Assembly: GCF_036323475.1 (NCBI RefSeq)
Contig: NZ_AP028934.1
Location: 1,364,001-1,428,000, forward strand
Length of the DNA stretch: 64,000 nucleotides
Reading direction: 5' to 3'
Source: Solobacterium moorei
Lineage (GTDB): Bacteria; Bacillota_I; Bacilli_A; Erysipelotrichales; Erysipelotrichaceae
A model generated the notes under the pieces. It was not told where the DNA came from. It saw nothing but the letters and a program-made list of their open reading frames with translations, and did no database searches. Shown here in pieces: positions 1-64,000 of the stretch. Position numbers and translations under genes: made by a program. Numbering within the stretch: the first letter of the stretch is position 1; each line of letters begins with the position of its first letter.

Positions 1-1
1 A

Positions 2-1882
2 TCATCTGTGGAGTGGGAACTATTAAATCCATCAAAAGCATTTGATCCTTCAACTATCTTAACAAGAGAGACGGTCGCGTACACTTTGATGAATCTAATC
101 TCAAGAACCCATGAAGGATCATCAGATCCAATTAAGGACTTACAAGACTGTAGTTATCCGGAACAGGTCAAGGCTGCTGTTGCAAGTGGTTTAATGAGCC
201 TTGATGAGCGACAACGCTTTCGTCCTAAAGAGGTAATTTCAAAAGAAGAGGCTTTTGGATATCTAACACAGGTTATTGACATTGTTAACAATCGTAAATT
301 TACCGATACAAAAACTACAGTCCAGTTAAAAGATGATGTTCAGTTTACAGATGAAGAGCCAAAACAATTTGATGAGGAAAAATTAACCGCTTTATTTAAA
401 TCAGATTCTTTGATACAAACTGGAATGTATATTACATATGATGATGCTTATTATCGTGTTTTAAAATGTGAGTATACAAATCAGGGGATTCTAACATGCT
501 TAGAACAAGTGAACATGGAAGATGTGATTGATCAGTTTGATATTCAAGGTGGCACTGATCTAGAGTTTAATCATGCAAAGATTTTTGACGGAAATGGGAA
601 TATTGTACAGGAAGGGACAGAACAGAGTCATTCTCTGTCCCTGATGTCAACTGGTCTAATCAATCATACATTTGATATGAAAGGCTTTCGTGTATCGTTA
701 AAGGGTACTACAAGTTCTCTTCGTGCGGAGGTTTCAAAACAATTACAAGTAGGTGGGCTCTTGTATGCAAATGCTACATTAGATAATTTACACATCCAAT
801 ACAAGTGGGATAAGGATGAAGACAGAATCCAATATGGCTACTTGAAAGCAGACTTCACTACTTCTGAGAATATTGGCTTACGCAATGGTATGTATAAAGA
901 GTTATATGGAGACTTCTCAAAACTAAATCCAAAAGATTTTATTAGTACAGTACAGAATATCTTTCAATCAAAACAAGAAGTTTTGACGGATACGATAACA
1001 CTATGTACAGTTAAGATTCCTTTGCCAAATGCACCAATGGTTTCGGTTGTGATGAAGATTAATTTAAATTTATATGCGACTGGTAAAGCAGAACTATCAT
1101 TTGTGCAGAATCATGTTGTAGGATGTGAAATCAGAAATGGAAATATGCGTATCATTTCTGATCATAGTAAGAAAGCTACCGCATCCATTCGGGCTGAGAC
1201 AGGTATCACGCTTGGAACTAATCTTTCACTACATGCATTCAATCAAAATGTCATGGATGCGGAAGTAGATGCAGGTGCAAAGGGTTATTTTAAAACTAGA
1301 ACATACCTATATAACGAAGAAGGGAAAGTAGAACCATATGATATTGATATACAGCCTGACTTGGTTGAAGAACTTTCAGAAGGAAACCCTAATGTCAAAG
1401 TATGTACCGAATTAAATGCGTATTGGTTATGTAATCTAAAACTCAATAGTAGCAATAGTCTTGTAGGAAGATTTGGTTTTGGTAGGAATATCGCAATTCT
1501 AAATGAATCGAATGCACCCTTGTTTCCAAAGGGGAAAGTTACCTACGAAAACTGGATGAGTGTAGATCATTGTAGTTGCGAAGATAGAGAAAAAGTACCA
1601 AATATAGAGTCAATACAAGTTAAAAAGAGAATTACTTTAAAAGATTATTCATTAATTGCTGGTGTTGGAGTTAATACACGTATACAAGTGTCAGGTCTTC
1701 CAGAAGGATATACTGTTGAAGATTTAGTATATACAAGCCAGAATACAGATATCACTGAAGTAAGTTCTGTGGGAGAAGTGATTGGTAAAAGACCAGGTGG
1801 TACAGATATTCTGATACAAACAAAAGATAAAAAGCATCTTGTGCATTGCCATATATTGGTTGTTGAGATAAATCGAAAATGA
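2..1882 (+). CDS. Surface protein with SLH-like start and Big_2-like end (5' truncated)
   Basis: The reading frame is open to the left window edge, so the true start is probably outside; the GTG at base 8 is only the first start-like codon. The first ~95 visible residues resemble S-layer-homology repeats (acidic, with 'AAVASGLM' and 'EVISKEEAFGYL'). A long middle part is not recognised. Residues ~540-620 look like a bacterial Ig-like (Big_2) fold, with 'SQNTDITEVSSVGEVIG' and 'PGGTDILI'. Known role of these modules: cell-surface attachment and display. The gene overlaps the EssC-like ATPase gene by four bases (ATGA), so it belongs to the secretion operon and may be an accessory or substrate protein (inference). 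No export signal is visible because the N-terminus is missing. Confidence 0.6.
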   Translation, partial: SSVEWELLNPSKAFDPSTILTRETVAYTLMNLISRTHEGSSDPIKDLQDCSYPEQVKAAVASGLMSLDERQRFRPKEVISKEEAFGYLTQVIDIVNNRKFTDTKTTVQLKDDVQFTDEEPKQFDEEKLTALFKSDSLIQTGMYITYDDAYYRVLKCEYTNQGILTCLEQVNMEDVIDQFDIQGGTDLEFNHAKIFDGNGNIVQEGTEQSHSLSLMSTGLINHTFDMKGFRVSLKGTTSSLRAEVSKQLQVGGLLYANATLDNLHIQYKWDKDEDRIQYGYLKADFTTSENIGLRNGMYKELYGDFSKLNPKDFISTVQNIFQSKQEVLTDTITLCTVKIPLPNAPMVSVVMKINLNLYATGKAELSFVQNHVVGCEIRNGNMRIISDHSKKATASIRAETGITLGTNLSLHAFNQNVMDAEVDAGAKGYFKTRTYLYNEEGKVEPYDIDIQPDLVEELSEGNPNVKVCTELNAYWLCNLKLNSSNSLVGRFGFGRNIAILNESNAPLFPKGKVTYENWMSVDHCSCEDREKVPNIESIQVKKRITLKDYSLIAGVGVNTRIQVSGLPEGYTVEDLVYTSQNTDITEVSSVGEVIGKRPGGTDILIQTKDKKHLVHCHILVVEINRK

Positions 1883-4800
1883 TTTTATATACCGAGTATA
1901 AAGATGAATTATGTTTGATATTGGTTGATGAGAATCGAGTAGAACATACAATATTCGGTTCTCATTTTACGTTATATCAGAAGGATAATTGTGTTGTAAT
2001 ACAAATCATTGAAGATGGTGTTTCTTATTTGTTGTATCACGAACAATCGTGTTTGATTCACGACATACGGTTTACTGCTATAGCTTTACTACAAGGTTGG
2101 AATCAATATAAGCCATATCTTTATCAGGATACGATAGTCATTGGTACAGTCATGAATGATATAACCGTTTCTACAGAACTATTAAATCGAAACGCAATTA
2201 CAATACATTTCGTTACAAAAGAAATTGAAGTGGATTCTTCCATTCATGCATATATGAATCAAAAGCGTATACATAATGTGTTTTATAAAGCAGGCGATTT
2301 ACTTGAAACATATTATCTACGAATTCAATTTGAGGATGATTTTATCATTGTAAATCAACCATCAAATAGCAATTGTCACTTAAGCTACTTTACTCCTGAG
2401 ACAACTGTATTATCTCCAATTAAATACGTAGAAAAAACAACAATCTATCAACCAGAAGTAGTCAATGAATATATATTGACAGTAGAAGAGCCTGAACATA
2501 TCAGTCATTACGAAAAAAGGTCTGTTATCTTCTCTGTAGGTCCAGCAATCACAATGAGTTTAGCATCCATGAGTGGTGCTTCCATCTCTATGTATCGCGG
2601 ATATATGAATGGTAGAGAGCTATTAGATATGTTACCGATGATTCTACTACCAAGTATGATGTTGTTAAGTACAATTCTTTGGAATCCCTTGCAGCAACTA
2701 CATGAGAAAAGAGAAAATCAGAAAAAGATAAGCATACGTAAAATGGAATATGAAGCTTACCTTGAACAATTAAAATCTAATATCGATAGAATTTACCAAT
2801 CATATATTAGTTCTACAATGAAACTATGTGTAAATAATGGTCAGGTATTACAACAACTATATCCTAAATGTATTTATCTTCCACTTGGTCATGCAAAAGG
2901 AGTTATCAAATATGTTTTTGAAAAGTCATTCCAATTTCAAAAAAATGATATTGCGTTTCAACAACATTTCAATGAAATTGTTAATTATGCAAGTTCGTTA
3001 GATGCACCATATCTTCTAAAGCTTCAAAGTGGTAATCATGTTGTTTTACATCAATTAGATGAATTTGTAGTTGATGCGCTTAGGTATATTTCTATGTCTT
3101 ATCGACCGCAGGATGTACTGATTTCTTGTCTAATTGATGCGAAAGATTTTATTCACTTTAGTTGGTTAAAAAAGATACCGCATATTTATCATAATGGTTT
3201 ACGTTGTATTTCTTCTTCAATCCATGACTTAAATGCAAAGACGCAAAACTTCATAGGTATAAAAGTATTGTTTAATTTTACGAATCAGTATCTCAGTGAA
3301 TTTAAAGAATGGATTACATTTGATACCATAGAACACTATCATGTGACACATTTACTGAATAGAGAAGGAGATATAGTTATCGTTCGTAATCACGAACAAA
3401 AGACAGTACATCGGTGTAAAGATTTCTATGAACGAATAAAAATTGATACACAACAAACATTGTTTTCTAAATATCATCTTACAACAAACAATCATTCTTT
3501 CTTTTCGATGTATGACGTTGATACGATTGAGGAATTAAATATTAGCGAAAGATGGTGCAATAGTGATATAGCAAAGTCAATGCAAATCCGTTTGGGGAAG
3601 GATGCCTATAATCAACCAATCTACTTTGATTTACATGAATGCAAGGATGGCCCGCATGGATTAATTGCAGGTACAACAGGCAGTGGAAAGAGTGAATTAA
3701 TTACAACATTACTTTTATCTTTGGCTATCTCTTTTTCCCCTAAGAACTTACAAATAGTATTAATTGATTTTAAAGGTGGTGGTGCTGGGTCTGTATTATG
3801 TTTAAAAGGACATGAATTACCGCATATTTGTGGCAATCTATCAAATCTTGATGTGGATGATATGAAACGTTCCTTACATGCACTAAAGAATATTTGTTCG
3901 TTTCGCGAAAAACTATTTAGAGAAGTATCCAATCATCTAGGATATCCAGTAATAAACTTAAACGCATATCGTAAGGCAATTTCAACAAATAGTGAATATC
4001 CTTCTTTAGCTGAACTTGTGATTGTAGTAGATGAATTTGCGGAACTTAAAAGAGAAAGACCAGAGTTTCTTGAGGAGCTGATTGTCGTTGCACGTATAGG
4101 AAGATCGTTGGGTATACATTTGATACTGGCAACACAAAAACCAGCAGGAATTGTAAATGATCAAATATGGGCAAATACGAACTTCCGTATATGTATGCGT
4201 GTTGCAGAGCGACAAGATTCAATGGAGCTTCTACATGATGCTAGAGCTGCTTCTTTACAAAAACCAGGAGAGTTCTATTTATCTAATGCAGGTGGGATTC
4301 AATATGGTATAGCAGGATACGCACATGCAAAGAAAGAACCGATACGGCATATCGAAATCTTAGATCAAGAAGGAAATATTGAAGCATCTTCTTCCTTTCA
4401 AAAGCGTCAACCAGCACAGATAACGCAAGTATTAAATGAAATACGTAAACTACATCCAAAATGTGTAAAACAATTATGGTTAAATCCTTTACCGTTATAT
4501 CCAGTTGATTTTGATGCAGAATTTTCAATTGGCTATATAGATGATTACTATTTATTTGAACAGCCAAAACTTATTTTAGATTTTAATGGTCATACTAGTT
4601 ATTTGTTTGTTGGTAAATCATATCAAGAAAGAGAGAATCTTATTCAACTCTTGTTGTATCGAATGGGTGAAAGAAACCAACATGTATTTATGATTGATGA
4701 TTTGTTTTGTAAAAATACAAGTGAAATAAATCTAATTCATTCAGATGAAGTAGATAACGTGTGTGAGTTATTTAGAAATCTACAAGATAGACAAGGTTCG

Positions 4801-5121
4801 TATTTGTTAATTACAGATTTGACAATATTTTTACAGAATGATTTCTATAAAGAACTTTTAATTAAACTTCTAGAAACAAATCAAAAGTATAATATTCACT
4901 TGGTAATATTAAATCAAAGTGTGGTAAATGTACCGTATCGCATTTTAACTCTTATTTCTTCTAAGATTAGTTTAAGCAATGATAACGTACAAGAAATACA
5001 AGCACTATTTTCTACTACGGAAAAATGTATTCAAAAGAAACCTGGTTATGGATTAGTGATGTTGCACCAACATGTACTTGAATGTAGTTTTTTTCAGATG
5101 GGAGATATTCATGGGTCGTAG
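1879..5121 (+). CDS. essC: EssC/YukB-like FtsK-SpoIIIE ATPase of a type VII secretion system, shortened
   Basis: The 1080-residue protein has an EssC layout. An FHA-like N-terminal half is followed by two hydrophobic segments around residues 215-275 and a coiled stretch (HEKRENQKK). An FtsK-type ATPase domain follows, with Walker A GTTGSGKSE near residue 600, IVLIDFKGGG, and Walker B LVIVVDEFAEL. A second ATPase-like domain (from ~residue 895) has a degenerate P-loop (LFVGKSYQEREN). EssC proteins are usually ~1450-1500 residues with three ATPase domains, so the third appears to be missing here. The family powers export of WXG100 proteins across the membrane. It starts inside the stop of the upstream gene and overlaps the YukD-like gene, so the three are one operon. 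No WXG100 gene is seen in the window. Confidence 0.85.
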   Translation: MILYTEYKDELCLILVDENRVEHTIFGSHFTLYQKDNCVVIQIIEDGVSYLLYHEQSCLIHDIRFTAIALLQGWNQYKPYLYQDTIVIGTVMNDITVSTELLNRNAITIHFVTKEIEVDSSIHAYMNQKRIHNVFYKAGDLLETYYLRIQFEDDFIIVNQPSNSNCHLSYFTPETTVLSPIKYVEKTTIYQPEVVNEYILTVEEPEHISHYEKRSVIFSVGPAITMSLASMSGASISMYRGYMNGRELLDMLPMILLPSMMLLSTILWNPLQQLHEKRENQKKISIRKMEYEAYLEQLKSNIDRIYQSYISSTMKLCVNNGQVLQQLYPKCIYLPLGHAKGVIKYVFEKSFQFQKNDIAFQQHFNEIVNYASSLDAPYLLKLQSGNHVVLHQLDEFVVDALRYISMSYRPQDVLISCLIDAKDFIHFSWLKKIPHIYHNGLRCISSSIHDLNAKTQNFIGIKVLFNFTNQYLSEFKEWITFDTIEHYHVTHLLNREGDIVIVRNHEQKTVHRCKDFYERIKIDTQQTLFSKYHLTTNNHSFFSMYDVDTIEELNISERWCNSDIAKSMQIRLGKDAYNQPIYFDLHECKDGPHGLIAGTTGSGKSELITTLLLSLAISFSPKNLQIVLIDFKGGGAGSVLCLKGHELPHICGNLSNLDVDDMKRSLHALKNICSFREKLFREVSNHLGYPVINLNAYRKAISTNSEYPSLAELVIVVDEFAELKRERPEFLEELIVVARIGRSLGIHLILATQKPAGIVNDQIWANTNFRICMRVAERQDSMELLHDARAASLQKPGEFYLSNAGGIQYGIAGYAHAKKEPIRHIEILDQEGNIEASSSFQKRQPAQITQVLNEIRKLHPKCVKQLWLNPLPLYPVDFDAEFSIGYIDDYYLFEQPKLILDFNGHTSYLFVGKSYQERENLIQLLLYRMGERNQHVFMIDDLFCKNTSEINLIHSDEVDNVCELFRNLQDRQGSYLLITDLTIFLQNDFYKELLIKLLETNQKYNIHLVILNQSVVNVPYRILTLISSKISLSNDNVQEIQALFSTTEKCIQKKPGYGLVMLHQHVLECSFFQMGDIHGS

Positions 5122-5371
5122 TGATACTCTATGTATCTATATTCAGTTTTCAATCATAAGAAGGGAATATGAATGTAGAGTCAATTTAGATAATCATTTT
5201 CAGGATATTTTAGAACAATTATTTATATTAAAGGGTCAGGATTTTAGGTGTACGTATCAGATATCAGACGTACCAATCATTCGATGTGTAGATACGAATC
5301 AATATTGTTTGTCGAATGAATCGCTAAGAACTTTACGTGTAAAAGAGGGTATGACTTTCAAGGTTTATTGA
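5111..5371 (+). CDS. YukD/EsaB-like ubiquitin-fold protein of type VII secretion
   Basis: This 86-residue protein starts at the ATG at 5111, which has a GGGAG ribosome site just upstream and lies inside the end of essC; a longer frame from 5072 lacks such a site. Length, the final 'LRTLRVKEGMTFKVY' and the position next to an EssC-type ATPase fit the YukD/EsaB family, small ubiquitin-like cytosolic partners of type VII secretion. Sequence similarity is weak, so the call rests partly on context. It is the last gene of the operon. Confidence 0.6.
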   Translation: MGRSDTLCIYIQFSIIRREYECRVNLDNHFQDILEQLFILKGQDFRCTYQISDVPIIRCVDTNQYCLSNESLRTLRVKEGMTFKVY

Positions 5372-5406
5372 ACGGTGTTAAAATACTGGCATGGAGGCTT
5401 ATTTAT

Positions 5407-7104
5407 ATGACAAAATTTAATGATATGAAATATACCCGTCCTAACTTTGAAGAAACAAAGGCTAAGATGGAAGAACTTGTTTCAGAGATGAAACAGGCGA
5501 AGGATGCTGCAACATTTTTAGACGCATTCTGGCGTATGAACAAGTTGCGTCGTCATTTATATACAATGATTACACTTGTTAATATTCGTCACAGTATCAA
5601 TACAGCTGATGAGTTTTATGATGCGGAAAATAACTATTGGGATGAGACGGGTCCACAGTATTCTGTAATTGAAAACGAATTAGTAAAGGCAGTATTAGAG
5701 GCACCATTTAGAGAAGAATTATTAAAGGAAATTCCAGAGACATACTTCCAATTGAGTGAATGTTCTTTAAAGTCATTTGATCCTCGCATTGTTCCACTCA
5801 TGATTGAGGAAAATAAACTTACTAGTGAGTATGGAAAATTAAAGGCTTCTGCGAAGATCGAGTTTGATGGTGAAGTATTAAACCTTTCTGAAATCAGTGC
5901 TAAGGTTGATACACCTGATCGTGAAGTTCGTCGTAAGGCTTATGAAGCAAAGATGGCTTGGTTTAAGGAACATTCTGCTGAATTTGATGAAATCTACGAC
6001 AAGTTAGTAAAGGTTCGTCATCAGATGGCGAAAGAGCTTGGCTATGAAAATTACATTCAATTAGGTTACTATCGTATGAATCGTTTAGACTACAACGCAG
6101 ATATGGTGGCAAGATATCGTAAACAGATTCTTGACTATGTAACACCAGCGGCAGGTCGCTTATTTGAAAAGCAGAGAAAGCGTATTGGCTATGATAAGCT
6201 TGCTTACTATGACTTAGGTTTCTCCTTTAAGTCAGGCAATGCAAAGCCACATGGTACAGCAGAAGAATTAGTAGAGTATGCAGTGAAGATGTATCATGAG
6301 ATGTCACCTGAAACTGGCAAGTTCATTGATGTAATGAACTCAAATCAGTTATGGGATCTCGTAAGCCGTCCAAATAAGCAGATGGGTGGATATGAAACTG
6401 AAATTTATGAGTATGATGTACCATTTATCTTTAGCAATTTTAATGGAACATCTGGCGACGTTGATGTCTTAACTCACGAAGCAGGACACGCTTTCCAAGC
6501 ATACTTATCTGATCAGATTGAATTAATTGATGTAAAATGTCCAACAATGGAATCTGCAGAAATCGACTCCATGTCTATGGAATTCTTTGCGTATCCTTGG
6601 ATGGAGTTATTCTTTAAGGAAGAAACAGAGAAGTATAAGTTCTCTCATATGGCTGGTACAATTACATTCTTGCCATACGGTGCATTAGTGGATCATTACC
6701 AACATGAAGTATATGAACATCCAGAGATGACACCAGCAGAGCGTAAGGCATGCTGGAGAAGATTAGAAAAGATGTATATGCCTTATAAGGATTATGAAGA
6801 TTGCGATATCTTGGAAGAAGGTACATGGTGGTACCAACAGGGTCATATTTTCGAAAGCCCATTCTACTATATTGACTATACATTAGCACAAGTATGTGCT
6901 CAGCAGTTCTATATTCGTATGGATAAGAAGGATCCTACATACTGGGAAGACTATAAGAAGTTGTGCAGACTTGGTGGTACATTATCCTTTACAAAGCTTG
7001 TAAAGGAAGTGGGTATTCGTGTTCCATTTGAAGAAGGAACAGTGAAGGAAATTATTACTTACCTAGAAAATCATCTCAATAGTATTGATGATACAGCGTT
7101 ATAG
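5407..7104 (+). CDS. M3-family oligoendopeptidase (PepF type)
   Basis: A cytosolic zinc metallopeptidase of about 565 residues that cuts short peptides. The zinc motif HEAGH is seen in 'LTHEAGHAFQAYL', followed ~25 residues later by the third ligand region 'ESAEIDSMSMEFFA', as in family M3. The start at 5407 is chosen because a GGAGG site precedes it by 8 bases; a frame 39 bases longer lacks one. Length matches clostridial M3 oligoendopeptidases. It is monocistronic, with a hairpin terminator after it. An antisense-oriented lysine riboswitch transcript ends just beyond its 3' end. Confidence 0.93.
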   Translation: MTKFNDMKYTRPNFEETKAKMEELVSEMKQAKDAATFLDAFWRMNKLRRHLYTMITLVNIRHSINTADEFYDAENNYWDETGPQYSVIENELVKAVLEAPFREELLKEIPETYFQLSECSLKSFDPRIVPLMIEENKLTSEYGKLKASAKIEFDGEVLNLSEISAKVDTPDREVRRKAYEAKMAWFKEHSAEFDEIYDKLVKVRHQMAKELGYENYIQLGYYRMNRLDYNADMVARYRKQILDYVTPAAGRLFEKQRKRIGYDKLAYYDLGFSFKSGNAKPHGTAEELVEYAVKMYHEMSPETGKFIDVMNSNQLWDLVSRPNKQMGGYETEIYEYDVPFIFSNFNGTSGDVDVLTHEAGHAFQAYLSDQIELIDVKCPTMESAEIDSMSMEFFAYPWMELFFKEETEKYKFSHMAGTITFLPYGALVDHYQHEVYEHPEMTPAERKACWRRLEKMYMPYKDYEDCDILEEGTWWYQQGHIFESPFYYIDYTLAQVCAQQFYIRMDKKDPTYWEDYKKLCRLGGTLSFTKLVKEVGIRVPFEEGTVKEIITYLENHLNSIDDTAL

Positions 7105-7111
7105 CTAAACG

Positions 7112-7145
7112 AAAAGGACTTGCATGCATGCAAGCCCTTTTATTA
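7112..7145. terminator. Rho-independent terminator of the M3 peptidase gene, probably bidirectional
   Basis: An 11-bp stem with one mismatch (AAAGG-A-CTTGC pairing with GCAAG-C-CCTTT) is closed by a short TGCA-rich loop and followed by T residues. The complementary strand also shows a stem followed by TTTT, so it can stop transcripts arriving from the right as well. Confidence 0.8.
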
Positions 7146-7159
7146 AGCGTTTAATAAAT

Positions 7160-7186
7160 AAAACCCACATGTAACATAGGGGTTTT
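7160..7186 (-). terminator. Terminator following the lysine riboswitch
   Basis: On the minus strand AAAACCC and GGGTTTT form a perfect 7-bp stem around a 13-base loop, followed by TTTTATTTATT. It follows the L-box aptamer directly, as expected for the expression platform of a lysine riboswitch that ends transcription when lysine is bound. Confidence 0.75.
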
Positions 7187-7196
7187 GTAATAATAA

Positions 7197-7360
7197 GTCA
7201 TAGCGCCACTTCATGTTCATGAAGGAGTGATATAGATATTCTCTATATCCCCACGAGATAAACTTGCCAGTTTATACGTTCGGCGACAGTTACCTTTCGT
7301 ACATATCATCGCTTGCTAGTTCCATACAGTACTCTTTTGCGTTGCTACCTCTATTCGGTT
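7197..7360 (-). ncRNA. Lysine riboswitch (L box) with no downstream gene
   Basis: Read on the minus strand, the region carries the L-box landmarks in order: ATAGAGGTAGCAACGC, AGAGTA, GAAAGG, CGCCGAA, a P4-like hairpin ATAAACT/AGTTTAT, a second hairpin GATATAG/CTATATC, and the closing GTGGCGCTAT that pairs with the first block. This order and wording match the known lysC-type lysine aptamer. A terminator follows at once. Downstream on the same strand there is only the antisense of the peptidase gene and that gene's bidirectional terminator, so no lysine gene is controlled in cis within this window. Confidence 0.85.
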
Positions 7361-7374
7361 TTTACGTTAAATAT

Positions 7375-7401
7375 ACTCTTACATTTGAAATTGAATGTCA
7401 A
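7375..7401 (-). promoter_or_regulatory. Candidate promoter of the lysine riboswitch transcript
   Basis: A consensus -35 hexamer TTGACA (minus strand, 7396-7401) overlaps the end of the TtcA-like gene. A TATATT -10-like hexamer lies about 20 bases downstream; the spacing is long, so the -10 is uncertain. If real, the riboswitch RNA is made independently of the upstream gene. Confidence 0.45.
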
Positions 7402-7402
7402 G

Positions 7403-8170
7403 TTATTTATTTGAATTTTCCCATTCTTCGCCTTTGACCCAGAGTTTGATTTGTTCTTGGTTGGATAAGGAAGTTAGGAAGTTCTTTTTTGCAAATGGAT
7501 ATGTTTGATATATATTTGCTAGTAATTCTTTTGTATCTTGACGCTTTGTAAAGCCATCATTAGGACAAGTACTCTTTACAACAGGTAACTGTTCGTGTCT
7601 AACAGTATTTTTGATTTCATCCTCATAGACATACACAAACGGACGGATGAAACCCATACCAGTATTCTTGAGATACATTGCAGGTGTGAAGGTTGAGATA
7701 CGTCCTCCATAGATCATGTTCATAAACAAGGTTTCAATTGCGTCATCAGCGTGATGTGCAAAGGCTGTCTTATTACAGTTATATTCTTGTGCTGCTTTGA
7801 CGATCGCTCCTTTTTTAAGGGTTGAGCAGAGTGAACATTGGATGTTTCCGTTTTTCTTGCTAGGGTGCAACTGTAAAATATCATAGAGTTTTGTAGGATA
7901 GTCGATATATTCGATATTATGTTTCTTCATAAACTTACGTACTTCTGTAAAGTCCATATCAGAAAAGCCCATCTCAAGATGAATTCCAATAACAGAGAAT
8001 TCTTTTCCACTTATGCGTTTTGCGGCTTTTTGGTAAATGGATAGTGCATATAGTAGTAGGATGCTATCTTTACCACCTGAGACGCCGACACAAATACGGT
8101 CTCCATTTTGGATTAAGTTATAATCTGTATCTGCTTTATAGATAGCACCTATAATCTTTTTTAGTGACAT
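7403..8170 (-). CDS. TtcA-like tRNA thiolation PP-loop ATPase
   Basis: The 255-residue protein has the PP-loop 'GVSGGKDS' near residue 30, a CSLC cysteine pair near residue 117 and a further cysteine in 'STCPND', the arrangement of TtcA-type enzymes that adenylate a tRNA base and exchange oxygen for sulfur using an iron-sulfur cluster. The specific base (C32 in TtcA) is inferred from family. It has a GAGGAG ribosome site and a divergent promoter shared with truB. The lysine riboswitch lies directly after its stop codon. Confidence 0.8.
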   Translation of the reverse strand: MSLKKIIGAIYKADTDYNLIQNGDRICVGVSGGKDSILLLYALSIYQKAAKRISGKEFSVIGIHLEMGFSDMDFTEVRKFMKKHNIEYIDYPTKLYDILQLHPSKKNGNIQCSLCSTLKKGAIVKAAQEYNCNKTAFAHHADDAIETLFMNMIYGGRISTFTPAMYLKNTGMGFIRPFVYVYEDEIKNTVRHEQLPVVKSTCPNDGFTKRQDTKELLANIYQTYPFAKKNFLTSLSNQEQIKLWVKGEEWENSNK

Positions 8171-8189
8171 AATATACGCTCCTCAAACT

Positions 8190-8218
8190 TTGCTATTATA
8201 TCATGATGTTGCTATAAT
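8190..8218 (+). promoter_or_regulatory. Divergent promoter region of truB and the TtcA-like gene
   Basis: For truB: TTGCTA, a 17-base spacer, then an extended -10 TGCTATAAT ending at 8218, only 11 bases before the ATG. For the minus-strand gene, a TATAAT on the opposite strand (8193-8198) overlaps truB's -35, so the two promoters compete for the same DNA. Confidence 0.65.
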
Positions 8219-8229
8219 ATTAACGCTAT

Positions 8230-9072
8230 ATGGATGCAGTGATACTACTAAATAAACCGGCGGGAATGACGTCGTTTGATGCCGTTGCTAAATGCCGTAA
8301 GATATTTCATGAACGTAAGATTGGTCATACAGGGACACTAGACCCTGAAGCTTCTGGGCTGATGATTATTTTGCTTGGTAAATATACCAAGCTTTTACCG
8401 TATTGTGTAAAGAATCATAAAGCATACCAAGCTACATTAAAATTTGGTGAGATGACAGATACTGAGGATGTTTGGGGTACAGTTGTTCAAACAAAGACTC
8501 CAACGATTCACACGGAAGAAGAAATCGCAAAGGCAGTTCAATCACTGACAGGCGATATCTTACAAGTACCACCAATGTATTCGGCACTCAAAAAAGATGG
8601 TAAGAAACTATATGAATATGCTCGTCAAGGGATTGAGATTGAGCGTGAAGCTAGACCTGTACACATCTCTTCGTTAAAAGTAGAGAAGATTGATGAATTA
8701 AACTATCGTATGAATGCAGTGGTATCTTCAGGTACATATATTCGTACATTGATTGCGGACTTTGGAAAACAATTAGATGAGCTTGCTATCATGGCATCTC
8801 TAGTTCGTACTAAGATAGAACATCTTTCTATTGAAGAAGCTTGTACGTTTGAAGGTTTAGAATCTGGTAAGGCATTCTTATCACCAATACAGGTGATTGA
8901 CCCAACATATAAGATTGTTGAAACGGATCGTGTAGCGGATATTAAGAATGGTAAGCGTATCAAATTAGATATCACTGATCCACAAGTGATCTTTACATCG
9001 AATGGTGAGTTGTTAGCGGCTTATGCATTACAAGAAGATGGATTGTATCATTGTTTAAGAGGTTTATTTTAA
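8230..9072 (+). CDS. truB: tRNA pseudouridine(55) synthase TruB
   Basis: Converts U55 of tRNA T-loops to pseudouridine. The 280-residue protein shows 'LNKPAGMTSFDAV' at the start and the catalytic motif 'GHTGTLDPEASGL' (Asp near residue 40), plus the PUA-like tail typical of Firmicutes TruB. There is no Shine-Dalgarno sequence before the ATG, and the -10 box is only 11 bases away, so the mRNA may be leaderless. Its stop overlaps the ribF start by one base (TAATG), as in the common truB-ribF pair. Confidence 0.95.
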   Translation: MDAVILLNKPAGMTSFDAVAKCRKIFHERKIGHTGTLDPEASGLMIILLGKYTKLLPYCVKNHKAYQATLKFGEMTDTEDVWGTVVQTKTPTIHTEEEIAKAVQSLTGDILQVPPMYSALKKDGKKLYEYARQGIEIEREARPVHISSLKVEKIDELNYRMNAVVSSGTYIRTLIADFGKQLDELAIMASLVRTKIEHLSIEEACTFEGLESGKAFLSPIQVIDPTYKIVETDRVADIKNGKRIKLDITDPQVIFTSNGELLAAYALQEDGLYHCLRGLF

Positions 9073-9998
9073 TGCGTGTAATCAATATCGGAGCTCATAC
9101 AGTACAAAAGTATCATAATCCAATGTGTGCTTGCATTGGATATTTTGATGGCATGCACTTAGGTCATCAGGCTCTAGTAAAGGCGACAGTGGCACTGGCA
9201 GAGAAACATAACTGTGAATCTGCACTGATTACCTTTGAACCTGATCCATGGGTAACAATCAAAGGATTAAAAGATGTAAAACATATTACTACAATGCGAC
9301 AAAGAATTAATCGTGCTGTTGAGTTAGGAATTCAGAATATTATCATCTTAGATTTTGATAAAGAGATGAGTGAGCTTTCGCCAGCTGACTTTATTCATAA
9401 GACGCTTGCTAAGTTAAATTTAAAAGGCATTGTTTGTGGCTTTGACTTTCACTATGGATTACATGGCGCAGGTGATTGTAATACGCTGAAATCTGAAACA
9501 GATTATGATGTCGTGGTTGTGGATGCAGTAGAAGATGAAGTTGGTAAGATTTCCAGTACACGTATCTGTGATGCGATTGTGCAAGGTGATATGCCAGCGA
9601 TTAAAAAGATGCTAGGACAGTATTATAGCCTAGAGGGTGTTGTGCGTCGTGGCCATCAACAGGGAAGATTAATGGGTTTCCCAACTGCGAATATCGAGTA
9701 CTCTGATGAATACTTATTACCGAAAGAAGGAGTTTATGCAAGCATGGTAGAAATTGATCATCACGTGTATGGTGCGATGACGAATCTCGGACATAATCCG
9801 ACTTTCAATACTTCTGAAAAACTGTCTTTAGAAACCTATATTATTGGCTATAGCGGTACGCTTTACGGCAGAATTTTAAAGGTGCAATTGTTAGAATACT
9901 TACGCCCTGAGATTCATTTTAAGAGCCGTGAGAATTTAATTTTACAGCTTGAACAGGATGTTCGAGATATTAAGAAGATACTATTAAAATATGAATGA
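9072..9998 (+). CDS. ribF: Bifunctional riboflavin kinase / FAD synthetase
   Basis: Makes FMN from riboflavin and then FAD. The 308-residue protein has the adenylyltransferase nucleotide motif 'GYFDGMHLGHQALV' near its start, 'STRICDAI' in the middle and the riboflavin kinase motif 'GRLMGFPTANIEY' near residue 200. The ATG at 9072 overlapping the truB stop is chosen over a TTG 21 bases upstream because translational coupling explains it. It is followed with overlap by the RsmF-like gene. Confidence 0.95.
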   Translation: MRVINIGAHTVQKYHNPMCACIGYFDGMHLGHQALVKATVALAEKHNCESALITFEPDPWVTIKGLKDVKHITTMRQRINRAVELGIQNIIILDFDKEMSELSPADFIHKTLAKLNLKGIVCGFDFHYGLHGAGDCNTLKSETDYDVVVVDAVEDEVGKISSTRICDAIVQGDMPAIKKMLGQYYSLEGVVRRGHQQGRLMGFPTANIEYSDEYLLPKEGVYASMVEIDHHVYGAMTNLGHNPTFNTSEKLSLETYIIGYSGTLYGRILKVQLLEYLRPEIHFKSRENLILQLEQDVRDIKKILLKYE

Positions 9999-11307
9999 GT
10001 TATTTTTAGAACGAATGAGAGAGATGTTGACGGGTGAATATCCTACATATCTTGAAAAATTAAATGATTCAGCAAGAAAGGGAATTCGTATTAATACCCT
10101 AAAGATTACGCCAGATGATTTTTTTGCGTGTACGAATTATGAATTAGAAAAAAGTCCATTCGCAAAGAATGGATATTACGCAAATATCAAAAGTGGTGTT
10201 GGTTTTACGCCTGAACATATGTCTGGTTTCTTCTATATCCAAGAACCTAGTGCAAGTTCTGCAGTTACAATTTTAGAGCCTAAGCCAGGCATGAAAGTCT
10301 TAGATATGTGTGCAGCACCAGGCTCAAAATCAACACAGATTTCTGAACTTCTTCATCAGTGCGGTTTACTTGTGGCTAATGAGATTCATCCTACACGTGC
10401 ACGTGTACTTTTAGAGAATGTAGAACGTTGTGGTAGTGCAAATACGATTGTTTTAAATAATGATCCAAAAGATATTTCAAAGGCATTTCCGGAATTTTTC
10501 GATATGGTTCTCTGTGATGCACCTTGTTCGGGTGAAGGAATGTTTCGTAAGGAAGATCAAGCGGTAGAACAATGGAGCTTAGAGAATGTACAAGCATGTG
10601 CTGTACGTCAAATCGCGATTTTAAACGAGGCATATAAGTGCTTAAAACCAGGTGGAATCATGGTATATAGTACTTGTACTTTTGCGATGGAAGAAAATGA
10701 ATTGTGTATACAAAAGTTTATACAGGAACATCTTGATATGCACTTGGTACCTATTAATGTTGAGTTTGGTAGAAAAGCATTTGATCTTGGAAATCATACC
10801 GATTACGCAAGAAGAATATTTCCAATGGATGGTGGCGAAGGTCACTTTATTGCCAAGCTTAAAAAAGATGGTAATCATACAGAATCAACAAAAAAGGTAA
10901 TGCAATCACAACCATTACCAAAGGAAGCTAAAGAGTTTTTTGAAACATCCTTTGTAAAACAATACCCATATTATTTTGCGAAGAATGATAAAGTATATGG
11001 TGGTACACAGCCATTCTATGAAGTTGGTAAATGTCATTTACTGCGGCATCAGGTTTTTCTTGGTGAAATGGAAAAGAATCGTTTTACACCAAGTCATGCT
11101 CTATTTATGTCTGCCTATACTAAGTTTAAAAATACCATTGATTTACAGGAAGAAGATGTTCTTCACTACATGCGAGGGGAACAATTAAATATTTCTTGCA
11201 AGAAGGGGTGGTATGCAGTGTGCTATCATGGTGTTGTGATAGGTGGTGCCAAAAGTGATGGTACTGCATTAAAGAATAAATACCCCAAAAATTTACGTTT
11301 ACGATGA
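9991..11307 (+). CDS. RsmB/NOP family rRNA (cytosine-5) methyltransferase, RsmF-like
   Basis: An S-adenosylmethionine-dependent methyltransferase of 438 residues. Motif I 'VLDMCAAPGSKSTQI' near residue 105, motif IV 'CDAPCSGEGMFRK' with one catalytic cysteine, and motif VI 'STCTFAMEENE' with the second are all present. The C-terminal ~150 residues match the RsmF-type extension rather than RsmB. The expected target is a 16S rRNA cytosine; the exact base cannot be read from sequence. The start overlaps the ribF end by eight bases. Confidence 0.9.
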   Translation: MNELFLERMREMLTGEYPTYLEKLNDSARKGIRINTLKITPDDFFACTNYELEKSPFAKNGYYANIKSGVGFTPEHMSGFFYIQEPSASSAVTILEPKPGMKVLDMCAAPGSKSTQISELLHQCGLLVANEIHPTRARVLLENVERCGSANTIVLNNDPKDISKAFPEFFDMVLCDAPCSGEGMFRKEDQAVEQWSLENVQACAVRQIAILNEAYKCLKPGGIMVYSTCTFAMEENELCIQKFIQEHLDMHLVPINVEFGRKAFDLGNHTDYARRIFPMDGGEGHFIAKLKKDGNHTESTKKVMQSQPLPKEAKEFFETSFVKQYPYYFAKNDKVYGGTQPFYEVGKCHLLRHQVFLGEMEKNRFTPSHALFMSAYTKFKNTIDLQEEDVLHYMRGEQLNISCKKGWYAVCYHGVVIGGAKSDGTALKNKYPKNLRLR

Positions 11308-11319
11308 AAGGATGAATCC

Positions 11320-12693
11320 ATGAAATTAGACTTATTTTCTTTTATTGATGAAACGATGGCATATTACAAAAGTAAGAGTGCGATATACCAATACGCAGAA
11401 GGAAAGTTAAACCAATTCTTTTCGGATGAATTTTTAAATGGAGAAGATCCGGTTATTGCTTTACGTTCTAGAATTAAAGCGGAAGATAGTTTAAAAGAGA
11501 AGTTAATTCGAAATCAATTTTATCTACAATACGAAGCTGGTAAGGACGCAATCTCTCACTTAACTGATTTAATTGGAATTACGATGCAATGTCGTTTTAT
11601 TCATAATGAGGATCAACTATATAAAACCTTATTTAATAAATTTACACGAAAGAAGGGAACGCCTTATTTTGTGGCGAATAATGACCCAGACATCTTTATT
11701 GATTTAAGTGTGTTCCAGCCTCAGATACAACGTAATGGTTTTACGATTTATCGAATTGATGGTTATTACACTTTTAATGATGAAATCATACGTTTTGAAT
11801 TACAGATTAAATCACTCGTGCATGCGTTTTGGAGCGAAATTGAACATGAGGTTGTCTATAAAAATCCTGACTTTATACTTTATGATCAATTCAATAAAGA
11901 TATGTTAGGTGCGATACGTGATAACTTAGATGTCGTTGATAAACAACTTGAAATCATGTATGACGAGATTAGCCATCAAAGTAGGCAGACCCAGATTGGT
12001 ATGGATGAAGTTGGTTTTAAGCAGTTTGTGGCGCGTAGCATTAATGAATTAGTGAATCGTAAGATGAGAGAATCGGTTGGGTTTACATCTGATTTTAAGA
12101 AGTGCTCTGCAATGATTGCACAGTATGTTTATGTTCGTGATTTTATCAACGGAGAACATAACAAAGAGAGAATGATGGATTATCTAGAAACACTCAATAT
12201 GCTTGCGACTAGTAAGCTTGATTTATCGGAAGAAATTCATCTAGAAAGAGAACATCAAACTGATGATGAGTTCTGCCGAATCTTGGCCAAATATTGGCAA
12301 GAGCAGCTAAACTCAAATTTCCAATGGCACATCTTCTTTGCAATGTTATTTAGTATTCAGCCAGGAAGCAATATCGATGATTTTACAGATTTCTGTATCA
12401 TCATCAAACGATTACTCATTGAGCCAAATTGGTATTACAACACATTTAGGCAGTTTGATGATGATAAAGCACTTGCAATTCAGAAAGATTTAGAACTTGT
12501 ATTAGCGAAGGCTCTTGTGAGAGTTGATGATATTGAAATTGTCCATGAGGATAAAGTGTATTTGTGTATGCAGACATTCCGTCACTATGCAACACAATTA
12601 GAAAATGAGTATAATGATTACACAGAATTTATACAGTATTATGAGAAAAATAAATTAGAACTCTTTAGGTTGATTACGGATCATTTCCATTGA
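11320..12693 (+). CDS. RelA/SpoT-domain protein (putative divergent alarmone synthetase) with long helical tail
   Basis: A 457-residue protein with a RelA/SpoT nucleotidyltransferase fold in the first ~210 residues: 'IKAEDSLKEKL', 'DLIGITMQCRF', 'RNGFTIYRIDG' (in place of the usual G-loop) and 'FELQIKSLVHAFWSEIEHE' with the metal-binding glutamates. Some positions differ from standard (p)ppGpp synthetases: the expected Arg after DLIGI is Thr, and QIRT is QIKS. There is no hydrolase, TGS or ACT domain. The last ~240 residues are mostly helical and unrecognised. It follows the RsmF-like gene by 12 bases with a GAAAGGATG site, so is probably co-transcribed. Activity is uncertain. Confidence 0.7.
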   Translation: MKLDLFSFIDETMAYYKSKSAIYQYAEGKLNQFFSDEFLNGEDPVIALRSRIKAEDSLKEKLIRNQFYLQYEAGKDAISHLTDLIGITMQCRFIHNEDQLYKTLFNKFTRKKGTPYFVANNDPDIFIDLSVFQPQIQRNGFTIYRIDGYYTFNDEIIRFELQIKSLVHAFWSEIEHEVVYKNPDFILYDQFNKDMLGAIRDNLDVVDKQLEIMYDEISHQSRQTQIGMDEVGFKQFVARSINELVNRKMRESVGFTSDFKKCSAMIAQYVYVRDFINGEHNKERMMDYLETLNMLATSKLDLSEEIHLEREHQTDDEFCRILAKYWQEQLNSNFQWHIFFAMLFSIQPGSNIDDFTDFCIIIKRLLIEPNWYYNTFRQFDDDKALAIQKDLELVLAKALVRVDDIEIVHEDKVYLCMQTFRHYATQLENEYNDYTEFIQYYEKNKLELFRLITDHFH

Positions 12694-12704
12694 GTCTGAT
12701 ATTT

Positions 12705-12713
12705 TGTTATAAT
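12705..12713 (+). promoter_or_regulatory. Extended -10 promoter before the Asp23-family gene
   Basis: TGTTATAAT, with no strong -35, lies 28 bases upstream of the ATG. The same extended -10 form recurs before several other genes in the window. Confidence 0.6.
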
Positions 12714-12741
12714 AAACTAGTAAATATAAGAGGTGAATAAC

Positions 12742-13068
12742 ATGGCACAAGATTATGTTGTTTTAAATGAAAAGAACGAAAATGGCTTAATAGCTATTAA
12801 CAAGACGGTATTTAAGTCAATTGCAGAAATCAGTATTGATGACATTGAAAATGCGATTCGTGTACCACAGGCGCGTTTTACAAAGCCTTTAACGGTGAAG
12901 GTGGACGATAACCAATTACATATCACAGCTGATATTAAAGTGAAGTATGGTGCTAATGTAGCTGCTACTTGCGAGTTAGTACAAAATAAGATTTATGAAA
13001 ACATCGTTTTCATGACAGGATTTAAGCCAGCAGATGTGACTGTAAATGTCATTGATTTTGAAATCTAG
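12742..13068 (+). CDS. Asp23/Gls24 (DUF322) family protein
   Basis: A 108-residue protein with the Asp23-family pattern: 'GLIAINKTVFKSIAEISI' near the start and a later 'ITADIKVKYGANV' strand pair. Family members form membrane-associated or cell-envelope-stress filaments; the specific role here is unknown. The ATG at 12742 is chosen because AAGAGGTG lies 8 bases upstream; the GTG nine bases earlier sits inside that ribosome site. Confidence 0.8.
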   Translation: MAQDYVVLNEKNENGLIAINKTVFKSIAEISIDDIENAIRVPQARFTKPLTVKVDDNQLHITADIKVKYGANVAATCELVQNKIYENIVFMTGFKPADVTVNVIDFEI

Positions 13069-13089
13069 TATTGACATTTATAGAGAAAT

Positions 13090-13220
13090 TTAGTTAAATA
13101 ATATAGTAATTTGAAAAACGGAAAGAAGGAGCACCGCTTCTCACCTGATATCCTACGGATTTGGGTATATGCCGAGATGATCAAAACGATTATTTTAGCA
13201 GGTGCAATCTTCGTACCTGC
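13090..13220 (+). promoter_or_regulatory. L20-type autoregulatory leader of infC-rpmI-rplT
   Basis: The leader contains GAGCACCGCTTCTCACCTG and ends in a terminator hairpin GCAGGT...ACCTGC (13198-13220) followed by TTTT. CACCTG at 13142-13147 can instead pair with CAGGTG at 13199-13204, which would break the terminator. This matches the known scheme in which ribosomal protein L20 controls read-through into its own operon. Confidence 0.7.
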
Positions 13221-13243
13221 TTTTAAATTTATAGGAGGTTTAC

Positions 13244-13792
13244 TTGGGTAAAATTAAGAATAACAAAAATAGAAGACCAGAGTCCCACGACATGGTTAAT
13301 GACGACATTCATTTCAAAGAAGTACTGGTAATTGGTCCTGATGGGGAACAGCTTGGCACAATGTTGCGCCGTGAAGCTTTAGAAAAAGCATACAGTATGG
13401 AACTTGATTTAATGTGTGTTGCGCCTAATGCGCCAGTACCGGTATGTAAGATTCTTGACTATGGCCGTTACCACTTCGAAGATCAAAAGAAGCAAAGGGA
13501 AGCTAAAAAGAATCAACATGTTACAGAAGTTAAGGCGTTACGTCTTTCTCCGGTTATTGATCAACACGATTTTGAAACAAAGTTAAAGCGTTCAAGAGAA
13601 TGGATTGAAGCTGGACAAAAAGTTCGTATCGATATGCGCTTCCGTGGGCGTATGATTACAAGACAGGAAGTTGGTCGTGATGTTTTAAACAAGTTTACTG
13701 AGCAGATTTCAGATATAGCAGATGTAAGTAAATCCGCCGCTATGGAAGGCAATACATTATCTGTTGTATATTCACCAAAAAAAGGTAAGTAA
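13244..13792 (+). CDS. infC: Translation initiation factor IF-3
   Basis: Binds the 30S subunit and checks start-codon and initiator-tRNA pairing. The 182-residue protein shows 'RREALEKAYSMELDLMCVAPNAPVPVCKILDYG' features across residues 40-75 (key words CKILDYG), and the C-domain 'DMRFRGRMITRQEVG'. Translation appears to start at a TTG seven bases after a strong AGGAGG site; IF-3 genes often use rare starts for self-control. It is preceded by an L20-type leader and followed by rpmI and rplT. Confidence 0.95.
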   Translation: MGKIKNNKNRRPESHDMVNDDIHFKEVLVIGPDGEQLGTMLRREALEKAYSMELDLMCVAPNAPVPVCKILDYGRYHFEDQKKQREAKKNQHVTEVKALRLSPVIDQHDFETKLKRSREWIEAGQKVRIDMRFRGRMITRQEVGRDVLNKFTEQISDIADVSKSAAMEGNTLSVVYSPKKGK

Positions 13793-13803
13793 AGGAGAAT
13801 ACT

Positions 13804-14025
13804 ATGAAAGCAAAAGCAAGAAAGCCAAAGAAGATCAAAATGAAAACAAAGAAGACCTTCGCTAAGCGTAGCAAGCTTACAGCAACAGGCAAGTTGAAGG
13901 TACAGCACAACTTCGTATCACACTTTGCAGCAAACAAGACACACAAGCAGAAGATGCATTTAGCTAAATCTACAACTGCACACAGTTCTGATTTAAAGCG
14001 TACTAGACAGTTGTTGCAAGGTTAA
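13804..14025 (+). CDS. rpmI: 50S ribosomal protein L35
   Basis: A 73-residue basic protein containing the L35 signature 'MKTKKTFAKRSKLTATGK'. The AAGGAG site points to the ATG at 13804, giving about 12 extra residues (KAKARKPKKIK) before the usual L35 start; the internal ATG at 13840 has no such site. It lies between infC and rplT, the standard order. Confidence 0.95.
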   Translation: MKAKARKPKKIKMKTKKTFAKRSKLTATGKLKVQHNFVSHFAANKTHKQKMHLAKSTTAHSSDLKRTRQLLQG

Positions 14026-14041
14026 TTAGGAGGTAAAGAAG

Positions 14042-14398
14042 ATGAGAGTAAAGGGATCAACACCTACACGTAATAGACGTAAAAAAGTATTAAAACTAGC
14101 TAAGGGTTACTTTGGAAGCAAACACTTACTTTACAGAACAGCCCATGAGCAAGTTATGCGTTCTCTTCGTTATGCATATATTGGAAGAAGACAGACAAAG
14201 CGTGAAATGCGCAAGCTTTGGATTGCTCGTATCAACGCAGCAACAAGACAGTATGATTTATCATATAGCCAGTTCATGCACGGTCTTAAGTTAGCAGAAA
14301 TCAACGTTAACCGTAAGATGCTTTCTGAAATCGCCATTCATGATGAAAAGGGATTCGAAGCATTAGTTGACGCTGCTAAGAAGGCATTAGTTAAGTAA
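14042..14398 (+). CDS. rplT: 50S ribosomal protein L20
   Basis: A 118-residue protein of normal length, with '[17 protein letters not shown]' near the start and '[12 protein letters not shown]' near the end. It helps early 50S assembly and, in Firmicutes, represses its own operon through the leader before infC. An AGGAGG site precedes it by eight bases. Confidence 0.97.
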
Positions 14399-14405
14399 GA
14401 ACATA

Positions 14406-14431
14406 ACCGATTTCACTGAAGTCGGTTTTTC
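14406..14431 (+). terminator. Terminator of infC-rpmI-rplT
   Basis: ACCGATTTCACTGAAGTCGGT forms a stem-loop and is followed by TTTTCTTTT, just after the rplT stop codon. Confidence 0.85.
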
Positions 14432-14443
14432 TTTTGACAATAG

Positions 14444-14475
14444 AAAAGGGATGGTATCACCCAGATATCATCCCT
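14444..14475 (-). terminator. Terminator of gltX
   Basis: On the minus strand GGGATGATATC and its near-complement TGATACCATCCC form a hairpin followed by TTTT, directly after the gltX stop. Confidence 0.8.
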
Positions 14476-14483
14476 GTAATGAT

Positions 14484-15938
14484 TTATTGTTGGAGTTGCT
14501 GAATCGATAATTCTAGACGGCGTAATGTTTCTTCTTTGCCGAGGATAGAACTGATTTCTATTGCACCACCCGGTGTAAACTGCATACCTGTAATTGCTAG
14601 ACGCAACGGGAATAGAACTTGTCCATTCTTCATTTCTAACTTGGCAGGCAGTGCAAGTAATGTTGTATGTAAGGCTTCCTCAGACCAATCTTCTTGGTTC
14701 TTTAAAGCTTCATAAGATGCCTGTAAAGACTTTAGAGCGATAGTTGGATCTGTCTTCATCTTCTTATTGATGAATAAATCATTAGAATAAGAAGGGAAGT
14801 TATCAAAGAATGTTAACATCTCAGGAATTTCAGCTAATGTTTGAGCACGTTGTTGTAAGATAGCTGCTATCTGTCTACGGTTAAAGCTGCCTTTTACAGC
14901 TTCGTCAATATATGGCGTTACTAACTTTTCATAGGAATCTAGGTCCATATTTCTTAACCACATACCATTCACCCATTTGAGTTTTTCGGGGTCAAAGATT
15001 GCACCAGAAGTACCGATATGCTTTACATCAAATGCCTGTACTAATTCATCAAGTGTAAAGATTTCACGATCCTCCGTTGGGGACCAACCTAATAATGCAA
15101 TGTAGTTTAAGATAGCACCTGGCAAATAACCCTTTGCCACTAAATCCTGGAAGGATGCGTCACCATTACGCTTAGATAGCTTGGAATGTTCGTCCTTCAT
15201 AACTGGTGGACAGTGAATATATCTTGGGATATCCCAATCGAATGCATTATAGATTAAGTTGTACTTTGGCGTTGATGATAGATACTCCATACCACGCACG
15301 ACATCTGTGATTCCCATTAGATGGTCATCGATAACGTTTGCAAAGTTATAAGTAGGGAAGCCATCGCTCTTAATTAATACCTGTTCATCTAATGTATTAT
15401 TTTCAACAGTGATACGTCCAAATACTTCGTCATCAAAGTATGTAGTTCCTGCTTCTGGGATTGTTTGACGAATAACGAACTTTTCGCCAGCTTCAATTCT
15501 TGCTTCACATTCTTCAATAGTTAATAACTTACATGGGTCATCAAACTTAAAGGATTCACCACGTGCTTCCTGTAGTTCACGTTGTGCCGCAATTAATTCT
15601 TCATCACAGAAGCAATAGTGTGCTCCACCACGTTGAATAAGTTCCTTTGCATATTTGAGATATAGACCGCTGCGTACACGTTCAGATTGTATGTATGGTC
15701 CAAAGTCACCACCATTATCTGGTCCTTCATCATGTTTTAGACCACAAGCCTTCAATGTATCATAAATAATATCTGTGGCACCTTCTACTAAACGACCCTG
15801 GTCAGTATCTTCGATACGAAGGATATAAACACCTTCAGGATCTTTTTTCGCAACTAAGTATGCATATAATGCAGTACGTAAATTACCGATATGCATATAG
15901 CCGGTAGGACTTGGTGCAAATCTTGTTCTAATAGCCAT
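14484..15938 (-). CDS. gltX: Glutamyl-tRNA synthetase
   Basis: A class I aminoacyl-tRNA synthetase of 484 residues. The HIGH motif reads 'PTGYMHIGNLRTALY' near residue 15, and the KMSKS equivalent is 'KLSKRNG' near residue 250. The anticodon-binding C-terminus is present. Many Firmicutes lack GlnRS and use GltX to charge tRNA-Gln with Glu, which is then amidated; whether that holds here cannot be seen. It is monocistronic on the minus strand with its own terminator. Confidence 0.96.
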   Translation of the reverse strand: MAIRTRFAPSPTGYMHIGNLRTALYAYLVAKKDPEGVYILRIEDTDQGRLVEGATDIIYDTLKACGLKHDEGPDNGGDFGPYIQSERVRSGLYLKYAKELIQRGGAHYCFCDEELIAAQRELQEARGESFKFDDPCKLLTIEECEARIEAGEKFVIRQTIPEAGTTYFDDEVFGRITVENNTLDEQVLIKSDGFPTYNFANVIDDHLMGITDVVRGMEYLSSTPKYNLIYNAFDWDIPRYIHCPPVMKDEHSKLSKRNGDASFQDLVAKGYLPGAILNYIALLGWSPTEDREIFTLDELVQAFDVKHIGTSGAIFDPEKLKWVNGMWLRNMDLDSYEKLVTPYIDEAVKGSFNRRQIAAILQQRAQTLAEIPEMLTFFDNFPSYSNDLFINKKMKTDPTIALKSLQASYEALKNQEDWSEEALHTTLLALPAKLEMKNGQVLFPLRLAITGMQFTPGGAIEISSILGKEETLRRLELSIQQLQQ

Positions 15939-16061
15939 TGTAATACTCCTTTTTATTCCTATATATTTTACGCTTTTTATGTCCTTATAACAATGCAGAA
16001 GATAATATTAAATGCGTAAATAAGCAATTCTTGTTAAAATGCCAAAGGAAAAGAGGTAAAT

Positions 16062-16289
16062 ATGAAGGGAATCGATTTAACAAAATCAGTTCATGAACTA
16101 GCGACAACAATTCCTGAGTTCTTAGATATGATGGAAACTTTAGGATTTGATGGTATGCGTCATTGCGTAGAGGAGAATCCTCATACGAAGGTTATGACTC
16201 CATTAATGGCAGCTGCTAACCATGGTGTTGAACCATCTATGATTGTAAAGGCATTCCAGGATGCTGGGTTTACAGTCATAAACCAATAA
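16062..16289 (+). CDS. DUF1858-type small protein
   Basis: A 75-residue protein resembling the DUF1858 domain: 'IDLTKSVHELATTIPEFLDMMETLGF'-like content across residues 4-30. The domain is often found alone or fused to redox proteins; its function is unknown. It stands alone, with an AAGAGGT ribosome site 7 bases upstream, between gltX and a tRNA gene. Confidence 0.65.
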   Translation: MKGIDLTKSVHELATTIPEFLDMMETLGFDGMRHCVEENPHTKVMTPLMAAANHGVEPSMIVKAFQDAGFTVINQ

Positions 16290-16346
16290 GTTCATCTTTT
16301 TAGATTCATTTATTCGCAATAACTGAATTGTCTTTGAAAAAAGTCT

Positions 16347-16374
16347 TTGCATATGAAAGGTTTTTCGCTATAAT
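16347..16374 (+). promoter_or_regulatory. Promoter of tRNA-Gln
   Basis: TTGCAT and TATAAT are separated by 16 bases; the -10 ends 14 bases before the tRNA. Confidence 0.75.
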
Positions 16375-16388
16375 AGTTATTGCGCTAT

Positions 16389-16461
16389 TGGGATATAGCC
16401 AAGCGGTAAGGCAGCTGGCTCTGAACCAGCCATTTCGGGAGTTCGAATCTCTCTATCCCAG
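16389..16461 (+). tRNA. tRNA-Gln (anticodon CTG)
   Basis: A complete cloverleaf can be drawn: acceptor TGGGATA/TATCCCA, D-arm GCC/GGC with AGCGGTAA loop, anticodon stem GCTGG/CCAGC around loop CTCTGAA (anticodon CTG, reading CAG), T-arm GGGAG/CTCTC around TTCGAAT. CCA is not encoded. It is a single tRNA gene with its own promoter and terminator. Confidence 0.95.
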
Positions 16462-16468
16462 CCTAATT

Positions 16469-16490
16469 AGACCTGTTATTCAGGTCTTTT
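16469..16490 (+). terminator. Terminator of tRNA-Gln
   Basis: AGACCTG and CAGGTCT form a 7-bp stem around TTATT and are followed by TTTT. Its A/T-rich tail also supplies a TATAAT used as a possible -10 for the next gene. Confidence 0.85.
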
Positions 16491-16509
16491 ATTTTATATA
16501 ATAATAGAC

Positions 16510-17496
16510 ATGGATGAATTACAAAGTTTATATAAACAAGACTATCCAGCGTTTATCGAACCATATCTTGCCTCAAAGTCCATGCAACGATTAAAAGGAG
16601 TAGATATGAACTGTGGATTACAGTTTACATCAAATACTGGATTTTCTAGTTATGGACCATATTCACGCTATGAACATAGTGTTGGTGTGGCGTGTATCAT
16701 ATGGCGTTTTACTCATGATAAAAAACAGACGTTGGCAGGTCTATTTCACGATATTTCAACGAGAGTATTTTCTCATGTGATTGATTTTGTTAAGAAAGAT
16801 TATTTGGTACAGGAATCTACTGAAGATGAAACAAGGCAAATCATATTGCAAGATTCTGTAATTATGAATCAACTATTGTGTGATGGAATATCAGTAGATG
16901 AAGTTTCTGATTATCATTTATATCCAATCGCAGATAATGATTCACCAAGATTATCTTCAGACCGTTTAGAATATACACTTGGAAATTTGCTAAATTATCG
17001 CAAACATACAATCAAAGAAATAGAGAAATATTTTAATGATCTTGTGGTTGGCATTAGTGAATATGGTAGCCAGGAAATCATGTTTCAGCATCCTGAGATT
17101 GCGGAAGAGTTTGCGTTTGGTGCTCTATCGTGTGGCATAATATATTCTTGTGACTTTGATCGTTATGGAATGGAAAAACTTGCCTGCATTTTACGAAAGG
17201 CATTTGAAGAAACAATTCTTACAGAATCAGATTTATATCTAACAGAAATTGAAGTGATAAAAAAGTTATCAGAAAGTTGTTTACATGATGCTTGGAATGA
17301 ATATACAAGACTTCAAGATGCTACGAAAGATTTTGCTGGTGATTTGATGGTGGATGCGAAAAAGAGATATATTGACCCATATATATGCAAGCATGGAAGA
17401 GTTACAACCTTCAGTGCTGCATTTCAAAATGCAGTAAATGAATTTAAGAATACAGATTATCATTATCTGATGAAAGGAATCTATCGAAATGGATAA
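16510..17496 (+). CDS. HD-domain phosphohydrolase-like protein
   Basis: A 328-residue protein with an HD-fold metal site: His in 'SRYEHSVGVA' near residue 57 and His-Asp in 'GLFHDISTRVFSHV' near residue 80. Related proteins hydrolyse nucleotides, but the substrate here is unknown. There is no Shine-Dalgarno site, and a TATAAT lies only seven bases before the ATG, so it may be leaderless. It overlaps the rdgB gene by eight bases, suggesting a shared nucleotide-related role (inference). Confidence 0.75.
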   Translation: MDELQSLYKQDYPAFIEPYLASKSMQRLKGVDMNCGLQFTSNTGFSSYGPYSRYEHSVGVACIIWRFTHDKKQTLAGLFHDISTRVFSHVIDFVKKDYLVQESTEDETRQIILQDSVIMNQLLCDGISVDEVSDYHLYPIADNDSPRLSSDRLEYTLGNLLNYRKHTIKEIEKYFNDLVVGISEYGSQEIMFQHPEIAEEFAFGALSCGIIYSCDFDRYGMEKLACILRKAFEETILTESDLYLTEIEVIKKLSESCLHDAWNEYTRLQDATKDFAGDLMVDAKKRYIDPYICKHGRVTTFSAAFQNAVNEFKNTDYHYLMKGIYRNG

Positions 17497-18082
17497 AGTT
17501 ATTGTAGTTGCTAGCAAGAATGCTGGTAAAATTAAAGAATTTAAAGAGATGTTAGAACCAAAGGGATTTGAAGTTAAGAGCTTAGCTGATTTCCCGGATA
17601 TTGGAGAGATTGATGAAACTGGTACAACATTCTCTGCTAATGCTATTATCAAAGCCCAAGCGATTACAGATAAGTATAATATCATGGCAATTTCAGATGA
17701 TTCTGGTTTAGAAATTGATGCATTTGATAAACAACCAGGTGTTCAAAGCGCACGTTGGTTAGGGTATGACACACCATATTCCTACAAGAATCAAGTGGTG
17801 TTAGATCGTATGAAGGATGAAACCAATCGTAGTTGTCGTTATGTTTGTGCAATCGCTGTTACAAGACCTGGTAAAGAACCGGTTGTATTTGAAGATACAG
17901 TGGAGTGCGTAATTGCCAAGGAACCTAGTGGAAAAAACGGCTTTGGCTATGATCCAATTGTGTACTATGAGCCATTTGGTAAAACAATGGCAGAGATGAC
18001 AAATGAAGAAAAGAATAGTATTTCTCATCGTGGTAAGGCTGTTGTTCGTTTAGAAACGTGGATGGAACATGAAGGGTTATAA
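17489..18082 (+). CDS. rdgB: XTP/dITP pyrophosphatase (RdgB/HAM1 family)
   Basis: Removes non-canonical purine triphosphates (XTP, dITP). The 197-residue protein shows 'VASKNAGKIKEFKEML' at the start, 'FSANAIIKAQ', 'AISDDSGLEIDAF' and 'PSGKNGFGYDPIVY', all family signatures with the metal- and base-binding residues. It overlaps the HD gene upstream and the DUF1461 gene downstream. Confidence 0.95.
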   Translation: MDKVIVVASKNAGKIKEFKEMLEPKGFEVKSLADFPDIGEIDETGTTFSANAIIKAQAITDKYNIMAISDDSGLEIDAFDKQPGVQSARWLGYDTPYSYKNQVVLDRMKDETNRSCRYVCAIAVTRPGKEPVVFEDTVECVIAKEPSGKNGFGYDPIVYYEPFGKTMAEMTNEEKNSISHRGKAVVRLETWMEHEGL

Positions 18083-18758
18083 GTTCTTATCTGCAATTGC
18101 AGGACTAGCATTATTTCTGTCCCTTTTATTAACATCCATTGACTTATTGTGCTTTAATCGTTCTTTCTTCCGCTTGCAATATTCTTTGAATCATACAGCG
18201 GAAAGCATTGGAATTTCTGAAGATGGACTCATGAATGCAACAAATGCTTTACTAGATTATATGCAAGATAAAAGGGGTGATATAAAAGTTATTGAAAAGG
18301 TAAATGGTAGCGAACGTGAGATCTTTGATGAACGTGAAACGCTACATATGATAGATGTTAAAAAATTGTATCTAAACGCAATGACCACAAGAACAATTCT
18401 ATTTGTTGGAAGTGTAATATTATTAACATTGTTGGTGCTAACGCATCGAAATGAAAGTTATATGATACTAGCAAATGCGTATAGAAATGGTTTACTGTTT
18501 TTGGGGTCATTACTTCTGTTTGTGGGTATTTATGCAATCGTAGATTTTAATGGATTCTGGATGAATTTCCATTATGTTTTCTTTGATAATGATTTATTCT
18601 TATTAGATCCAAACATATCAATTATGATTAATATGTTTCCATCAAACTTCTTCTTTGCGGTTGTTTTTGGGATTATACTATTGTTTGTAAGCGTAATCGT
18701 TTTATTAAAAGTTTTACTCGTGTTATTTAAACGTAAAATTGAAAGAAGGTTAGTATGA
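18069..18758 (+). CDS. DUF1461 / TIGR01906-type integral membrane protein
   Basis: A 229-residue protein with four or five hydrophobic segments (one near residues 5-28, then ~98-117, ~133-153 and ~195-220) and an extracytoplasmic loop after the first segment. The layout and 'LLTSIDLLCFN' followed by a soluble loop fit the TIGR01906 family of unknown function. It overlaps rdgB and touches trmL (ATGATT overlap), so it belongs to the same operon. Confidence 0.7.
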   Translation: MKGYKFLSAIAGLALFLSLLLTSIDLLCFNRSFFRLQYSLNHTAESIGISEDGLMNATNALLDYMQDKRGDIKVIEKVNGSEREIFDERETLHMIDVKKLYLNAMTTRTILFVGSVILLTLLVLTHRNESYMILANAYRNGLLFLGSLLLFVGIYAIVDFNGFWMNFHYVFFDNDLFLLDPNISIMINMFPSNFFFAVVFGIILLFVSVIVLLKVLLVLFKRKIERRLV

Positions 18759-19270
18759 TTAACGTTGTTTTGTATGAACCGGAGATTCCACAGAATACTG
18801 GTAATATTATGCGTACTTGTATGGCGATGAATTGTCGTTTGCATTTGATTGAGCCAATGGGTTTTAAGATTACAGACAAATCATTGAAACGTGCTGGTAT
18901 GGATTATGTAAAGGAATTGGATTATAAAATCTATCCAGATTGGCAGACATTCTATAACATGCATGAAGGTTCTTATTATTACATTACGCGTTATGGAGAA
19001 AAGACACCTTCAGAATTTAACTATAAGGAAGATGAAGGGAAGGATATTTATCTAGTCTTTGGCAAAGAAAGTACTGGTATTGATAAGCATATACTCCATG
19101 ATAACTATGATCGTTGTGTGCGTATTCCAATGGTTGCACAAGCACGTAGTTTAAATCTTTCTAACTGTGTTGCGATATGTGTCTATGAAGTTTTAGATCA
19201 GCTTGGATTCCCAGAGCTTTCACACACAGAGGTAATTAAAGGGAAGGATTTCTTACAACAATTTGAATAG
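18755..19270 (+). CDS. trmL: tRNA (cytidine(34)-2'-O)-methyltransferase TrmL
   Basis: A SPOUT-fold methyltransferase of 171 residues that 2'-O-methylates the wobble base of tRNA-Leu. Signatures are 'YEPEIPQNTGNIMRTC' at the start, 'LVFGKESTGI' in the middle and the knot motif 'IPMVAQARSLNLSNCVAI'. Its start overlaps the DUF1461 gene. Confidence 0.93.
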   Translation: MINVVLYEPEIPQNTGNIMRTCMAMNCRLHLIEPMGFKITDKSLKRAGMDYVKELDYKIYPDWQTFYNMHEGSYYYITRYGEKTPSEFNYKEDEGKDIYLVFGKESTGIDKHILHDNYDRCVRIPMVAQARSLNLSNCVAICVYEVLDQLGFPELSHTEVIKGKDFLQQFE

Positions 19271-19330
19271 GCATATATTTGGACAACCTCATTATTCATA
19301 GGTATACTTACAAGGAAAGATGGTGATTAC

Positions 19331-19516
19331 GTGTTAGAGACCTTTGATGATTTCATTTCATTAGTTGTCATTTTGGTTATGTTAGTCCTAACTGTGTATT
19401 GTTGTCTTGTGATGTCGAGTAAAAAGCATCTGAAATTGATGCAGAAAAGACAAGAGAAACACCGTAATTTTCTAGCGACGCTTTCTGATGACTCGGGATG
19501 TAATAGTGAGGAGTAA
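19331..19516 (+). CDS. Small single-span membrane protein, unknown
   Basis: A 61-residue protein with one hydrophobic segment (residues ~9-28) and a basic cytoplasmic part (SSKKHLKLMQKRQEKH). It begins with GTG, with AAGGAAAG upstream. Three bases separate its stop from the RidA-like gene, so translation of the two may be linked. Not recognised. Confidence 0.5.
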   Translation: MLETFDDFISLVVILVMLVLTVYCCLVMSSKKHLKLMQKRQEKHRNFLATLSDDSGCNSEE

Positions 19517-19519
19517 ACA

Positions 19520-19984
19520 ATGATTCAAGAAACGATTAGTTCAAACAATGCCCCTGTAGCGGTAGGACCATATTCACCCGCTGTTCGTGCAGGGGACTTT
19601 ATATACATCTCTGGACAGTTACCAATTGATCCTACAACTGGTCAACTTGTTTCAGATGATATTCGTATTCAAACTGAACAAGTACTGAAAAATATTGAAT
19701 CCTTATTAGCAGAGGCTGGTTTAAATATGTCTTATGTTTTAAAGACAACTGTATTTGTTAAGAATATGGAAGAGTTTGCGGCAATGAATGAAGTATATGC
19801 TCGTTTCTTTCAAAAGCCATTTCCAGCAAGAAGTGCTGTTGTGGTGAAAGATATCGCATTCAATGCCAAGGTGGAAATCGAAGCATTTGCGATGGATACC
19901 CGTGCACTTGAAGTCCTATGTGCAGAAGATGGTTGCCATACATGCGATGATTATTGTTGTGAAACAAAGTTAGATATTCAATAA
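19520..19984 (+). CDS. RidA-family enamine/imine deaminase with cysteine-rich tail
   Basis: Residues 1-128 match the RidA/YjgF family, which hydrolyses reactive enamines such as 2-aminoacrylate. 'PVAVGPYSPAVRAG', 'YISGQLPIDP' and the catalytic-arginine region 'PARSAVVV' are present. Normal RidA ends at about 125 residues. This protein has a ~25-residue extension with five cysteines (C-x4-C-x2-C-x3-CC), suggesting metal binding or redox control (inference). The serine dehydratase gene elsewhere in the window would generate its substrate. Confidence 0.88.
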   Translation: MIQETISSNNAPVAVGPYSPAVRAGDFIYISGQLPIDPTTGQLVSDDIRIQTEQVLKNIESLLAEAGLNMSYVLKTTVFVKNMEEFAAMNEVYARFFQKPFPARSAVVVKDIAFNAKVEIEAFAMDTRALEVLCAEDGCHTCDDYCCETKLDIQ

Positions 19985-20002
19985 GACCTTAGGGTCTTTT
20001 TT
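19984..20002 (+). terminator. Terminator after the RidA gene
   Basis: AGACC-TTAG-GGTCT followed by TTTTT, overlapping the last bases of the gene. Confidence 0.75.
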
Positions 20003-20052
20003 GGTTGAACTGTGTTATGATATTGCTTGTACGTAGTGGAGATTAAATTCGT

Positions 20053-20931
20053 ATGTCTATTCATAAACTAAACATGACTTTCACAAAGAAAGATATTCAA
20101 TACATTCTTACAATCGCATTATCCGCTCTTGTGTATGCGTTTGGAATTGAATCGTTCGTAAGTTCAGGTAATTTATTCCCTGGAGGGTTTGCTGGTATTT
20201 CTCGACTGGTTGTAATGTTAGTAGAGAGACATCTTGGTTTGGCAATTCCATTTGGTGTTATCTACTGGGTAATGAATTTTACGGTTGTGCTGTTTATCTG
20301 GAATCGTATTGGGCATAAGTTTGTTCTATATTCCATTCTTTGGTTCTCATTAAGTTCGTTATTTTCAATTGTTATCAATGTGCCTATCGTTACACAGGAT
20401 ATGTTGTTGATTGCTGTGTTTGGTGGTCTGATCAATGGATTTGCGATTGGACTTGCGCTTCGTTCGAATGCAAGCAGCGGCGGTACAGACTTTATCGCAA
20501 TTGATTTATCAGTACGATTAAAAAGACCTACTTGGAATTATTTACTTGGCTTAAATGCATTCGTCTTAGTACTTGCAGGTTTAGCGTTTGGTTGGGATAA
20601 AGCTTTGTACTCGATTATCTTCCAATATGTTTCTACACAGGTAGTAAATACAATGCACCAACGTTATAAGATTACACGTGTTCAAGTCATTACTGATCAT
20701 GCGGATAAAATATGTGAGGCTGTATTTAGTACAGTACGTCATGGTATTACAAAAATCGATGTTGAAGGTGCTTTCAAGCATCAACCGCATACAATGTTGT
20801 TGATCACTGTCAATAATTATCAGTTACCGGAAGTGATTAGTTGTATACGTAAAGCGGATGAACATGCATTCATGACCTTTAATGCGGTTGAAAAGATTAT
20901 CGGTAATTACTATCAGAAACCTTTAGAGTGA
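20053..20931 (+). CDS. YitT-family membrane protein
   Basis: A 292-residue protein with five to six hydrophobic segments in the first ~190 residues ('ESFVSSGNLFPGGFAGISRL', 'RSNASSGGTDFIA') and a C-terminal soluble DUF2179 domain (residues ~200-285). Substrate and function are not established. It stands alone between the RidA gene and the convergent trpS. Confidence 0.88.
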   Translation: MSIHKLNMTFTKKDIQYILTIALSALVYAFGIESFVSSGNLFPGGFAGISRLVVMLVERHLGLAIPFGVIYWVMNFTVVLFIWNRIGHKFVLYSILWFSLSSLFSIVINVPIVTQDMLLIAVFGGLINGFAIGLALRSNASSGGTDFIAIDLSVRLKRPTWNYLLGLNAFVLVLAGLAFGWDKALYSIIFQYVSTQVVNTMHQRYKITRVQVITDHADKICEAVFSTVRHGITKIDVEGAFKHQPHTMLLITVNNYQLPEVISCIRKADEHAFMTFNAVEKIIGNYYQKPLE

Positions 20932-20953
20932 ATCACCACTCTTTTTCTTTTAT

Positions 20954-20983
20954 AAAAAAGATGTGTATTGTTTGATACACATC
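20954..20983 (-). terminator. Terminator of trpS
   Basis: On the minus strand GATGTGTAT and ATACACATC form a perfect 9-bp stem followed by TTTTTT, six bases past the trpS stop. Confidence 0.88.
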
Positions 20984-20989
20984 CTATGT

Positions 20990-21979
20990 TTAAAGAATTT
21001 CCATGCCAATGGCTTTCTGAACTTTGTTAAGTTTTTCAGCCGCAATCATGCTTGCTTTCTTGGCGCCGTTTGCTAATGTTGTTTCGATTAAGTTACTGTT
21101 GATAATTTCATTGTAACGTGTTTGAATTTCTTCGAGTTTAGCACATACTGCATCCGCAACTGCTTTCTTGAAATCACCATAGCCCTTGCCTTTGAATTCC
21201 TTTTCAATATCTTCAAAAGAACGTTCGTTTGATAGAGAGGATAAAATTTGCATTAAGTTAGAGATACCTGGCTGATTTTCTGGGTCGTAATGTACTTTAC
21301 CTAAACTATCTGTAACGGCAGACATGACTTTCTTACGAGCTACTTTGAGATCATCTAACAAATAGATACAGCCTTTGTTTGTTTCATCTGACTTAGACAT
21401 CTTCTTTGTTGGATCACTAAGGGACATAATTCTTGCGCCAACCTTAGCTACTAGTGGTTCTGGAACTGTAAAAAGTTGTCCATAGCGATTGTTCATTCTT
21501 TCCGCAACATCGCGTGTTAATTCAACGTGCTGTTTTTGATCTTCTCCAACTGGTACATAGTCAGGGCTATAGAGTAAGATATCCGCAGCCATTAATGCAG
21601 GATAGGTATAAAGACCACCAGAGAGGTTCTTTTCACCCTTAGCTTGTTTATCCTTGAACTGTGTCATACGATTTAATTCACCCATATAGGTATGACAACA
21701 CATAATAAACCCAAGTTGTGCATGTTCCTTAACGTCTGTTTGAAGGAAGATTGTAGCTTTGTTAGGGTCAAGTCCACAAGCTAGATATAATGCTACACAA
21801 TCCTTCAAATTCTTTTGTAGTTCTTGTGGATTCTGTGGAATCGTAATACAGTGTAAGTTTGCGATAAATGCAAACATTTCGTATTCGTTCTGTGATTCCA
21901 CAAAGTGTCGTAAGGCACCAATATAGTTTCCTAAGTGCAATTGTCCAGTTGGTTTAATACCGCTTAACATTCTTTTCAT
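20990..21979 (-). CDS. trpS: Tryptophanyl-tRNA synthetase
   Basis: A class I synthetase of 329 residues. The HIGH equivalent is 'PTGQLHLGNYIGAL' near residue 10, and 'KKMSKSDE' near residue 195 is the KMSKS loop. It is controlled by a T-box leader with a TGG specifier directly upstream and ends at a strong terminator. The start is set by AAGGAGAA upstream of the ATG. Confidence 0.96.
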   Translation of the reverse strand: MKRMLSGIKPTGQLHLGNYIGALRHFVESQNEYEMFAFIANLHCITIPQNPQELQKNLKDCVALYLACGLDPNKATIFLQTDVKEHAQLGFIMCCHTYMGELNRMTQFKDKQAKGEKNLSGGLYTYPALMAADILLYSPDYVPVGEDQKQHVELTRDVAERMNNRYGQLFTVPEPLVAKVGARIMSLSDPTKKMSKSDETNKGCIYLLDDLKVARKKVMSAVTDSLGKVHYDPENQPGISNLMQILSSLSNERSFEDIEKEFKGKGYGDFKKAVADAVCAKLEEIQTRYNEIINSNLIETTLANGAKKASMIAAEKLNKVQKAIGMEIL

Positions 21980-21997
21980 AGTGAGTTCTCCTTGAAA

Positions 21998-22214
21998 TTA
22001 AAAACGTCTCTTCAATCATATTGAAGGGACGCATGAGACGATATGCGCGGTACCACCCGACTTATCCAAAAGGATCACTTAATTTGGGATAACGGGCCTC
22101 CGGTATTCTATTTGTGGAACTCCAAACATACTTTGCCGAAATATCAGTTTACACCAAACACTGACTCTCTAAGAATTCAACGCGTAATTGCATTCCGAAT
22201 ACAGGTTGATTCTA
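21998..22214 (-). promoter_or_regulatory. Tryptophan T-box riboswitch with promoter, before trpS
   Basis: On the minus strand the leader begins after TTATCA-17-TGTTAGAAT (22209-22237). It carries the stem I apical motif GTGTTTGGTGTAAA, a candidate specifier TGG (22122-22124) followed by A, and the T-box GGGTGGTACCGCG (22046-22058). A terminator stem CGTC...GACG with T5 follows (21998-22032). Uncharged tRNA-Trp would stabilise the antiterminator and allow trpS expression. Confidence 0.93.
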
Positions 22215-22256
22215 ACACAAATCAATATAATTGATAAGTGCTTTTTGAATGTGCAT

Positions 22257-22286
22257 TTGCGAAGCATATTTTTTGCGTGTTATACT
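22257..22286 (+). promoter_or_regulatory. Promoter of the ABC exporter operon
   Basis: TTGCGA, an 18-base spacer, and an extended -10 TGTTATACT lie about 70 bases upstream of the ATPase gene. Confidence 0.6.
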
Positions 22287-22354
22287 CGTAGAGGAAACGT
22301 TATTTTGTTTACATGACAATCAATCTTTCATGCATGTTAAAAGGGGATTCCTAT

Positions 22355-23068
22355 ATGTTAGAAATTAACAATTTAATGAAGAAATATAAGAAGGTAGCAG
22401 CTGTAGATCATATTAGTTTTACAGTTCCTAGTGGTAAAGTTGGCATCTTATTAGGGCCTAACGGTGCTGGTAAATCTACAACAATCAAGAGTATTGCAGG
22501 TTTGCTGCGATATGAGGGTGAAATTAAGGTGAATGGTCTACCATCAAAGTCGGTTGATGCAAAGAAGGTATTTGCGTATGTACCTGAAATTCCAGCTATG
22601 TTTGGAGCTCTAACAGTGATGGAGCATATTGAATATGTTCGTCGCGCATATCATTCCCACATTACAGATGAAGAAGTAGAGCAACTTTTGATTCGTTTTG
22701 AAATGTTGGATAAAAAAGATAAACTTGGTGATGAATTATCAAAAGGTATGATGCAGAAGGTGAGTATTATCTGCGCTCTATGCATTAAGCCTGAAGTTAT
22801 TTTATTTGATGAGCCTATGATAGGCTTAGATCCAGCTGCAATCAAAGAACTTAAAAAAGTTATCTTTGAAATGAAGGATAAAGGTGTAACCGTTCTTCTA
22901 AGTACGCATATGTTAGAAATGGTTCAGGAGTTATGGGATATTCTGTATATTATGGACCATGGTAAAGTGATTGGTACTTACGAAAACGATGGAACACAGA
23001 ATCAAAACATTGAAGACTTGTTCTTTTCACTTACAGATAAAGAGGGTGAGAAGGAGCCACAAGAATGA
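22355..23068 (+). CDS. ABC transporter ATP-binding protein
   Basis: A 237-residue ATPase with Walker A 'GPNGAGKSTTIKSIAG' near residue 40, the signature 'ELSKGMMQK' and Walker B 'PEVILFDEPMIGLDP'. The ATG at 22355 is chosen because AAAGGGGA precedes it; a frame 42 bases longer lacks a site. It overlaps the permease gene by four bases. The substrate is unknown. Confidence 0.92.
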   Translation: MLEINNLMKKYKKVAAVDHISFTVPSGKVGILLGPNGAGKSTTIKSIAGLLRYEGEIKVNGLPSKSVDAKKVFAYVPEIPAMFGALTVMEHIEYVRRAYHSHITDEEVEQLLIRFEMLDKKDKLGDELSKGMMQKVSIICALCIKPEVILFDEPMIGLDPAAIKELKKVIFEMKDKGVTVLLSTHMLEMVQELWDILYIMDHGKVIGTYENDGTQNQNIEDLFFSLTDKEGEKEPQE

Positions 23069-24657
23069 ATGTCTTATTCTACTTACATAAACGCATATTG
23101 ATTAACGGATTTAAGCGCTCGATTCGAAAGCCTGCTTTTGTGTTAATGTTAATCGCAGCTATTGCTTATTTTGCGTTGCTTACGGCTGGATATAAAAGTT
23201 TTTTTAGCCAAATTGGTATTACAAATGCTTCGGAATTTATTGTATTAATCATGGTGATACAACTTTATTTAGGTGTTCCAGGATTAATACAGTACTTTAG
23301 GCGGAAAGGACTATTATTTCGCAAAGCAGATGTCCAATTTGTCTTTCAAGCACCAATTCACCCAAAGGAAATTTTGTTGTTTAGTGGTTTAAGAAGTATT
23401 GTAGTTTCATCAATCTTCATGATTATTTTCTGTATTTTCGGTTGCGTTTTATATCCTGCAAGTACATTACAGTTTTTATTGTATGTAGTGGTCTATTTGA
23501 GCTTAGATTTCTTTATTGAAATGAGTTTAATTGTTTTGTGTTACGGGAATGAAACTATCCCTAATACATATATACGTTTAATTTCCTATCTTTTATATAT
23601 AGTATTGGGTGCTTTAGCGGTTGGATTCTTATTACTTGTAATCGATCGTGGCTATAGTATGGCAGTTGTTGTGGAGTATCTAAAGTCTCCCTTTATTAAA
23701 ATGGTTCCACTTTTTGGATGGAGTATAGGGTTATTGCAATGGATATTTTATGGCTATGATTGGAGTAACGTTGTCAGTACAATATTATTTATTCTATCAG
23801 CAATTTTTTTACCACTTCTTGCCTATAAATCAAAGTGTGAAGGTGATTATTATGAAGAGGCAGAGAAGTTCTCAGATGAATATGAACAAGCTATTGGAAA
23901 TGCAAAAGCTGGTGAAGTATCTATTGTGGGTGCAAAGCCTAAAAAGTACATGCACGCATCGATAAAGTATAAAGGCTATAATGCAAAAGCTATCTTTTAT
24001 CGTCAATTGTTAGAATATAAGAAAAACCGTTTCTTTATCTTCTCATTTAGAACATTCTTATTCTTACTTGCAGGCATTGCCTTACATTTCTTATCCCGTA
24101 AAGATAATGTTATGCATGATTTAATGAGCATTCGTTTATTTGTTATACCTATTATCGTTACGTATTACATTACATTCTTTGGAGTTATCCGCTCAAAATG
24201 GATGAAAGAATTACAGAATTACTATACATTCCTACTTCCGGACACCAAGATACATAAGACATGGAATGCAACGAAAATTGAGCATATTCGTGCTTTTATT
24301 GATACGATGATTCTTGCGTTAATTGGTGGAGCGGTACTAGGCCTTTCGCCTTTGCAGATTCTTTTAACTGGACTTGTTGGGGTAAGTGTCAATGCTAGTC
24401 GTATCTATATCAACATGATGGTACAGACAATTATTTCGCCAGCAATTGGGGATTTTAAACTCTTTGTGCAGTTTATTGATATGTTTTTGATGCTAGTAAG
24501 TACTGGTGCTTCGGTATTCGTTGCAATAGTTTCTATGATTGTATTTAATAATCTAGAAGCCGCATTCTTAGGCATGATTATGACTAGTAGCGTTATGGCG
24601 TGTATTGCATTCTTCTTATCATCATTTGCATTTGAAAAGATGGAAGTTATGGAATAG
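23065..24657 (+). CDS. ABC exporter permease (putative ABC_export family)
   Basis: A 530-residue membrane protein with about ten or more hydrophobic segments and a hydrophilic middle loop (residues ~265-310, rich in E and K). Size, layout and position after the ATPase fit the two-gene putative exporter family of Firmicutes. The substrate cannot be predicted. Confidence 0.8.
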   Translation: MNVLFYLHKRILINGFKRSIRKPAFVLMLIAAIAYFALLTAGYKSFFSQIGITNASEFIVLIMVIQLYLGVPGLIQYFRRKGLLFRKADVQFVFQAPIHPKEILLFSGLRSIVVSSIFMIIFCIFGCVLYPASTLQFLLYVVVYLSLDFFIEMSLIVLCYGNETIPNTYIRLISYLLYIVLGALAVGFLLLVIDRGYSMAVVVEYLKSPFIKMVPLFGWSIGLLQWIFYGYDWSNVVSTILFILSAIFLPLLAYKSKCEGDYYEEAEKFSDEYEQAIGNAKAGEVSIVGAKPKKYMHASIKYKGYNAKAIFYRQLLEYKKNRFFIFSFRTFLFLLAGIALHFLSRKDNVMHDLMSIRLFVIPIIVTYYITFFGVIRSKWMKELQNYYTFLLPDTKIHKTWNATKIEHIRAFIDTMILALIGGAVLGLSPLQILLTGLVGVSVNASRIYINMMVQTIISPAIGDFKLFVQFIDMFLMLVSTGASVFVAIVSMIVFNNLEAAFLGMIMTSSVMACIAFFLSSFAFEKMEVME

Positions 24658-24720
24658 GGAGTTTATAAAGATTTTATAAAATATAAATTATGTCCTATTT
24701 CATTTCAAAATATTGCGTGA

Positions 24721-24726
24721 TATAAT
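24721..24726 (+). promoter_or_regulatory. Promoter of spx
   Basis: Extended -10 TGATATAAT lies 20 bases before the ATG; the -35 is weak. Confidence 0.5.
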
Positions 24727-24746
24727 CACTAAACAGGAGGATGATT

Positions 24747-25193
24747 ATGATAGTTGTATACACATCTCCAGGATGTGCAAGTTGCCGTAAAGTAAAACAA
24801 TGGTTAAAAGATCGTAATCTTCCATTTATAGAGAAGAACATCTTTAAGACATTGTTAAATGATAACGAAATAAAGCACCTATTGATGAGAAGTGAAAATG
24901 GTAGTGATGATATCATCTCTAAGCGTTCTAAGATTATTCAAGAATCGCATGTTGATATTGATTCGATGAAGATAGATGAATTAATCACTTTTATCAAGCG
25001 TAATCCTAGTGTATTAAAACGCCCAATCATATTGAGTGAGAATAATTTCCAAGTCGGCTATGACGAAGAGGAAATCGGTGTATTTGTACCGGTAGAGTTA
25101 CGTCGTTTGGCAGATCACAGTTGTAACGAAACCTGCCCAAATTTCAAAGCTTGTCAAACAATGCAAACAGCATTTCAGAAAGAAGTCCATTAG
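24747..25193 (+). CDS. spx: Spx/ArsC-family transcriptional regulator with cysteine-rich tail
   Basis: Spx binds the RNA polymerase alpha subunit and reprograms transcription under thiol stress. The N-terminal redox switch CASC is present in 'SPGCASCRKVKQWL', as is 'LKRPIILSENNFQVGYDEEEI' content typical of Spx (key word RPII). AGGAGG touches an upstream ATG at 24741, so the ATG at 24747 is the better start. Spx is usually ~131 residues; this one has ~17 extra, with three more cysteines (C-x3-C-x5-C). Other ArsC/Spx-family roles remain possible. Confidence 0.85.
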   Translation: MIVVYTSPGCASCRKVKQWLKDRNLPFIEKNIFKTLLNDNEIKHLLMRSENGSDDIISKRSKIIQESHVDIDSMKIDELITFIKRNPSVLKRPIILSENNFQVGYDEEEIGVFVPVELRRLADHSCNETCPNFKACQTMQTAFQKEVH

Positions 25194-25203
25194 GGCTTCT
25201 TTT
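25182..25203 (+). terminator. Terminator of spx
   Basis: GAAGTCC-ATTA-GGGCTTC followed by TTTTG overlaps the spx stop codon; the mnmA -10 box follows immediately. Confidence 0.7.
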
Positions 25204-25207
25204 GTTG

Positions 25208-25213
25208 TATAAT
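25208..25213 (+). promoter_or_regulatory. -10 box seven bases before mnmA
   Basis: TATAAT ends seven bases before the ATG, so transcription would start at or beside the start codon. No good -35 and only a weak AGG are seen. Confidence 0.5.
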
Positions 25214-25220
25214 AGGCAGT

Positions 25221-26369
25221 ATGAAAAAAGTACTTGTAGGTTTATCGGGTGGCGTAGATAGCGCCGTCGCAGCGTATTTATTACAACAGCAGGGTTATGA
25301 TGTGACCTGTGCTTTTATGCGTAACTGGGATTCAGTCGCAAATGAAGATTTCAGTGGAAATCCAACGCTATACGATCCAGTTTGTCCACAAGAAGCAGAC
25401 TATAAGGATGCGGCAGATGTCGCTGCTAAATTAGGATTAGAACTATTACGTATCGACTTTATTAAAGAGTATTGGGATGATGTCTTTCAGACTTTTATTG
25501 ATGAGTACAAATTAGGAAGAACACCAAATCCAGATATTCTATGTAATCGATATATCAAGTTTGATAGCTTTATGAAGTTTGCGAAAGAAAAAGGATTTGA
25601 TATTGTGGCAACAGGTCACTATGCAAGACTTGGTGAAGAGGGTAATCATCATGTTTTATGTAAAGCAGTTGATCATAATAAAGACCAATCATACTTCTTG
25701 ACCGAGATACGTCGTGAAGTATTAGAACATGTTTTATTCCCGCTTGGGGAAATTGAGAAGCCTGAGGTACGTCGCATTGCGGAAGAACTTGGTTTATCTA
25801 TCGCAAAGAAGAAAGATTCGACTGGAATCTGTTTTATTGGAGAACGTCGCTTCCGTGAATTTCTCGGTAATTATCTGCCAATGAAATCTGGGGATATTAT
25901 CGATGTAACGACTAAACAGAAAGTAGGTACACACCAAGGTGTTATGTACTATACAATCGGTCAAAGAAAAGGTTTAGATATTGGTGGTATTGGTCCATTC
26001 TTTGTGGCTGGCAAAGATGTGTATAAAAATGAACTATATGTCGTTGATGCAAATCATCAAGACTTGTTATACGCTACATCTTGTATTGTGACTGGTGTCA
26101 ATTGGTTAGCTGATCGCACATTACCATTACAGTGCCATGCGAAGTTTAGATATCGTCAAGCTGATAATGATGTTGAACTTGTGCTAAATGAAGATGGTAC
26201 TTTGACTGCGTTATTCCCTGAGGAAATTCGTAGTATTACGCCAGGACAAGAGGCGGTGTTCTATGATGGCGATGTGATGTTTGCAGGCGGAAAGATTGAG
26301 AAAGTCTACAAAGATGGACTAGATCTGATGGAACATGTAAAAGCACTTGTTCATCCTGAAACAAATTAA
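25221..26369 (+). CDS. mnmA: tRNA-specific 2-thiouridylase MnmA
   Basis: Puts sulfur on U34 of tRNA-Lys, -Glu and -Gln. The 382-residue protein has PP-loop 'GLSGGVDSAVAAYLL' at the start, the first catalytic cysteine in 'NPDILCNRYIKF' and the second in 'DSTGICFIGERRF'. Length is normal. The mRNA may be leaderless. It is followed at 11 bases by recD2. Confidence 0.97.
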   Translation: MKKVLVGLSGGVDSAVAAYLLQQQGYDVTCAFMRNWDSVANEDFSGNPTLYDPVCPQEADYKDAADVAAKLGLELLRIDFIKEYWDDVFQTFIDEYKLGRTPNPDILCNRYIKFDSFMKFAKEKGFDIVATGHYARLGEEGNHHVLCKAVDHNKDQSYFLTEIRREVLEHVLFPLGEIEKPEVRRIAEELGLSIAKKKDSTGICFIGERRFREFLGNYLPMKSGDIIDVTTKQKVGTHQGVMYYTIGQRKGLDIGGIGPFFVAGKDVYKNELYVVDANHQDLLYATSCIVTGVNWLADRTLPLQCHAKFRYRQADNDVELVLNEDGTLTALFPEEIRSITPGQEAVFYDGDVMFAGGKIEKVYKDGLDLMEHVKALVHPETN

Positions 26370-26380
26370 TAAGGAGATTC

Positions 26381-28573
26381 ATGGACAATTCATTGATTAC
26401 GTTAACTGGTAAATTTACATATATTCTCTTCCGTAACGAAGGGAATTTTTATACTGCTGCGAAATTTGAAGTCAATGATGAAAAGGGGAGAGTAATTTCT
26501 GTTACTGGAAATATTCCGGAAATCGTTACGGGAATACAATATCGTATTAATGGTAATTACATTGAACACCCTCGTTACGGAATGCAGTTTCAGATTCAGA
26601 CACTTGCAAAATTATTGCCAACGGAAAAAGAAGGCGTTGTTCGATATCTATCTGGCGTAAACTTTCCTGGTATTGGAAAAAAGACTGCAGAAAGAGTTGT
26701 AGACGCATTAGGGGAAGATTGTTTAACTTTGATACGTGAAGATAATACGTTATTAGAAAAAATTGGTGATTTATCTGAGCGTCAAATCCATGCCATTATT
26801 GAGGGGTTACAAATTGATAATGGTATGGAGGAACTAGCAAAGTTTTTAAATATCCATGGTTTAAGTCAAAGAAATCTTTCAAAGATAACACGTATCTACG
26901 GTAAAGAAGCGTTAAGTAAATTAAATGAAAATCCTTATCGGTTAATCGAAGAAATAGATGGTTTTGGCTTTAAGACTGCAGATAAAATCGGTAAGAGTTT
27001 AGGAATCAGCGATACTGACAATCGTCGTTTATACGCTCTTCTTGTTTCCCTTGTAAGTGATTTGTGTATGCGGGATGGTAATAGCTATGTACGTCTAGAA
27101 ACATTAGAGACTACTTTCTTTAAAGAGTTGGGTTCCTTAACATGTGATTTTGAAGCAATCTTTGATGAGGCTATCTTAAAACATCATATTTATCGTGAAG
27201 ATAATCGTATCTTTCCGATTGCACAATATGATGCGGAAATCGGTATCGCAAGATTTTTAGCAGAGTTTCCTTATCAATTTATGGATCCTTATGATCCAAA
27301 GTTATTACTATCATATCTAGAGGACATACAAGAACATTTAGGCATCACATATGATGAAACACAGATACAAGCGATAGAAGTCTTTTTTGAAAGACCATTT
27401 ATGATAATGACTGGTGGGCCAGGTACAGGTAAAACAACCGTTGTCAATGCGATGATTAAGTTATTTAAATTGATGTATCCTTCTTCATCGATTATCTGTG
27501 CTGCTCCAACTGGTAGAGCTGCCAAACACTTAGCAGAAGTAACAGGAGTAAACGCCACAACCATTCACTCGTTATTACAATGGGATTTAGAAACAAATAC
27601 GTTTGGCAAAAATGATGAAGAACCTATTTTAGCAGATCTTTTAATTGTGGATGAATTTTCTATGGTGGATAACTGGTTGTTCTATAACTTATTACTTGCT
27701 AGTAAGAGAATTAAAAAAATTTGTATTATTGGTGATAAAGACCAGTTACCAAGTGTTGGACCAGGTTGTGTATTACGTGACTTAATACAGTCCAATGAAT
27801 TTTCATTAATTGAATTAAAATATATCTATCGTCAACAATCAGATAGTGATGTCATTAATTTAGCGCATGCAATCAATACAGGTAATGTGATTGTTGGTGA
27901 TTATCATCATGATGTGAAGTTCTTTGCATGCATGCCTGAGGATATACGACGTAATATTTTAATGATGGTTGATGATGCATTGCAGAAAGGATACTCGATT
28001 GATGATATTCAGATATTATCCCCAATGTATGCAGGAGTTGCAGGCATTGATTACCTAAACAATGCTTTACAGGAATCGTTTAATCCACCATCGAAGGACA
28101 AAGCAGAAGTGAAGTCAGGGTACATAACTTTCCGTGAAGGGGATAAGATTTTACAGTTAAAGAATCAACCGGACGATGATGTATACAATGGTGATATTGG
28201 TGTATTAGTAGAAATCATTGACGCAAAACATGCGGAAGACCATAAGACTACGATTATCTGTCAATTTGGTGAAATCATTGTTGAGTATAAACCAGAGAAT
28301 TGGATCAATATTACGCTGGCATACTGCATCAGTGTTCATAAATCACAAGGTAGTGAATATCCAATTGTGATCATGCCGATTATTCGAAGACATGCAGGCA
28401 TGTTACAAAGAAAGCTTATATACACTGGTGTAACGAGAGCACGTAAAGTATTGATTATATTGGGAGAACTTGAAGCTTTTAAACGTGGGATTCAGGTATT
28501 AGAATTACATCCACGAGAGACTACACTGACACAGAAACTAAAGCAGTTTTTAGATGGTGATTATGGATTTTAA
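26381..28573 (+). CDS. recD2: RecD2-type ATP-dependent DNA helicase
   Basis: A 730-residue SF1 helicase with the RecD2 N-terminal helix-hairpin-helix region ('FPGIGKKTAERVVDALGED' near residue 92). The motor has Walker A 'GGPGTGKTTVVNA' near residue 345, 'DEFSMVD', 'GDKDQLPSVGPG' and motif VI region 'SVHKSQGSEYP'. It acts in DNA repair without RecBC in Firmicutes. Length is typical. A GGAGATTC site precedes the ATG, and it is co-directional with mnmA. Confidence 0.95.
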   Translation: MDNSLITLTGKFTYILFRNEGNFYTAAKFEVNDEKGRVISVTGNIPEIVTGIQYRINGNYIEHPRYGMQFQIQTLAKLLPTEKEGVVRYLSGVNFPGIGKKTAERVVDALGEDCLTLIREDNTLLEKIGDLSERQIHAIIEGLQIDNGMEELAKFLNIHGLSQRNLSKITRIYGKEALSKLNENPYRLIEEIDGFGFKTADKIGKSLGISDTDNRRLYALLVSLVSDLCMRDGNSYVRLETLETTFFKELGSLTCDFEAIFDEAILKHHIYREDNRIFPIAQYDAEIGIARFLAEFPYQFMDPYDPKLLLSYLEDIQEHLGITYDETQIQAIEVFFERPFMIMTGGPGTGKTTVVNAMIKLFKLMYPSSSIICAAPTGRAAKHLAEVTGVNATTIHSLLQWDLETNTFGKNDEEPILADLLIVDEFSMVDNWLFYNLLLASKRIKKICIIGDKDQLPSVGPGCVLRDLIQSNEFSLIELKYIYRQQSDSDVINLAHAINTGNVIVGDYHHDVKFFACMPEDIRRNILMMVDDALQKGYSIDDIQILSPMYAGVAGIDYLNNALQESFNPPSKDKAEVKSGYITFREGDKILQLKNQPDDDVYNGDIGVLVEIIDAKHAEDHKTTIICQFGEIIVEYKPENWINITLAYCISVHKSQGSEYPIVIMPIIRRHAGMLQRKLIYTGVTRARKVLIILGELEAFKRGIQVLELHPRETTLTQKLKQFLDGDYGF

Positions 28574-28596
28574 AAGGTGAGAAAATAATCTCACCT
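28571..28596 (-). terminator. Terminator between convergent recD2 and the DUF2974 gene
   Basis: AGGTGAGA and TCTCACCT form an 8-bp stem around six bases. On the minus strand it is followed by TTTT. The stop codon of the minus-strand gene lies inside the stem. It may also slow transcription from recD2. Confidence 0.7.
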
Positions 28597-29742
28597 CTCG
28601 TCTTTTTTGGTAAATGAATCTTTGACTTTATTGAATTGTTCTTGAACTTTTGACATATAGTCATTTGCGAGTATGTTACCACTATCTGAAATCATGGTTC
28701 CAATTAAGCGTAGAATAACGGATGATTTCTCTGGTGGTAATTTTTGAAGGGCAGTAATTATATCCTTTAAAGAATCAAATCCACCTTCTTTTAGCTTTGC
28801 GAATGATTCTGCATCTGTTGATTCAAGAATAGCAAAGATTGCGTCAATCGCAATCTTCGCTTCCTCATCGGATAAATTCTCTAAGAACTTATCAACTGCT
28901 TTGTTTAAGAATACGGAGTTGGCAGATAATGATTCTGCTTTTTCAAAATGATTGCGCTTTACAATCCATGTAAGGGCATCGTGTTGTTGCACGTTATTGA
29001 CAGTACTTTTGATAATTTTTGGTTCAACGTTATTCATTAAGATTCCAATAATTGAAGAGTCTGGAATGATAAGCGTGATTTTCTCCTGTATGGATTGATA
29101 AGCAGGGGATTGTAACATTTCACTCTGGAAGCCAGGTCCATCATTTGACCAAACCTTTGTAATATGACTACGAATGGAATCCATACAATGACATGCGGCG
29201 TATATCGCAAGATTACCACCTTTGGAGTGACCACCAACATGGATTGGTAAAGTTTCATTCTCAAATAATTGATTGATATATGCGACAGCTGCTTTTTGTC
29301 CATTGGTTCCGGTTGTATAGGATAGATAGAAATCTTCTTTCCAACCAATGAATGTATTATCTGTACCCCGATAGGAGATATAGATCATATCGTCGAGTTT
29401 AAAGGTTACTGCAGAAAACTGGACAACAAAGTCTTTATCAGAATAGCTGATGTAATAACCAATCTTAATATCTTTGAAGCGTTCTATATCACATACCTTA
29501 TCAAGTAATCTAGCGTTTACGCCATTATAGGTTTCTATTTCTGCAATTTCTTCACGTGTATGTAGTTTATAAAATGCATCTCTCACTTTATGAAGTGGTT
29601 GAAATGTTGTTTCTATGTTAGGAATATCATCATAATGAACATAAGCTAAAAGACTAAGGATAGTATTATCCACTTCATTAAAAGGTTCAGTTGTAAATGA
29701 AAGATCTCCACGCCAATCAAGATAGTCATAAATCGTTGTCAT
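28591..29742 (-). CDS. DUF2974 (Mbeg1-like) alpha/beta hydrolase
   Basis: A 383-residue protein with the nucleophile elbow 'GGHSKGGNLAIYAA' near residue 190 and an upstream 'ISYRGTDNTFIGWKEDF', as in lipase-like DUF2974 proteins. No signal peptide is seen, so it is probably cytosolic. The substrate is unknown. The last ~100 residues are helical and charged. It stands alone on the minus strand. Confidence 0.85.
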   Translation of the reverse strand: MTTIYDYLDWRGDLSFTTEPFNEVDNTILSLLAYVHYDDIPNIETTFQPLHKVRDAFYKLHTREEIAEIETYNGVNARLLDKVCDIERFKDIKIGYYISYSDKDFVVQFSAVTFKLDDMIYISYRGTDNTFIGWKEDFYLSYTTGTNGQKAAVAYINQLFENETLPIHVGGHSKGGNLAIYAACHCMDSIRSHITKVWSNDGPGFQSEMLQSPAYQSIQEKITLIIPDSSIIGILMNNVEPKIIKSTVNNVQQHDALTWIVKRNHFEKAESLSANSVFLNKAVDKFLENLSDEEAKIAIDAIFAILESTDAESFAKLKEGGFDSLKDIITALQKLPPEKSSVILRLIGTMISDSGNILANDYMSKVQEQFNKVKDSFTKKDER

Positions 29743-29877
29743 TTTTAAATACCTCGTAATAAGAGTACCATATCATCTTTCTATCGTCATTGATTTGATT
29801 TTCATGTAGTTTCATTTGAAATCATTGAATTCTGACGTTATCGATGAAAATTGCTTTATTTTAAAGTGTTTTAATGT
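29743..29877. other. Intergenic, divergent promoter space
   Basis: The gap lies between the divergently transcribed DUF2974 gene and the alaS leader. Apart from the likely promoters I see no gene or RNA structure here. Confidence 0.5.
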
Positions 29878-30101
29878 TAGAATTTCATAGAAATCGATAA
29901 CAAAGGGTAAGTAGATATTGGCTGTGTCGTAGAGAGAAGATGTTTGGTGAAAATCTTCCATAAGTGATATTGAAGCTTCCTTTAACAGAGTGCTTAATCA
30001 GCAACGTATCTCTACGTTACAGAGCAATTAAGGTGCGCACATTTTGTGCGAATCAGGATGGTACCGCGTGTTAACGTTCCTGGATATGGGAACGTTTTTT
30101 A
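29878..30101 (+). promoter_or_regulatory. Alanine T-box riboswitch with promoter, before alaS
   Basis: An extended -10 TGTTAGAAT (ending 29883) is followed by a T-box leader. It has stem I apical motif AGATGTTTGGTGAAAATCTT, a candidate specifier GCT (29975-29977), the T-box core GGATGGTACCGCG (30056-30068), and a terminator AACGTTCC/GGAACGTT with T6 (30073-30101). Uncharged tRNA-Ala would allow read-through. The -10 is identical to that of the trpS leader. Confidence 0.92.
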
Positions 30102-30120
30102 TTTGTTCAGGAGGAAAACA

Positions 30121-32760
30121 ATGGAAAAGCAATATCGACTCAGTGGAAATGAAGTCAGACAAAAGTTCTTGGATTTCTTTGCGTCAAAGGGTTGTATGAT
30201 CGAACCAGGCGCAAGTCTTATTCCACATAATGATCCAACACTGTTATGGATTAATGCTGGAGTATCAGCGTTAAAGAAGTATTTTGATGGTTCAGAAAAG
30301 CCAGCTTCCAATCGTATCTGTAATGCCCAGAAATCAATTCGTACGAACGATATTGAAAATGTGGGTCGTACAGCACGTCACCATACATTCTTTGAAATGT
30401 TGGGTAATTTCTCAATTGGTGATTACTTTAAGAAAGAAGCGATTACTTGGGCTTGGGAATTCTTAACATCTCCAGAATGGATTGGTTTTGATCCTAAGCG
30501 TTTATATGTAACTGTTTATCCGGATGATGACGAAGCATATAACCAATGGGTTCAGGTAGGTATGATTCCTAGCCACATCCGTCGTACAGAAGATAACTTC
30601 TGGGAAATTGGCCGTGGCCCTGGTGGACCAGATACAGAGTTGTACTATGACCGTGGAGAAAAGTATGACCCTGAAGGCATTGGCGAAAAGTTATTCTTTG
30701 AGGATTTAGAGAATGACCGTTATATCGAAGTTTGGAATATTGTATTCTCTCAATATGATTGCCGTCCTGGTGAAGTTAATCGCCATGAGTACAAAGAATT
30801 ACCTCAGAAGAATATTGATACAGGTATGGGTCTAGAACGTCTTGTATGTTTGATTCAAGATGGTGAAACAAACTTTGATACTGACTTATTCTTACCAATT
30901 ATCCATGCGACAGAGAAGTATGCTAAACACTCTTACAGTGAGAAAGAATATAAGATGGCATATCGCGTTATCGCTGACCATATCCGTACAGTCACTTTTG
31001 CGATTGCGGATGGTGCGATGTTCTCTAACGAAGGTCGCGGATATGTATTACGTCGTGTATTGCGTCGTGCTGTACGCTACGGTATTAAGCTAGGTATCGA
31101 TGGTGCTTTCATGTATAAACTTGTAAAGGTTGTAGCAGATAATATGATCTCTTACTATCCATATTTACAGGAAAAGATTTCATTGATTGAAAAGTTAGTG
31201 AAGCAGGAAGAAGAATCTTTCCACAAGACATTAGCAAACGGTGAAGCACTTTTACAGAATGCATTGGCTGAACATGCGGATACTAAGATCTTACCTGGCG
31301 AAGTGATGTTCAAGTTATATGACACTTATGGATATCCAAAGGAACTTACTACAGAGATTGCGGAAGAAGAAGGCTACCGTGTTGATTTAGAAGGCTTTGA
31401 TAAAGAAATGCAGGCTCAGAAGACACGCGCAAGAGAAGCACGTGGAAATATTCAATCCATGCATGGTCAATCTGCTGACTTAATGGATTTTACACAAGAA
31501 AGTAAATTTACAGGTTATACAGATACACATTCTAGGGGTAAGGTTATTGGCTTATTCAAGGATGGTGTACGTGTTGATACATTAACAGACGAGGGTGATA
31601 TTATCCTTGATGAAACATGTTTCTATGCGGAAAGTGGCGGACAGTGTGCTGATACTGGTGTTGTTTGGAATGATCACTTTAAGGCAAATGTAACGAATGT
31701 ACAAAAGGCTCCACATAAACAACCGCTACATCACATTACAATCGTTGAGGGTACAGTATCAGAAGGGGATGTATTAGAAGGTGAATACGACTATGAAAAA
31801 CGTCAACGTACACGTGCAAACCATAGTTCATTACACTTATTACAGGCTGCTTTAAAGAAGGTGTTAGGTGATCATATTGCCCAGGCTGGTTCTTATAACT
31901 GTGCTGAGTATGGAAGATTTGACTTTACACACTTTGAAAAGCCTACAGAAGAACAATTGAATGAGGTTGAACGTCTTGTCAATAAACAGATTGCTTTAGC
32001 ACAACCAATTGTAACTGAAGTGATGGCTGTAGAAGCTGCGAAGAACTCTGGTGCGATTGCATTGTTTGATGAGAAGTATGGTGATACAGTACGTGTTGTA
32101 TCAATGGGAGATTTCTCTAAGGAATTCTGCGGTGGTACACACGCAAATAATACGGCTGATTTATGCGTGTTTAAGATTACATCTGAAGAATCTATCGGAT
32201 CTGGTATTAGACGTATTACATCTGAAACAAAGTTTGATGCATATAAGGATTTCAAGGATGAGGAGCAGTATTTACTTGAATGTGCGAAGTTAATGAAGCT
32301 ACAATCTTGGCAAGGATTTAAAGAGAAGTTAGTCGCTTTACAAGAAGAAAATGCACAGCTTCGCAAGGATAATGATGCACATAAACAAGCAGAACTATTA
32401 TCTTCTGCGGATACAGCAGTACAGAAGGCTGAAACCATTAATGGCTTATCCTGCGTACTACTTAGCTTAGATGGCTTTGATACAAATAGCTTAAAGACAT
32501 ATGCTGAAAATGTTCGCAATAAGCTTGTGGATGGATTTGTATTCGTATCTAATACAACAGATGGTAAAGCGACATTTGTATGTGCTAGTTCGAAAACTGC
32601 AATTGCCAAGGGCAAGAAGGCTGGCGATATTGTGAAGGCTGCTGCACAGTTGACTGGTGGTAATGGTGGTGGTAGACCTGACATGGCGCAGGCTGGCGGT
32701 AAGGATACTTCTAAAGTACAAGAAGCACATGCATTAGTAAGAGAAATTCTTGCACAATAA
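30121..32760 (+). CDS. alaS: Alanyl-tRNA synthetase
   Basis: A class II synthetase of 879 residues, the usual length. The aminoacylation domain starts 'SGNEVRQKFLDFFASKGC', the editing domain has 'NHSSLHLLQAAL' and 'CGGTHANNT', and the DHHA1 end has 'GGNGGGRPDMAQAGG'. The ATG at 30121 follows an AGGAGG site placed right after the T-box terminator; frames starting earlier run through the leader and are not genes. Confidence 0.97.
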   Translation: MEKQYRLSGNEVRQKFLDFFASKGCMIEPGASLIPHNDPTLLWINAGVSALKKYFDGSEKPASNRICNAQKSIRTNDIENVGRTARHHTFFEMLGNFSIGDYFKKEAITWAWEFLTSPEWIGFDPKRLYVTVYPDDDEAYNQWVQVGMIPSHIRRTEDNFWEIGRGPGGPDTELYYDRGEKYDPEGIGEKLFFEDLENDRYIEVWNIVFSQYDCRPGEVNRHEYKELPQKNIDTGMGLERLVCLIQDGETNFDTDLFLPIIHATEKYAKHSYSEKEYKMAYRVIADHIRTVTFAIADGAMFSNEGRGYVLRRVLRRAVRYGIKLGIDGAFMYKLVKVVADNMISYYPYLQEKISLIEKLVKQEEESFHKTLANGEALLQNALAEHADTKILPGEVMFKLYDTYGYPKELTTEIAEEEGYRVDLEGFDKEMQAQKTRAREARGNIQSMHGQSADLMDFTQESKFTGYTDTHSRGKVIGLFKDGVRVDTLTDEGDIILDETCFYAESGGQCADTGVVWNDHFKANVTNVQKAPHKQPLHHITIVEGTVSEGDVLEGEYDYEKRQRTRANHSSLHLLQAALKKVLGDHIAQAGSYNCAEYGRFDFTHFEKPTEEQLNEVERLVNKQIALAQPIVTEVMAVEAAKNSGAIALFDEKYGDTVRVVSMGDFSKEFCGGTHANNTADLCVFKITSEESIGSGIRRITSETKFDAYKDFKDEEQYLLECAKLMKLQSWQGFKEKLVALQEENAQLRKDNDAHKQAELLSSADTAVQKAETINGLSCVLLSLDGFDTNSLKTYAENVRNKLVDGFVFVSNTTDGKATFVCASSKTAIAKGKKAGDIVKAAAQLTGGNGGGRPDMAQAGGKDTSKVQEAHALVREILAQ

Positions 32761-32772
32761 CATCGCTAAGGA

Positions 32773-32800
32773 ATAGGTGCCGATATGGTGCCTATTTTTT
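32773..32800 (+). terminator. Terminator of alaS
   Basis: AATAGGTGCC-GATAT-GGTGCCTATT gives an imperfect stem with G-T pairs, followed by TTTTT. Confidence 0.7.
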
Positions 32801-32897
32801 GACAGTTTTCATGTTACAAACACAATGAAATGATGCTGTTGTATATACTTTTTATGAAATATGACATAAAATATCTACAGAGATGGAGGTAGTCAAA

Positions 32898-33164
32898 ATG
32901 ATGAAACAAAATAATTTGACTGAAACGATGAGCTTTAATTCTGAAGAGATTCGTCGTGAAACAATCCACGAAGTTTTAAAACAGGTAGAAGCTTCATTAA
33001 GTGAGAGAGGATATAACGCTATCAATCAGTTAGCTGGTTATTTGATCTCTGATGATCCTGCGTATATTTCTTCACATAACAATTCAAGAAGTTTGATCCA
33101 ATCCGTGGAACGTCATGAAATTATTGAAGAATTAGTACGTTTCTATTTAGAGGCTCATCACTAA
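32898..33164 (+). CDS. IreB-family regulatory phosphoprotein (DUF965)
   Basis: An 88-residue protein with the IreB pattern: '[18 protein letters not shown]' (the N-terminal threonine region phosphorylated by the IreK/PrkC-type kinase in enterococci), 'ALQEKGYNPINQ'-like text (here [20 protein letters not shown]) and '[10 protein letters not shown]'. It starts at 32898 behind GGAGG. It is the first gene of the conserved ireB-yqgF-DUF1292 trio. Confidence 0.92.
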
Positions 33165-33584
33165 ATGACACGCTATCTAGGCTTAGATCTTGGTAGCGTA
33201 ACTTGTGGTGTCAGTTTTAGTGATACGGGGTTTATTGCAAGAACAATTGAAACGATTCGTTTTAAACCAGATGATTACAATATGGCATTAGATAAAGTGT
33301 TAGATATTGTCGATCGTGAAAAGCCAGATGTGATAGTGCTAGGTTTACCGCTATTGTTGAATGATGATGTTGGTCCTCGTGCACAGATATGTCTAGAGTT
33401 TGGTGAAGTTCTGGAACAAGAGTCTGGTATCCCTGTTAAGATGCAAGATGAACGATTTACAACAGCGGTCGCTGAAAGTATTTTGTTAGAGGCAGACGTA
33501 TCAAGAAAGAAACGTAAAAAGAAGATTGATCAGTTGGCTGCAGTACAGATACTACAGACTTGGCTTGATCGCAATGTAAAATAA
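33165..33584 (+). CDS. yqgF: Holliday junction resolvase-like protein YqgF/RuvX
   Basis: A 139-residue RNase H-fold protein with 'LGLDLGSVTCGVSFSD' at the start, the 'VLGLPLLLND' strand and 'DERFTTAVAE' with acidic metal ligands. Family members act on pre-16S rRNA ends and have been proposed as junction resolvases. Its ATG directly follows the ireB stop. Confidence 0.93.
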   Translation: MTRYLGLDLGSVTCGVSFSDTGFIARTIETIRFKPDDYNMALDKVLDIVDREKPDVIVLGLPLLLNDDVGPRAQICLEFGEVLEQESGIPVKMQDERFTTAVAESILLEADVSRKKRKKKIDQLAAVQILQTWLDRNVK

Positions 33585-33605
33585 GGCGGCAAAACGCCTT
33601 TTTTA
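33583..33605 (+). terminator. Terminator or attenuator inside the cluster
   Basis: AAGGCG-GCAAAA-CGCCTT followed by TTTT overlaps the yqgF stop; the next gene begins 16 bases later, so it may only partly stop transcription. Confidence 0.7.
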
Positions 33606-33620
33606 AGGAGAGATGATAGT

Positions 33621-33875
33621 ATGATTGAAAACAATACAATGATGATTACTGATGATGCAGGCAATGAACATGAAGTTGAAATTCTTTTGACGTTTGAAAA
33701 TGACGACAAGACAAAGAAGTATGTATTATTTACAGATCCAAATGATGAAGAAGGGAATGTTTATGCATATAGTTATAACGAAGATGGATCAATGGATGAA
33801 GTTATTGACGAAGAAGAATGGGAAATGTGTCAAGAAGTATTAGGTGCATTTATCAGTGAAGGTGATGGTGAATAA
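33621..33875 (+). CDS. DUF1292 (YrzB-like) acidic protein
   Basis: An 84-residue strongly acidic protein with 'ENNTMMITDDAGNEHEVEIL' content at the start and 'YAYSYNEDGSMDEVIDEEEW', the DUF1292 pattern. Function unknown. It is usually found after yqgF, as here, and starts behind AAGGAG. Confidence 0.9.
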   Translation: MIENNTMMITDDAGNEHEVEILLTFENDDKTKKYVLFTDPNDEEGNVYAYSYNEDGSMDEVIDEEEWEMCQEVLGAFISEGDGE

Positions 33876-33877
33876 GC

Positions 33878-34954
33878 ATGGCTAAGCGAAGAAAAAAGAG
33901 AAGTTTGATTCCGCTATTATTGATTTTAATCTTAGCGGTAGGTTGTGTAAGTTCCTATATTTATTATTCTCAATCAATTAAGGCTGTTTCAAATACTTCT
34001 GAAGAAGTAGAGTTCAAAGTAAATGCTGGTGATACATCAGCAGATATCTTACAACATCTTAAAAATGAGAATTTAATCAAAGATGTGAATGTCGCAAAAC
34101 TATATATTAGACTTTATCAATTAAGTGATTTTAAGTCTGGTACATTTGTATTAAATCGCAACATGGATTTACGTGCAATCTTAGAGAAGCTAAATAGTGC
34201 TACTGCGGCAGCTAGTGATACTGTATCTGTGACTGTTACGGAAGGCGATTGGGCAAAGCATATCGCTGAAAAGATTGCGGCTGTAACAAATGTTACCGAA
34301 GAAGACTTGCTCAAATTATGGAATGATAAAGAATGGATTTCTTCCTTGAAGTCTACATATCCATTTATTACGGATGAAATGTTCCAAGATAATATACGTA
34401 TTTATCTTGAGGGATATATAGCTCCAAATACTTATGAACTTTATAAACAGACAACTGCGAAGGATGTAACACTTAAGATGTTAGACCAAACAAAAGTTGT
34501 CTATGAAGCAAATAAAGATGCGATTGCTAAGAGTAAGCTTTCTATTCATCAGTTATATACATTAGCGAGTATCGTACAGTACGAAGGTGGAGGCGATGAA
34601 ACAACACTTCGTACAATCGCAGGCGTGTTCTATAATCGTTTAAACCAAGGTATGTTGTTACAGTCTAGTGTAACGGTATGCTATGCGATAGACTTTGATC
34701 GTCAAACAGATAAATGGCAGGCTTGTGAAGTCAATGCAGAGTTTGATTCCCCATATAACACTTATCTACATAAAGGATTACCTCCAGGACCAATTGAGAA
34801 CCCTGGCGAGAAGGTATTTAAAGCTGTGTTGAATCCAATTGAAACAGATTATCTATACTTTGTGGCAGACACAAAGACGGGTGAAGTTTTTTTTGCCAAG
34901 ACTCTTACAGAGCATAATCAAAACGTGAAAGATCATGTTAATTTAAATGATTAA
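33878..34954 (+). CDS. mltG: Endolytic murein transglycosylase MltG
   Basis: Cuts nascent glycan strands at the membrane. The 358-residue protein has one N-terminal membrane span (residues ~9-29), then the YceG domain with catalytic Glu in 'ASIVQYEGG' near residue 238, and 'NTYLHKGLPPGPIENPG' near the end. A GGTGA site overlaps the end of the DUF1292 gene, and the gene overlaps the Nudix gene. Confidence 0.95.
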   Translation: MAKRRKKRSLIPLLLILILAVGCVSSYIYYSQSIKAVSNTSEEVEFKVNAGDTSADILQHLKNENLIKDVNVAKLYIRLYQLSDFKSGTFVLNRNMDLRAILEKLNSATAAASDTVSVTVTEGDWAKHIAEKIAAVTNVTEEDLLKLWNDKEWISSLKSTYPFITDEMFQDNIRIYLEGYIAPNTYELYKQTTAKDVTLKMLDQTKVVYEANKDAIAKSKLSIHQLYTLASIVQYEGGGDETTLRTIAGVFYNRLNQGMLLQSSVTVCYAIDFDRQTDKWQACEVNAEFDSPYNTYLHKGLPPGPIENPGEKVFKAVLNPIETDYLYFVADTKTGEVFFAKTLTEHNQNVKDHVNLND

Positions 34955-35420
34955 AAGTACAGTATGTTATCTAATCCGCGATGGAAAATGGTTAATGTTG
35001 CTACGAAATAAAAAACAACATGATTTAAATTATGGAAAGTGGATAGGTATAGGTGGAAAGCTTAAGAAAAATGAAACACCATATGAATGCATGGTGCGTG
35101 AAGTTACGGAAGAAACAGGGTATCTAGTACAGTCGGCACAATATTGTGGTGTTATCTATTTTCATTACAATCACCATGAAGATGAAGAAATCTATGTATA
35201 TCAGTCAAATGATTATGTAGGTACACTTCAAGAGTGTAATGAGGGCACACTTGCATACATTTCTCAAAATGAAGTTCTAGATTTAGAACTTTGGGAGGGT
35301 GACCGCATTTTCTTAGAAAAAATGTTTCGAAATGAAATCCCATTTTCAATTCGTTTGTACTACGATGAAAATGAGACACTAATGAAATCAGAAGTGAAAG
35401 AGGCAAATACGAATGAGTAA
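34947..35420 (+). CDS. Nudix hydrolase (8-oxo-dGTP diphosphatase-like)
   Basis: A 157-residue protein with a full Nudix box, from '[18 protein letters not shown]' to 'TEETGY'. The length and 'WIGIGGKL' fit the MutT/8-oxo-dGTPase-like group, but the substrate is uncertain. It overlaps mltG upstream and udk downstream by eight bases each. Confidence 0.9.
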
Positions 35421-36045
35421 ACCGATTATTATTGGAATTGCCGGTGGTAGTGCATCCGGAAAGACATCAATCTCTGAAACGATCAAGAAGACATTTGCGG
35501 ATAAGAAATCTGTATTGATTATCCGTCAAGATGACTATTACAAAGATCAAGCACATAAGCCGATGGAAGAACGTATTAAGACAAATTATGATCATCCGTT
35601 TGCGTTTGATAATGATTTATTGATTGAAAATATTCAAGATTTAATTGCGAATAAAGTGATTTGTAAACCAATCTATGACTTTGTCAATCACACACGTAGT
35701 AATGAAACAGAACATTGTTACCCATGCGATGTATTGATTTTAGAGGGTTTATTCGTTTTAGAAGAAGAAAAGATTCGTAATTTACTCGATATTAAAATTT
35801 TTGTAGAGACCGATGCGGATATTCGCTTCATTCGTCGTCTGGTACGTGACGTAAAAGAACGTGGCAGAACATTAGAATCTGTAGTGAATCAATATGTAGG
35901 AACTGTAAAACAAATGCACGAAGCCTTTGTAGAACCATCTAAGAAATATGCGGATGTTATTATTCCTGAAGGTGGAAAGAATACGGTTGCAATCGATTTA
36001 CTCACAACAAAAATCAGTAGCGTCATCACGCACACAATGCTATAA
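35413..36045 (+). CDS. udk: Uridine kinase
   Basis: Phosphorylates uridine and cytidine. The 210-residue protein has Walker A '[17 protein letters not shown]' at the start, '[12 protein letters not shown]', and the lid '[14 protein letters not shown]'. Length is typical. The greA -10 box overlaps its stop codon. Confidence 0.95.
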
Positions 36046-36046
36046 T
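36038..36046 (+). promoter_or_regulatory. Promoter of greA, overlapping the udk stop
   Basis: Extended -10 TGCTATAAT lies 24 bases upstream of the greA ATG, leaving room for the GTAAGGAG ribosome site. Confidence 0.6.
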
Positions 36047-36069
36047 AACCAAGCGTAAGGAGTAATAAA

Positions 36070-36546
36070 ATGGCTGAAGAAAATAAAACATATCTTACTG
36101 AAGAAGGTCTAAAAAAATTACAGGACGAATACTATAACTTGATCCATGTTGTTCGTGAAGAAGTTAAGCAGGAATTAGCTGAAGCACGTGCACAGGGTGA
36201 CCTTTCGGAAAATGCGGACTATGATGCGGCTCGTGATGAGCAGGCAAAGATAGAAGCACGTATTGCGACTTTGGAATACATGCTACGCAACTATGAACTT
36301 ATTGATACTAAGAAGGCTGGCAAGAAGTCGGCTGTTCATATCGGTTCTAGTGTTACATTATTTTTCAATGATACTAAGGAAGAGGTAACTTACAACATTG
36401 TTGGTTCAACAGAATCAGATCCTTTAAATGGTCGTCTATCTAATGAAACACCATTAGCACAGGCGATCTTAGACCATAAGGTTGGCGATGTTTGTGAAGT
36501 ACGTGTTGCAAATCCTTATACAGTTGAAATTATTAAGATTAAGTAA
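36070..36546 (+). CDS. greA: Transcription elongation factor GreA
   Basis: Rescues backtracked RNA polymerase. The 158-residue protein has the N-terminal coiled coil with 'LTEEGLKKLQDEYYNL' and the acidic tip 'LSENADYDAARDEQ', and the C-terminal FKBP-like part ('VGDVCEVRV'). Length is standard. Confidence 0.97.
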   Translation: MAEENKTYLTEEGLKKLQDEYYNLIHVVREEVKQELAEARAQGDLSENADYDAARDEQAKIEARIATLEYMLRNYELIDTKKAGKKSAVHIGSSVTLFFNDTKEEVTYNIVGSTESDPLNGRLSNETPLAQAILDHKVGDVCEVRVANPYTVEIIKIK

Positions 36547-36588
36547 GGAATCACTAAGATTACAACAAATACAGTAAGTGGAGGACAT

Positions 36589-37065
36589 ATGAGACTATTA
36601 CTTACTGTTTTTTTATGTTTAATCATATTATCATCAGGCCAATTCCACATTATTGATATAAATCAGTATAATAAATCTTCGATTCAAGTTACTGTACATG
36701 GAGGTGTATTAAGACAAGGTGTCATATCCTTAGATCCATATGCGACAATAGAGGATTTATTATCGAAAGCAGGTTTAAGTGAGGATGCGGATCTATCAAG
36801 TTTAAATCTAGAGACAGTATTACATGATAAAGATGTTTTAACGATACCAACTAAATCAAATGACATAAGAATTAATCAAATTTCTATTAATACAGCTGAT
36901 TTAAACGGATTATTACAAATTCCTAAAATCGGTGAGAAAACTGCACAAGCAATAATTGATTATCGTAATCAATATGGATTGTTTCAAGCATTAGAAGATT
37001 TAATGAAAGTGAAAGGGATAGGACAAGCAAAGTTTGATTTCATAAAAGATAAAATTTGTTTATGA
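36589..37065 (+). CDS. comEA: ComEA competence DNA receptor
   Basis: A 158-residue protein with an N-terminal membrane anchor (residues 1-18), a SLBB-like middle ('VHGGVLRQGVISLDP') and a C-terminal helix-hairpin-helix pair ('ISINTADLNGLLQIPKIGEKTAQ', key words NTA and IGEKTA). It binds double-stranded DNA outside the membrane for uptake. It overlaps comEC in an ATGA arrangement. Confidence 0.95.
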   Translation: MRLLLTVFLCLIILSSGQFHIIDINQYNKSSIQVTVHGGVLRQGVISLDPYATIEDLLSKAGLSEDADLSSLNLETVLHDKDVLTIPTKSNDIRINQISINTADLNGLLQIPKIGEKTAQAIIDYRNQYGLFQALEDLMKVKGIGQAKFDFIKDKICL

Positions 37066-38900
37066 AAGGAATTATAAAAAATCCCTTACTTGTATTACTG
37101 ATGTATCTTCTATGTTTATATATGAAAGATATCCATAGATTAATTGTTTTCCTATTATGTATTCTATATTGGTATCGACATCATAGTTTCAAAAGCTGTA
37201 TTTTTCTTAGCTGTATCCTATGCATGACGTATTTTCCCCATATTCATTTTATTTGCTCAGATACATATCGAATTGTTGATGTAAAAAGTAATTATGCAAT
37301 TATTGAAAATCACGATAACCGAATCGTAATATATACAAATACAACATTACCGTTTGATGCGGATGTTGAAGTCAGTTCTCATATACATTCTTTTGATTAT
37401 GATTCAAAATTCTATGGGTTTTCATTATATCAATGGTCAAAAGAGAATAATTTTAATGGATATACATATCAATCAGAAATAGAAGTGATTCAACAGCATT
37501 TCACATTACGGTCTTGGGTACAAAAACAAATTGAAAAGGTTAATGACAATCTACAAAAAGAGATATTGTATCAAATTATCTTTCGTATCAAGAGTAAAGG
37601 AATTGATATATCAGATATTTTTGATCAAATTGGCTTTTCATATATCGCGGGTATTTGGTTACTGTTGTATGTTATTAAGTTTTTAAGTACACAAAGACAA
37701 CGTAAAATTATTAAAGTACTGTGTCTTATCTTATTAAATATTTTTTATCATTACCAAATTGTTTTAGTGTATTCGTTATTGTATGGATTGTTGCAGTTTG
37801 CAAATATTCCTACAAGAGTAAAGATACTAGTCTCATCGGTAGTTTTATTGGTTATTTTTCCTCATGCACTATATTCGTTATCGTTTCAGATACCACTCAT
37901 CTATCGTTTACAAACTCTATTTATAAAATCACATCGAAAAATTATTACAACACTGATTATCACATGCATTTGTAGTATTAAATTTCAATCAGTACAATTA
38001 CTTTCGTTATTGTTTTATCCGGTGATACGCTACTTTTTGGGTTTTACTTGGATGATGGGGTTTATTCAATTATGGACGGAATTTAACATTATTGAGTTCT
38101 TAGCAATTGTTTCTAGAACGATTTCGATGATGCAATCAATAAAAATCTACGGGAATATCATTGGTATGGGGACGATATTCGTACCAATTGTATATTTATC
38201 TTTAAAAAATCAGAAATTTAGAATATACACTATTGCGTGTTTAATGGTGATATTTCTTGGTATATCGGTGATACACCCTTTATCAGAAGTGACAGTTTTA
38301 AATAGTCCAAAAAATACAAATATCATATTAAAGCCAATGCTTTCCAATTGTGCAACAGTAATATCTGAGTCAAATTCTGTTATATCAAAAGATTTGCAAA
38401 GCTATTTACACGCAAAAGGTATTAATAAAATTAATACAATCTTGCAGAAAGCAGATGACATGGAAGGGATAGAGATAATAGCTTCTCCTCAAAGTAGCCT
38501 CACGCATCAATTAAACCTAGAAAATCCCGATCATCCAATCTGGTACTTTCATTACAATCAACTTGTTTTTATCGTGTTTACATATTTAGACTATAACGAT
38601 ATCACGTATTTTTTAAATCATTATGATCATTTAGATGTTGATGTGATGATACTTGCAAATCATGGTTCTACAAATGCCAATCCATCAGAACTATTTGATA
38701 GTATTCAACCAAAAGTCTGCATCTGTACCAATCAACCATATTTAACGAGTCATTTACCGTCACGTGCTGTTATCAAAGAAATGAATAAAAGGGGGATTAT
38801 GTGGATGGATACAGGGACTTATGGTGATATTTCATTTTTTGGTATCTTTCATAAGCATTTTGCTCTAACATCATCTGGGAAAATTGTTATAATAAATTAG
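37062..38900 (+). CDS. comEC: ComEC DNA-uptake channel with degenerate metallo-beta-lactamase-like domain
   Basis: A 612-residue membrane protein with a short OB-like N-terminus, about ten membrane segments (residues ~5-420) and a C-terminal domain ending 'ILANHGSTNANPSELF'. This matches ComEC, the pore for transforming DNA. Typical ComEC proteins are 700-800 residues and carry an HxHxDH metal motif; here that region reads 'LQKADDMEGIEII', lacking the histidines, and HHGS is NHGS. The ATG at 37062 overlapping comEA's stop is chosen over a TTG six bases earlier. Confidence 0.85.
   Translation: MKGIIKNPLLVLLMYLLCLYMKDIHRLIVFLLCILYWYRHHSFKSCIFLSCILCMTYFPHIHFICSDTYRIVDVKSNYAIIENHDNRIVIYTNTTLPFDADVEVSSHIHSFDYDSKFYGFSLYQWSKENNFNGYTYQSEIEVIQQHFTLRSWVQKQIEKVNDNLQKEILYQIIFRIKSKGIDISDIFDQIGFSYIAGIWLLLYVIKFLSTQRQRKIIKVLCLILLNIFYHYQIVLVYSLLYGLLQFANIPTRVKILVSSVVLLVIFPHALYSLSFQIPLIYRLQTLFIKSHRKIITTLIITCICSIKFQSVQLLSLLFYPVIRYFLGFTWMMGFIQLWTEFNIIEFLAIVSRTISMMQSIKIYGNIIGMGTIFVPIVYLSLKNQKFRIYTIACLMVIFLGISVIHPLSEVTVLNSPKNTNIILKPMLSNCATVISESNSVISKDLQSYLHAKGINKINTILQKADDMEGIEIIASPQSSLTHQLNLENPDHPIWYFHYNQLVFIVFTYLDYNDITYFLNHYDHLDVDVMILANHGSTNANPSELFDSIQPKVCICTNQPYLTSHLPSRAVIKEMNKRGIMWMDTGTYGDISFFGIFHKHFALTSSGKIVIIN
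38885..38893 (+). promoter_or_regulatory. Extended -10 promoter ten bases before holA
   Basis: TGTTATAAT lies at the very end of comEC, ten bases from the holA ATG. No Shine-Dalgarno site is present between them. Confidence 0.55.
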
Positions 38901-38903
38901 CGT

Positions 38904-39908
38904 ATGACAGTATATTTATTGAGTGGAAAAGATATGTTTCGACAAGAGGAGCGTTTAGCAACTCTTTTAAAAGAGTTTTCAATAGTGAAAGAATATGTCA
39001 CAACCTTTGATGCATCAAATGCCAAGACATTTCGTTTTGATGAAGCATTGATGGCTTGTGATACTTTTTCGCTATTTGATGATTCAGCTAAGAAAGCGGT
39101 CATTATTAAAGAACCACACTTCTTACGTGCTGTAGCAAAAACATCTAAGAAAGAAACAGAGAAACAAGAGACAGAGAAAGAACAACGCTTAAAATCCCTT
39201 GAAGCGTATCTTAAAAATCCGAATCCTAATACGTTACTGGTATTTTATTGTCATACATTTCCTGCAGATACTAGAAAAAAAGAATATAAACTCTTAACGA
39301 ATTATGACGTTAGGGTTATAAAATTTGAACTCATGAAGCCTTGGGAGTTTGAAAAGTATGTGGATAATCAGTTAAAAGAGAATAAATTCAAACTTACACG
39401 TGATGCAAAAACAGAGCTATTAGAACGTGTTAGTAATGATACTTTGAAGTTTCATAATGCTCTTGTGAAGATTGATCTTTATGGAAAGAAAGAGCTGAAT
39501 CTTGAAGATATTATGCATATCGTACCAGTGAATGCAGATTTGAATATCTTTAGAATGAGTAATGCATTTGTAGCACATGATTTATCTTCAACATTACTAG
39601 CAATAGATGAAATGTTACAAGCACGTTATGACTACGTTGCGATGATTGCGATGCTTGCAAGTAAGCTACGTAGTTTATATAACATTAAAAAACTGTATGA
39701 ACGTGGCTTATCGGATAGCATGATTGCCACAAGATTACATGCGGATGATTGGGCAATTAAAAAAGGTTTAGAAAGCTGTTATCATCTACAATCGAAGACA
39801 TTATTACGGTATTTAGAAGAACTTGCAACGCTTGAACAAGGTATCAAAGCAGGACGAATTGAACCTAAGAATGGTTTTGAACAGTTTATATTAAAGAATG
39901 GGAGTTAA
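38904..39908 (+). CDS. holA: DNA polymerase III delta subunit
   Basis: The clamp-loader wrench subunit, 334 residues. It has the AAA+-like fold without a P-loop: 'YLLSGKDMFRQEERL' at the start and 'LEQGIKAGRIEPKNGFEQFIL' content at the end (key words AGR and FEQFIL). It follows comEC as in many Firmicutes. The start has no ribosome site and a -10 box ten bases upstream. Confidence 0.92.
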   Translation: MTVYLLSGKDMFRQEERLATLLKEFSIVKEYVTTFDASNAKTFRFDEALMACDTFSLFDDSAKKAVIIKEPHFLRAVAKTSKKETEKQETEKEQRLKSLEAYLKNPNPNTLLVFYCHTFPADTRKKEYKLLTNYDVRVIKFELMKPWEFEKYVDNQLKENKFKLTRDAKTELLERVSNDTLKFHNALVKIDLYGKKELNLEDIMHIVPVNADLNIFRMSNAFVAHDLSSTLLAIDEMLQARYDYVAMIAMLASKLRSLYNIKKLYERGLSDSMIATRLHADDWAIKKGLESCYHLQSKTLLRYLEELATLEQGIKAGRIEPKNGFEQFILKNGS

Positions 39909-39909
39909 C

Positions 39910-41121
39910 ATGCAATCAATTAAAGAACTATATAAAATTGGACGTGGACCAAGTAGTTCACATACACTAGCACCTGAGAGAGCATGCAAGCTCTTTAATG
40001 AAACATTTGGTGCATTCCCATACTATGAAGCAGAGTTGTTTGGCTCTTTATCCTTAACAGGAAAAGGACATCATACTGATGCGGTGATTGAACAAACTTT
40101 ATTAGGAGAAGTGAAAGTAATCTTTTCACTAGAGTGGCAAGAGGAATTTCCTAATGGTTTCTATATTCGAGCATATAATGACAAACATGAACTACAACAA
40201 CGTTGGACTGTATTTTCCATCGGTGGTGGTAGTATTCGCATTGTAGAAAAAGATCTTGATTGGAACGATGAAGTATATCAAGAAAACACACTAAAAGAAA
40301 TTAAACAAGTATTACAAGATAAGAACAAAACGCTGCTTTCTTATATCTATTCTTATGAACCAAATTTAAGTGAACATCTTTTAGATATCATAGATGCAGA
40401 AGTTGAATGTGTTCATGCAGGAATCACTGCAGAAGCTGGAATTTTACCTGGCAAGTTAAAATTACAACGTGTTGCACGTAAGTTATATTTGGAGAGCTTG
40501 AAAAGCAAAAGTTCTTATGCAAACGATTTAAAACTGATGAGCTATGCTTACGCCGCAGGCGAAGAAAACGCTGATACACATAAAGTAGTAACTGCACCTA
40601 CGCTTGGAGCGTGTGGTGTTATCGCTGCATTAACATATCACTGCATCCATGACTTGAAGATTGATAAAGATACAATGATTGATGCGCTCGCTATTGGTGG
40701 TATCTTTGGAAATTTGATTAAACATAATGCGACAATCTCTGGTGCGGTTGGTGGTTGTCAAGCTGAGGTAGGATCTGCTGTATCGATGGCAAGTGCTGCG
40801 TTTGCATATATTTTAGGTGGTAGCTTAAATGATATTGAATACGCAGCTGAGATTGGTATTGAACATCACTTGGGTTTAACGTGTGATCCTGTTATGGGAT
40901 ATGTTATGATTCCTTGTATCGAACGTAATTCACAAGGTATCTTACGTGCGATTGATGCGGCGAATTTAGCGATTCATATGAACAAAGTTCGTGCTACCCA
41001 TAGAGTGAGTTTCGATACGATTGTTGAGACAATGAAGGAAACTGGTAATTGTATACCGATGAGTTTGAAAGAAACATCTATCGGTGGATTGGCTAAGTAT
41101 TTTGATGAAAGCCAGTGTTAA
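39910..41121 (+). CDS. sdaA: L-serine dehydratase, iron-sulfur type, single chain
   Basis: Converts L-serine to pyruvate and ammonia. The 403-residue protein fuses the beta part ('IGRGPSSSHTLAPERA') and alpha part ('PTLGACGVIAAL', 'SGAVGGCQAEVG', 'LTCDPVMGYVMIPC'), whose cysteines can hold a 4Fe-4S cluster. The ATG at 39910 follows GGGAG. The reaction passes through 2-aminoacrylate, the substrate of RidA encoded at 19.5 kb. Confidence 0.93.
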   Translation: MQSIKELYKIGRGPSSSHTLAPERACKLFNETFGAFPYYEAELFGSLSLTGKGHHTDAVIEQTLLGEVKVIFSLEWQEEFPNGFYIRAYNDKHELQQRWTVFSIGGGSIRIVEKDLDWNDEVYQENTLKEIKQVLQDKNKTLLSYIYSYEPNLSEHLLDIIDAEVECVHAGITAEAGILPGKLKLQRVARKLYLESLKSKSSYANDLKLMSYAYAAGEENADTHKVVTAPTLGACGVIAALTYHCIHDLKIDKDTMIDALAIGGIFGNLIKHNATISGAVGGCQAEVGSAVSMASAAFAYILGGSLNDIEYAAEIGIEHHLGLTCDPVMGYVMIPCIERNSQGILRAIDAANLAIHMNKVRATHRVSFDTIVETMKETGNCIPMSLKETSIGGLAKYFDESQC

Positions 41122-41587
41122 AAAAGTTATACATCCCTTGGAAGCAATCTATGATGAACAATCTAAAGTATTGATATTAGGTTCTTTTCCATCTGTGATT
41201 AGTAGACAAGATAAGATGTATTATGCTAATAAAACAAATCGTTTTTGGTATGTAATGGAGGCTTTATTCAATGAAGAAATTACAGACCATGCATTATTTT
41301 GTCATAAGCATCATATTGCAATATGGGATGTGATTCATTCCTGTACAATAGCAGGATCTTCTGATTCATCTATCAAGAATGTTAAAACGAATGATATCGC
41401 TGGATTGGTTCAGAAAACAAACATAAAGTTGATCGTTACTACAGGTAAGAAAGCAGCTACGTTGTATGAACAATATATTCATTTAGATATACCACATATT
41501 AGTTTGCCTAGTACATCTGCCGCAAATGCAAAGATGAAGCTAGAGAAACTGGTTAACGAGTACCAAAGGATTAAGGAGGTTTTATGA
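41105..41587 (+). CDS. DNA-deoxyinosine glycosylase-like (UDG superfamily)
   Basis: A 160-residue protein with 'VLILGSFPSVIS' near residue 22, 'YYANKTNRFWYVME' and 'LPSTSAAN' near the end, as in the small deoxyinosine glycosylase group of the uracil-DNA glycosylase superfamily. It would remove deaminated adenine from DNA. The ATG at 41105 lies inside the end of the serine dehydratase gene; the protein also overlaps the U32 gene. Confidence 0.8.
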   Translation: MKASVKKVIHPLEAIYDEQSKVLILGSFPSVISRQDKMYYANKTNRFWYVMEALFNEEITDHALFCHKHHIAIWDVIHSCTIAGSSDSSIKNVKTNDIAGLVQKTNIKLIVTTGKKAATLYEQYIHLDIPHISLPSTSAANAKMKLEKLVNEYQRIKEVL

Positions 41588-43749
41588 AGAAGGCTGAATT
41601 ACTTGCGCCAGCAGGAAATATGGAAGCGTTAATTGCGGCAGTACAAGCTGGTTGTGATGCAGTTTATTTAGGACTTAATTCTTTTTCTGCTCGTGCATTT
41701 GCAGGAAACTTTTCAAGAGAAGAGTTAACGGAAGCAGTACGTTATTGTCATGTTCGTGGTGTAAAAGTTTATGTGACAATGAATACGATATTATATGAAC
41801 CTGAAATCGAAGCAGCAAAAGACCAAATTCGTTTTTTATATGACCATGATGTAGATGCGTTATTGATTCAGGATTTTGGTCTATTTCATTATGTTCGTAC
41901 ATGCTTCCCAGATTTTGAAGTTCATTGTTCAACACAGATGCATATCCATAATATGGCTGGTATTGAATATATGAAAACACAAGGCGTTAAACGTGTTGTA
42001 TTAGCACGTGAGACGCCAATAGAACTAGTTGAAAAGGCATGTAAGAGTGATATGGATATTGAAGTATTCGCGTATGGTGCTATTTGTATCAGTTATAGTG
42101 GTCAATGTCAGTTTAGTGTAGTTACTAAACAACGTAGTGCTAACCGTGGCATGTGTGCACAATGTTGCCGTATGAAATACTACAAAGAAGATGGTTCTAA
42201 ATTTGAGGAAGGGGAATATATTCTTAGTCCAAAGGATTTGAATGTTATTGATCAATTACCAAAGCTATTAGCGGCTGGTGTTAGTAGTTTGAAGATTGAA
42301 GGGCGTATGAAACGTCCGGAATATGTATGGCTAATTACAAAGACATTCCGTGAAGCAATAGATGCCTATTATCGTAATGAAGCATACCGTGTTACAAAGA
42401 AACGTCAAGAAGAGTTAAAACTGATGTTTAATCGTGGATTTTCAGAAGGTCACTTATTCCATGATGATGTTACTGAACGTATGAATCAATATCGTCCAAA
42501 TCATCAAGGAGTTGTGATTGGCGAGGTTGTGGATTTCTATAAAGGTAAGGTAAAGGTGAAGCTTTCAAAACCGCTTTACCAACATGATGGTTTACGTATT
42601 CTGAGTGAACCTGAAGATATTGGATTAACAGCTGTTAAAATTTATGACCAAAAGAATCTATTAGTGAATAGTGCTAATCCTGGACAGATTGTTACTTTGG
42701 AATGCAAAGAAGGAAGGCCTAAGAGAGGACAAAAGCTACATAAAACAACGGATACTAGACTGTTAGATGAAGTACAACATCACATTAAAGAATTTAGAAG
42801 ACTAGTCGATATTACAGTTTCCTACGAAGCGAGAATTGGACAACCTTTAAAACTGACAGTTTCTGATGGTGAACATATTGTTATGCAAGAAAGTTCTATG
42901 AATCTAGAACAAGCTAAAAACGCACCACTAACAAAAGAAAAGATTGAAGCTGCTCTTGCGAAAACTGGTTCATTTGCATACCGAATTGCAAACTTTACAG
43001 GAGAAATCGATAATGTCTTCTTGCCAGTTAGCGTAATAAATGAAACACGTAGATTAACACTAGAAAAGTTAGATGATTTGCGTGCTGTTAAACATATAAG
43101 ACAAGGCAAACAAGAATATCACTATCACACAGAGAATGTGTTTAATCGGAATTATAAGTATATTATTCAAACAAAGAAGCCAAGAGAATTTGATTGCGAA
43201 AATTACTTAAATGTGGTCGAAAATAATACAGTTACCCCTGTAATTCACGAATCACAAGAGGGTAGGACAACACTTATCAATACAGTTGTTTCCCAAGCTG
43301 GTGATTTTAATAATGAACTTGTGGATTGTATCGGAGGTATGACACTTAACGTCGTAAATTCTTATGCAATCGCATACCTCTTATCGATTCCGGGTATAAA
43401 AGGTGTCATTCTTTCAGAGGAAATGAATGATTTGCAAATTGAAAAAACACTGGATGCTTTTGAACAACGATATAGCTTTAAAGCACCAGTTTATAAGTTA
43501 ATCTATGGTAAACGTACGCTGATGCATATCAAAGATCGCTTCACAAATCAAAAAAATCTAAAGTTCATGTGCGATTTACGTGGCAATCATTATGAAATAT
43601 CATATAATGCTAGCGAGGTTTCAATCTTAGAGTCGTCAGCCTTTAAAACTAACAACCCATTCTGCATGGGTAGTTACTTGATTCTAGATGATGAAACTAT
43701 CGACTTAAAATCTATATTGGAGGATAAAAAACATGAAGAATTTTATTGA
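41584..43749 (+). CDS. U32-family protein (RlhA-like, with DUF3656)
   Basis: A 721-residue protein with the U32 start 'ELLAPAGNMEALIAAV', 'VYLGLNSFSAR', and a cysteine group ('GMCAQCC', near residue 195) of the type that holds an iron-sulfur cluster. The second half matches the DUF3656-containing long form. RlhA of this family hydroxylates 23S rRNA C2501; other members were called peptidases. The rRNA role is inferred. AAGGAGG precedes it, and its end overlaps mscL. Confidence 0.88.
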   Translation: MKKAELLAPAGNMEALIAAVQAGCDAVYLGLNSFSARAFAGNFSREELTEAVRYCHVRGVKVYVTMNTILYEPEIEAAKDQIRFLYDHDVDALLIQDFGLFHYVRTCFPDFEVHCSTQMHIHNMAGIEYMKTQGVKRVVLARETPIELVEKACKSDMDIEVFAYGAICISYSGQCQFSVVTKQRSANRGMCAQCCRMKYYKEDGSKFEEGEYILSPKDLNVIDQLPKLLAAGVSSLKIEGRMKRPEYVWLITKTFREAIDAYYRNEAYRVTKKRQEELKLMFNRGFSEGHLFHDDVTERMNQYRPNHQGVVIGEVVDFYKGKVKVKLSKPLYQHDGLRILSEPEDIGLTAVKIYDQKNLLVNSANPGQIVTLECKEGRPKRGQKLHKTTDTRLLDEVQHHIKEFRRLVDITVSYEARIGQPLKLTVSDGEHIVMQESSMNLEQAKNAPLTKEKIEAALAKTGSFAYRIANFTGEIDNVFLPVSVINETRRLTLEKLDDLRAVKHIRQGKQEYHYHTENVFNRNYKYIIQTKKPREFDCENYLNVVENNTVTPVIHESQEGRTTLINTVVSQAGDFNNELVDCIGGMTLNVVNSYAIAYLLSIPGIKGVILSEEMNDLQIEKTLDAFEQRYSFKAPVYKLIYGKRTLMHIKDRFTNQKNLKFMCDLRGNHYEISYNASEVSILESSAFKTNNPFCMGSYLILDDETIDLKSILEDKKHEEFY

Positions 43750-44110
43750 AGAATTTAAGGCGTTTGCGTTACGCGGTAATGTAATGGACATGGCTATTGG
43801 TGTTATCATCGGTGGTGCATTCCAGGCTATTATCAAGTCATTCATTGACAATATCATCAACCCATTAGTAGGTGTTGTATTCCAAGTTGACTTCTCAACT
43901 GTAGTTATTCATTTGGGTGCTGTTAATTTGATGATTGGTGCATTCATTTCATCCGTAATTAACTTCTTCCTATTAGCATTTGTATTATTCATTATGGTTA
44001 AGACAATTAACAAGCTCAAGAAGCCAGAAGTAAAGGAAGAAGCTACTCCTGCAAAGAGTGACGAAGCGGTTCTATTAGAAAAGATTTTAGAACAATTAAA
44101 GAACAAATAA
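43733..44110 (+). CDS. mscL: Large-conductance mechanosensitive channel MscL
   Basis: A 125-residue channel with the signature 'FALRGNVMDMAIGVIIGGAF' followed by TM1, a periplasmic-type loop, TM2 (residues ~67-90) and a charged C-terminal helix. It releases solutes on hypo-osmotic shock. The start lies within the end of the U32 gene, behind GGAGG. Confidence 0.97.
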   Translation: MKNFIEEFKAFALRGNVMDMAIGVIIGGAFQAIIKSFIDNIINPLVGVVFQVDFSTVVIHLGAVNLMIGAFISSVINFFLLAFVLFIMVKTINKLKKPEVKEEATPAKSDEAVLLEKILEQLKNK

Positions 44111-44119
44111 TTCTTCTGA

Positions 44120-44148
44120 AACAGCCTTTATATCATTGGCTGTTTTTT
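44120..44148 (+). terminator. Terminator of mscL
   Basis: AACAGCC and GGCTGTT form a stem around 11 bases and are followed by TTTT. Confidence 0.85.
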
Positions 44149-44199
44149 CAATTAATATTCGTTAAATTTCCCGTTTTAGTGGTTAGAAGAGGGCGATTT

Positions 44200-44208
44200 T
44201 GTTATAAT
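44200..44208 (+). promoter_or_regulatory. Promoter of smc-ftsY-ylxM
   Basis: Extended -10 TGTTATAAT lies 24 bases upstream of the smc ATG, leaving room for the AAGGAG site. Confidence 0.6.
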
Positions 44209-44232
44209 GTCTAAGAGATTTAAGGAGATTTT

Positions 44233-47178
44233 ATGTTTCTAAAGCGAATCGAAATGCAGGGATTTAAGTCCTTTGCGGATCGTACAATAATCCAGTTTGA
44301 TCATCCGATTACTGGTATTGTAGGTCCTAATGGTTGTGGAAAATCAAATATCGCAGACTCAGTTCGTTGGGTACTTGGGGAACAAAGTGCTAAAAGCATG
44401 CGTGGCGATAAGATGAATGATGTCATTTTTGCGGGCAGTGCTGACCGTCGCAGGGTAAATATGGCGGAAGTTACGCTAGTATTTGACAATACAAATCACA
44501 TTTTAAATGATGATAAAGACGAGATAGAAGTGACACGTCGTCTTTTTCGTGATTCTGGCGAAGCAGAGTATTTAATTAATCGTAAGAATGTACGCCTAAA
44601 AGATGTCGTTGATCTATTCTTAGACACCGGTCTTGGTAAGGATAGTTTAAGTATTATTTCTCAGGGTAATGTCTTATCCTTTGCGGAAGCAAAACCTCTT
44701 GAACGTCGTGGTATCTTTGAAGAGGCTGCAGGCGTAGCGAAATATAAGAAGAGAAAGCTAGAATCTTTATCTAAGCTAGAAAGAACAAAAGCCAATCTTG
44801 ATCGTTCAAACGATATTTTAATTGAGCTTGAAAAGCAGGTATCTCCTTTAAAGAGACAGGCTAGAAAAGCAGAAATTTATCGTGAGAAGAAGCAACGCTT
44901 AGAAGAAATTGAAATCTCAGTATTAGTACAAGATATCGAAAGTATCCATGTGGATATCGAGTCAGCAAAGAAAGCACTGTTTGACATTGAAACAAAGACA
45001 ACCATGTTTTCTACAGATATTCAAATTAATGAAACAAAACTCTCAGAAAGCAGAAGACAGATTTCTACATTAGACCGTGAAATTAATGACTTGCAAGATG
45101 AACTTATGAAGAAGTTCAATGAAATTGCGGGTTTAGAAGCACGTCGTACAGAGCTCGATGAAAAACGTAAGTATATTGTAGAAACAGGTACAAATGAACA
45201 AAAGGCAAAGCAGCTTGCAGGATTAATTGAAGAGGCTCGTGTTGAGTTTGAAGATCGTCAAAAACGTTTAGATGATTTAAATACTGAAATTCGCTTATAT
45301 TCCCAACAGTTAAGTGCAGCCGCTGCCAATATTGTTGATAAGCGTAGTGAATACGACCAAGCCTCCAATCGTTTGCGTTCTCTTGAAAATAGAAAGAATG
45401 TTATCGATCAGTTAATGCGTAACCCATTTAATAACCAACAAGGTATTCGTTCCATTATGGAAAATCAGAATGCATTGTCAGGTATTCTTGGTGTGATTGG
45501 ACAAGTATTGCAGGTTGAAAGTGGTTATGAAGAAGCTGTATCAACTGCATTAGGTGCAGCGATGAATCATATCGTTACAGTAGATGAGCAAGATGCTCGT
45601 GATGCAATTCGTTTCTTAAATCGTAACCAATCAGGTCGTGCTACATTCTTACCATTAACAGTTTGTACACCACGCTATGTATCTCAAGATAATCAAATTA
45701 TCTGTCAGAATACAAAAGGTTTTTTAGGTGTTGCATCAGATTTTGTGAAAAATAATGACCAGTTTGAGCCAGTTATTACTAGTCTTTTAAATAATGTGCT
45801 TGTCGTAGAGGATATGGAAGCTGGCAATGAATTATCAACTTTAACAAAGCGTTTATATAAGATTGTTACACTTGGTGGAGAAGTGATTCACCGTGGTGGA
45901 TCTATGACTGGTGGCAAGACTCGCCATGATACTAACATCATGACAATGCGTAAAGAAGCTGAAGAAATCATCAGATTGATTGATGCGGAATCAGCTCGGG
46001 TTGTGCTTGCGACGAAGGCATTAAGCCAAGCAAATGAAGCACGTGATAAAGCTGCACAAGCCATGAGCGAAAAACGTTATGCGGTTGCGGCACTTGAACC
46101 TGTCGTAGATGCTAAGAAAGCGAAATACGAAAAGTTAAAGAATGATTTAGCATTATTGGATCCAAGGGGTTTAAGTAAAGACTCTGATGAATCACATACA
46201 GAAGAACTCATAGTACGCTTAAATCAAGCATATTTAGAGCGTGATACAATCACGAATGACATGAAGGCCAAGCGCGAACAAAGATATCAAATCAATCAAG
46301 AAGCTGAACGTAAAGAACAGCAGACACGTCAAATGCGTAAGGAATTAAGTACTGCAGAAGCCAGTGCTAATGCGATTAAGATTGATCAAGGTAAACTTGA
46401 AACACGTATGGAAGCTTGCTTGCAAAGACTTGCAAGTGAATACCAGTTAACATATGAATTTGCTAAGACAAAGGTAACTGATGAACAGATTGAAAATGCT
46501 AAGGAAGAAGTAGCACAGCTACGTGCAGATATCGAACGTCTTGGTAATATCAATATGAATGCACCCGAAGAATATAATGAAGTGAACGAACGCTACGAGA
46601 CACTAAAGAATCAGATTACGGAATTAACAGAAAGTGTTGATAAGATCTTAGCCGCAATTGATGAGATGGATACTGTTATGAAGCGCCAGTTTAAGGAAAC
46701 GTTTGATAAAGTTAACGCTGAGTTTAATGATATTTTCCGTGCTCTTTATGGTGGCGGTAAGGCGGTTCTTACATTACAAGATCCTTCTGACATCTTAAAT
46801 ACAGGTATCGATATCGATGCGCAACCTCCAGGAAAAGCAGTTCAAAATAACATGTTATTCTCGGGTGGTGAAAAGAGTTTGATTGCGCTTTGCGTACTCT
46901 TTGCGATATTAAAGGTTAAACCTGTGCCTATGGTAATTCTCGATGAGGTAGAAGCAGCGTTAGACCCAGGAAATGTAGAACGCTTTGCACAATACCTACA
47001 TCACTATACACACCAAACACAATTTATCGTTGTTACGCACCGTCCAGGTACAATGGAAAACACAGATGTACTATATGGTGTTACCATGCAGAACCAAGGT
47101 GTATCACAAATGTTAAAGGTTACCTTACATGATGCGCTCAATATGGCAGATGCAACAAGCGAGGAGGTACAAGCATGA
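44233..47178 (+). CDS. smc: Chromosome segregation protein SMC, short-armed
   Basis: A condensin ATPase with Walker A 'GPNGCGKSNIADSVRW' near residue 32, hinge around residues 395-520 ('GILGVIGQVLQVESGYEEAV'), signature 'LFSGGEKSLIAL' and Walker B 'VPMVILDEVEAALDP'. The total is 981 residues, while Bacillus-type SMC has ~1186, so each coiled-coil arm is roughly 100 residues shorter. No frameshift is apparent. It overlaps ftsY by four bases, the usual partner order. Confidence 0.95.
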   Translation: MFLKRIEMQGFKSFADRTIIQFDHPITGIVGPNGCGKSNIADSVRWVLGEQSAKSMRGDKMNDVIFAGSADRRRVNMAEVTLVFDNTNHILNDDKDEIEVTRRLFRDSGEAEYLINRKNVRLKDVVDLFLDTGLGKDSLSIISQGNVLSFAEAKPLERRGIFEEAAGVAKYKKRKLESLSKLERTKANLDRSNDILIELEKQVSPLKRQARKAEIYREKKQRLEEIEISVLVQDIESIHVDIESAKKALFDIETKTTMFSTDIQINETKLSESRRQISTLDREINDLQDELMKKFNEIAGLEARRTELDEKRKYIVETGTNEQKAKQLAGLIEEARVEFEDRQKRLDDLNTEIRLYSQQLSAAAANIVDKRSEYDQASNRLRSLENRKNVIDQLMRNPFNNQQGIRSIMENQNALSGILGVIGQVLQVESGYEEAVSTALGAAMNHIVTVDEQDARDAIRFLNRNQSGRATFLPLTVCTPRYVSQDNQIICQNTKGFLGVASDFVKNNDQFEPVITSLLNNVLVVEDMEAGNELSTLTKRLYKIVTLGGEVIHRGGSMTGGKTRHDTNIMTMRKEAEEIIRLIDAESARVVLATKALSQANEARDKAAQAMSEKRYAVAALEPVVDAKKAKYEKLKNDLALLDPRGLSKDSDESHTEELIVRLNQAYLERDTITNDMKAKREQRYQINQEAERKEQQTRQMRKELSTAEASANAIKIDQGKLETRMEACLQRLASEYQLTYEFAKTKVTDEQIENAKEEVAQLRADIERLGNINMNAPEEYNEVNERYETLKNQITELTESVDKILAAIDEMDTVMKRQFKETFDKVNAEFNDIFRALYGGGKAVLTLQDPSDILNTGIDIDAQPPGKAVQNNMLFSGGEKSLIALCVLFAILKVKPVPMVILDEVEAALDPGNVERFAQYLHHYTHQTQFIVVTHRPGTMENTDVLYGVTMQNQGVSQMLKVTLHDALNMADATSEEVQA

Positions 47179-48146
47179 GTTTTTTAGATAAGTTAAAAGA
47201 AGCCTTCTCTAAAAAAGATGATAAAGCAACATACTTATCGGGATTTAAAAAGTCAAAGCAGACATTTGGCGATCAATTAAACCAAATACAATATAAATAT
47301 AAAGGAGTAGATGATGACTTCTTGGAACAATTAACCATTATCCTTTTGGAAAGTGATGTCGGTATTGAAACAGCTGACTATATCTGTGAACAGATGAAGC
47401 TAAAATGTTCTGAATATCCTTCTATTACTTTTAAGTGGGCAATGAATTTCTTGCTTGAAACAATGAAAGAAATTTATGAAGCAACACCGGATAAACCAAT
47501 TTCATTTAATGACAATGGCACAACAGTATTTTTATTAGAGGGTGTCAATGGATCGGGTAAGACTACAACATCTGCTAAACTTGCACGCATGTTTCTAGAT
47601 CAAGGAAAGTCAGTTGCCTTTACAGCAGCGGACACATTCCGTGCCGGTGCGATTGATCAGCTTGCAAAATGGGGAGAACGCTTAGGAGTTCCATGCATTA
47701 AGGGAATAGAAAACGGTGACCCTAGTGCAGCCATCGTCGATGGATGCAGATATGCTATCGAAAATAATATAGATATCTTATTGTGTGATACAGCAGGTCG
47801 CTTACAGAACAAAGCAAATCTAATGAATGAGTTATCTAAGATGAATCGTGTGGCTGCTAAGGAGATTCCTGGGGCACCACATAATACATGGCTCGTATTA
47901 GATGCTACAACTGGACAAAATGGTTTATCACAAGCACAGATTTTCGCGGAAGCAACAAATCTAAGTGGCATTATTTTAACAAAGATGGATGGCACAGCAA
48001 AGGGGGGTATTGTAATTGCAATCAAGCACAAGCTACATATCCCTGTATATTACCTAGGTCTTGGTGAACAACCAAAGGACCTGCGTCCATTTGACTTAGA
48101 TGCATATTTATACAGCATTTCAGAAGGGTTAGAAAATGCAAAGTAA
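47175..48146 (+). CDS. ftsY: Signal recognition particle receptor FtsY
   Basis: A 323-residue GTPase with '[15 protein letters not shown]' near residue 117, 'DTAGRLQNK' and '[11 protein letters not shown]', the SRP-GTPase motifs. It docks SRP-ribosome complexes at the membrane. The N-terminal acidic domain is short. It is followed with overlap by ylxM; ffh, which normally comes next, is absent from the window. Confidence 0.96.
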
Positions 48147-48453
48147 GTTATATTACAACAGTTTATTAGACTTCTATGAAAAGCTATTAACACAAAAACA
48201 ACAAGAGATTTGTAATTTCTACTTCCGTGATGATTTATCGTTACAGGAAATCAGCGAACTAGTGAATACATCACGTGCAGCGATTCATGATACAATCAAG
48301 CGCTGTAGAATCGAATTAGATTCCTATGAAGAGAAATTATGCATGCATGCATCTTATACAAAGCGATGCAAGCTATATGATAAGATACGTAAAGTTGGTT
48401 CAGCAAAGGTCGTCAAATTAATCGACCAATGCTTAGATACAGAAATTGATTAA
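48136..48453 (+). CDS. ylxM: YlxM-family SRP-associated helix-turn-helix protein
   Basis: A 105-residue protein with a sigma-like helix-turn-helix: '[24 protein letters not shown]' across residues ~34-57 (key words LQEIS and SRAA). Family members stimulate SRP GTPase activity in streptococci. The ftsY-ylxM order is conserved. Confidence 0.92.
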
Positions 48454-48463
48454 GGAGGAAGAC

Positions 48464-49660
48464 ATGAGTAAAGTCATTTCAGTAAATTCAGGATCGTCAT
48501 CACTAAAGTTTCAATTATTTGATATGCCTAGTGAAGCAGTATTAACAAGTGGACAGGCAGAACGTATTGGGCAACAAATGGGTGCGTTCACTATTAAGTA
48601 CAATGGAAAAAAGGAAACTGTTGAGCTTCTAATTCCAAACCACAAGGTAGCTGTTGATATTCTGTTAAACAAGTTAACAGAACTTGGAATTGTAGAAAAC
48701 TTAGACGAAATTAAGGGTGCAGGACATCGTATTGTGCAAGGTGGTTCCTCATTTGATCAGTCTGTAGTTGTAGATGATAAAGTTGAAAAGATTGTTGAAG
48801 AATATGGTGAATTGGCTCCATTACACAACCCGGCACACTTGGTATGTTATAGAGCATTCAAAGAATCTTTACCAAATATTGGTCATGTATTTGTCTTTGA
48901 TACAGCATTCCATCAAACAATGCCGGAAGAATCGTATATGTTCCCAGTACCATATGAATGGTATACAGATTATAAGATTCGTCGCTATGGCGCACATGGT
49001 ACAAGTCATCAATATGTTAACCGTCGTACTGCAGAATTAATGGGCAAGGACGTTAATACATTAAATATGATTACATGCCACTTAGGTAACGGTGCTTCTA
49101 TCACTGCTATCAAGAATGGTAAAGTATTAAACACATCTATGGGATTAACACCATTAGGTGGAATCATGATGGGTACTCGTTGTGGTGATATTGACCCAAC
49201 TGTTGTATTCTACATGATGAAGAAATTAGGATGCACACCAGATGACATGGATACATATTTAAATAAGAAGTCTGGTATGTTAGGTATTTCAGGTATTAGT
49301 TCTGATGCGCGCGATGTTCAAGCAGCTATTGATGCAGGTAATCCACGTGGCATCTTAACTGGTAAACTCTATACAAACCGTGTTATTAACGTTGTTGGTG
49401 GTTATTACTTCCAATTAGGACACGTCGATGCGATTGTATTTACAGCAGGACTTGGCGAAAATGATGATGCATGCAGAACGCGTATTTTAAAGGCGATGGA
49501 AGAAGCTTTAGGCTTAAGCATTGACTATGAATTAAACGCTACAATTCACGGCAAAGAATGCCTCATTTCCAAACCAGATTCAAAGGTTCAGGTTTGGATT
49601 GTTCCTACAAATGAAGAAGTTGTGATTGCGCGCGATACTGTTAGATTGTTAGGACTATAA
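48464..49660 (+). CDS. ackA: Acetate kinase
   Basis: Makes ATP from acetyl phosphate. The 398-residue protein has 'ISVNSGSSSLKFQLF' at the start, 'FDTAFHQTMP', 'RRYGAHGTSHQYV' and 'TCHLGNGASI' in the middle. The ATG at 48464 follows AAGGAGGA. No phosphotransacetylase gene is adjacent. It directly precedes the DHH-family gene with one base shared. Confidence 0.97.
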   Translation: MSKVISVNSGSSSLKFQLFDMPSEAVLTSGQAERIGQQMGAFTIKYNGKKETVELLIPNHKVAVDILLNKLTELGIVENLDEIKGAGHRIVQGGSSFDQSVVVDDKVEKIVEEYGELAPLHNPAHLVCYRAFKESLPNIGHVFVFDTAFHQTMPEESYMFPVPYEWYTDYKIRRYGAHGTSHQYVNRRTAELMGKDVNTLNMITCHLGNGASITAIKNGKVLNTSMGLTPLGGIMMGTRCGDIDPTVVFYMMKKLGCTPDDMDTYLNKKSGMLGISGISSDARDVQAAIDAGNPRGILTGKLYTNRVINVVGGYYFQLGHVDAIVFTAGLGENDDACRTRILKAMEEALGLSIDYELNATIHGKECLISKPDSKVQVWIVPTNEEVVIARDTVRLLGL

Positions 49661-50607
49661 TGAACCTCAATTTTAAGGCGTTGTTAAGAGCAATTGAGGA
49701 TGCGGATATTATTACATTATTTAGACATGTGCATCCTGATTGCGATGCTCTGAGTTCTCAAAATGGATTGTATTGCTGGATTAAGCTAAACTATCCAGAA
49801 AAAAGGGTGTATAGACTAGGCGAAGAGACAACAGATCAAACTGTTTATCCACCATCTGATATTGTTGATGAGGATGTAATACGTAATAGTATTGCACTTG
49901 TATTAGATACAGCAAACAAAGAGCGTATTGATGATCAACGTTATGCACTTGCAAAACAAGTAATTAAAATCGATCATCATCCAAACAATGATCCATTCGG
50001 AAATAAAAATTATGTCTGTGAAGAAGCAGCTGCAACTTGTGAAATTCTCACAAGCTTCTTTGCAAGTTGTAAAAAACAGATTATGAATCATGAGATTGCG
50101 ACATATCTATATAAAGGTCTTTTAACAGATACTTTATGTTTTAGAACAAGCAATACAACACAACATACATTAGAAATGGCAGCAAAATTAGCATCATATA
50201 ATTTAGCGATTCCAGAGATCAACAGAGAATTATTTGATGTTAGTTACAAGACATTTCATTTCAGCAATTGGATCCGTTCAAATACACAGTTGCTTGGTGA
50301 GCATTTGGCATACGTTATTATTCCTGAATCTATTCGGCATCAATACGATATTAGTGCATCATCTGCACGCAATCGTATTGATGAAATTGGTCATGTGAAA
50401 GAATTTTCAATTTGGATTATGTTTACAGAAAAAACAGTCAATAGACAAAAGCTATATGATGGCTCATTGCGTTCTAAAACAGTAATTATCAATACAATTG
50501 CGAATAAGTATCATGGTGGTGGTCATAAAAATGCTTCAGGTGTAAAAGATCTTACTGAAAATGATTTACAAAATTTACTACAAGATTTATATAAAGCTAG
50601 TAACTAG
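49660..50607 (+). CDS. DHH-family phosphoesterase, NrnA-like
   Basis: A 315-residue protein with 'RHVHPDCDALSSQNGL' near residue 21, the DHH motif 'IKIDHHPNNDPFG' and the DHHA1 motif 'YHGGGHKNASGV' near the end. Relatives degrade oligoribonucleotides and pAp (NrnA) or cyclic di-AMP. The exact substrate is not visible. Confidence 0.9.
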   Translation: MNLNFKALLRAIEDADIITLFRHVHPDCDALSSQNGLYCWIKLNYPEKRVYRLGEETTDQTVYPPSDIVDEDVIRNSIALVLDTANKERIDDQRYALAKQVIKIDHHPNNDPFGNKNYVCEEAAATCEILTSFFASCKKQIMNHEIATYLYKGLLTDTLCFRTSNTTQHTLEMAAKLASYNLAIPEINRELFDVSYKTFHFSNWIRSNTQLLGEHLAYVIIPESIRHQYDISASSARNRIDEIGHVKEFSIWIMFTEKTVNRQKLYDGSLRSKTVIINTIANKYHGGGHKNASGVKDLTENDLQNLLQDLYKASN

Positions 50608-50632
50608 CACATATAAACAAAAAATGTCAATA

Positions 50633-50662
50633 TTGAATGTGCTATAAAAACTATAGTAAAAT
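50633..50662 (+). promoter_or_regulatory. Promoter of hup
   Basis: TTGAAT, a spacer of about 18 bases and TAAAAT lie about 26 bases before the start codon; AGGAGG follows. Confidence 0.55.
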
Positions 50663-50687
50663 ACAAACATATTAGGAGGAAATAAAA

Positions 50688-50972
50688 ATGGCAGAAACAT
50701 TAAATAAAAAGAGCATTGCTGAGTTAGTAGCTGAGAAGCACAACTTAACTAAGAAAGAAGCGGCAGAGATCATTGATTTAGTATTTGATACTGTTTCGGG
50801 TACTTTAAAAGATGGTGGTCGTGTAGATATTTCTGGCTTTGGTAAGTTTGAAGTGAAGACACGTGCAGCACGTACAGGTATCAACCCACAAACAAAAGAA
50901 ACAATCACAATCCCTGAATCAAAGGTTCCAGGATTTAAGGCAGCTAAGAACCTAAAGGAATTGGTTAAGTAA
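50688..50972 (+). CDS. hup: HU DNA-binding protein
   Basis: A 94-residue nucleoid protein with 'VDISGFGKFEVKTRAAR' and 'GINPQTKETITIPESKVPGFKA' content (key word GINPQT), the HU beta-arm. AGGAGG lies ahead. It is the last chromosomal gene before the prophage pair, and its terminator ends 12 bases before the left dif-like site. Confidence 0.96.
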   Translation: MAETLNKKSIAELVAEKHNLTKKEAAEIIDLVFDTVSGTLKDGGRVDISGFGKFEVKTRAARTGINPQTKETITIPESKVPGFKAAKNLKELVK

Positions 50973-50978
50973 TCAACC

Positions 50979-51005
50979 AGACACTCAAAAGAGTGTCTTT
51001 TCTTT
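50979..51005 (+). terminator. Terminator of hup
   Basis: AGACACTC-AAAA-GAGTGTCT, a perfect 8-bp stem, followed by TTTCTTT. Confidence 0.9.
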
Positions 51006-51015
51006 AATATAAATA

Positions 51016-51043
51016 ACTTCGTATAATGTATGTTCTTAAATTT
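51016..51043 (+). other. Left dif-like Xer site (chromosome/prophage A junction)
   Basis: A 28-bp Xer-type site: XerC-like arm ACTTCGTATAA, spacer TGTATG (51027-51032), then TTCTTAAATTT. The left arm is close to Firmicutes dif (which begins ACTTC). The right arm departs from dif and so is the phage-derived half, as expected of an integrated Xer-dependent phage. The 20 bases ending at 51032 are identical to one half of phage P1 loxP. Confidence 0.75.
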
Positions 51044-51079
51044 TAGTTTAGTCAACTTAAAATTAGAAAGGTGGAAGAT

Positions 51080-51262
51080 ATGGAAAATAAGGTAGTAGTA
51101 GAGATTGAGAGAGAGATAGTTGATAAAGGTGATAAGCATTATAAGAATTATTATCTTCTAGTTCCTAAGTATAACGGTGAAATCAAGCGTTTAAGTTTAT
51201 TTAAGCTTGATAGTTATGCTAAAGAGTTTATCGGTGATTATTTTGATTTAGATAAGAAGTAA
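51080..51262 (+). CDS. Prophage A: 60-aa first-gene protein
   Basis: A small charged protein with no membrane segment, rich in K, E, Y and D ('YYLLVPKYNGEIKRLSLF'). The ATG at 51080 follows AAAGGTGGA; a GTG nine bases earlier lies in that site. Size and position resemble the single-stranded-DNA-binding gV protein of filamentous phages, but no sequence motif proves it. Confidence 0.7.
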   Translation: MENKVVVEIEREIVDKGDKHYKNYYLLVPKYNGEIKRLSLFKLDSYAKEFIGDYFDLDKK

Positions 51263-51280
51263 TTTTGAAAGGGTAGAGAA

Positions 51281-52339
51281 ATGAAAAAGATATTTATTAT
51301 TACACTTGCAGTTTTAATAGGTATACAGGTAGTTTCTCTACCTGTTTTTGCAGATAACGATGGTTATGTTATTCCGTTTGATTCTATTGACGCATATGCG
51401 TATTTTGATTCTAAAGGTTTAACTAATCATGCTACTGGTGTTGGTGTTTCTGGTCAGACGATACAAGGGGGTACTTATTCGCTTTATTGTGATTCTAAGT
51501 CAAGTGTAACTTCAAATTTCTCTTGTCGTTTTATTCAGACAGGTACACAGGTAGCACAGTCTACAGATAAATTTGTTGCACAATTGCCATCTATTAGTGG
51601 TAACTGGCGATACACTGGAACATATGATCCTAAAGCTTTTTTGTCTTTTAATGATTATGATAACTATGTTTATCTTGAATTTTTATCTAGTAGACAAGTT
51701 TGGTCTAACGTCTATATAGGGCGTGAAACTAAAGGTGTTATGAGTAATGTTGAATTACTTTTTTCACAGTATGTTATGTCTGCTTCTAGTACTCCTATGT
51801 TTCACTACGCATACAGGTTTAAACCAGGTGAACGTATTTTCTCAATTGATTTCCCGGATTTTGCAGATATAAAAGATTTGATTGTTGTTCCTGTACTTTT
51901 AAAACAGGAAAAGCAGTTAACAGATCTGGAGCGTTCTCGTTTTGGACTTCCTACATCTTCAGTTAGTGCGATTAATGATTTTAAGGCTACAACTGTTAAG
52001 AAGTTTGATGAGTTAATAGCTCTAATGGGTGGTTATGCTAATGATCCAAAGTTAAAAGAATCGTTAGGGTTAGTTGATAACACTCGTTCTCAATTTGATA
52101 ATACGTCTAATCAGCTTCATGATACTGAGCAACAGTTTAGTAACGATTTGAATAACAATCTTGGGAAGATTGATACTAAACCTAAGTTATTCACAAATTC
52201 AAAGTTTATAAATTCGATGAAGTTTGTATCTGATACGTATACGAAGTTAGTTGTTAATACACCATTCGAGCATGTTTTGATGTTCTGTCTTACGTTAGGT
52301 ATTGCATTGGTTTTAATCGGTAAACTTAGAAATAGGTGA
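51281..52339 (+). CDS. Prophage A: pIII-like secreted, C-terminally anchored protein
   Basis: A 352-residue protein with a signal peptide (cut predicted after PVFA near residue 24), a ~285-residue outer domain and a C-terminal membrane span (residues ~328-347) ending KLRNR. This layout is that of filamentous-phage adsorption protein pIII: exported, held by its tail until assembly. Residues ~240-305 are helical with N- and Q-rich stretches. The receptor is unknown. AAAGGG precedes the ATG. Confidence 0.78.
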   Translation: MKKIFIITLAVLIGIQVVSLPVFADNDGYVIPFDSIDAYAYFDSKGLTNHATGVGVSGQTIQGGTYSLYCDSKSSVTSNFSCRFIQTGTQVAQSTDKFVAQLPSISGNWRYTGTYDPKAFLSFNDYDNYVYLEFLSSRQVWSNVYIGRETKGVMSNVELLFSQYVMSASSTPMFHYAYRFKPGERIFSIDFPDFADIKDLIVVPVLLKQEKQLTDLERSRFGLPTSSVSAINDFKATTVKKFDELIALMGGYANDPKLKESLGLVDNTRSQFDNTSNQLHDTEQQFSNDLNNNLGKIDTKPKLFTNSKFINSMKFVSDTYTKLVVNTPFEHVLMFCLTLGIALVLIGKLRNR

Positions 52340-52342
52340 TAT

Positions 52343-52558
52343 ATGTTAGATTTTCTTAAAACGTTTGTTGATACGCTTGGTTCTCTTCTTACATTTATTT
52401 TCAATGCTATTTCTTCATTAGTTAATTTAATTTCTAAGTTGCCGTCATTCGTTTTGTTTTTGACTAATAGCGTTGCTTTAATGCCTATGATTTTAATTCC
52501 ATTTGTGTTAGCTGCTATTAGTATTTATGTTATTTTATTTATTCTTGGGAGAAATTGA
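52343..52558 (+). CDS. Prophage A: 71-aa membrane protein
   Basis: A hydrophobic protein with two likely membrane segments (residues ~10-40 and ~46-69). It follows the pIII-like gene by three bases. Position suggests a minor tip or end protein (pVI-like), but this is inference. Confidence 0.7.
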   Translation: MLDFLKTFVDTLGSLLTFIFNAISSLVNLISKLPSFVLFLTNSVALMPMILIPFVLAAISIYVILFILGRN

Positions 52559-52559
52559 T

Positions 52560-52760
52560 ATGGCTGAAGCTTTAGAACTTTTGTTCCAGATTTATTTTAA
52601 ATTTGTAGATTTCATTTTTGATAAGGCACAAATTTTTAATGGTGTTACTTTAGGTTGGATTGCTCTTAGTGTTTTGATTTTCGGAGTTCTCATTCGTTCG
52701 TTGATGGCTGTTCCTAGTCGTTCCCAGGGGCATACATTCAGAGGTGATAAAGATGAGTGA
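52560..52760 (+). CDS. Prophage A: 66-aa membrane protein
   Basis: One membrane segment (residues ~27-47) followed by a basic tail (SRSQGHTFRGDKDE). The ATG at 52560 follows GGGAG. Identical in prophage B. A minor virion or assembly protein is possible. Confidence 0.7.
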   Translation: MAEALELLFQIYFKFVDFIFDKAQIFNGVTLGWIALSVLIFGVLIRSLMAVPSRSQGHTFRGDKDE

Positions 52761-53115
52761 TACAGGTTGCACAGTTACTTTTGATGGAGACCAAGGTGGA
52801 ACTTATTTTGTCGATTGTAGTTCTGTTAAGTATATTGATTCTATAGATTTAACTAACACTTCATCTAGCACCATATATCTATATCGTGATAAAAATAGTA
52901 ATCATTTTATGATTACATTATCACCATATACATATCCATCTTATTATTATCAATCGGGATATAATTCACAAACTCGGTATATTACTAATGCTGCTAATAT
53001 TAGATTTAATGCGATGTCTAATATTTATCGGAATATTGATTACGTTTACTTATTTGTTTCGTTTATTGTTTCTGTTTATTGCTTGTTTAAGTTACTAAGG
53101 GGGTTCATTCGATGA
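52753..53115 (+). CDS. Prophage A: variable 120-aa tail-anchored protein
   Basis: It has a polar N-terminal domain with three cysteines or so and many Y, S, T and N residues, then one membrane segment near residues 98-114 and a basic end (LLRGFIR). GAGGTG sets the ATG at 52753. This is the only gene body that differs strongly between prophages A and B; the differences cluster in residues ~20-70. A receptor- or immunity-related surface role is inferred. Confidence 0.72.
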   Translation: MSDTGCTVTFDGDQGGTYFVDCSSVKYIDSIDLTNTSSSTIYLYRDKNSNHFMITLSPYTYPSYYYQSGYNSQTRYITNAANIRFNAMSNIYRNIDYVYLFVSFIVSVYCLFKLLRGFIR

Positions 53116-53258
53116 TAGACCAGATTATGGTGTTCCTGGGAAAAAATGATTATCCGTTTTTGAGTCAATTTTTATCTGTAGTTGTTCTTACTGTGATTGT
53201 TCTTGTAGCTCTTAATATTCTTCAATCTACGCTTTTCTGGGTAGGTGGGAAACGATGA
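53112..53258 (+). CDS. Prophage A: 48-aa membrane protein
   Basis: A tiny protein with one long hydrophobic segment (residues ~19-44) and a GGKR end. It overlaps the gene before (ATGATAG) and after (ATGATA), showing tight translational coupling, and it is conserved in prophage B. Possibly pVII/pIX-like. Confidence 0.65.
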   Translation: MIDQIMVFLGKNDYPFLSQFLSVVVLTVIVLVALNILQSTLFWVGGKR

Positions 53259-53404
53259 TACAAGTTGTTAATTTCATTTTTAAGCTTATGTCAGATTGGT
53301 TAGCTATTGTTATATCGTCTTGGTTATTGAGTATATTCGTCTTATTTAGTGTTATTGCATTAATTGTTAATTTAGTTGTTAATAGCACTTCTAATAAGTC
53401 ATAG
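53255..53404 (+). CDS. Prophage A: 49-aa membrane protein
   Basis: One hydrophobic span (residues ~16-42) and a polar end (NSTSNKS). It is coupled to the previous gene by an ATGA overlap and is also present in prophage B. Possibly a second pVII/pIX-like end protein. Confidence 0.65.
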   Translation: MIQVVNFIFKLMSDWLAIVISSWLLSIFVLFSVIALIVNLVVNSTSNKS

Positions 53405-53417
53405 AAAGGGGGAAAGT

Positions 53418-53585
53418 ATGGAAGCGTTACTTGCTAGTATTGCGTTAGTTGCTGCTGAAATTTTTAAGTATGTAGGAACTATTGCTACAACAATCACTAC
53501 AACACCATTATTACTACTTACAGTAGGTTTCTTGGTAGTTGGTGGTGCTGTTGGTATTTTCGGTCGTTTATTATCTAGAAATTAG
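53418..53585 (+). CDS. Prophage A: pVIII-like major coat protein 1
   Basis: A 55-residue protein: short N-terminal helix, a membrane span (residues ~29-50) and basic end RLLSRN, the pattern of filamentous-phage major coat. The start at 53418 follows GGGGG; there is no cleavable signal, so it may insert directly. Its last 27 residues equal those of coat 2, yet 19 of the 27 codons differ. Confidence 0.8.
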   Translation: MEALLASIALVAAEIFKYVGTIATTITTTPLLLLTVGFLVVGGAVGIFGRLLSRN

Positions 53586-53599
53586 TTAGGAGGTTATTT

Positions 53600-53791
53600 A
53601 TGGGAGGTGAAGCTGTTAACCCTATGGTCGAATTGTTAAAGTCAATTGCTTTAATTGCTAATGCGATTTTTGCATACGTTGGAACGATTGCAAGTACGAT
53701 TACGAGTACTCCGCTATTGTTACTTACTGTTGGTTTCTTAGTTGTAGGTGGTGCTGTCGGTATATTTGGTCGCTTGCTTTCACGTAACTAA
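53600..53791 (+). CDS. Prophage A: pVIII-like coat protein 2
   Basis: A 63-residue paralogue of coat 1 with a different, longer N-terminus (GGEAVNPMVELL) and the same membrane span and RLLSRN end. AGGAGG lies eight bases ahead. Two coat forms with one packing helix could mix in the virion or serve different stages (inference). Confidence 0.8.
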   Translation: MGGEAVNPMVELLKSIALIANAIFAYVGTIASTITSTPLLLLTVGFLVVGGAVGIFGRLLSRN

Positions 53792-53827
53792 GTAGAAAGG
53801 TGGGAGCTTAATTGCTCCCTTTATTTT

Positions 53828-53962
53828 ATGGAAATTAGTTTAATTGTTAATTTTGTTATCAATGCTATTAAGATGATTTATACGTCTAATTTTGTTGTCA
53901 TTTTCTTTTGCTTTGTGTTAGTTGATTGTTTATTTTCTTTTGTTACCAGGAAGTTAATGTGA
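53828..53962 (+). CDS. Prophage A: 44-aa membrane protein
   Basis: One hydrophobic segment (residues ~18-38) and a basic end (VTRKLM). AGAAAGGTGGGAG lies about 20 bases upstream. The stop overlaps the start of the Zot-like gene (TGATG), so it is probably needed for coupled translation. Kept in prophage B. Confidence 0.6.
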   Translation: MEISLIVNFVINAIKMIYTSNFVVIFFCFVLVDCLFSFVTRKLM

Positions 53963-54768
53963 TGATTAAATTTATTGTAATTTTGATTTTATCAATGTTC
54001 TTGTTTCTAAAGCTTACAGATAAGTATGTTAACCCTTATAAGTTAATAATGATTTTCGGAAAAAAGGGGAGCGGTAAAACAACTACACTTACAAAGATTG
54101 CTCTTAAAGAATTGAAGAAAAAAAGAAAAGTTTATTCAACTGTAGAAATCCCCAGCACATATCTTTTTAACACTGATGATATCGGAAATATGACTTTTGA
54201 GCCTAACTCAACTGTACTTATTGATGAAGTAGGTATGATTTGGGACAACAGAGATTTTAAGAATTTTAAGCCATCTGTACGTGATTTTTTTAAATATCAA
54301 CGTCAATATAAATTAAAGATTTATTTGTTTTCTCAGACTTTCGATATAGATCTAAAATTAAGAAATCTCACAGATGAGATGTATCTGCTTTCTAATTGTT
54401 TTCGTGTATTTTCTGTTGCCAGGAGAATTTCTAAAAAGATAACAATTAAGGAATGTGCTGATGGTACTAGTACTTTATCTGATACATATGAATTTTATCC
54501 GTTATTATTCGGTGGTTTAAAGTTTACTTTTATTCCTAGATATACGAGTTTCTATAAGTCTTATGATCCTAAGAAATTAGCTTATATCAATGGTACTTAT
54601 CTTGAATTAAATGATGTCCAGAAACGTTATTTAAGTTCCCAGAAATGGTTGTTTGATAAATTTAAGATTGGTTTTATTAATGTTGTTGAATTTATAAAGC
54701 GCTCTGTGCGCCCACGCAGTCGCACAGGAGCGACGAAAAAGAAAGGATGTACTCATACTCATGTTTAG
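53962..54768 (+). CDS. Prophage A: Zot/pI-like assembly ATPase
   Basis: A 268-residue protein with an N-terminal membrane span (residues 2-16), Walker A 'IFGKKGSGKTTTLTKIA' near residue 30, Walker B-like 'STVLIDEVGMIWDN' near residue 90, and the 'FSQTFDIDLKLR' sensor region. This is the Zot/gpI morphogenesis ATPase, the hallmark of inoviruses. Unlike E. coli phage pI, whose span is C-terminal, the anchor here is at the N-terminus. The tail is very basic (KRSVRPRSRTGATKKK). The ATG at 53962 overlaps the previous stop. Confidence 0.9.
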   Translation: MIKFIVILILSMFLFLKLTDKYVNPYKLIMIFGKKGSGKTTTLTKIALKELKKKRKVYSTVEIPSTYLFNTDDIGNMTFEPNSTVLIDEVGMIWDNRDFKNFKPSVRDFFKYQRQYKLKIYLFSQTFDIDLKLRNLTDEMYLLSNCFRVFSVARRISKKITIKECADGTSTLSDTYEFYPLLFGGLKFTFIPRYTSFYKSYDPKKLAYINGTYLELNDVQKRYLSSQKWLFDKFKIGFINVVEFIKRSVRPRSRTGATKKKGCTHTHV

Positions 54769-54913
54769 AATGATTAAGCCCTTAATGCGCTTGTTTTTGC
54801 CCTTATTTTCGATTTTATATCATTTGTTAATGATACTTCTGTTTTTTGCTCCTAAAATTAAGAGATATGTTTCTTTTGGATATTATTTTTTTAGAAGATG
54901 GTGTTATTTATGA
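54761..54913 (+). CDS. Prophage A: 50-aa basic membrane protein
   Basis: Overlaps the Zot-like gene by eight bases and the next gene by four (ATGA). One hydrophobic segment (residues ~10-31) is followed by a basic, aromatic end (KRYVSFGYYFFRRW). Conserved in prophage B. Position after Zot suggests an assembly partner. Confidence 0.6.
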   Translation: MFRMIKPLMRLFLPLFSILYHLLMILLFFAPKIKRYVSFGYYFFRRWCYL

Positions 54914-55212
54914 TTTTTGAAGATAAAGGTTTTTTAGAGAAATTTTCTAATATTGGTTATCTTGTTAAGCATTTGCAGCATCTCAATTTATTAAGTGATT
55001 CGATTGTTGTTGTTACCAGTTCTGATAATGAATGTATGTATTGTATGTTTGGTAATAAAGATTTAAGGTTACTTTTAGAACATTATAAACATTCTAGTTA
55101 TTTTTCTTGTCATCATTATTCTGTAAAAACATATCGTGAATATCCGGTTGATTTCTTTCAAATTCTACTTTTTGATGATCTTCAATCCGCTTCTCCTACA
55201 GTTTTTTTATAG
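54910..55212 (+). CDS. Prophage A: 100-aa soluble protein, unknown
   Basis: A soluble protein with hydrophobic helices and several cysteines ('DNECMYCMFG', 'YFSCHHYSV'). The ATG at 54910 is coupled to the previous gene. It differs from the B copy at a few positions only. Not recognised. Confidence 0.65.
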   Translation: MIFEDKGFLEKFSNIGYLVKHLQHLNLLSDSIVVVTSSDNECMYCMFGNKDLRLLLEHYKHSSYFSCHHYSVKTYREYPVDFFQILLFDDLQSASPTVFL

Positions 55213-55213
55213 A

Positions 55214-55371
55214 AATACACAAACATAATAGCTATAAATTCGAAAAAATTTATAGCGTTAGCTTTGCTGATTTTGTTTGTGTATTCTGCAAACGTAAGTG
55301 CGCAAGAGTCGGCTATCTCTGCCGTAACAAAAATAGTGAGGTTCCTATTACTTGATATATACCTCACTATT
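55214..55371 (+). other. Prophage A: origin-like intergenic region with nested hairpins
   Basis: Between the last structural gene and rep. An outer 11-bp stem (AATACACAAAC, 55214-55224, with 55275-55285) encloses an inner perfect 10-bp hairpin with a 6-base loop (55231-55256). A second perfect 11-bp stem AATAGTGAGGT/ACCTCACTATT spans 55332-55371, with a small CGGC/GCCG hairpin between. This resembles the filamentous-phage packaging signal plus replication origins (inference). Confidence 0.65.
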
Positions 55372-55412
55372 CAAAGTCTCGATTGTATCAAATATAATTT
55401 TTTGGGGGGTCT

Positions 55413-56291
55413 ATGCTATGTGAAAGAAGTCAAGTTGTTAAGTATTACGATTCACGTTTAACACTCTATTCTGATGGAAAGTTAGTTATACGTGATTATG
55501 ATTCAGTCATACAGAAGATTGATGATGGCTTTGAAGAATTACCAGGAGAATTACCAGGAGAATTACCAGGAGAATTACCAGGACAATTTCCAGGTGTTAC
55601 TCATTGCTCAAAAAAGGAGTGCGATAAGTTTGGATCGTGCCGATTTGATAATCTTTTTAGAAGTCGAAAATTAGTTATTGATTTAGCATATGAAAATAAG
55701 GATATTTGGAAATCGTTTTTAACTCTTACATTTGCTGAGAACATAAAGGATATTGATTTTGCGAATAAGTGTTTCAATTCCTGGTTAACTTCTATTAGAC
55801 AAGTTTTCCCAGATTTTTCTTATTTGTGCGTGCCAGAGTTCCAGAAGAGGGGAGCTGTTCACTATCATTTATTGTCAAATCTCGTAGTAGGGGGGGAGTT
55901 ACTCCCAATTCAAAATGAAAAAAAGAAAATGTATGATGTTCGTTTCTGGAAGTATGGTTTTACATCTGCTTTTGATTTAAAGCTTGCTGATGATAGATTT
56001 AATGTTTCTCTTTACGTATGCAAGTATCTTTACAAGGATATTGATAGTCGTTTATTTGGGCGTAAAAAGATAATGCATTCCAGGAATTTAAATTTACCGA
56101 AAGTTGCTACGATGTTGCAGAATAATGATTATGTCCAATCTGTATTAGCTCATATCATTGACGATAAAGAAATTACAGAGTTTACTTTTGAGTCAAGAAA
56201 GAAATTCCAGGTAGGTTTTAAAGAACAGACAGTGTTCTTAACTTCTGATGATATGAAAAAAATTGATTTCTTATTTACAAATAAAAATTAG
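55413..56291 (+). CDS. Prophage A: HUH rolling-circle replication initiator
   Basis: A 292-residue protein with initiator motif 1 'FLTLTF', motif 2 'GAVHYHLL' (His-x-His metal site) and motif 3 'YVCKYLYK' with the nicking tyrosine, as in G2P/ORF2-type Reps of filamentous and other ssDNA phages. It starts three bases after GGGGGG. Residues ~42-61 are ELPG/QFPG repeats not seen in the catalytic core. Confidence 0.88.
   Translation: MLCERSQVVKYYDSRLTLYSDGKLVIRDYDSVIQKIDDGFEELPGELPGELPGELPGQFPGVTHCSKKECDKFGSCRFDNLFRSRKLVIDLAYENKDIWKSFLTLTFAENIKDIDFANKCFNSWLTSIRQVFPDFSYLCVPEFQKRGAVHYHLLSNLVVGGELLPIQNEKKKMYDVRFWKYGFTSAFDLKLADDRFNVSLYVCKYLYKDIDSRLFGRKKIMHSRNLNLPKVATMLQNNDYVQSVLAHIIDDKEITEFTFESRKKFQVGFKEQTVFLTSDDMKKIDFLFTNKN
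55536..55595 (+). repeat. 12-bp tandem repeat inside rep of prophage A (5 units)
   Basis: Five in-frame 12-base units (four GAATTACCAGGA-type, one CAATTTCCAGGT) encode ELPG x4 and QFPG x1. The B copy has nine units. Confidence 0.9.
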
Positions 56292-56323
56292 TATTGTATT
56301 TTATTAGTAGGAGGTACATATAC

Positions 56324-56518
56324 ATGTCGAAATCTGACTATAGGTCATATTTCGCAAAATGTATGGAATTCTTGAAGATACGTTATTTCTTGGATTTAGC
56401 TGATATTAATTCTTCTAATTTTTCTAGATTTCTTCATGGTCTCGATTGGACTGTGTCTATTGAAAAGTTAGAATATCTTAAGAGTATTATCGAGAATGTG
56501 ATTTCTGATACTATATAG
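56324..56518 (+). CDS. Prophage A: small helix-turn-helix-like regulator
   Basis: A 64-residue protein with 'LADINSSNFSRFLHGL', a likely helix-turn-helix, behind AGGAGG. It occupies the same place as a different 67-residue protein in B sharing the pattern 'x-FxRFL', so they are probably related repressors with different specificity (inference). Confidence 0.6.
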   Translation: MSKSDYRSYFAKCMEFLKIRYFLDLADINSSNFSRFLHGLDWTVSIEKLEYLKSIIENVISDTI

Positions 56519-56524
56519 TATTAA

Positions 56525-56552
56525 AAATCGCATAACATACATTATGCGAAGT
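56525..56552 (-). other. Middle dif-like Xer site, inverted relative to the outer two
   Basis: On the minus strand: arm ACTTCGCATAA, spacer TGTATG, arm TTATGCGATTT. It is the most complete of the three sites and shares CGCATAA, TGTAT and TTATG with E. coli dif. It differs by one base from the site rebuilt by joining the outer arms of the left and right sites. Its spacer points the opposite way to both. Confidence 0.8.
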
Positions 56553-56555
56553 TGT

Positions 56556-56759
56556 TTAATTCACCAGTAAAATTTGACATTTTTCAATAATTAATGATTT
56601 CAAATCTGATAATTTATTAGTACTAACTTCATAGTCAAAATTATCATTTTTTAAAAATCTACAAAAGGCACTTCTATTAATTCCTAACTCATCAAGAAAC
56701 GGAGCAAATTTAATAAAGCCTTTAATACTGGTGAAGAACTCGCGATAATAGTTCTTCAA
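56556..56759 (-). CDS. Prophage B: small helix-turn-helix-like regulator, TTG start
   Basis: A 67-residue protein with 'ELGINRSAFCRFLKN', a likely helix-turn-helix. The frame begins with TTG 12 bases after AAAGGAG; a nearer ATG opens a three-codon frame (ATG CTA GAT TGA) overlapping the TTG, which may limit expression. Its own promoter (TTGTAT-16-TATACT) lies upstream in an AAATTT-rich stretch. The region carries a 14-base word also found at the left end of B. Confidence 0.6.
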   Translation of the reverse strand: MKNYYREFFTSIKGFIKFAPFLDELGINRSAFCRFLKNDNFDYEVSTNKLSDLKSLIIEKCQILLVN

Positions 56760-56779
56760 TCTAGCATAATCTCCTTTCT

Positions 56780-56815
56780 ATAATCTAAGTATACTAAATT
56801 TAAATTTAAATACAA
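56780..56815 (-). promoter_or_regulatory. Prophage B regulator promoter with AAATTT repeats
   Basis: On the minus strand TTGTAT, 16 bases made of TTTAAATTTAAA-type repeats, then TATACT. The symmetric A/T repeats between the hexamers could be an operator. Confidence 0.5.
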
Positions 56816-56824
56816 TTACTTTTT

Positions 56825-57739
56825 TTAAAACAAAAAATCAATTTTCTTCATCTCTTCATCAGTCAAGAATACTGTTTGTTCCTTGAAACCTACCTGGAAT
56901 TTCTTTCTTGACTCAAAAGTAAACTCTGTAATTTCTTTATCGTCAATGATATGAGCTAATACAGATTGGACATAATCATTATTCTGCAACATCGTAGCAA
57001 CCTTAGGTAAATTCAAATTGCGACTATGCATTATCTTTTTACGCCCAAATAAACGACTATCAATATCCTTGTAAAGATACTTGCATACGTAAAGAGAAAC
57101 ATTAAATCTATCATCAGCAAGCTTTAAATCAAAAGCAGATGTAAAACCATACTTCCAGAAACGAACATCATACATTTTCTTTTTCTCACTTTGAATAGGA
57201 AGTAACTCCCCCCCTACTACGAGATTTGACAATAAATGATAGTGAACAGCTCCCCTCTTCTGGAACTCTGGCACGCACAAATAAGAAAAATCTGGGAAAA
57301 CTTGTCTAATAGAAGTTAACCAGGAATTGAAACACTTATTCGCAAAATCAATATCCTTTATGTTCTCAGCAAATGTAAGAGTTAAAAACGATTTCCAAAT
57401 ATCCTTATTTTCATATGCTAAATCAATAACTAATTTTCGACTTCTAAAAAGATTATCAAATCGGCACGATCCAAACTTATCACGTTCTTTTTTTGAGCAA
57501 TGAGAAACACCTGGAAATTCTCCTGGGAATTGTCCTGGGAATTGTCCTGGGAATTGTCCTGGTAATTCTCCTGGTAATTCTCCTGGTAATTCTCCTGGTA
57601 ATTCTCCTGGTAATTCTTCAAAGCCATCATCAATCTTCTGTATGACTGAATCATAATCACGTATAACTAACTTTCCATCAGAATAGAGTGTTAAACGTGA
57701 ATCGTAATACTTAACAACTTGACTTCTTTCACATAGCAT
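56825..57739 (-). CDS. Prophage B: HUH rolling-circle replication initiator
   Basis: A 304-residue Rep with the same motifs as in A (FLTLTF, GAVHYHLL, YVCKYLYK). It differs by a longer ELPG/QFPG/EFPG repeat (nine units against five), a few substitutions (such as KKER for KKEC) and a shorter, altered C-terminus (TDEEMKKIDFLF). GGGGGG precedes the ATG. Confidence 0.88.
   Translation of the reverse strand: MLCERSQVVKYYDSRLTLYSDGKLVIRDYDSVIQKIDDGFEELPGELPGELPGELPGELPGQFPGQFPGQFPGEFPGVSHCSKKERDKFGSCRFDNLFRSRKLVIDLAYENKDIWKSFLTLTFAENIKDIDFANKCFNSWLTSIRQVFPDFSYLCVPEFQKRGAVHYHLLSNLVVGGELLPIQSEKKKMYDVRFWKYGFTSAFDLKLADDRFNVSLYVCKYLYKDIDSRLFGRKKIMHSRNLNLPKVATMLQNNDYVQSVLAHIIDDKEITEFTFESRKKFQVGFKEQTVFLTDEEMKKIDFLF
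57509..57616 (-). repeat. 12-bp tandem repeat inside rep of prophage B (9 units)
   Basis: Nine in-frame 12-base units encode ELPG x5, QFPG x3 and EFPG x1. The QFPG units look like a secondary expansion next to the ELPG block. Confidence 0.9.
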
Positions 57740-57778
57740 AGACCCCCCAAAAAATTATATTTGATACAATCGAGACTT

Positions 57779-57935
57779 TGAATAGTGAGGTATATATCAA
57801 GTAATAGGAACCTCACTATTTTTGTTACGGCAGAGATAGCCGACTCTTGCGCGCTACCGCTTGCCTAATCTTTAAAAAAATTGCTAAAGCACTATGATAA
57901 AACTTATCGGTTTTATCATTATTTTTTTAAAGATT
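57779..57935 (-). other. Prophage B: origin-like intergenic region with nested hairpins
   Basis: The AATAGTGAGG hairpin and the GCGCAAGAGTCGGC block match A. The structural-gene side is different DNA but the same design: a perfect 15-bp outer stem (57867-57881 with 57921-57935) enclosing a perfect 10-bp hairpin with a 6-base loop (57894-57919). Confidence 0.65.
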
Positions 57936-57936
57936 T

Positions 57937-58239
57937 CTACAGAAAAACAGTAGGTGCTACAGATTGAAGATCATCAAAAAGCAAAATTTGAAAGAAATCA
58001 ACTGGATACTCTCGATAAGTAAAAACTGAATAATGATGGCAAGAAAAGTAACTAGAATTCTTATAATGTTCTAAAAGTAATCGCAAATCTTTATAACCGA
58101 ACATACAATACATACATTCATTATCAGAACTGGTAACAACAACAATCGAATCACTTAATAAATTGAGATGCTGCAAATGCTTAACAAGATAACCAATATT
58201 AGAAAATTTCTCTAAAAAACCTTTATCTTCAAAAATCAT
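57937..58239 (-). CDS. Prophage B: 100-aa soluble protein, unknown
   Basis: Counterpart of the gene at 54910 in A, differing at a handful of residues (for example GYKD for GNKD, SVFTY for SVKTY). It starts by ATGA overlap with the previous small gene. Not recognised. Confidence 0.65.
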   Translation of the reverse strand: MIFEDKGFLEKFSNIGYLVKHLQHLNLLSDSIVVVTSSDNECMYCMFGYKDLRLLLEHYKNSSYFSCHHYSVFTYREYPVDFFQILLFDDLQSVAPTVFL

Positions 58240-58388
58240 AAATAACACCATCTTCTAAAAAAATAATATCCAAAAGAAACATATCTCTTAATTTTAGGAG
58301 CAAAAAACAGAAGTATCATTAACAAATGATATAAAATCGAAAATAAGGGCAAAAATAAACGCATTAAGGGCTTAATCATTCTAAACAT
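58236..58388 (-). CDS. Prophage B: 50-aa basic membrane protein
   Basis: Mirror of the 54761 gene, overlapping the Zot-like gene and the 100-aa gene in the same way. One hydrophobic segment and a basic aromatic end. Confidence 0.6.
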   Translation of the reverse strand: MFRMIKPLMRLFLPLFSILYHLLMILLFFAPKIKRYVSFGYYFFRRWCYL

Positions 58389-59187
58389 GAGTATGAGTAC
58401 ATCCTTTCTTTTTCGTCGCTCCTGTGCGACTGCGTGGGCGCACGGAGCGCTTTATAAATTCAACAACATTAATAAAACCAATCTTAAATTTATCAAACAA
58501 CCATTTCCGGGAACTTAAATAACGTTTCTGGACATCATTTAATTCAAGATAAGTACCATTGATATAAGCTAATTTCTTAGGATCATAAGACTTATAGAAA
58601 CTCGTATATCTAGGAATAAAAGTAAACTTTAAACCACCGAATAATAACGGATAAAATTCATATGTATCAGATAAAGTACTAGTACCATCAGCACATTCCT
58701 TAATTGTTATCTTTTTAGAAATTCTCCTGGCAACAGAAAATACACGAAAACAATTAGATAGTAAATACATTTCATCAGTTAAATTTCTAAGCTTTAAATC
58801 AATATCAAACGTTTGAGAAAACAAATAAATTTTCAACTTATACTGTCTTTGATATTTAAAAAAATCTCTTACCTGTGATTTAAAATTTTTAAAATCTCGA
58901 TTGTCCCAAATCATACCTACTTCATCAATAAGTACAGTTGAGTTAGGCTCAAAAGTCATATTTCCGATATCATCAGTGTTAAAAAGATATGTGCTGGGGA
59001 TTTCTACAGTTGAATAAACTTTTCTTTTTTTCTTCAATTCTTTAAGAGCAATCTTTGTAAGTGTAGTTGTTTTACCGCTCCCCTTTTTTCCGAAAATCAT
59101 TATTAACTTATAAGGGTTAACATACTTATCTGTAAGCTTTAGAAACAAGAACATTGATAAAATCAAAATTACAATAAATTTAATCAT
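58381..59187 (-). CDS. Prophage B: Zot/pI-like assembly ATPase
   Basis: A 268-residue protein with N-terminal membrane span, Walker A GKKGSGKT and 'LIDEVGMIWDN'. It differs from A in only a few residues (FKSQVRDF for FKPSVRDF; SSRKW for SSQKW). The ATG at 59187 overlaps the stop of the 44-aa gene. Confidence 0.9.
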   Translation of the reverse strand: MIKFIVILILSMFLFLKLTDKYVNPYKLIMIFGKKGSGKTTTLTKIALKELKKKRKVYSTVEIPSTYLFNTDDIGNMTFEPNSTVLIDEVGMIWDNRDFKNFKSQVRDFFKYQRQYKLKIYLFSQTFDIDLKLRNLTDEMYLLSNCFRVFSVARRISKKITIKECADGTSTLSDTYEFYPLLFGGLKFTFIPRYTSFYKSYDPKKLAYINGTYLELNDVQKRYLSSRKWLFDKFKIGFINVVEFIKRSVRPRSRTGATKKKGCTHTHV

Positions 59188-59321
59188 CACATTAACTTCC
59201 TGGTAACAAAAGAAAATAAACAATCAACTAACACAAAGCAAAAGAAAATGACAACAAAATTAGACGTATAAATCATCTTAATAGCATTGATAACAAAATT
59301 AACAATTAAACTAATTTCCAT
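59187..59321 (-). CDS. Prophage B: 44-aa membrane protein
   Basis: Mirror of the 53828 gene: one hydrophobic segment and a stop overlapping the Zot-like start (TGATG). Its retention in both prophages supports a real gene. Confidence 0.6.
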   Translation of the reverse strand: MEISLIVNFVINAIKMIYTSNFVVIFFCFVLVDCLFSFVTRKLM

Positions 59322-59357
59322 AAAATAAAGGGAGCAATTAAGCTCCCACCTTTCTAC

Positions 59358-59549
59358 TTAGTTACGTGAAAGCAAGCGACCAAATATACCGACAGCACCA
59401 CCTACAACTAAGAAACCAACAGTAAGTAACAATAGCGGAGTACTCGTAATCGTACTTGCAATCGTTCCAACGTATGCAAAAATCGCATTAGCAATTAAAG
59501 CAATTGACTTTAACAATTCGACCATAGGGTTAACAGCTTCACCTCCCAT
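59358..59549 (-). CDS. Prophage B: pVIII-like coat protein 2
   Basis: The 63-residue protein is identical to coat 2 of A. An AGGAGG site lies ahead. The membrane span and RLLSRN end are shared with coat 1. Confidence 0.8.
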   Translation of the reverse strand: MGGEAVNPMVELLKSIALIANAIFAYVGTIASTITSTPLLLLTVGFLVVGGAVGIFGRLLSRN

Positions 59550-59563
59550 AAATAACCTCCTAA

Positions 59564-59731
59564 CTAATTTCTAGATAATAAACGACCGAAAATACCAACA
59601 GCACCACCAACTACCAAGAAACCTACTGTAAGTAGTAATAATGGTGTTGTAGTGATTGTTGTAGCAATAGTTCCTACATACTTAAAAATTTCAGCAGCAA
59701 CTAACGCAATACTAGCAAGTAACGCTTCCAT
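59564..59731 (-). CDS. Prophage B: pVIII-like major coat protein 1
   Basis: The 55-residue protein is identical in DNA to coat 1 of A. The start at 59731 follows GGGGG. Confidence 0.8.
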   Translation of the reverse strand: MEALLASIALVAAEIFKYVGTIATTITTTPLLLLTVGFLVVGGAVGIFGRLLSRN

Positions 59732-59744
59732 ACTTTCCCCCTTT

Positions 59745-59894
59745 CTATGACTTATTAGAAGTGCTATTAACAACTAAATTAACAATTAATGCAATAACAC
59801 TAAATAAGACGAATATACTCAATAACCAAGACGATATAACAATAGCTAACCAATCTGACATAAGCTTAAAAATGAAATTAACAACTTGTATCAT
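59745..59894 (-). CDS. Prophage B: 49-aa membrane protein
   Basis: Mirror of the 53255 gene, with one hydrophobic span, coupled by ATGA overlap to the 48-aa gene. Confidence 0.65.
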   Translation of the reverse strand: MIQVVNFIFKLMSDWLAIVISSWLLSIFVLFSVIALIVNLVVNSTSNKS

Positions 59895-60037
59895 CGTTTC
59901 CCACCTACCCAGAAAAGCGTAGATTGAAGAATATTAAGAGCTACAAGAACAATCACAGTAAGAACAACTACAGATAAAAATTGACTCAAAAACGGATAAT
60001 CATTTTTTCCCAGGAACACCATAACTTGATCTATCAT
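59891..60037 (-). CDS. Prophage B: 48-aa membrane protein
   Basis: Mirror of the 53112 gene, overlapping the variable gene before it and the 49-aa gene after it. Confidence 0.65.
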   Translation of the reverse strand: MIDQVMVFLGKNDYPFLSQFLSVVVLTVIVLVALNILQSTLFWVGGKR

Positions 60038-60396
60038 CTTACAAACCCCCTTAACATTTTGAACAAGCAATAAACTGAAACAATAAACGAAACAAACAAG
60101 TAAATATAATCTAAATTGCGATACACATTAGACATTGCATTAAAACGAATATTTGTAGCATTCGTTATATAACGTGTCTGTGATGAGTAACCGTTAGTGA
60201 AGTAATAACTAGCATAAACACTAGGCGATAAAGTTATAATCGTATGATTGTAATTCTTATCTTTATACAGATAGATATGACCTGAAGAAGTATTAGTTAA
60301 ATCCTTATCGTTTATAAACTTTACTTTGTCACAATCTACAAAGTAAGTACCGCCCTGGTCACCATCAAATGTAACTGTGCATCCTGTATCACTCAT
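60034..60396 (-). CDS. Prophage B: variable 120-aa tail-anchored protein
   Basis: Counterpart of the 52753 gene but clearly diverged in residues ~20-70 (for example 'DKVKFINDKDL' against 'SSVKYIDSIDL', and 'YASYYFTNGYSS' against 'YPSYYYQSGYNS'), while the start, the 'RFNAMSN' region and the membrane segment are kept. Neighbouring genes on both sides are identical between A and B. Confidence 0.72.
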   Translation of the reverse strand: MSDTGCTVTFDGDQGGTYFVDCDKVKFINDKDLTNTSSGHIYLYKDKNYNHTIITLSPSVYASYYFTNGYSSQTRYITNATNIRFNAMSNVYRNLDYIYLFVSFIVSVYCLFKMLRGFVR

Positions 60397-60589
60397 CCTT
60401 ATCACCTCTGAATGTATGCCCCTGGGAACGACTAGGAACAGCCATCAACGAACGAATGAGAACTCCGAAAATCAAAACACTAAGAGCAATCCAACCTAAA
60501 GTAACACCATTAAAAATTTGTGCCTTATCAAAAATGAAATCTACAAATTTAAAATAAATCTGGAACAAAAGTTCTAAAGCTTCAGCCAT
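60389..60589 (-). CDS. Prophage B: 66-aa membrane protein
   Basis: Identical in protein to the 52560 gene, with one membrane segment and a basic tail. It starts at 60589 behind GGGAG. Confidence 0.7.
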   Translation of the reverse strand: MAEALELLFQIYFKFVDFIFDKAQIFNGVTLGWIALSVLIFGVLIRSLMAVPSRSQGHTFRGDKDE

Positions 60590-60590
60590 A

Positions 60591-60806
60591 TCAATTTCTC
60601 CCAAGAATAAATAAAATAACATAAATACTAATAGCAGCTAACACAAATGGAATTAAAATCATAGGCATTAAAGCAACGCTATTAGTCAAAAACAAAACGA
60701 ATGACGGCAACTTAGAAATTAAATTAACTAATGAAGAAATAGCATTGAAAATAAATGTAAGAAGAGAACCAAGCGTATCAACAAACGTTTTAAGAAAATC
60801 TAACAT
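60591..60806 (-). CDS. Prophage B: 71-aa membrane protein
   Basis: Identical to the 52343 gene, with two likely membrane segments. Confidence 0.7.
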   Translation of the reverse strand: MLDFLKTFVDTLGSLLTFIFNAISSLVNLISKLPSFVLFLTNSVALMPMILIPFVLAAISIYVILFILGRN

Positions 60807-60809
60807 ATA

Positions 60810-61868
60810 TCACCTATTTCTAAGTTTACCGATTAAAACCAATGCAATACCTAACGTAAGACAGAACATCAAAACATGCTCGAATGGTGTATTAACAACT
60901 AACTTCGTATACGTATCAGATACAAACTTCATCGAATTTATAAACTTTGAATTTGTGAATAACTTAGGTTTAGTATCAATCTTCCCAAGATTGTTATTCA
61001 AATCGTTACTAAACTGTTGCTCAGTATCATGAAGCTGATTAGACGTATTATCAAATTGAGAACGAGTGTTATCAACTAACCCTAACGATTCTTTTAACTT
61101 TGGATCATTAGCATAACCACCCATTAGAGCTATTAACTCATCAAACTTCTTAACAGTTGTAGCCTTAAAATCATTAATCGCACTAACTGAAGATGTAGGA
61201 AGTCCAAAACGAGAACGCTCCAGATCTGTTAACTGCTTTTCCTGTTTTAAAAGTACAGGAACAACAATCAAATCTTTTATATCTGCAAAATCTGGGAAAT
61301 CAATTGAGAAAATACGTTCACCTGGTTTAAACCTGTATGCGTAGTGAAACATAGGAGTACTAGAAGCAGACATAACATACTGTGAAAAAAGTAATTCAAC
61401 ATTACTCATAACACCTTTAGTTTCACGCCCTATATAGACGTTAGACCAAACTTGTCTACTAGATAAAAATTCAAGATAAACATAGTTATCATAATCATTA
61501 AAAGACAAAAAAGCTTTAGGATCATATGTACCTGTGTATCGCCAGTTACCACTAATAGATGGCAATTGAGCTACAAATTTATCTGTAGACTGTGCTACCT
61601 GTGTACCTGTCTGAATAAAACGACAAGAGAAATTTGAAGTTACACTTGACTTAGAATCACAATAAAGCGAATAAGTACCCCCCTGTATCGTCTGACCAGA
61701 AACACCAACACCAGTAGCATGATTAGTTAAACCTTTAGAATCAAAATAAGCATACGCATCTATAGAATCAAACGGAATAACATAACCATCGTTATCTGCA
61801 AAAACAGGTAGAGAAACAAGTTCAATACCTATTAATAACGCTAACGTAATAACAAATATCCTTTTCAT
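60810..61868 (-). CDS. Prophage B: pIII-like secreted, C-terminally anchored protein
   Basis: A 352-residue protein equal to the A copy except in the signal peptide (MKRIFVITLALLIGIELV against MKKIFIITLAVLIGIQVV). The sharp change from diverged to identical inside the signal-peptide codons marks a recombination edge between the prophages. Confidence 0.78.
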   Translation of the reverse strand: MKRIFVITLALLIGIELVSLPVFADNDGYVIPFDSIDAYAYFDSKGLTNHATGVGVSGQTIQGGTYSLYCDSKSSVTSNFSCRFIQTGTQVAQSTDKFVAQLPSISGNWRYTGTYDPKAFLSFNDYDNYVYLEFLSSRQVWSNVYIGRETKGVMSNVELLFSQYVMSASSTPMFHYAYRFKPGERIFSIDFPDFADIKDLIVVPVLLKQEKQLTDLERSRFGLPTSSVSAINDFKATTVKKFDELIALMGGYANDPKLKESLGLVDNTRSQFDNTSNQLHDTEQQFSNDLNNNLGKIDTKPKLFTNSKFINSMKFVSDTYTKLVVNTPFEHVLMFCLTLGIALVLIGKLRNR

Positions 61869-61884
61869 TTCTCTACCCTTTCAA

Positions 61885-62064
61885 CTACTTATTTAAATCG
61901 AAATAATCGCCAATAAATTCCTTAGCATAACTATCAAGCTTAAATAAACTTAAACGCTTAACTTCACCGTTATGCTTCGGAACTAGAAGATAATAATTTG
62001 TATAATGTTTCTCACCTTTATCTACAAATTCTCTCTCAATCTCTACAACAACTTTATTCTCCAT
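61885..62064 (-). CDS. Prophage B: 59-aa first-gene protein
   Basis: Counterpart of the 51080 gene with several substitutions (for example EFVDKGEKHYTN against EIVDKGDKHYKN) and one residue shorter. AAAGGCGGAAG lies ahead of the ATG. It may be the ssDNA-binding protein; unproven. Confidence 0.7.
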   Translation of the reverse strand: MENKVVVEIEREFVDKGEKHYTNYYLLVPKHNGEVKRLSLFKLDSYAKEFIGDYFDLNK

Positions 62065-62099
62065 ATCTTCCGCCTTTCTAAGTTAGTACTAATTAAATT

Positions 62100-62127
62100 T
62101 ATACATGTAATGTATGTTATGCGATTT
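62100..62127 (+). other. Right dif-like Xer site (prophage B/chromosome junction)
   Basis: TATACATGTAA, spacer TGTATG (62111-62116), arm TTATGCGATTT. The right arm is the chromosomal half; the left arm departs from dif and is phage-derived. It points the same way as the left site and lies 36 bases from the xer stop codon. Confidence 0.75.
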
Positions 62128-62139
62128 AAATAATTATAA

Positions 62140-62175
62140 AAGGATGAGTATCTTGTTAGCTACTTACTCATCCTT
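62140..62175 (-). terminator. Terminator of dinB-xer
   Basis: On the minus strand AAGGATGAGTA and TACTCATCCTT form a perfect 11-bp stem that includes the xer stop codon, followed by TTTTATAATTATTT. Confidence 0.85.
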
Positions 62176-63090
62176 ATCCTTCTTCTTTGAAATCTCTAAG
62201 TTTTGTGAAGCTAATGGATTAAAATTATTATATGCATCAAACAATTGTTTATTTTGTACGTGCGTATAGATTTCCGTCGTTTGAATATTACTGTGGCCAA
62301 GAATCTCTTGAATACTCCGTAAGTCAGCACCACCTTGTAACATGTGTGTTGCATAACTATGTCTTAGCTTATGAGGTGTAATATGCTTCTTAAAGTCAAG
62401 TTCAACACATTTACGCTGTAATAAAAGTTCTACATACTTACTAGTAATCTTACGACCAAATCGATTCAGAAAGAATATATTTGTCTTTTTCTGAATTAAA
62501 TTAGCACGAGTAATCGAAATATATTGTTTTAGAAGTGGAATGCTACCCTTAGGAATTGGAACAATGCGCTCCTTATCCCCCTTTCCAAGTACACGAATTT
62601 TTCCTGTATCAAGATCTACACGATTAATTGTAAGATTGCATACTTCAGATACACGTAAACCGCAGCTATAAATCGTTTCTAGCAATGTATGATCTAAATT
62701 ATCTTGGATATTTGTATCATCGAAGGATTGCATTAAACGCTTTATTTCATCCACTGTACAGTATATAGGTAATGTTTTAGGCCCTTTATGTACCTGTAAA
62801 TTTAAACTTGGGTCAGGTTCATCATGCATCATTGTCATAAATTGGTGAAATGAACGTATGGCAGCTGTCATTCTTGCTAATGATGTAGATGCTTTATATT
62901 CACTTTGATTTGCTATGAACTCTTCAATTAATTCTGGTTTTATCTTCTTTGTATTAGTAATACCTTGTTCATCTAAAAACTGCATATATTGCTTTAAATC
63001 ATTTGTATAAGAAGATACCGTACGCTTACTTTTACCTTCATTAATTTTGATATTTGTGAAATATTCTATAAATGCGTCATGAATCTTCAT
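62164..63090 (-). CDS. xerD: Tyrosine recombinase, XerC/XerD family
   Basis: A 308-residue recombinase with the N-terminal SAM-like DNA-binding domain and the catalytic set: Arg in 'CGLRVSEVCNL', Lys in 'VLGKGDKERIVP', 'HKLRHSYATHML', His in 'ILGHSNIQTT' and the nucleophile in 'EIYTHV'. Length fits XerC/XerD (~300), which resolve chromosome dimers at dif. Which of the two it is cannot be settled here. It overlaps dinB by 14 bases and lies right beside the dif-like site. Confidence 0.85.
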   Translation of the reverse strand: MKIHDAFIEYFTNIKINEGKSKRTVSSYTNDLKQYMQFLDEQGITNTKKIKPELIEEFIANQSEYKASTSLARMTAAIRSFHQFMTMMHDEPDPSLNLQVHKGPKTLPIYCTVDEIKRLMQSFDDTNIQDNLDHTLLETIYSCGLRVSEVCNLTINRVDLDTGKIRVLGKGDKERIVPIPKGSIPLLKQYISITRANLIQKKTNIFFLNRFGRKITSKYVELLLQRKCVELDFKKHITPHKLRHSYATHMLQGGADLRSIQEILGHSNIQTTEIYTHVQNKQLFDAYNNFNPLASQNLEISKKKDKDE

Positions 63091-64000
63091 GGGTATTCTC
63101 CTTTAAAAGATTACTGGCTCTTACAAATGCTTTTTTTAATCCAAGCATATCATTTAAATCGTTAATAATATCTTTTGTCTCCGCTTTAAATGCTGCAGCT
63201 TCATCAAATAAATTCAGCTGTGACAAGATATAATTTTCATCCGCAAAATCACCCACTGTAATACCGAGTAAGCGTACCGCTTCCCCCTCTTCCCAGTTAT
63301 CTTCAAACAACGCAATAGCTGCATTATAAATCTCATCAGCACGCCAAATTGGTGCAGATAACTTCATGGCACGAGTTATATTTCTAAAATCATAGTAACA
63401 AATTCGAATATGAATAGAACTACCTATTTTGCTTGCATTTTTAAGACGCTTTGAGAGCGTTCTGGCTAGTGTTCTAATTAATCCAGCTAATTCTTCATAT
63501 TCATTAATATCTTCTAATAGCGTCTCTGAAATGCCCATCGATTTTGCATCCCATTCCGTTTCTAATTCACGATGATCAATACCATTAGCCCGTTCGATAT
63601 AATCATCTGTATTTTTCCCTAATAATTCTCTTAGATTAGCGATATCTTTATAATTTGCTAAATCACCAATCGTTTGGACACCAATTTCTTGCATATATGG
63701 AACTGTTTTATTTCCGATACCACGCATATCCTTGATTGGTAGAGGCCACATCTTTTCTTGAATATCACGAATACGAAGAACAGTAATACCATTCGGCTTC
63801 TTCATATCACTCGCCATCTTAGCTAAAAACATATTCGGAGCAACACCAATAGAGCAAGTTAATCCTAGTTCGTTATAGATTTGTTTTTGTAAAGACCATG
63901 CAAGGTCTAAAGGTTTTTCAAATTTTTTAATTGCCTCTGTCATATCTGCATAGCATTCATCAACCGATGCTTGTTCTACAAGATTTGTGTAGGAACGTAC
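63077..64000 (-). CDS. dinB: DNA polymerase IV (Y family), N-terminus beyond the window
   Basis: A translesion polymerase. The frame continues past 64,000, and the visible start shows the catalytic 'ASVDECYADMT', then 'CSIGVAPNMFLAKMASDMKKPNG', 'MRGIGNKT' (helix-hairpin-helix) and the little-finger domain ('VRLLGITVGDF'). The last residues lack an obvious clamp-binding motif I can name with confidence. It forms an operon with the xer gene. Confidence 0.92.
   Translation of the reverse strand, partial: VRSYTNLVEQASVDECYADMTEAIKKFEKPLDLAWSLQKQIYNELGLTCSIGVAPNMFLAKMASDMKKPNGITVLRIRDIQEKMWPLPIKDMRGIGNKTVPYMQEIGVQTIGDLANYKDIANLRELLGKNTDDYIERANGIDHRELETEWDAKSMGISETLLEDINEYEELAGLIRTLARTLSKRLKNASKIGSSIHIRICYYDFRNITRAMKLSAPIWRADEIYNAAIALFEDNWEEGEAVRLLGITVGDFADENYILSQLNLFDEAAAFKAETKDIINDLNDMLGLKKAFVRASNLLKENTHEDS

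Follow-up and report, generated by a model that had tools for sequence, protein, structure and literature searches.

Lysine riboswitches that precede amino-acid ABC transporters, of the lysX-lysY type, have been described (PMC5584792). In the usual OFF switch of the class, as described for Listeria, bound lysine goes with formation of P1 and the terminator, and the lysine-free state with the antiterminator (PMC3610012). The Listeria monocytogenes element LysRS, located between lmo0799 and lmo0798, terminates transcription of the upstream lmo0799 (PMC3179153, PMC3610012), and SreA of Listeria is a terminated SAM riboswitch that acts on the prfA mRNA (PMC3179153).

Here we analyse a lysine riboswitch of Solobacterium moorei, found in a 64,000-nucleotide stretch of contig NZ_AP028934.1 (hereafter the window); a limited literature search found no paper describing this locus. 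The element shares its aptamer family with the lysX-lysY-type riboswitches, and its orthologues in 16 genus-mates have an SBP-permease-ATPase operon downstream and a terminator/antiterminator platform, whereas the window copy has no downstream gene and has lost the antiterminator element. To judge from its sequence, it lacks two defining features of a working cis-acting attenuator, the regulated gene and the antiterminator. Like LysRS, it stands behind an upstream gene with no other terminator, so that its hairpin would end the transcript of that gene; LysRS, however, still controls a lysine permease and can antiterminate. As with SreA, release of a short riboswitch RNA that ends at the terminator is conceivable in principle, but SreA has a downstream operon and a demonstrated mRNA target, whereas the window element is known from sequence alone. 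We consider it very likely that the element descends from a transcription-attenuating lysine riboswitch and is now a decaying relic: its operon was deleted, its antiterminator was lost, and its terminator, by now independent of lysine, may still end ttcA transcripts.

The aptamer and its immediate surroundings

Table 1. Features of the riboswitch locus, in window coordinates
Feature	Positions	Strand	Basis and remarks
Convergent M3 family oligoendopeptidase	5416..7104	+	TIGR02289, 612.6 bits, cut-off 442
Bidirectional terminator hairpin, common to the convergent peptidase gene	7113..7140	.	hairpin search
Approximate junction of the missing SBP-permease-ATPase operon	7141..7151	.	comparison with L082 6034-8361 (G083)
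Riboswitch terminator, AAAACCCCTATGTTACATGTGGGTTTT and T-rich tail	7152..7186	-	AAAACCC..GGGTTTT and ATTTATT; AUAGC of relatives missing
Lysine riboswitch aptamer	7193..7361	-	RF00168, leave-one-out and pair counts; junction core intact
P1 3' strand, GCTATGAC; in relatives also 5' half of the antiterminator	7197..7204	-	platform comparison
TTGACA, putative -35 box of the ancestral riboswitch promoter	7396..7401	-	same place in sister and most relatives
TtcA-like gene (PP-loop family)	7403..8170	-	ORF; PF01171; best NCBIfam match TtcA, below its cut-off

The original prediction, made from the letters of the window, described a complete L-box aptamer and terminator behind the TtcA-like gene on the minus strand, and named the covariance model of the lysine family as a check. 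That model gave a significant match over its full length (positions 1-182), scoring 67.6 bits (gathering score, 30; E 1.7e-15), and a terminator hairpin follows (Table 1); by sequence and structure, the element is to be regarded as a member of RF00168. The free fold of the whole unit was no better than shuffles (z -0.57), a test that is uninformative for riboswitches, and the covariance model and the platform comparison were used in its place. A search of the 2.6-Mb single-contig genome with the Rfam model, with which a separate motif search agreed, found no second lysine riboswitch; this and the other whole-genome claims below rest on fast genome searches whose first pass was not exhaustive. 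The riboswitch of one relative, G063 (L111 2358-2529; L187, G063:C21; 71.8 bits), escaped both the fast Rfam filters and the genome search and came to light in permissive mode, so that absence calls from such searches are not proof.

The aptamer begins 41 nt 3' of the ttcA-like stop codon, and no terminator was found between the two. The intrinsic terminator behind it consists of a hairpin of -8.6 kcal/mol with a U-rich tail, and a stronger, bidirectional hairpin lies approximately 20 nt further downstream, where the original prediction had placed it. Also in line with that prediction, which had seen no lysine gene in cis, the ORF list contains no frame of at least 80 aa between the aptamer and the stop codon of the M3 peptidase, whose match is to TIGR02289 ('M3_not_pepF') and not to PepF proper. 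The consensus -35 box noted at the outset was confirmed as a TTGACA that starts no more than two bases from the ttcA-like stop, but the promoter as a whole looks weak: at a spacing of 17, the best -10 candidate is GAGTAT, which scores 9/12 compared to 10-12/12 in nearly all relatives, and no good -10 box was found 16-18 nt from the TTGACA, with TATATT occurring only at a spacing of 20.

Comparison with the sister species and genus

At least one lysine riboswitch was detected in 56 of the 60 relatives. These riboswitches split into subtypes, and the window copy belongs to the one carrying the motif TAGAGGTNGCGNNGCA. The sister species G083 (contig JALENJ010000054.1, labelled Erysipelotrichaceae bacterium SUG162; locus L082), with identities to the window of 89% for TtcA, 84% for the M3 peptidase and 72% for TruB, has the order truB(-), ttcA(+), riboswitch, SBP, permease, ATPase, M3 peptidase(-). 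Its operon of about 2.3 kb (L082 6034-8361) encodes a family-3 amino-acid binding protein (PF00497), a permease (PF00528) and an ABC ATPase (PF00005); the best subfamily match of the binding protein, below its cut-off, is lysine/arginine/ornithine-binding. Moreover, the same subtype precedes the same ABC operon in 15 other genus-mates (cut by the contig end in two of them), and a position directly behind ttcA, as in G083, recurs in G063, G066, G087, G060 and G005. A regulated lysine biosynthesis or transport gene directly downstream of the aptamer, present in the sister and these 15 genus-mates, is absent from the window. This synteny indicates that the window locus is the ancestral locus minus the SBP-permease-ATPase operon, a gene loss that the aligned loci display directly. 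A lost transporter or lysC had been among the original suggestions; the missing genes are those of the ABC transporter, not lysC. The synteny check put forward with them found the operon in the sister exactly behind the aptamer, and where a decayed lysine gene in relatives had been expected to mark a plain relic, the intact transporter of the sister species serves the same end.

An assembly artefact is unlikely, given that the assembly consists of a single contig and the flanking sequences meet cleanly at the terminators. A possible remnant of the end of the ATPase, seen at the junction (ATTAAACGC, compared with ATTAAATGC in G083), was too short to mean anything. Separately, one relative has a second lysine riboswitch of the same subtype with a changed P1 (L044, G035:C71:6670-6841; ACAAG with CATTGT), followed by a different ORF that is cut by the contig end.

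Loss of the antiterminator and signs of wear in the aptamer

The expression platforms of the relatives delineate what the window copy is missing. In relatives, the P1 3' strand GCUAUNAC pairs with GUNAUAGC in the terminator to form the antiterminator. Within the genus, the pairing is between the P1 3' strand GCUAUUAC and GUGAUAGC or GUAAUAGC in the terminator, and in the neighbouring family between GCUAUUAA and UUAAUAGC, or GCGUUAUC and GAUAACG(C). A terminator segment complementary to the P1 3' strand is present in nearly all relatives, and because both segments change together between lineages, they are marked as the antiterminator. In the alignment, the terminator of the window copy is kept but is devoid of AUAGC (ACCCCUAUGUUACAUGUGGGU compared to ACCCGUUUGUAAUAGCAAUCGGGU in the sister). 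Of 31 duplexes between the P1 3' strand and the terminator, that of the window is the weakest and does not exceed what shuffled terminators give. Its antiterminated fold is the weakest of 30 (-2.4 compared to -4.2 to -10.2 kcal/mol), although a few relatives (G002, G008 and G035) likewise have a weak computed antiterminator. The loss of complementarity can be read from the alignment itself, and the antiterminator that would compete with the terminator is, on this comparison, lost in the window copy.

The aptamer shows slighter changes. Its junction motifs are kept, with one mismatch in P2 (near 7343) and one in the small L2 stem. Both mismatches are unique to the window among 28 sequences, the two helices being intact in all 27 relatives, although this helix test was chosen after the alignment had been seen, and the window is no extreme case when the full structure is counted. 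Of the six changes assignable to the window branch, five fall in columns that are identical in 13 of 13 outgroups, compared to one of five on the sister branch. Each of these signs of wear (antiterminator, helices, -10 box and branch changes) is modest alone; together, they describe a switch that is starting to decay and whose output part is lost. Between window and sister, the aptamer is 85% identical, whereas the four-fold sites of ttcA and the peptidase are 47-53% identical, which suggests that selection acted on the aptamer during most of the period since the two diverged. The operon deletion is probably more recent than the split between window and sister. The slightness of the decay, seen in one genome of the species, may reflect a recent deletion or some remaining weak selection.

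In the ancestor, transcription from the TTGACA promoter, together with read-through from ttcA, would have run into the aptamer. With lysine bound, P1, which holds GCUAU, would have formed and the terminator would have stopped transcription; without lysine, the P1 3' strand (GCUAU) would have invaded the terminator, and the SBP-permease-ATPase operon would have been transcribed. In the window lineage, the operon was presumably deleted between the U-tract of the riboswitch terminator and the terminator of the peptidase, after which the switch would have begun to decay, with AUAGC gone, two aptamer helices mismatched and the -10 box poor. We infer that the remaining RNA terminates with or without lysine. 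As ttcA and the aptamer are not separated by any other terminator, the riboswitch hairpin may still define the 3' end of ttcA transcripts, with the bidirectional hairpin as a backup.

The case is ordinary but instructive. It offers a clean example of a riboswitch that outlived its gene, with the sister presenting the complete operon and the window the leader after the deletion, and with the antiterminator lost but the core of the aptamer still intact. Some gene-less members of known riboswitch classes are accounted for by such relics. The genus furthermore supplies about 30 expression platforms for comparison, in which the covarying antiterminator is clear.

Lysine uptake and possible alternative roles of the element

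Relocation of the operon within the window genome was rejected, as no homologue of the G083 binding protein was found there at E 0.001. The genome yielded no PF00497 member, of which G083, G070 and G085 have one or two, and no PF13520 amino-acid permease; genus-mates keep both PF00497 and PF13520. A lysine biosynthesis context for the riboswitch was likewise rejected, since the genome searches found no DapA, and the best LysA candidate, a gene next to one with an adenylation domain, reached 178 bits where the cut-off is 297.9. Given that DapA, LysA above cut-off and PF13520 were not found whereas four OppA-type peptide-binding proteins were, the window bacterium seems to have abandoned the uptake of free lysine, and we infer that it takes up lysine as peptides. 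Uptake of free amino acids looks to have been lost broadly in this genome, a wider pattern into which the loss of the transporter fits. As a separate observation, a sub-cut-off LysA-like PLP decarboxylase follows an adenylation-domain gene (L184 2619-5320; G000:C1:178618-181319), a pair that perhaps belongs to a small peptide or amine pathway.

Against this background, we weighed whether the element still senses lysine. It could be a retained lysine-responsive 3'-UTR element of ttcA, in which high lysine would end transcripts at the riboswitch terminator and low lysine would make them about 50 nt longer, altering the stability of the ttcA mRNA. The missing terminator between ttcA and the aptamer, the conserved aptamer core and the Listeria precedent of a lysine riboswitch as the only terminator of the upstream gene (PMC3179153) are in favour of this option. 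Nevertheless, the antiterminator pairing is lost, and with the second terminator approximately 20 nt downstream, both outcomes would differ little. To our knowledge, moreover, no link connects lysine and TtcA, a protein of tRNA thiolation, and we regard such a switch as very unlikely. It is similarly improbable, and slightly more so, that the element was kept after the operon loss because it now works alone, as an sRNA that binds lysine or as a 3' end of ttcA that depends on lysine, the bacterium itself having given up free lysine uptake.

A free-standing lysine-sensing sRNA acting in trans could draw on the -35 box and terminator of the element, which would yield an RNA of about 200 nt, and on the example of SreA (PMC3179153); however, the promoter, the antiterminator and two helices look relaxed, and in all relatives the element is employed in cis, ahead of a transporter, which leaves this reading very improbable. 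Relics of this kind are a warning against calling each gene-less riboswitch a regulatory small RNA. Antisense control of the M3 peptidase through read-through of the riboswitch RNA can be given almost no credence: the genes converge, and read-through would be antisense to the 3' end of the peptidase gene, but two successive terminators precede the end of its ORF, and relatives have the transporter operon in between, making the neighbourhood a by-product of the deletion.

Collectively, among the four options of the original prediction, the sister operon and the lost antiterminator favour a relic of a lost transporter; antisense control falls away, as both terminators come before the peptidase ORF, and the sRNA and the 3'-UTR switch are left without positive evidence.

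Two further loci of the window were recorded. Positions 1879-5121 encode a 1080-aa ATPase that resembles EssC of type VII secretion (TIGR03928, 345 bits, under the cut-off); its neighbours are a short ORF and one of 624 aa that matches no NCBIfam model. At 29888-30084, a T-box leader (RF00230, 95 bits) immediately precedes a large ORF (30046-32760) whose product resembles alanyl-tRNA synthetase.
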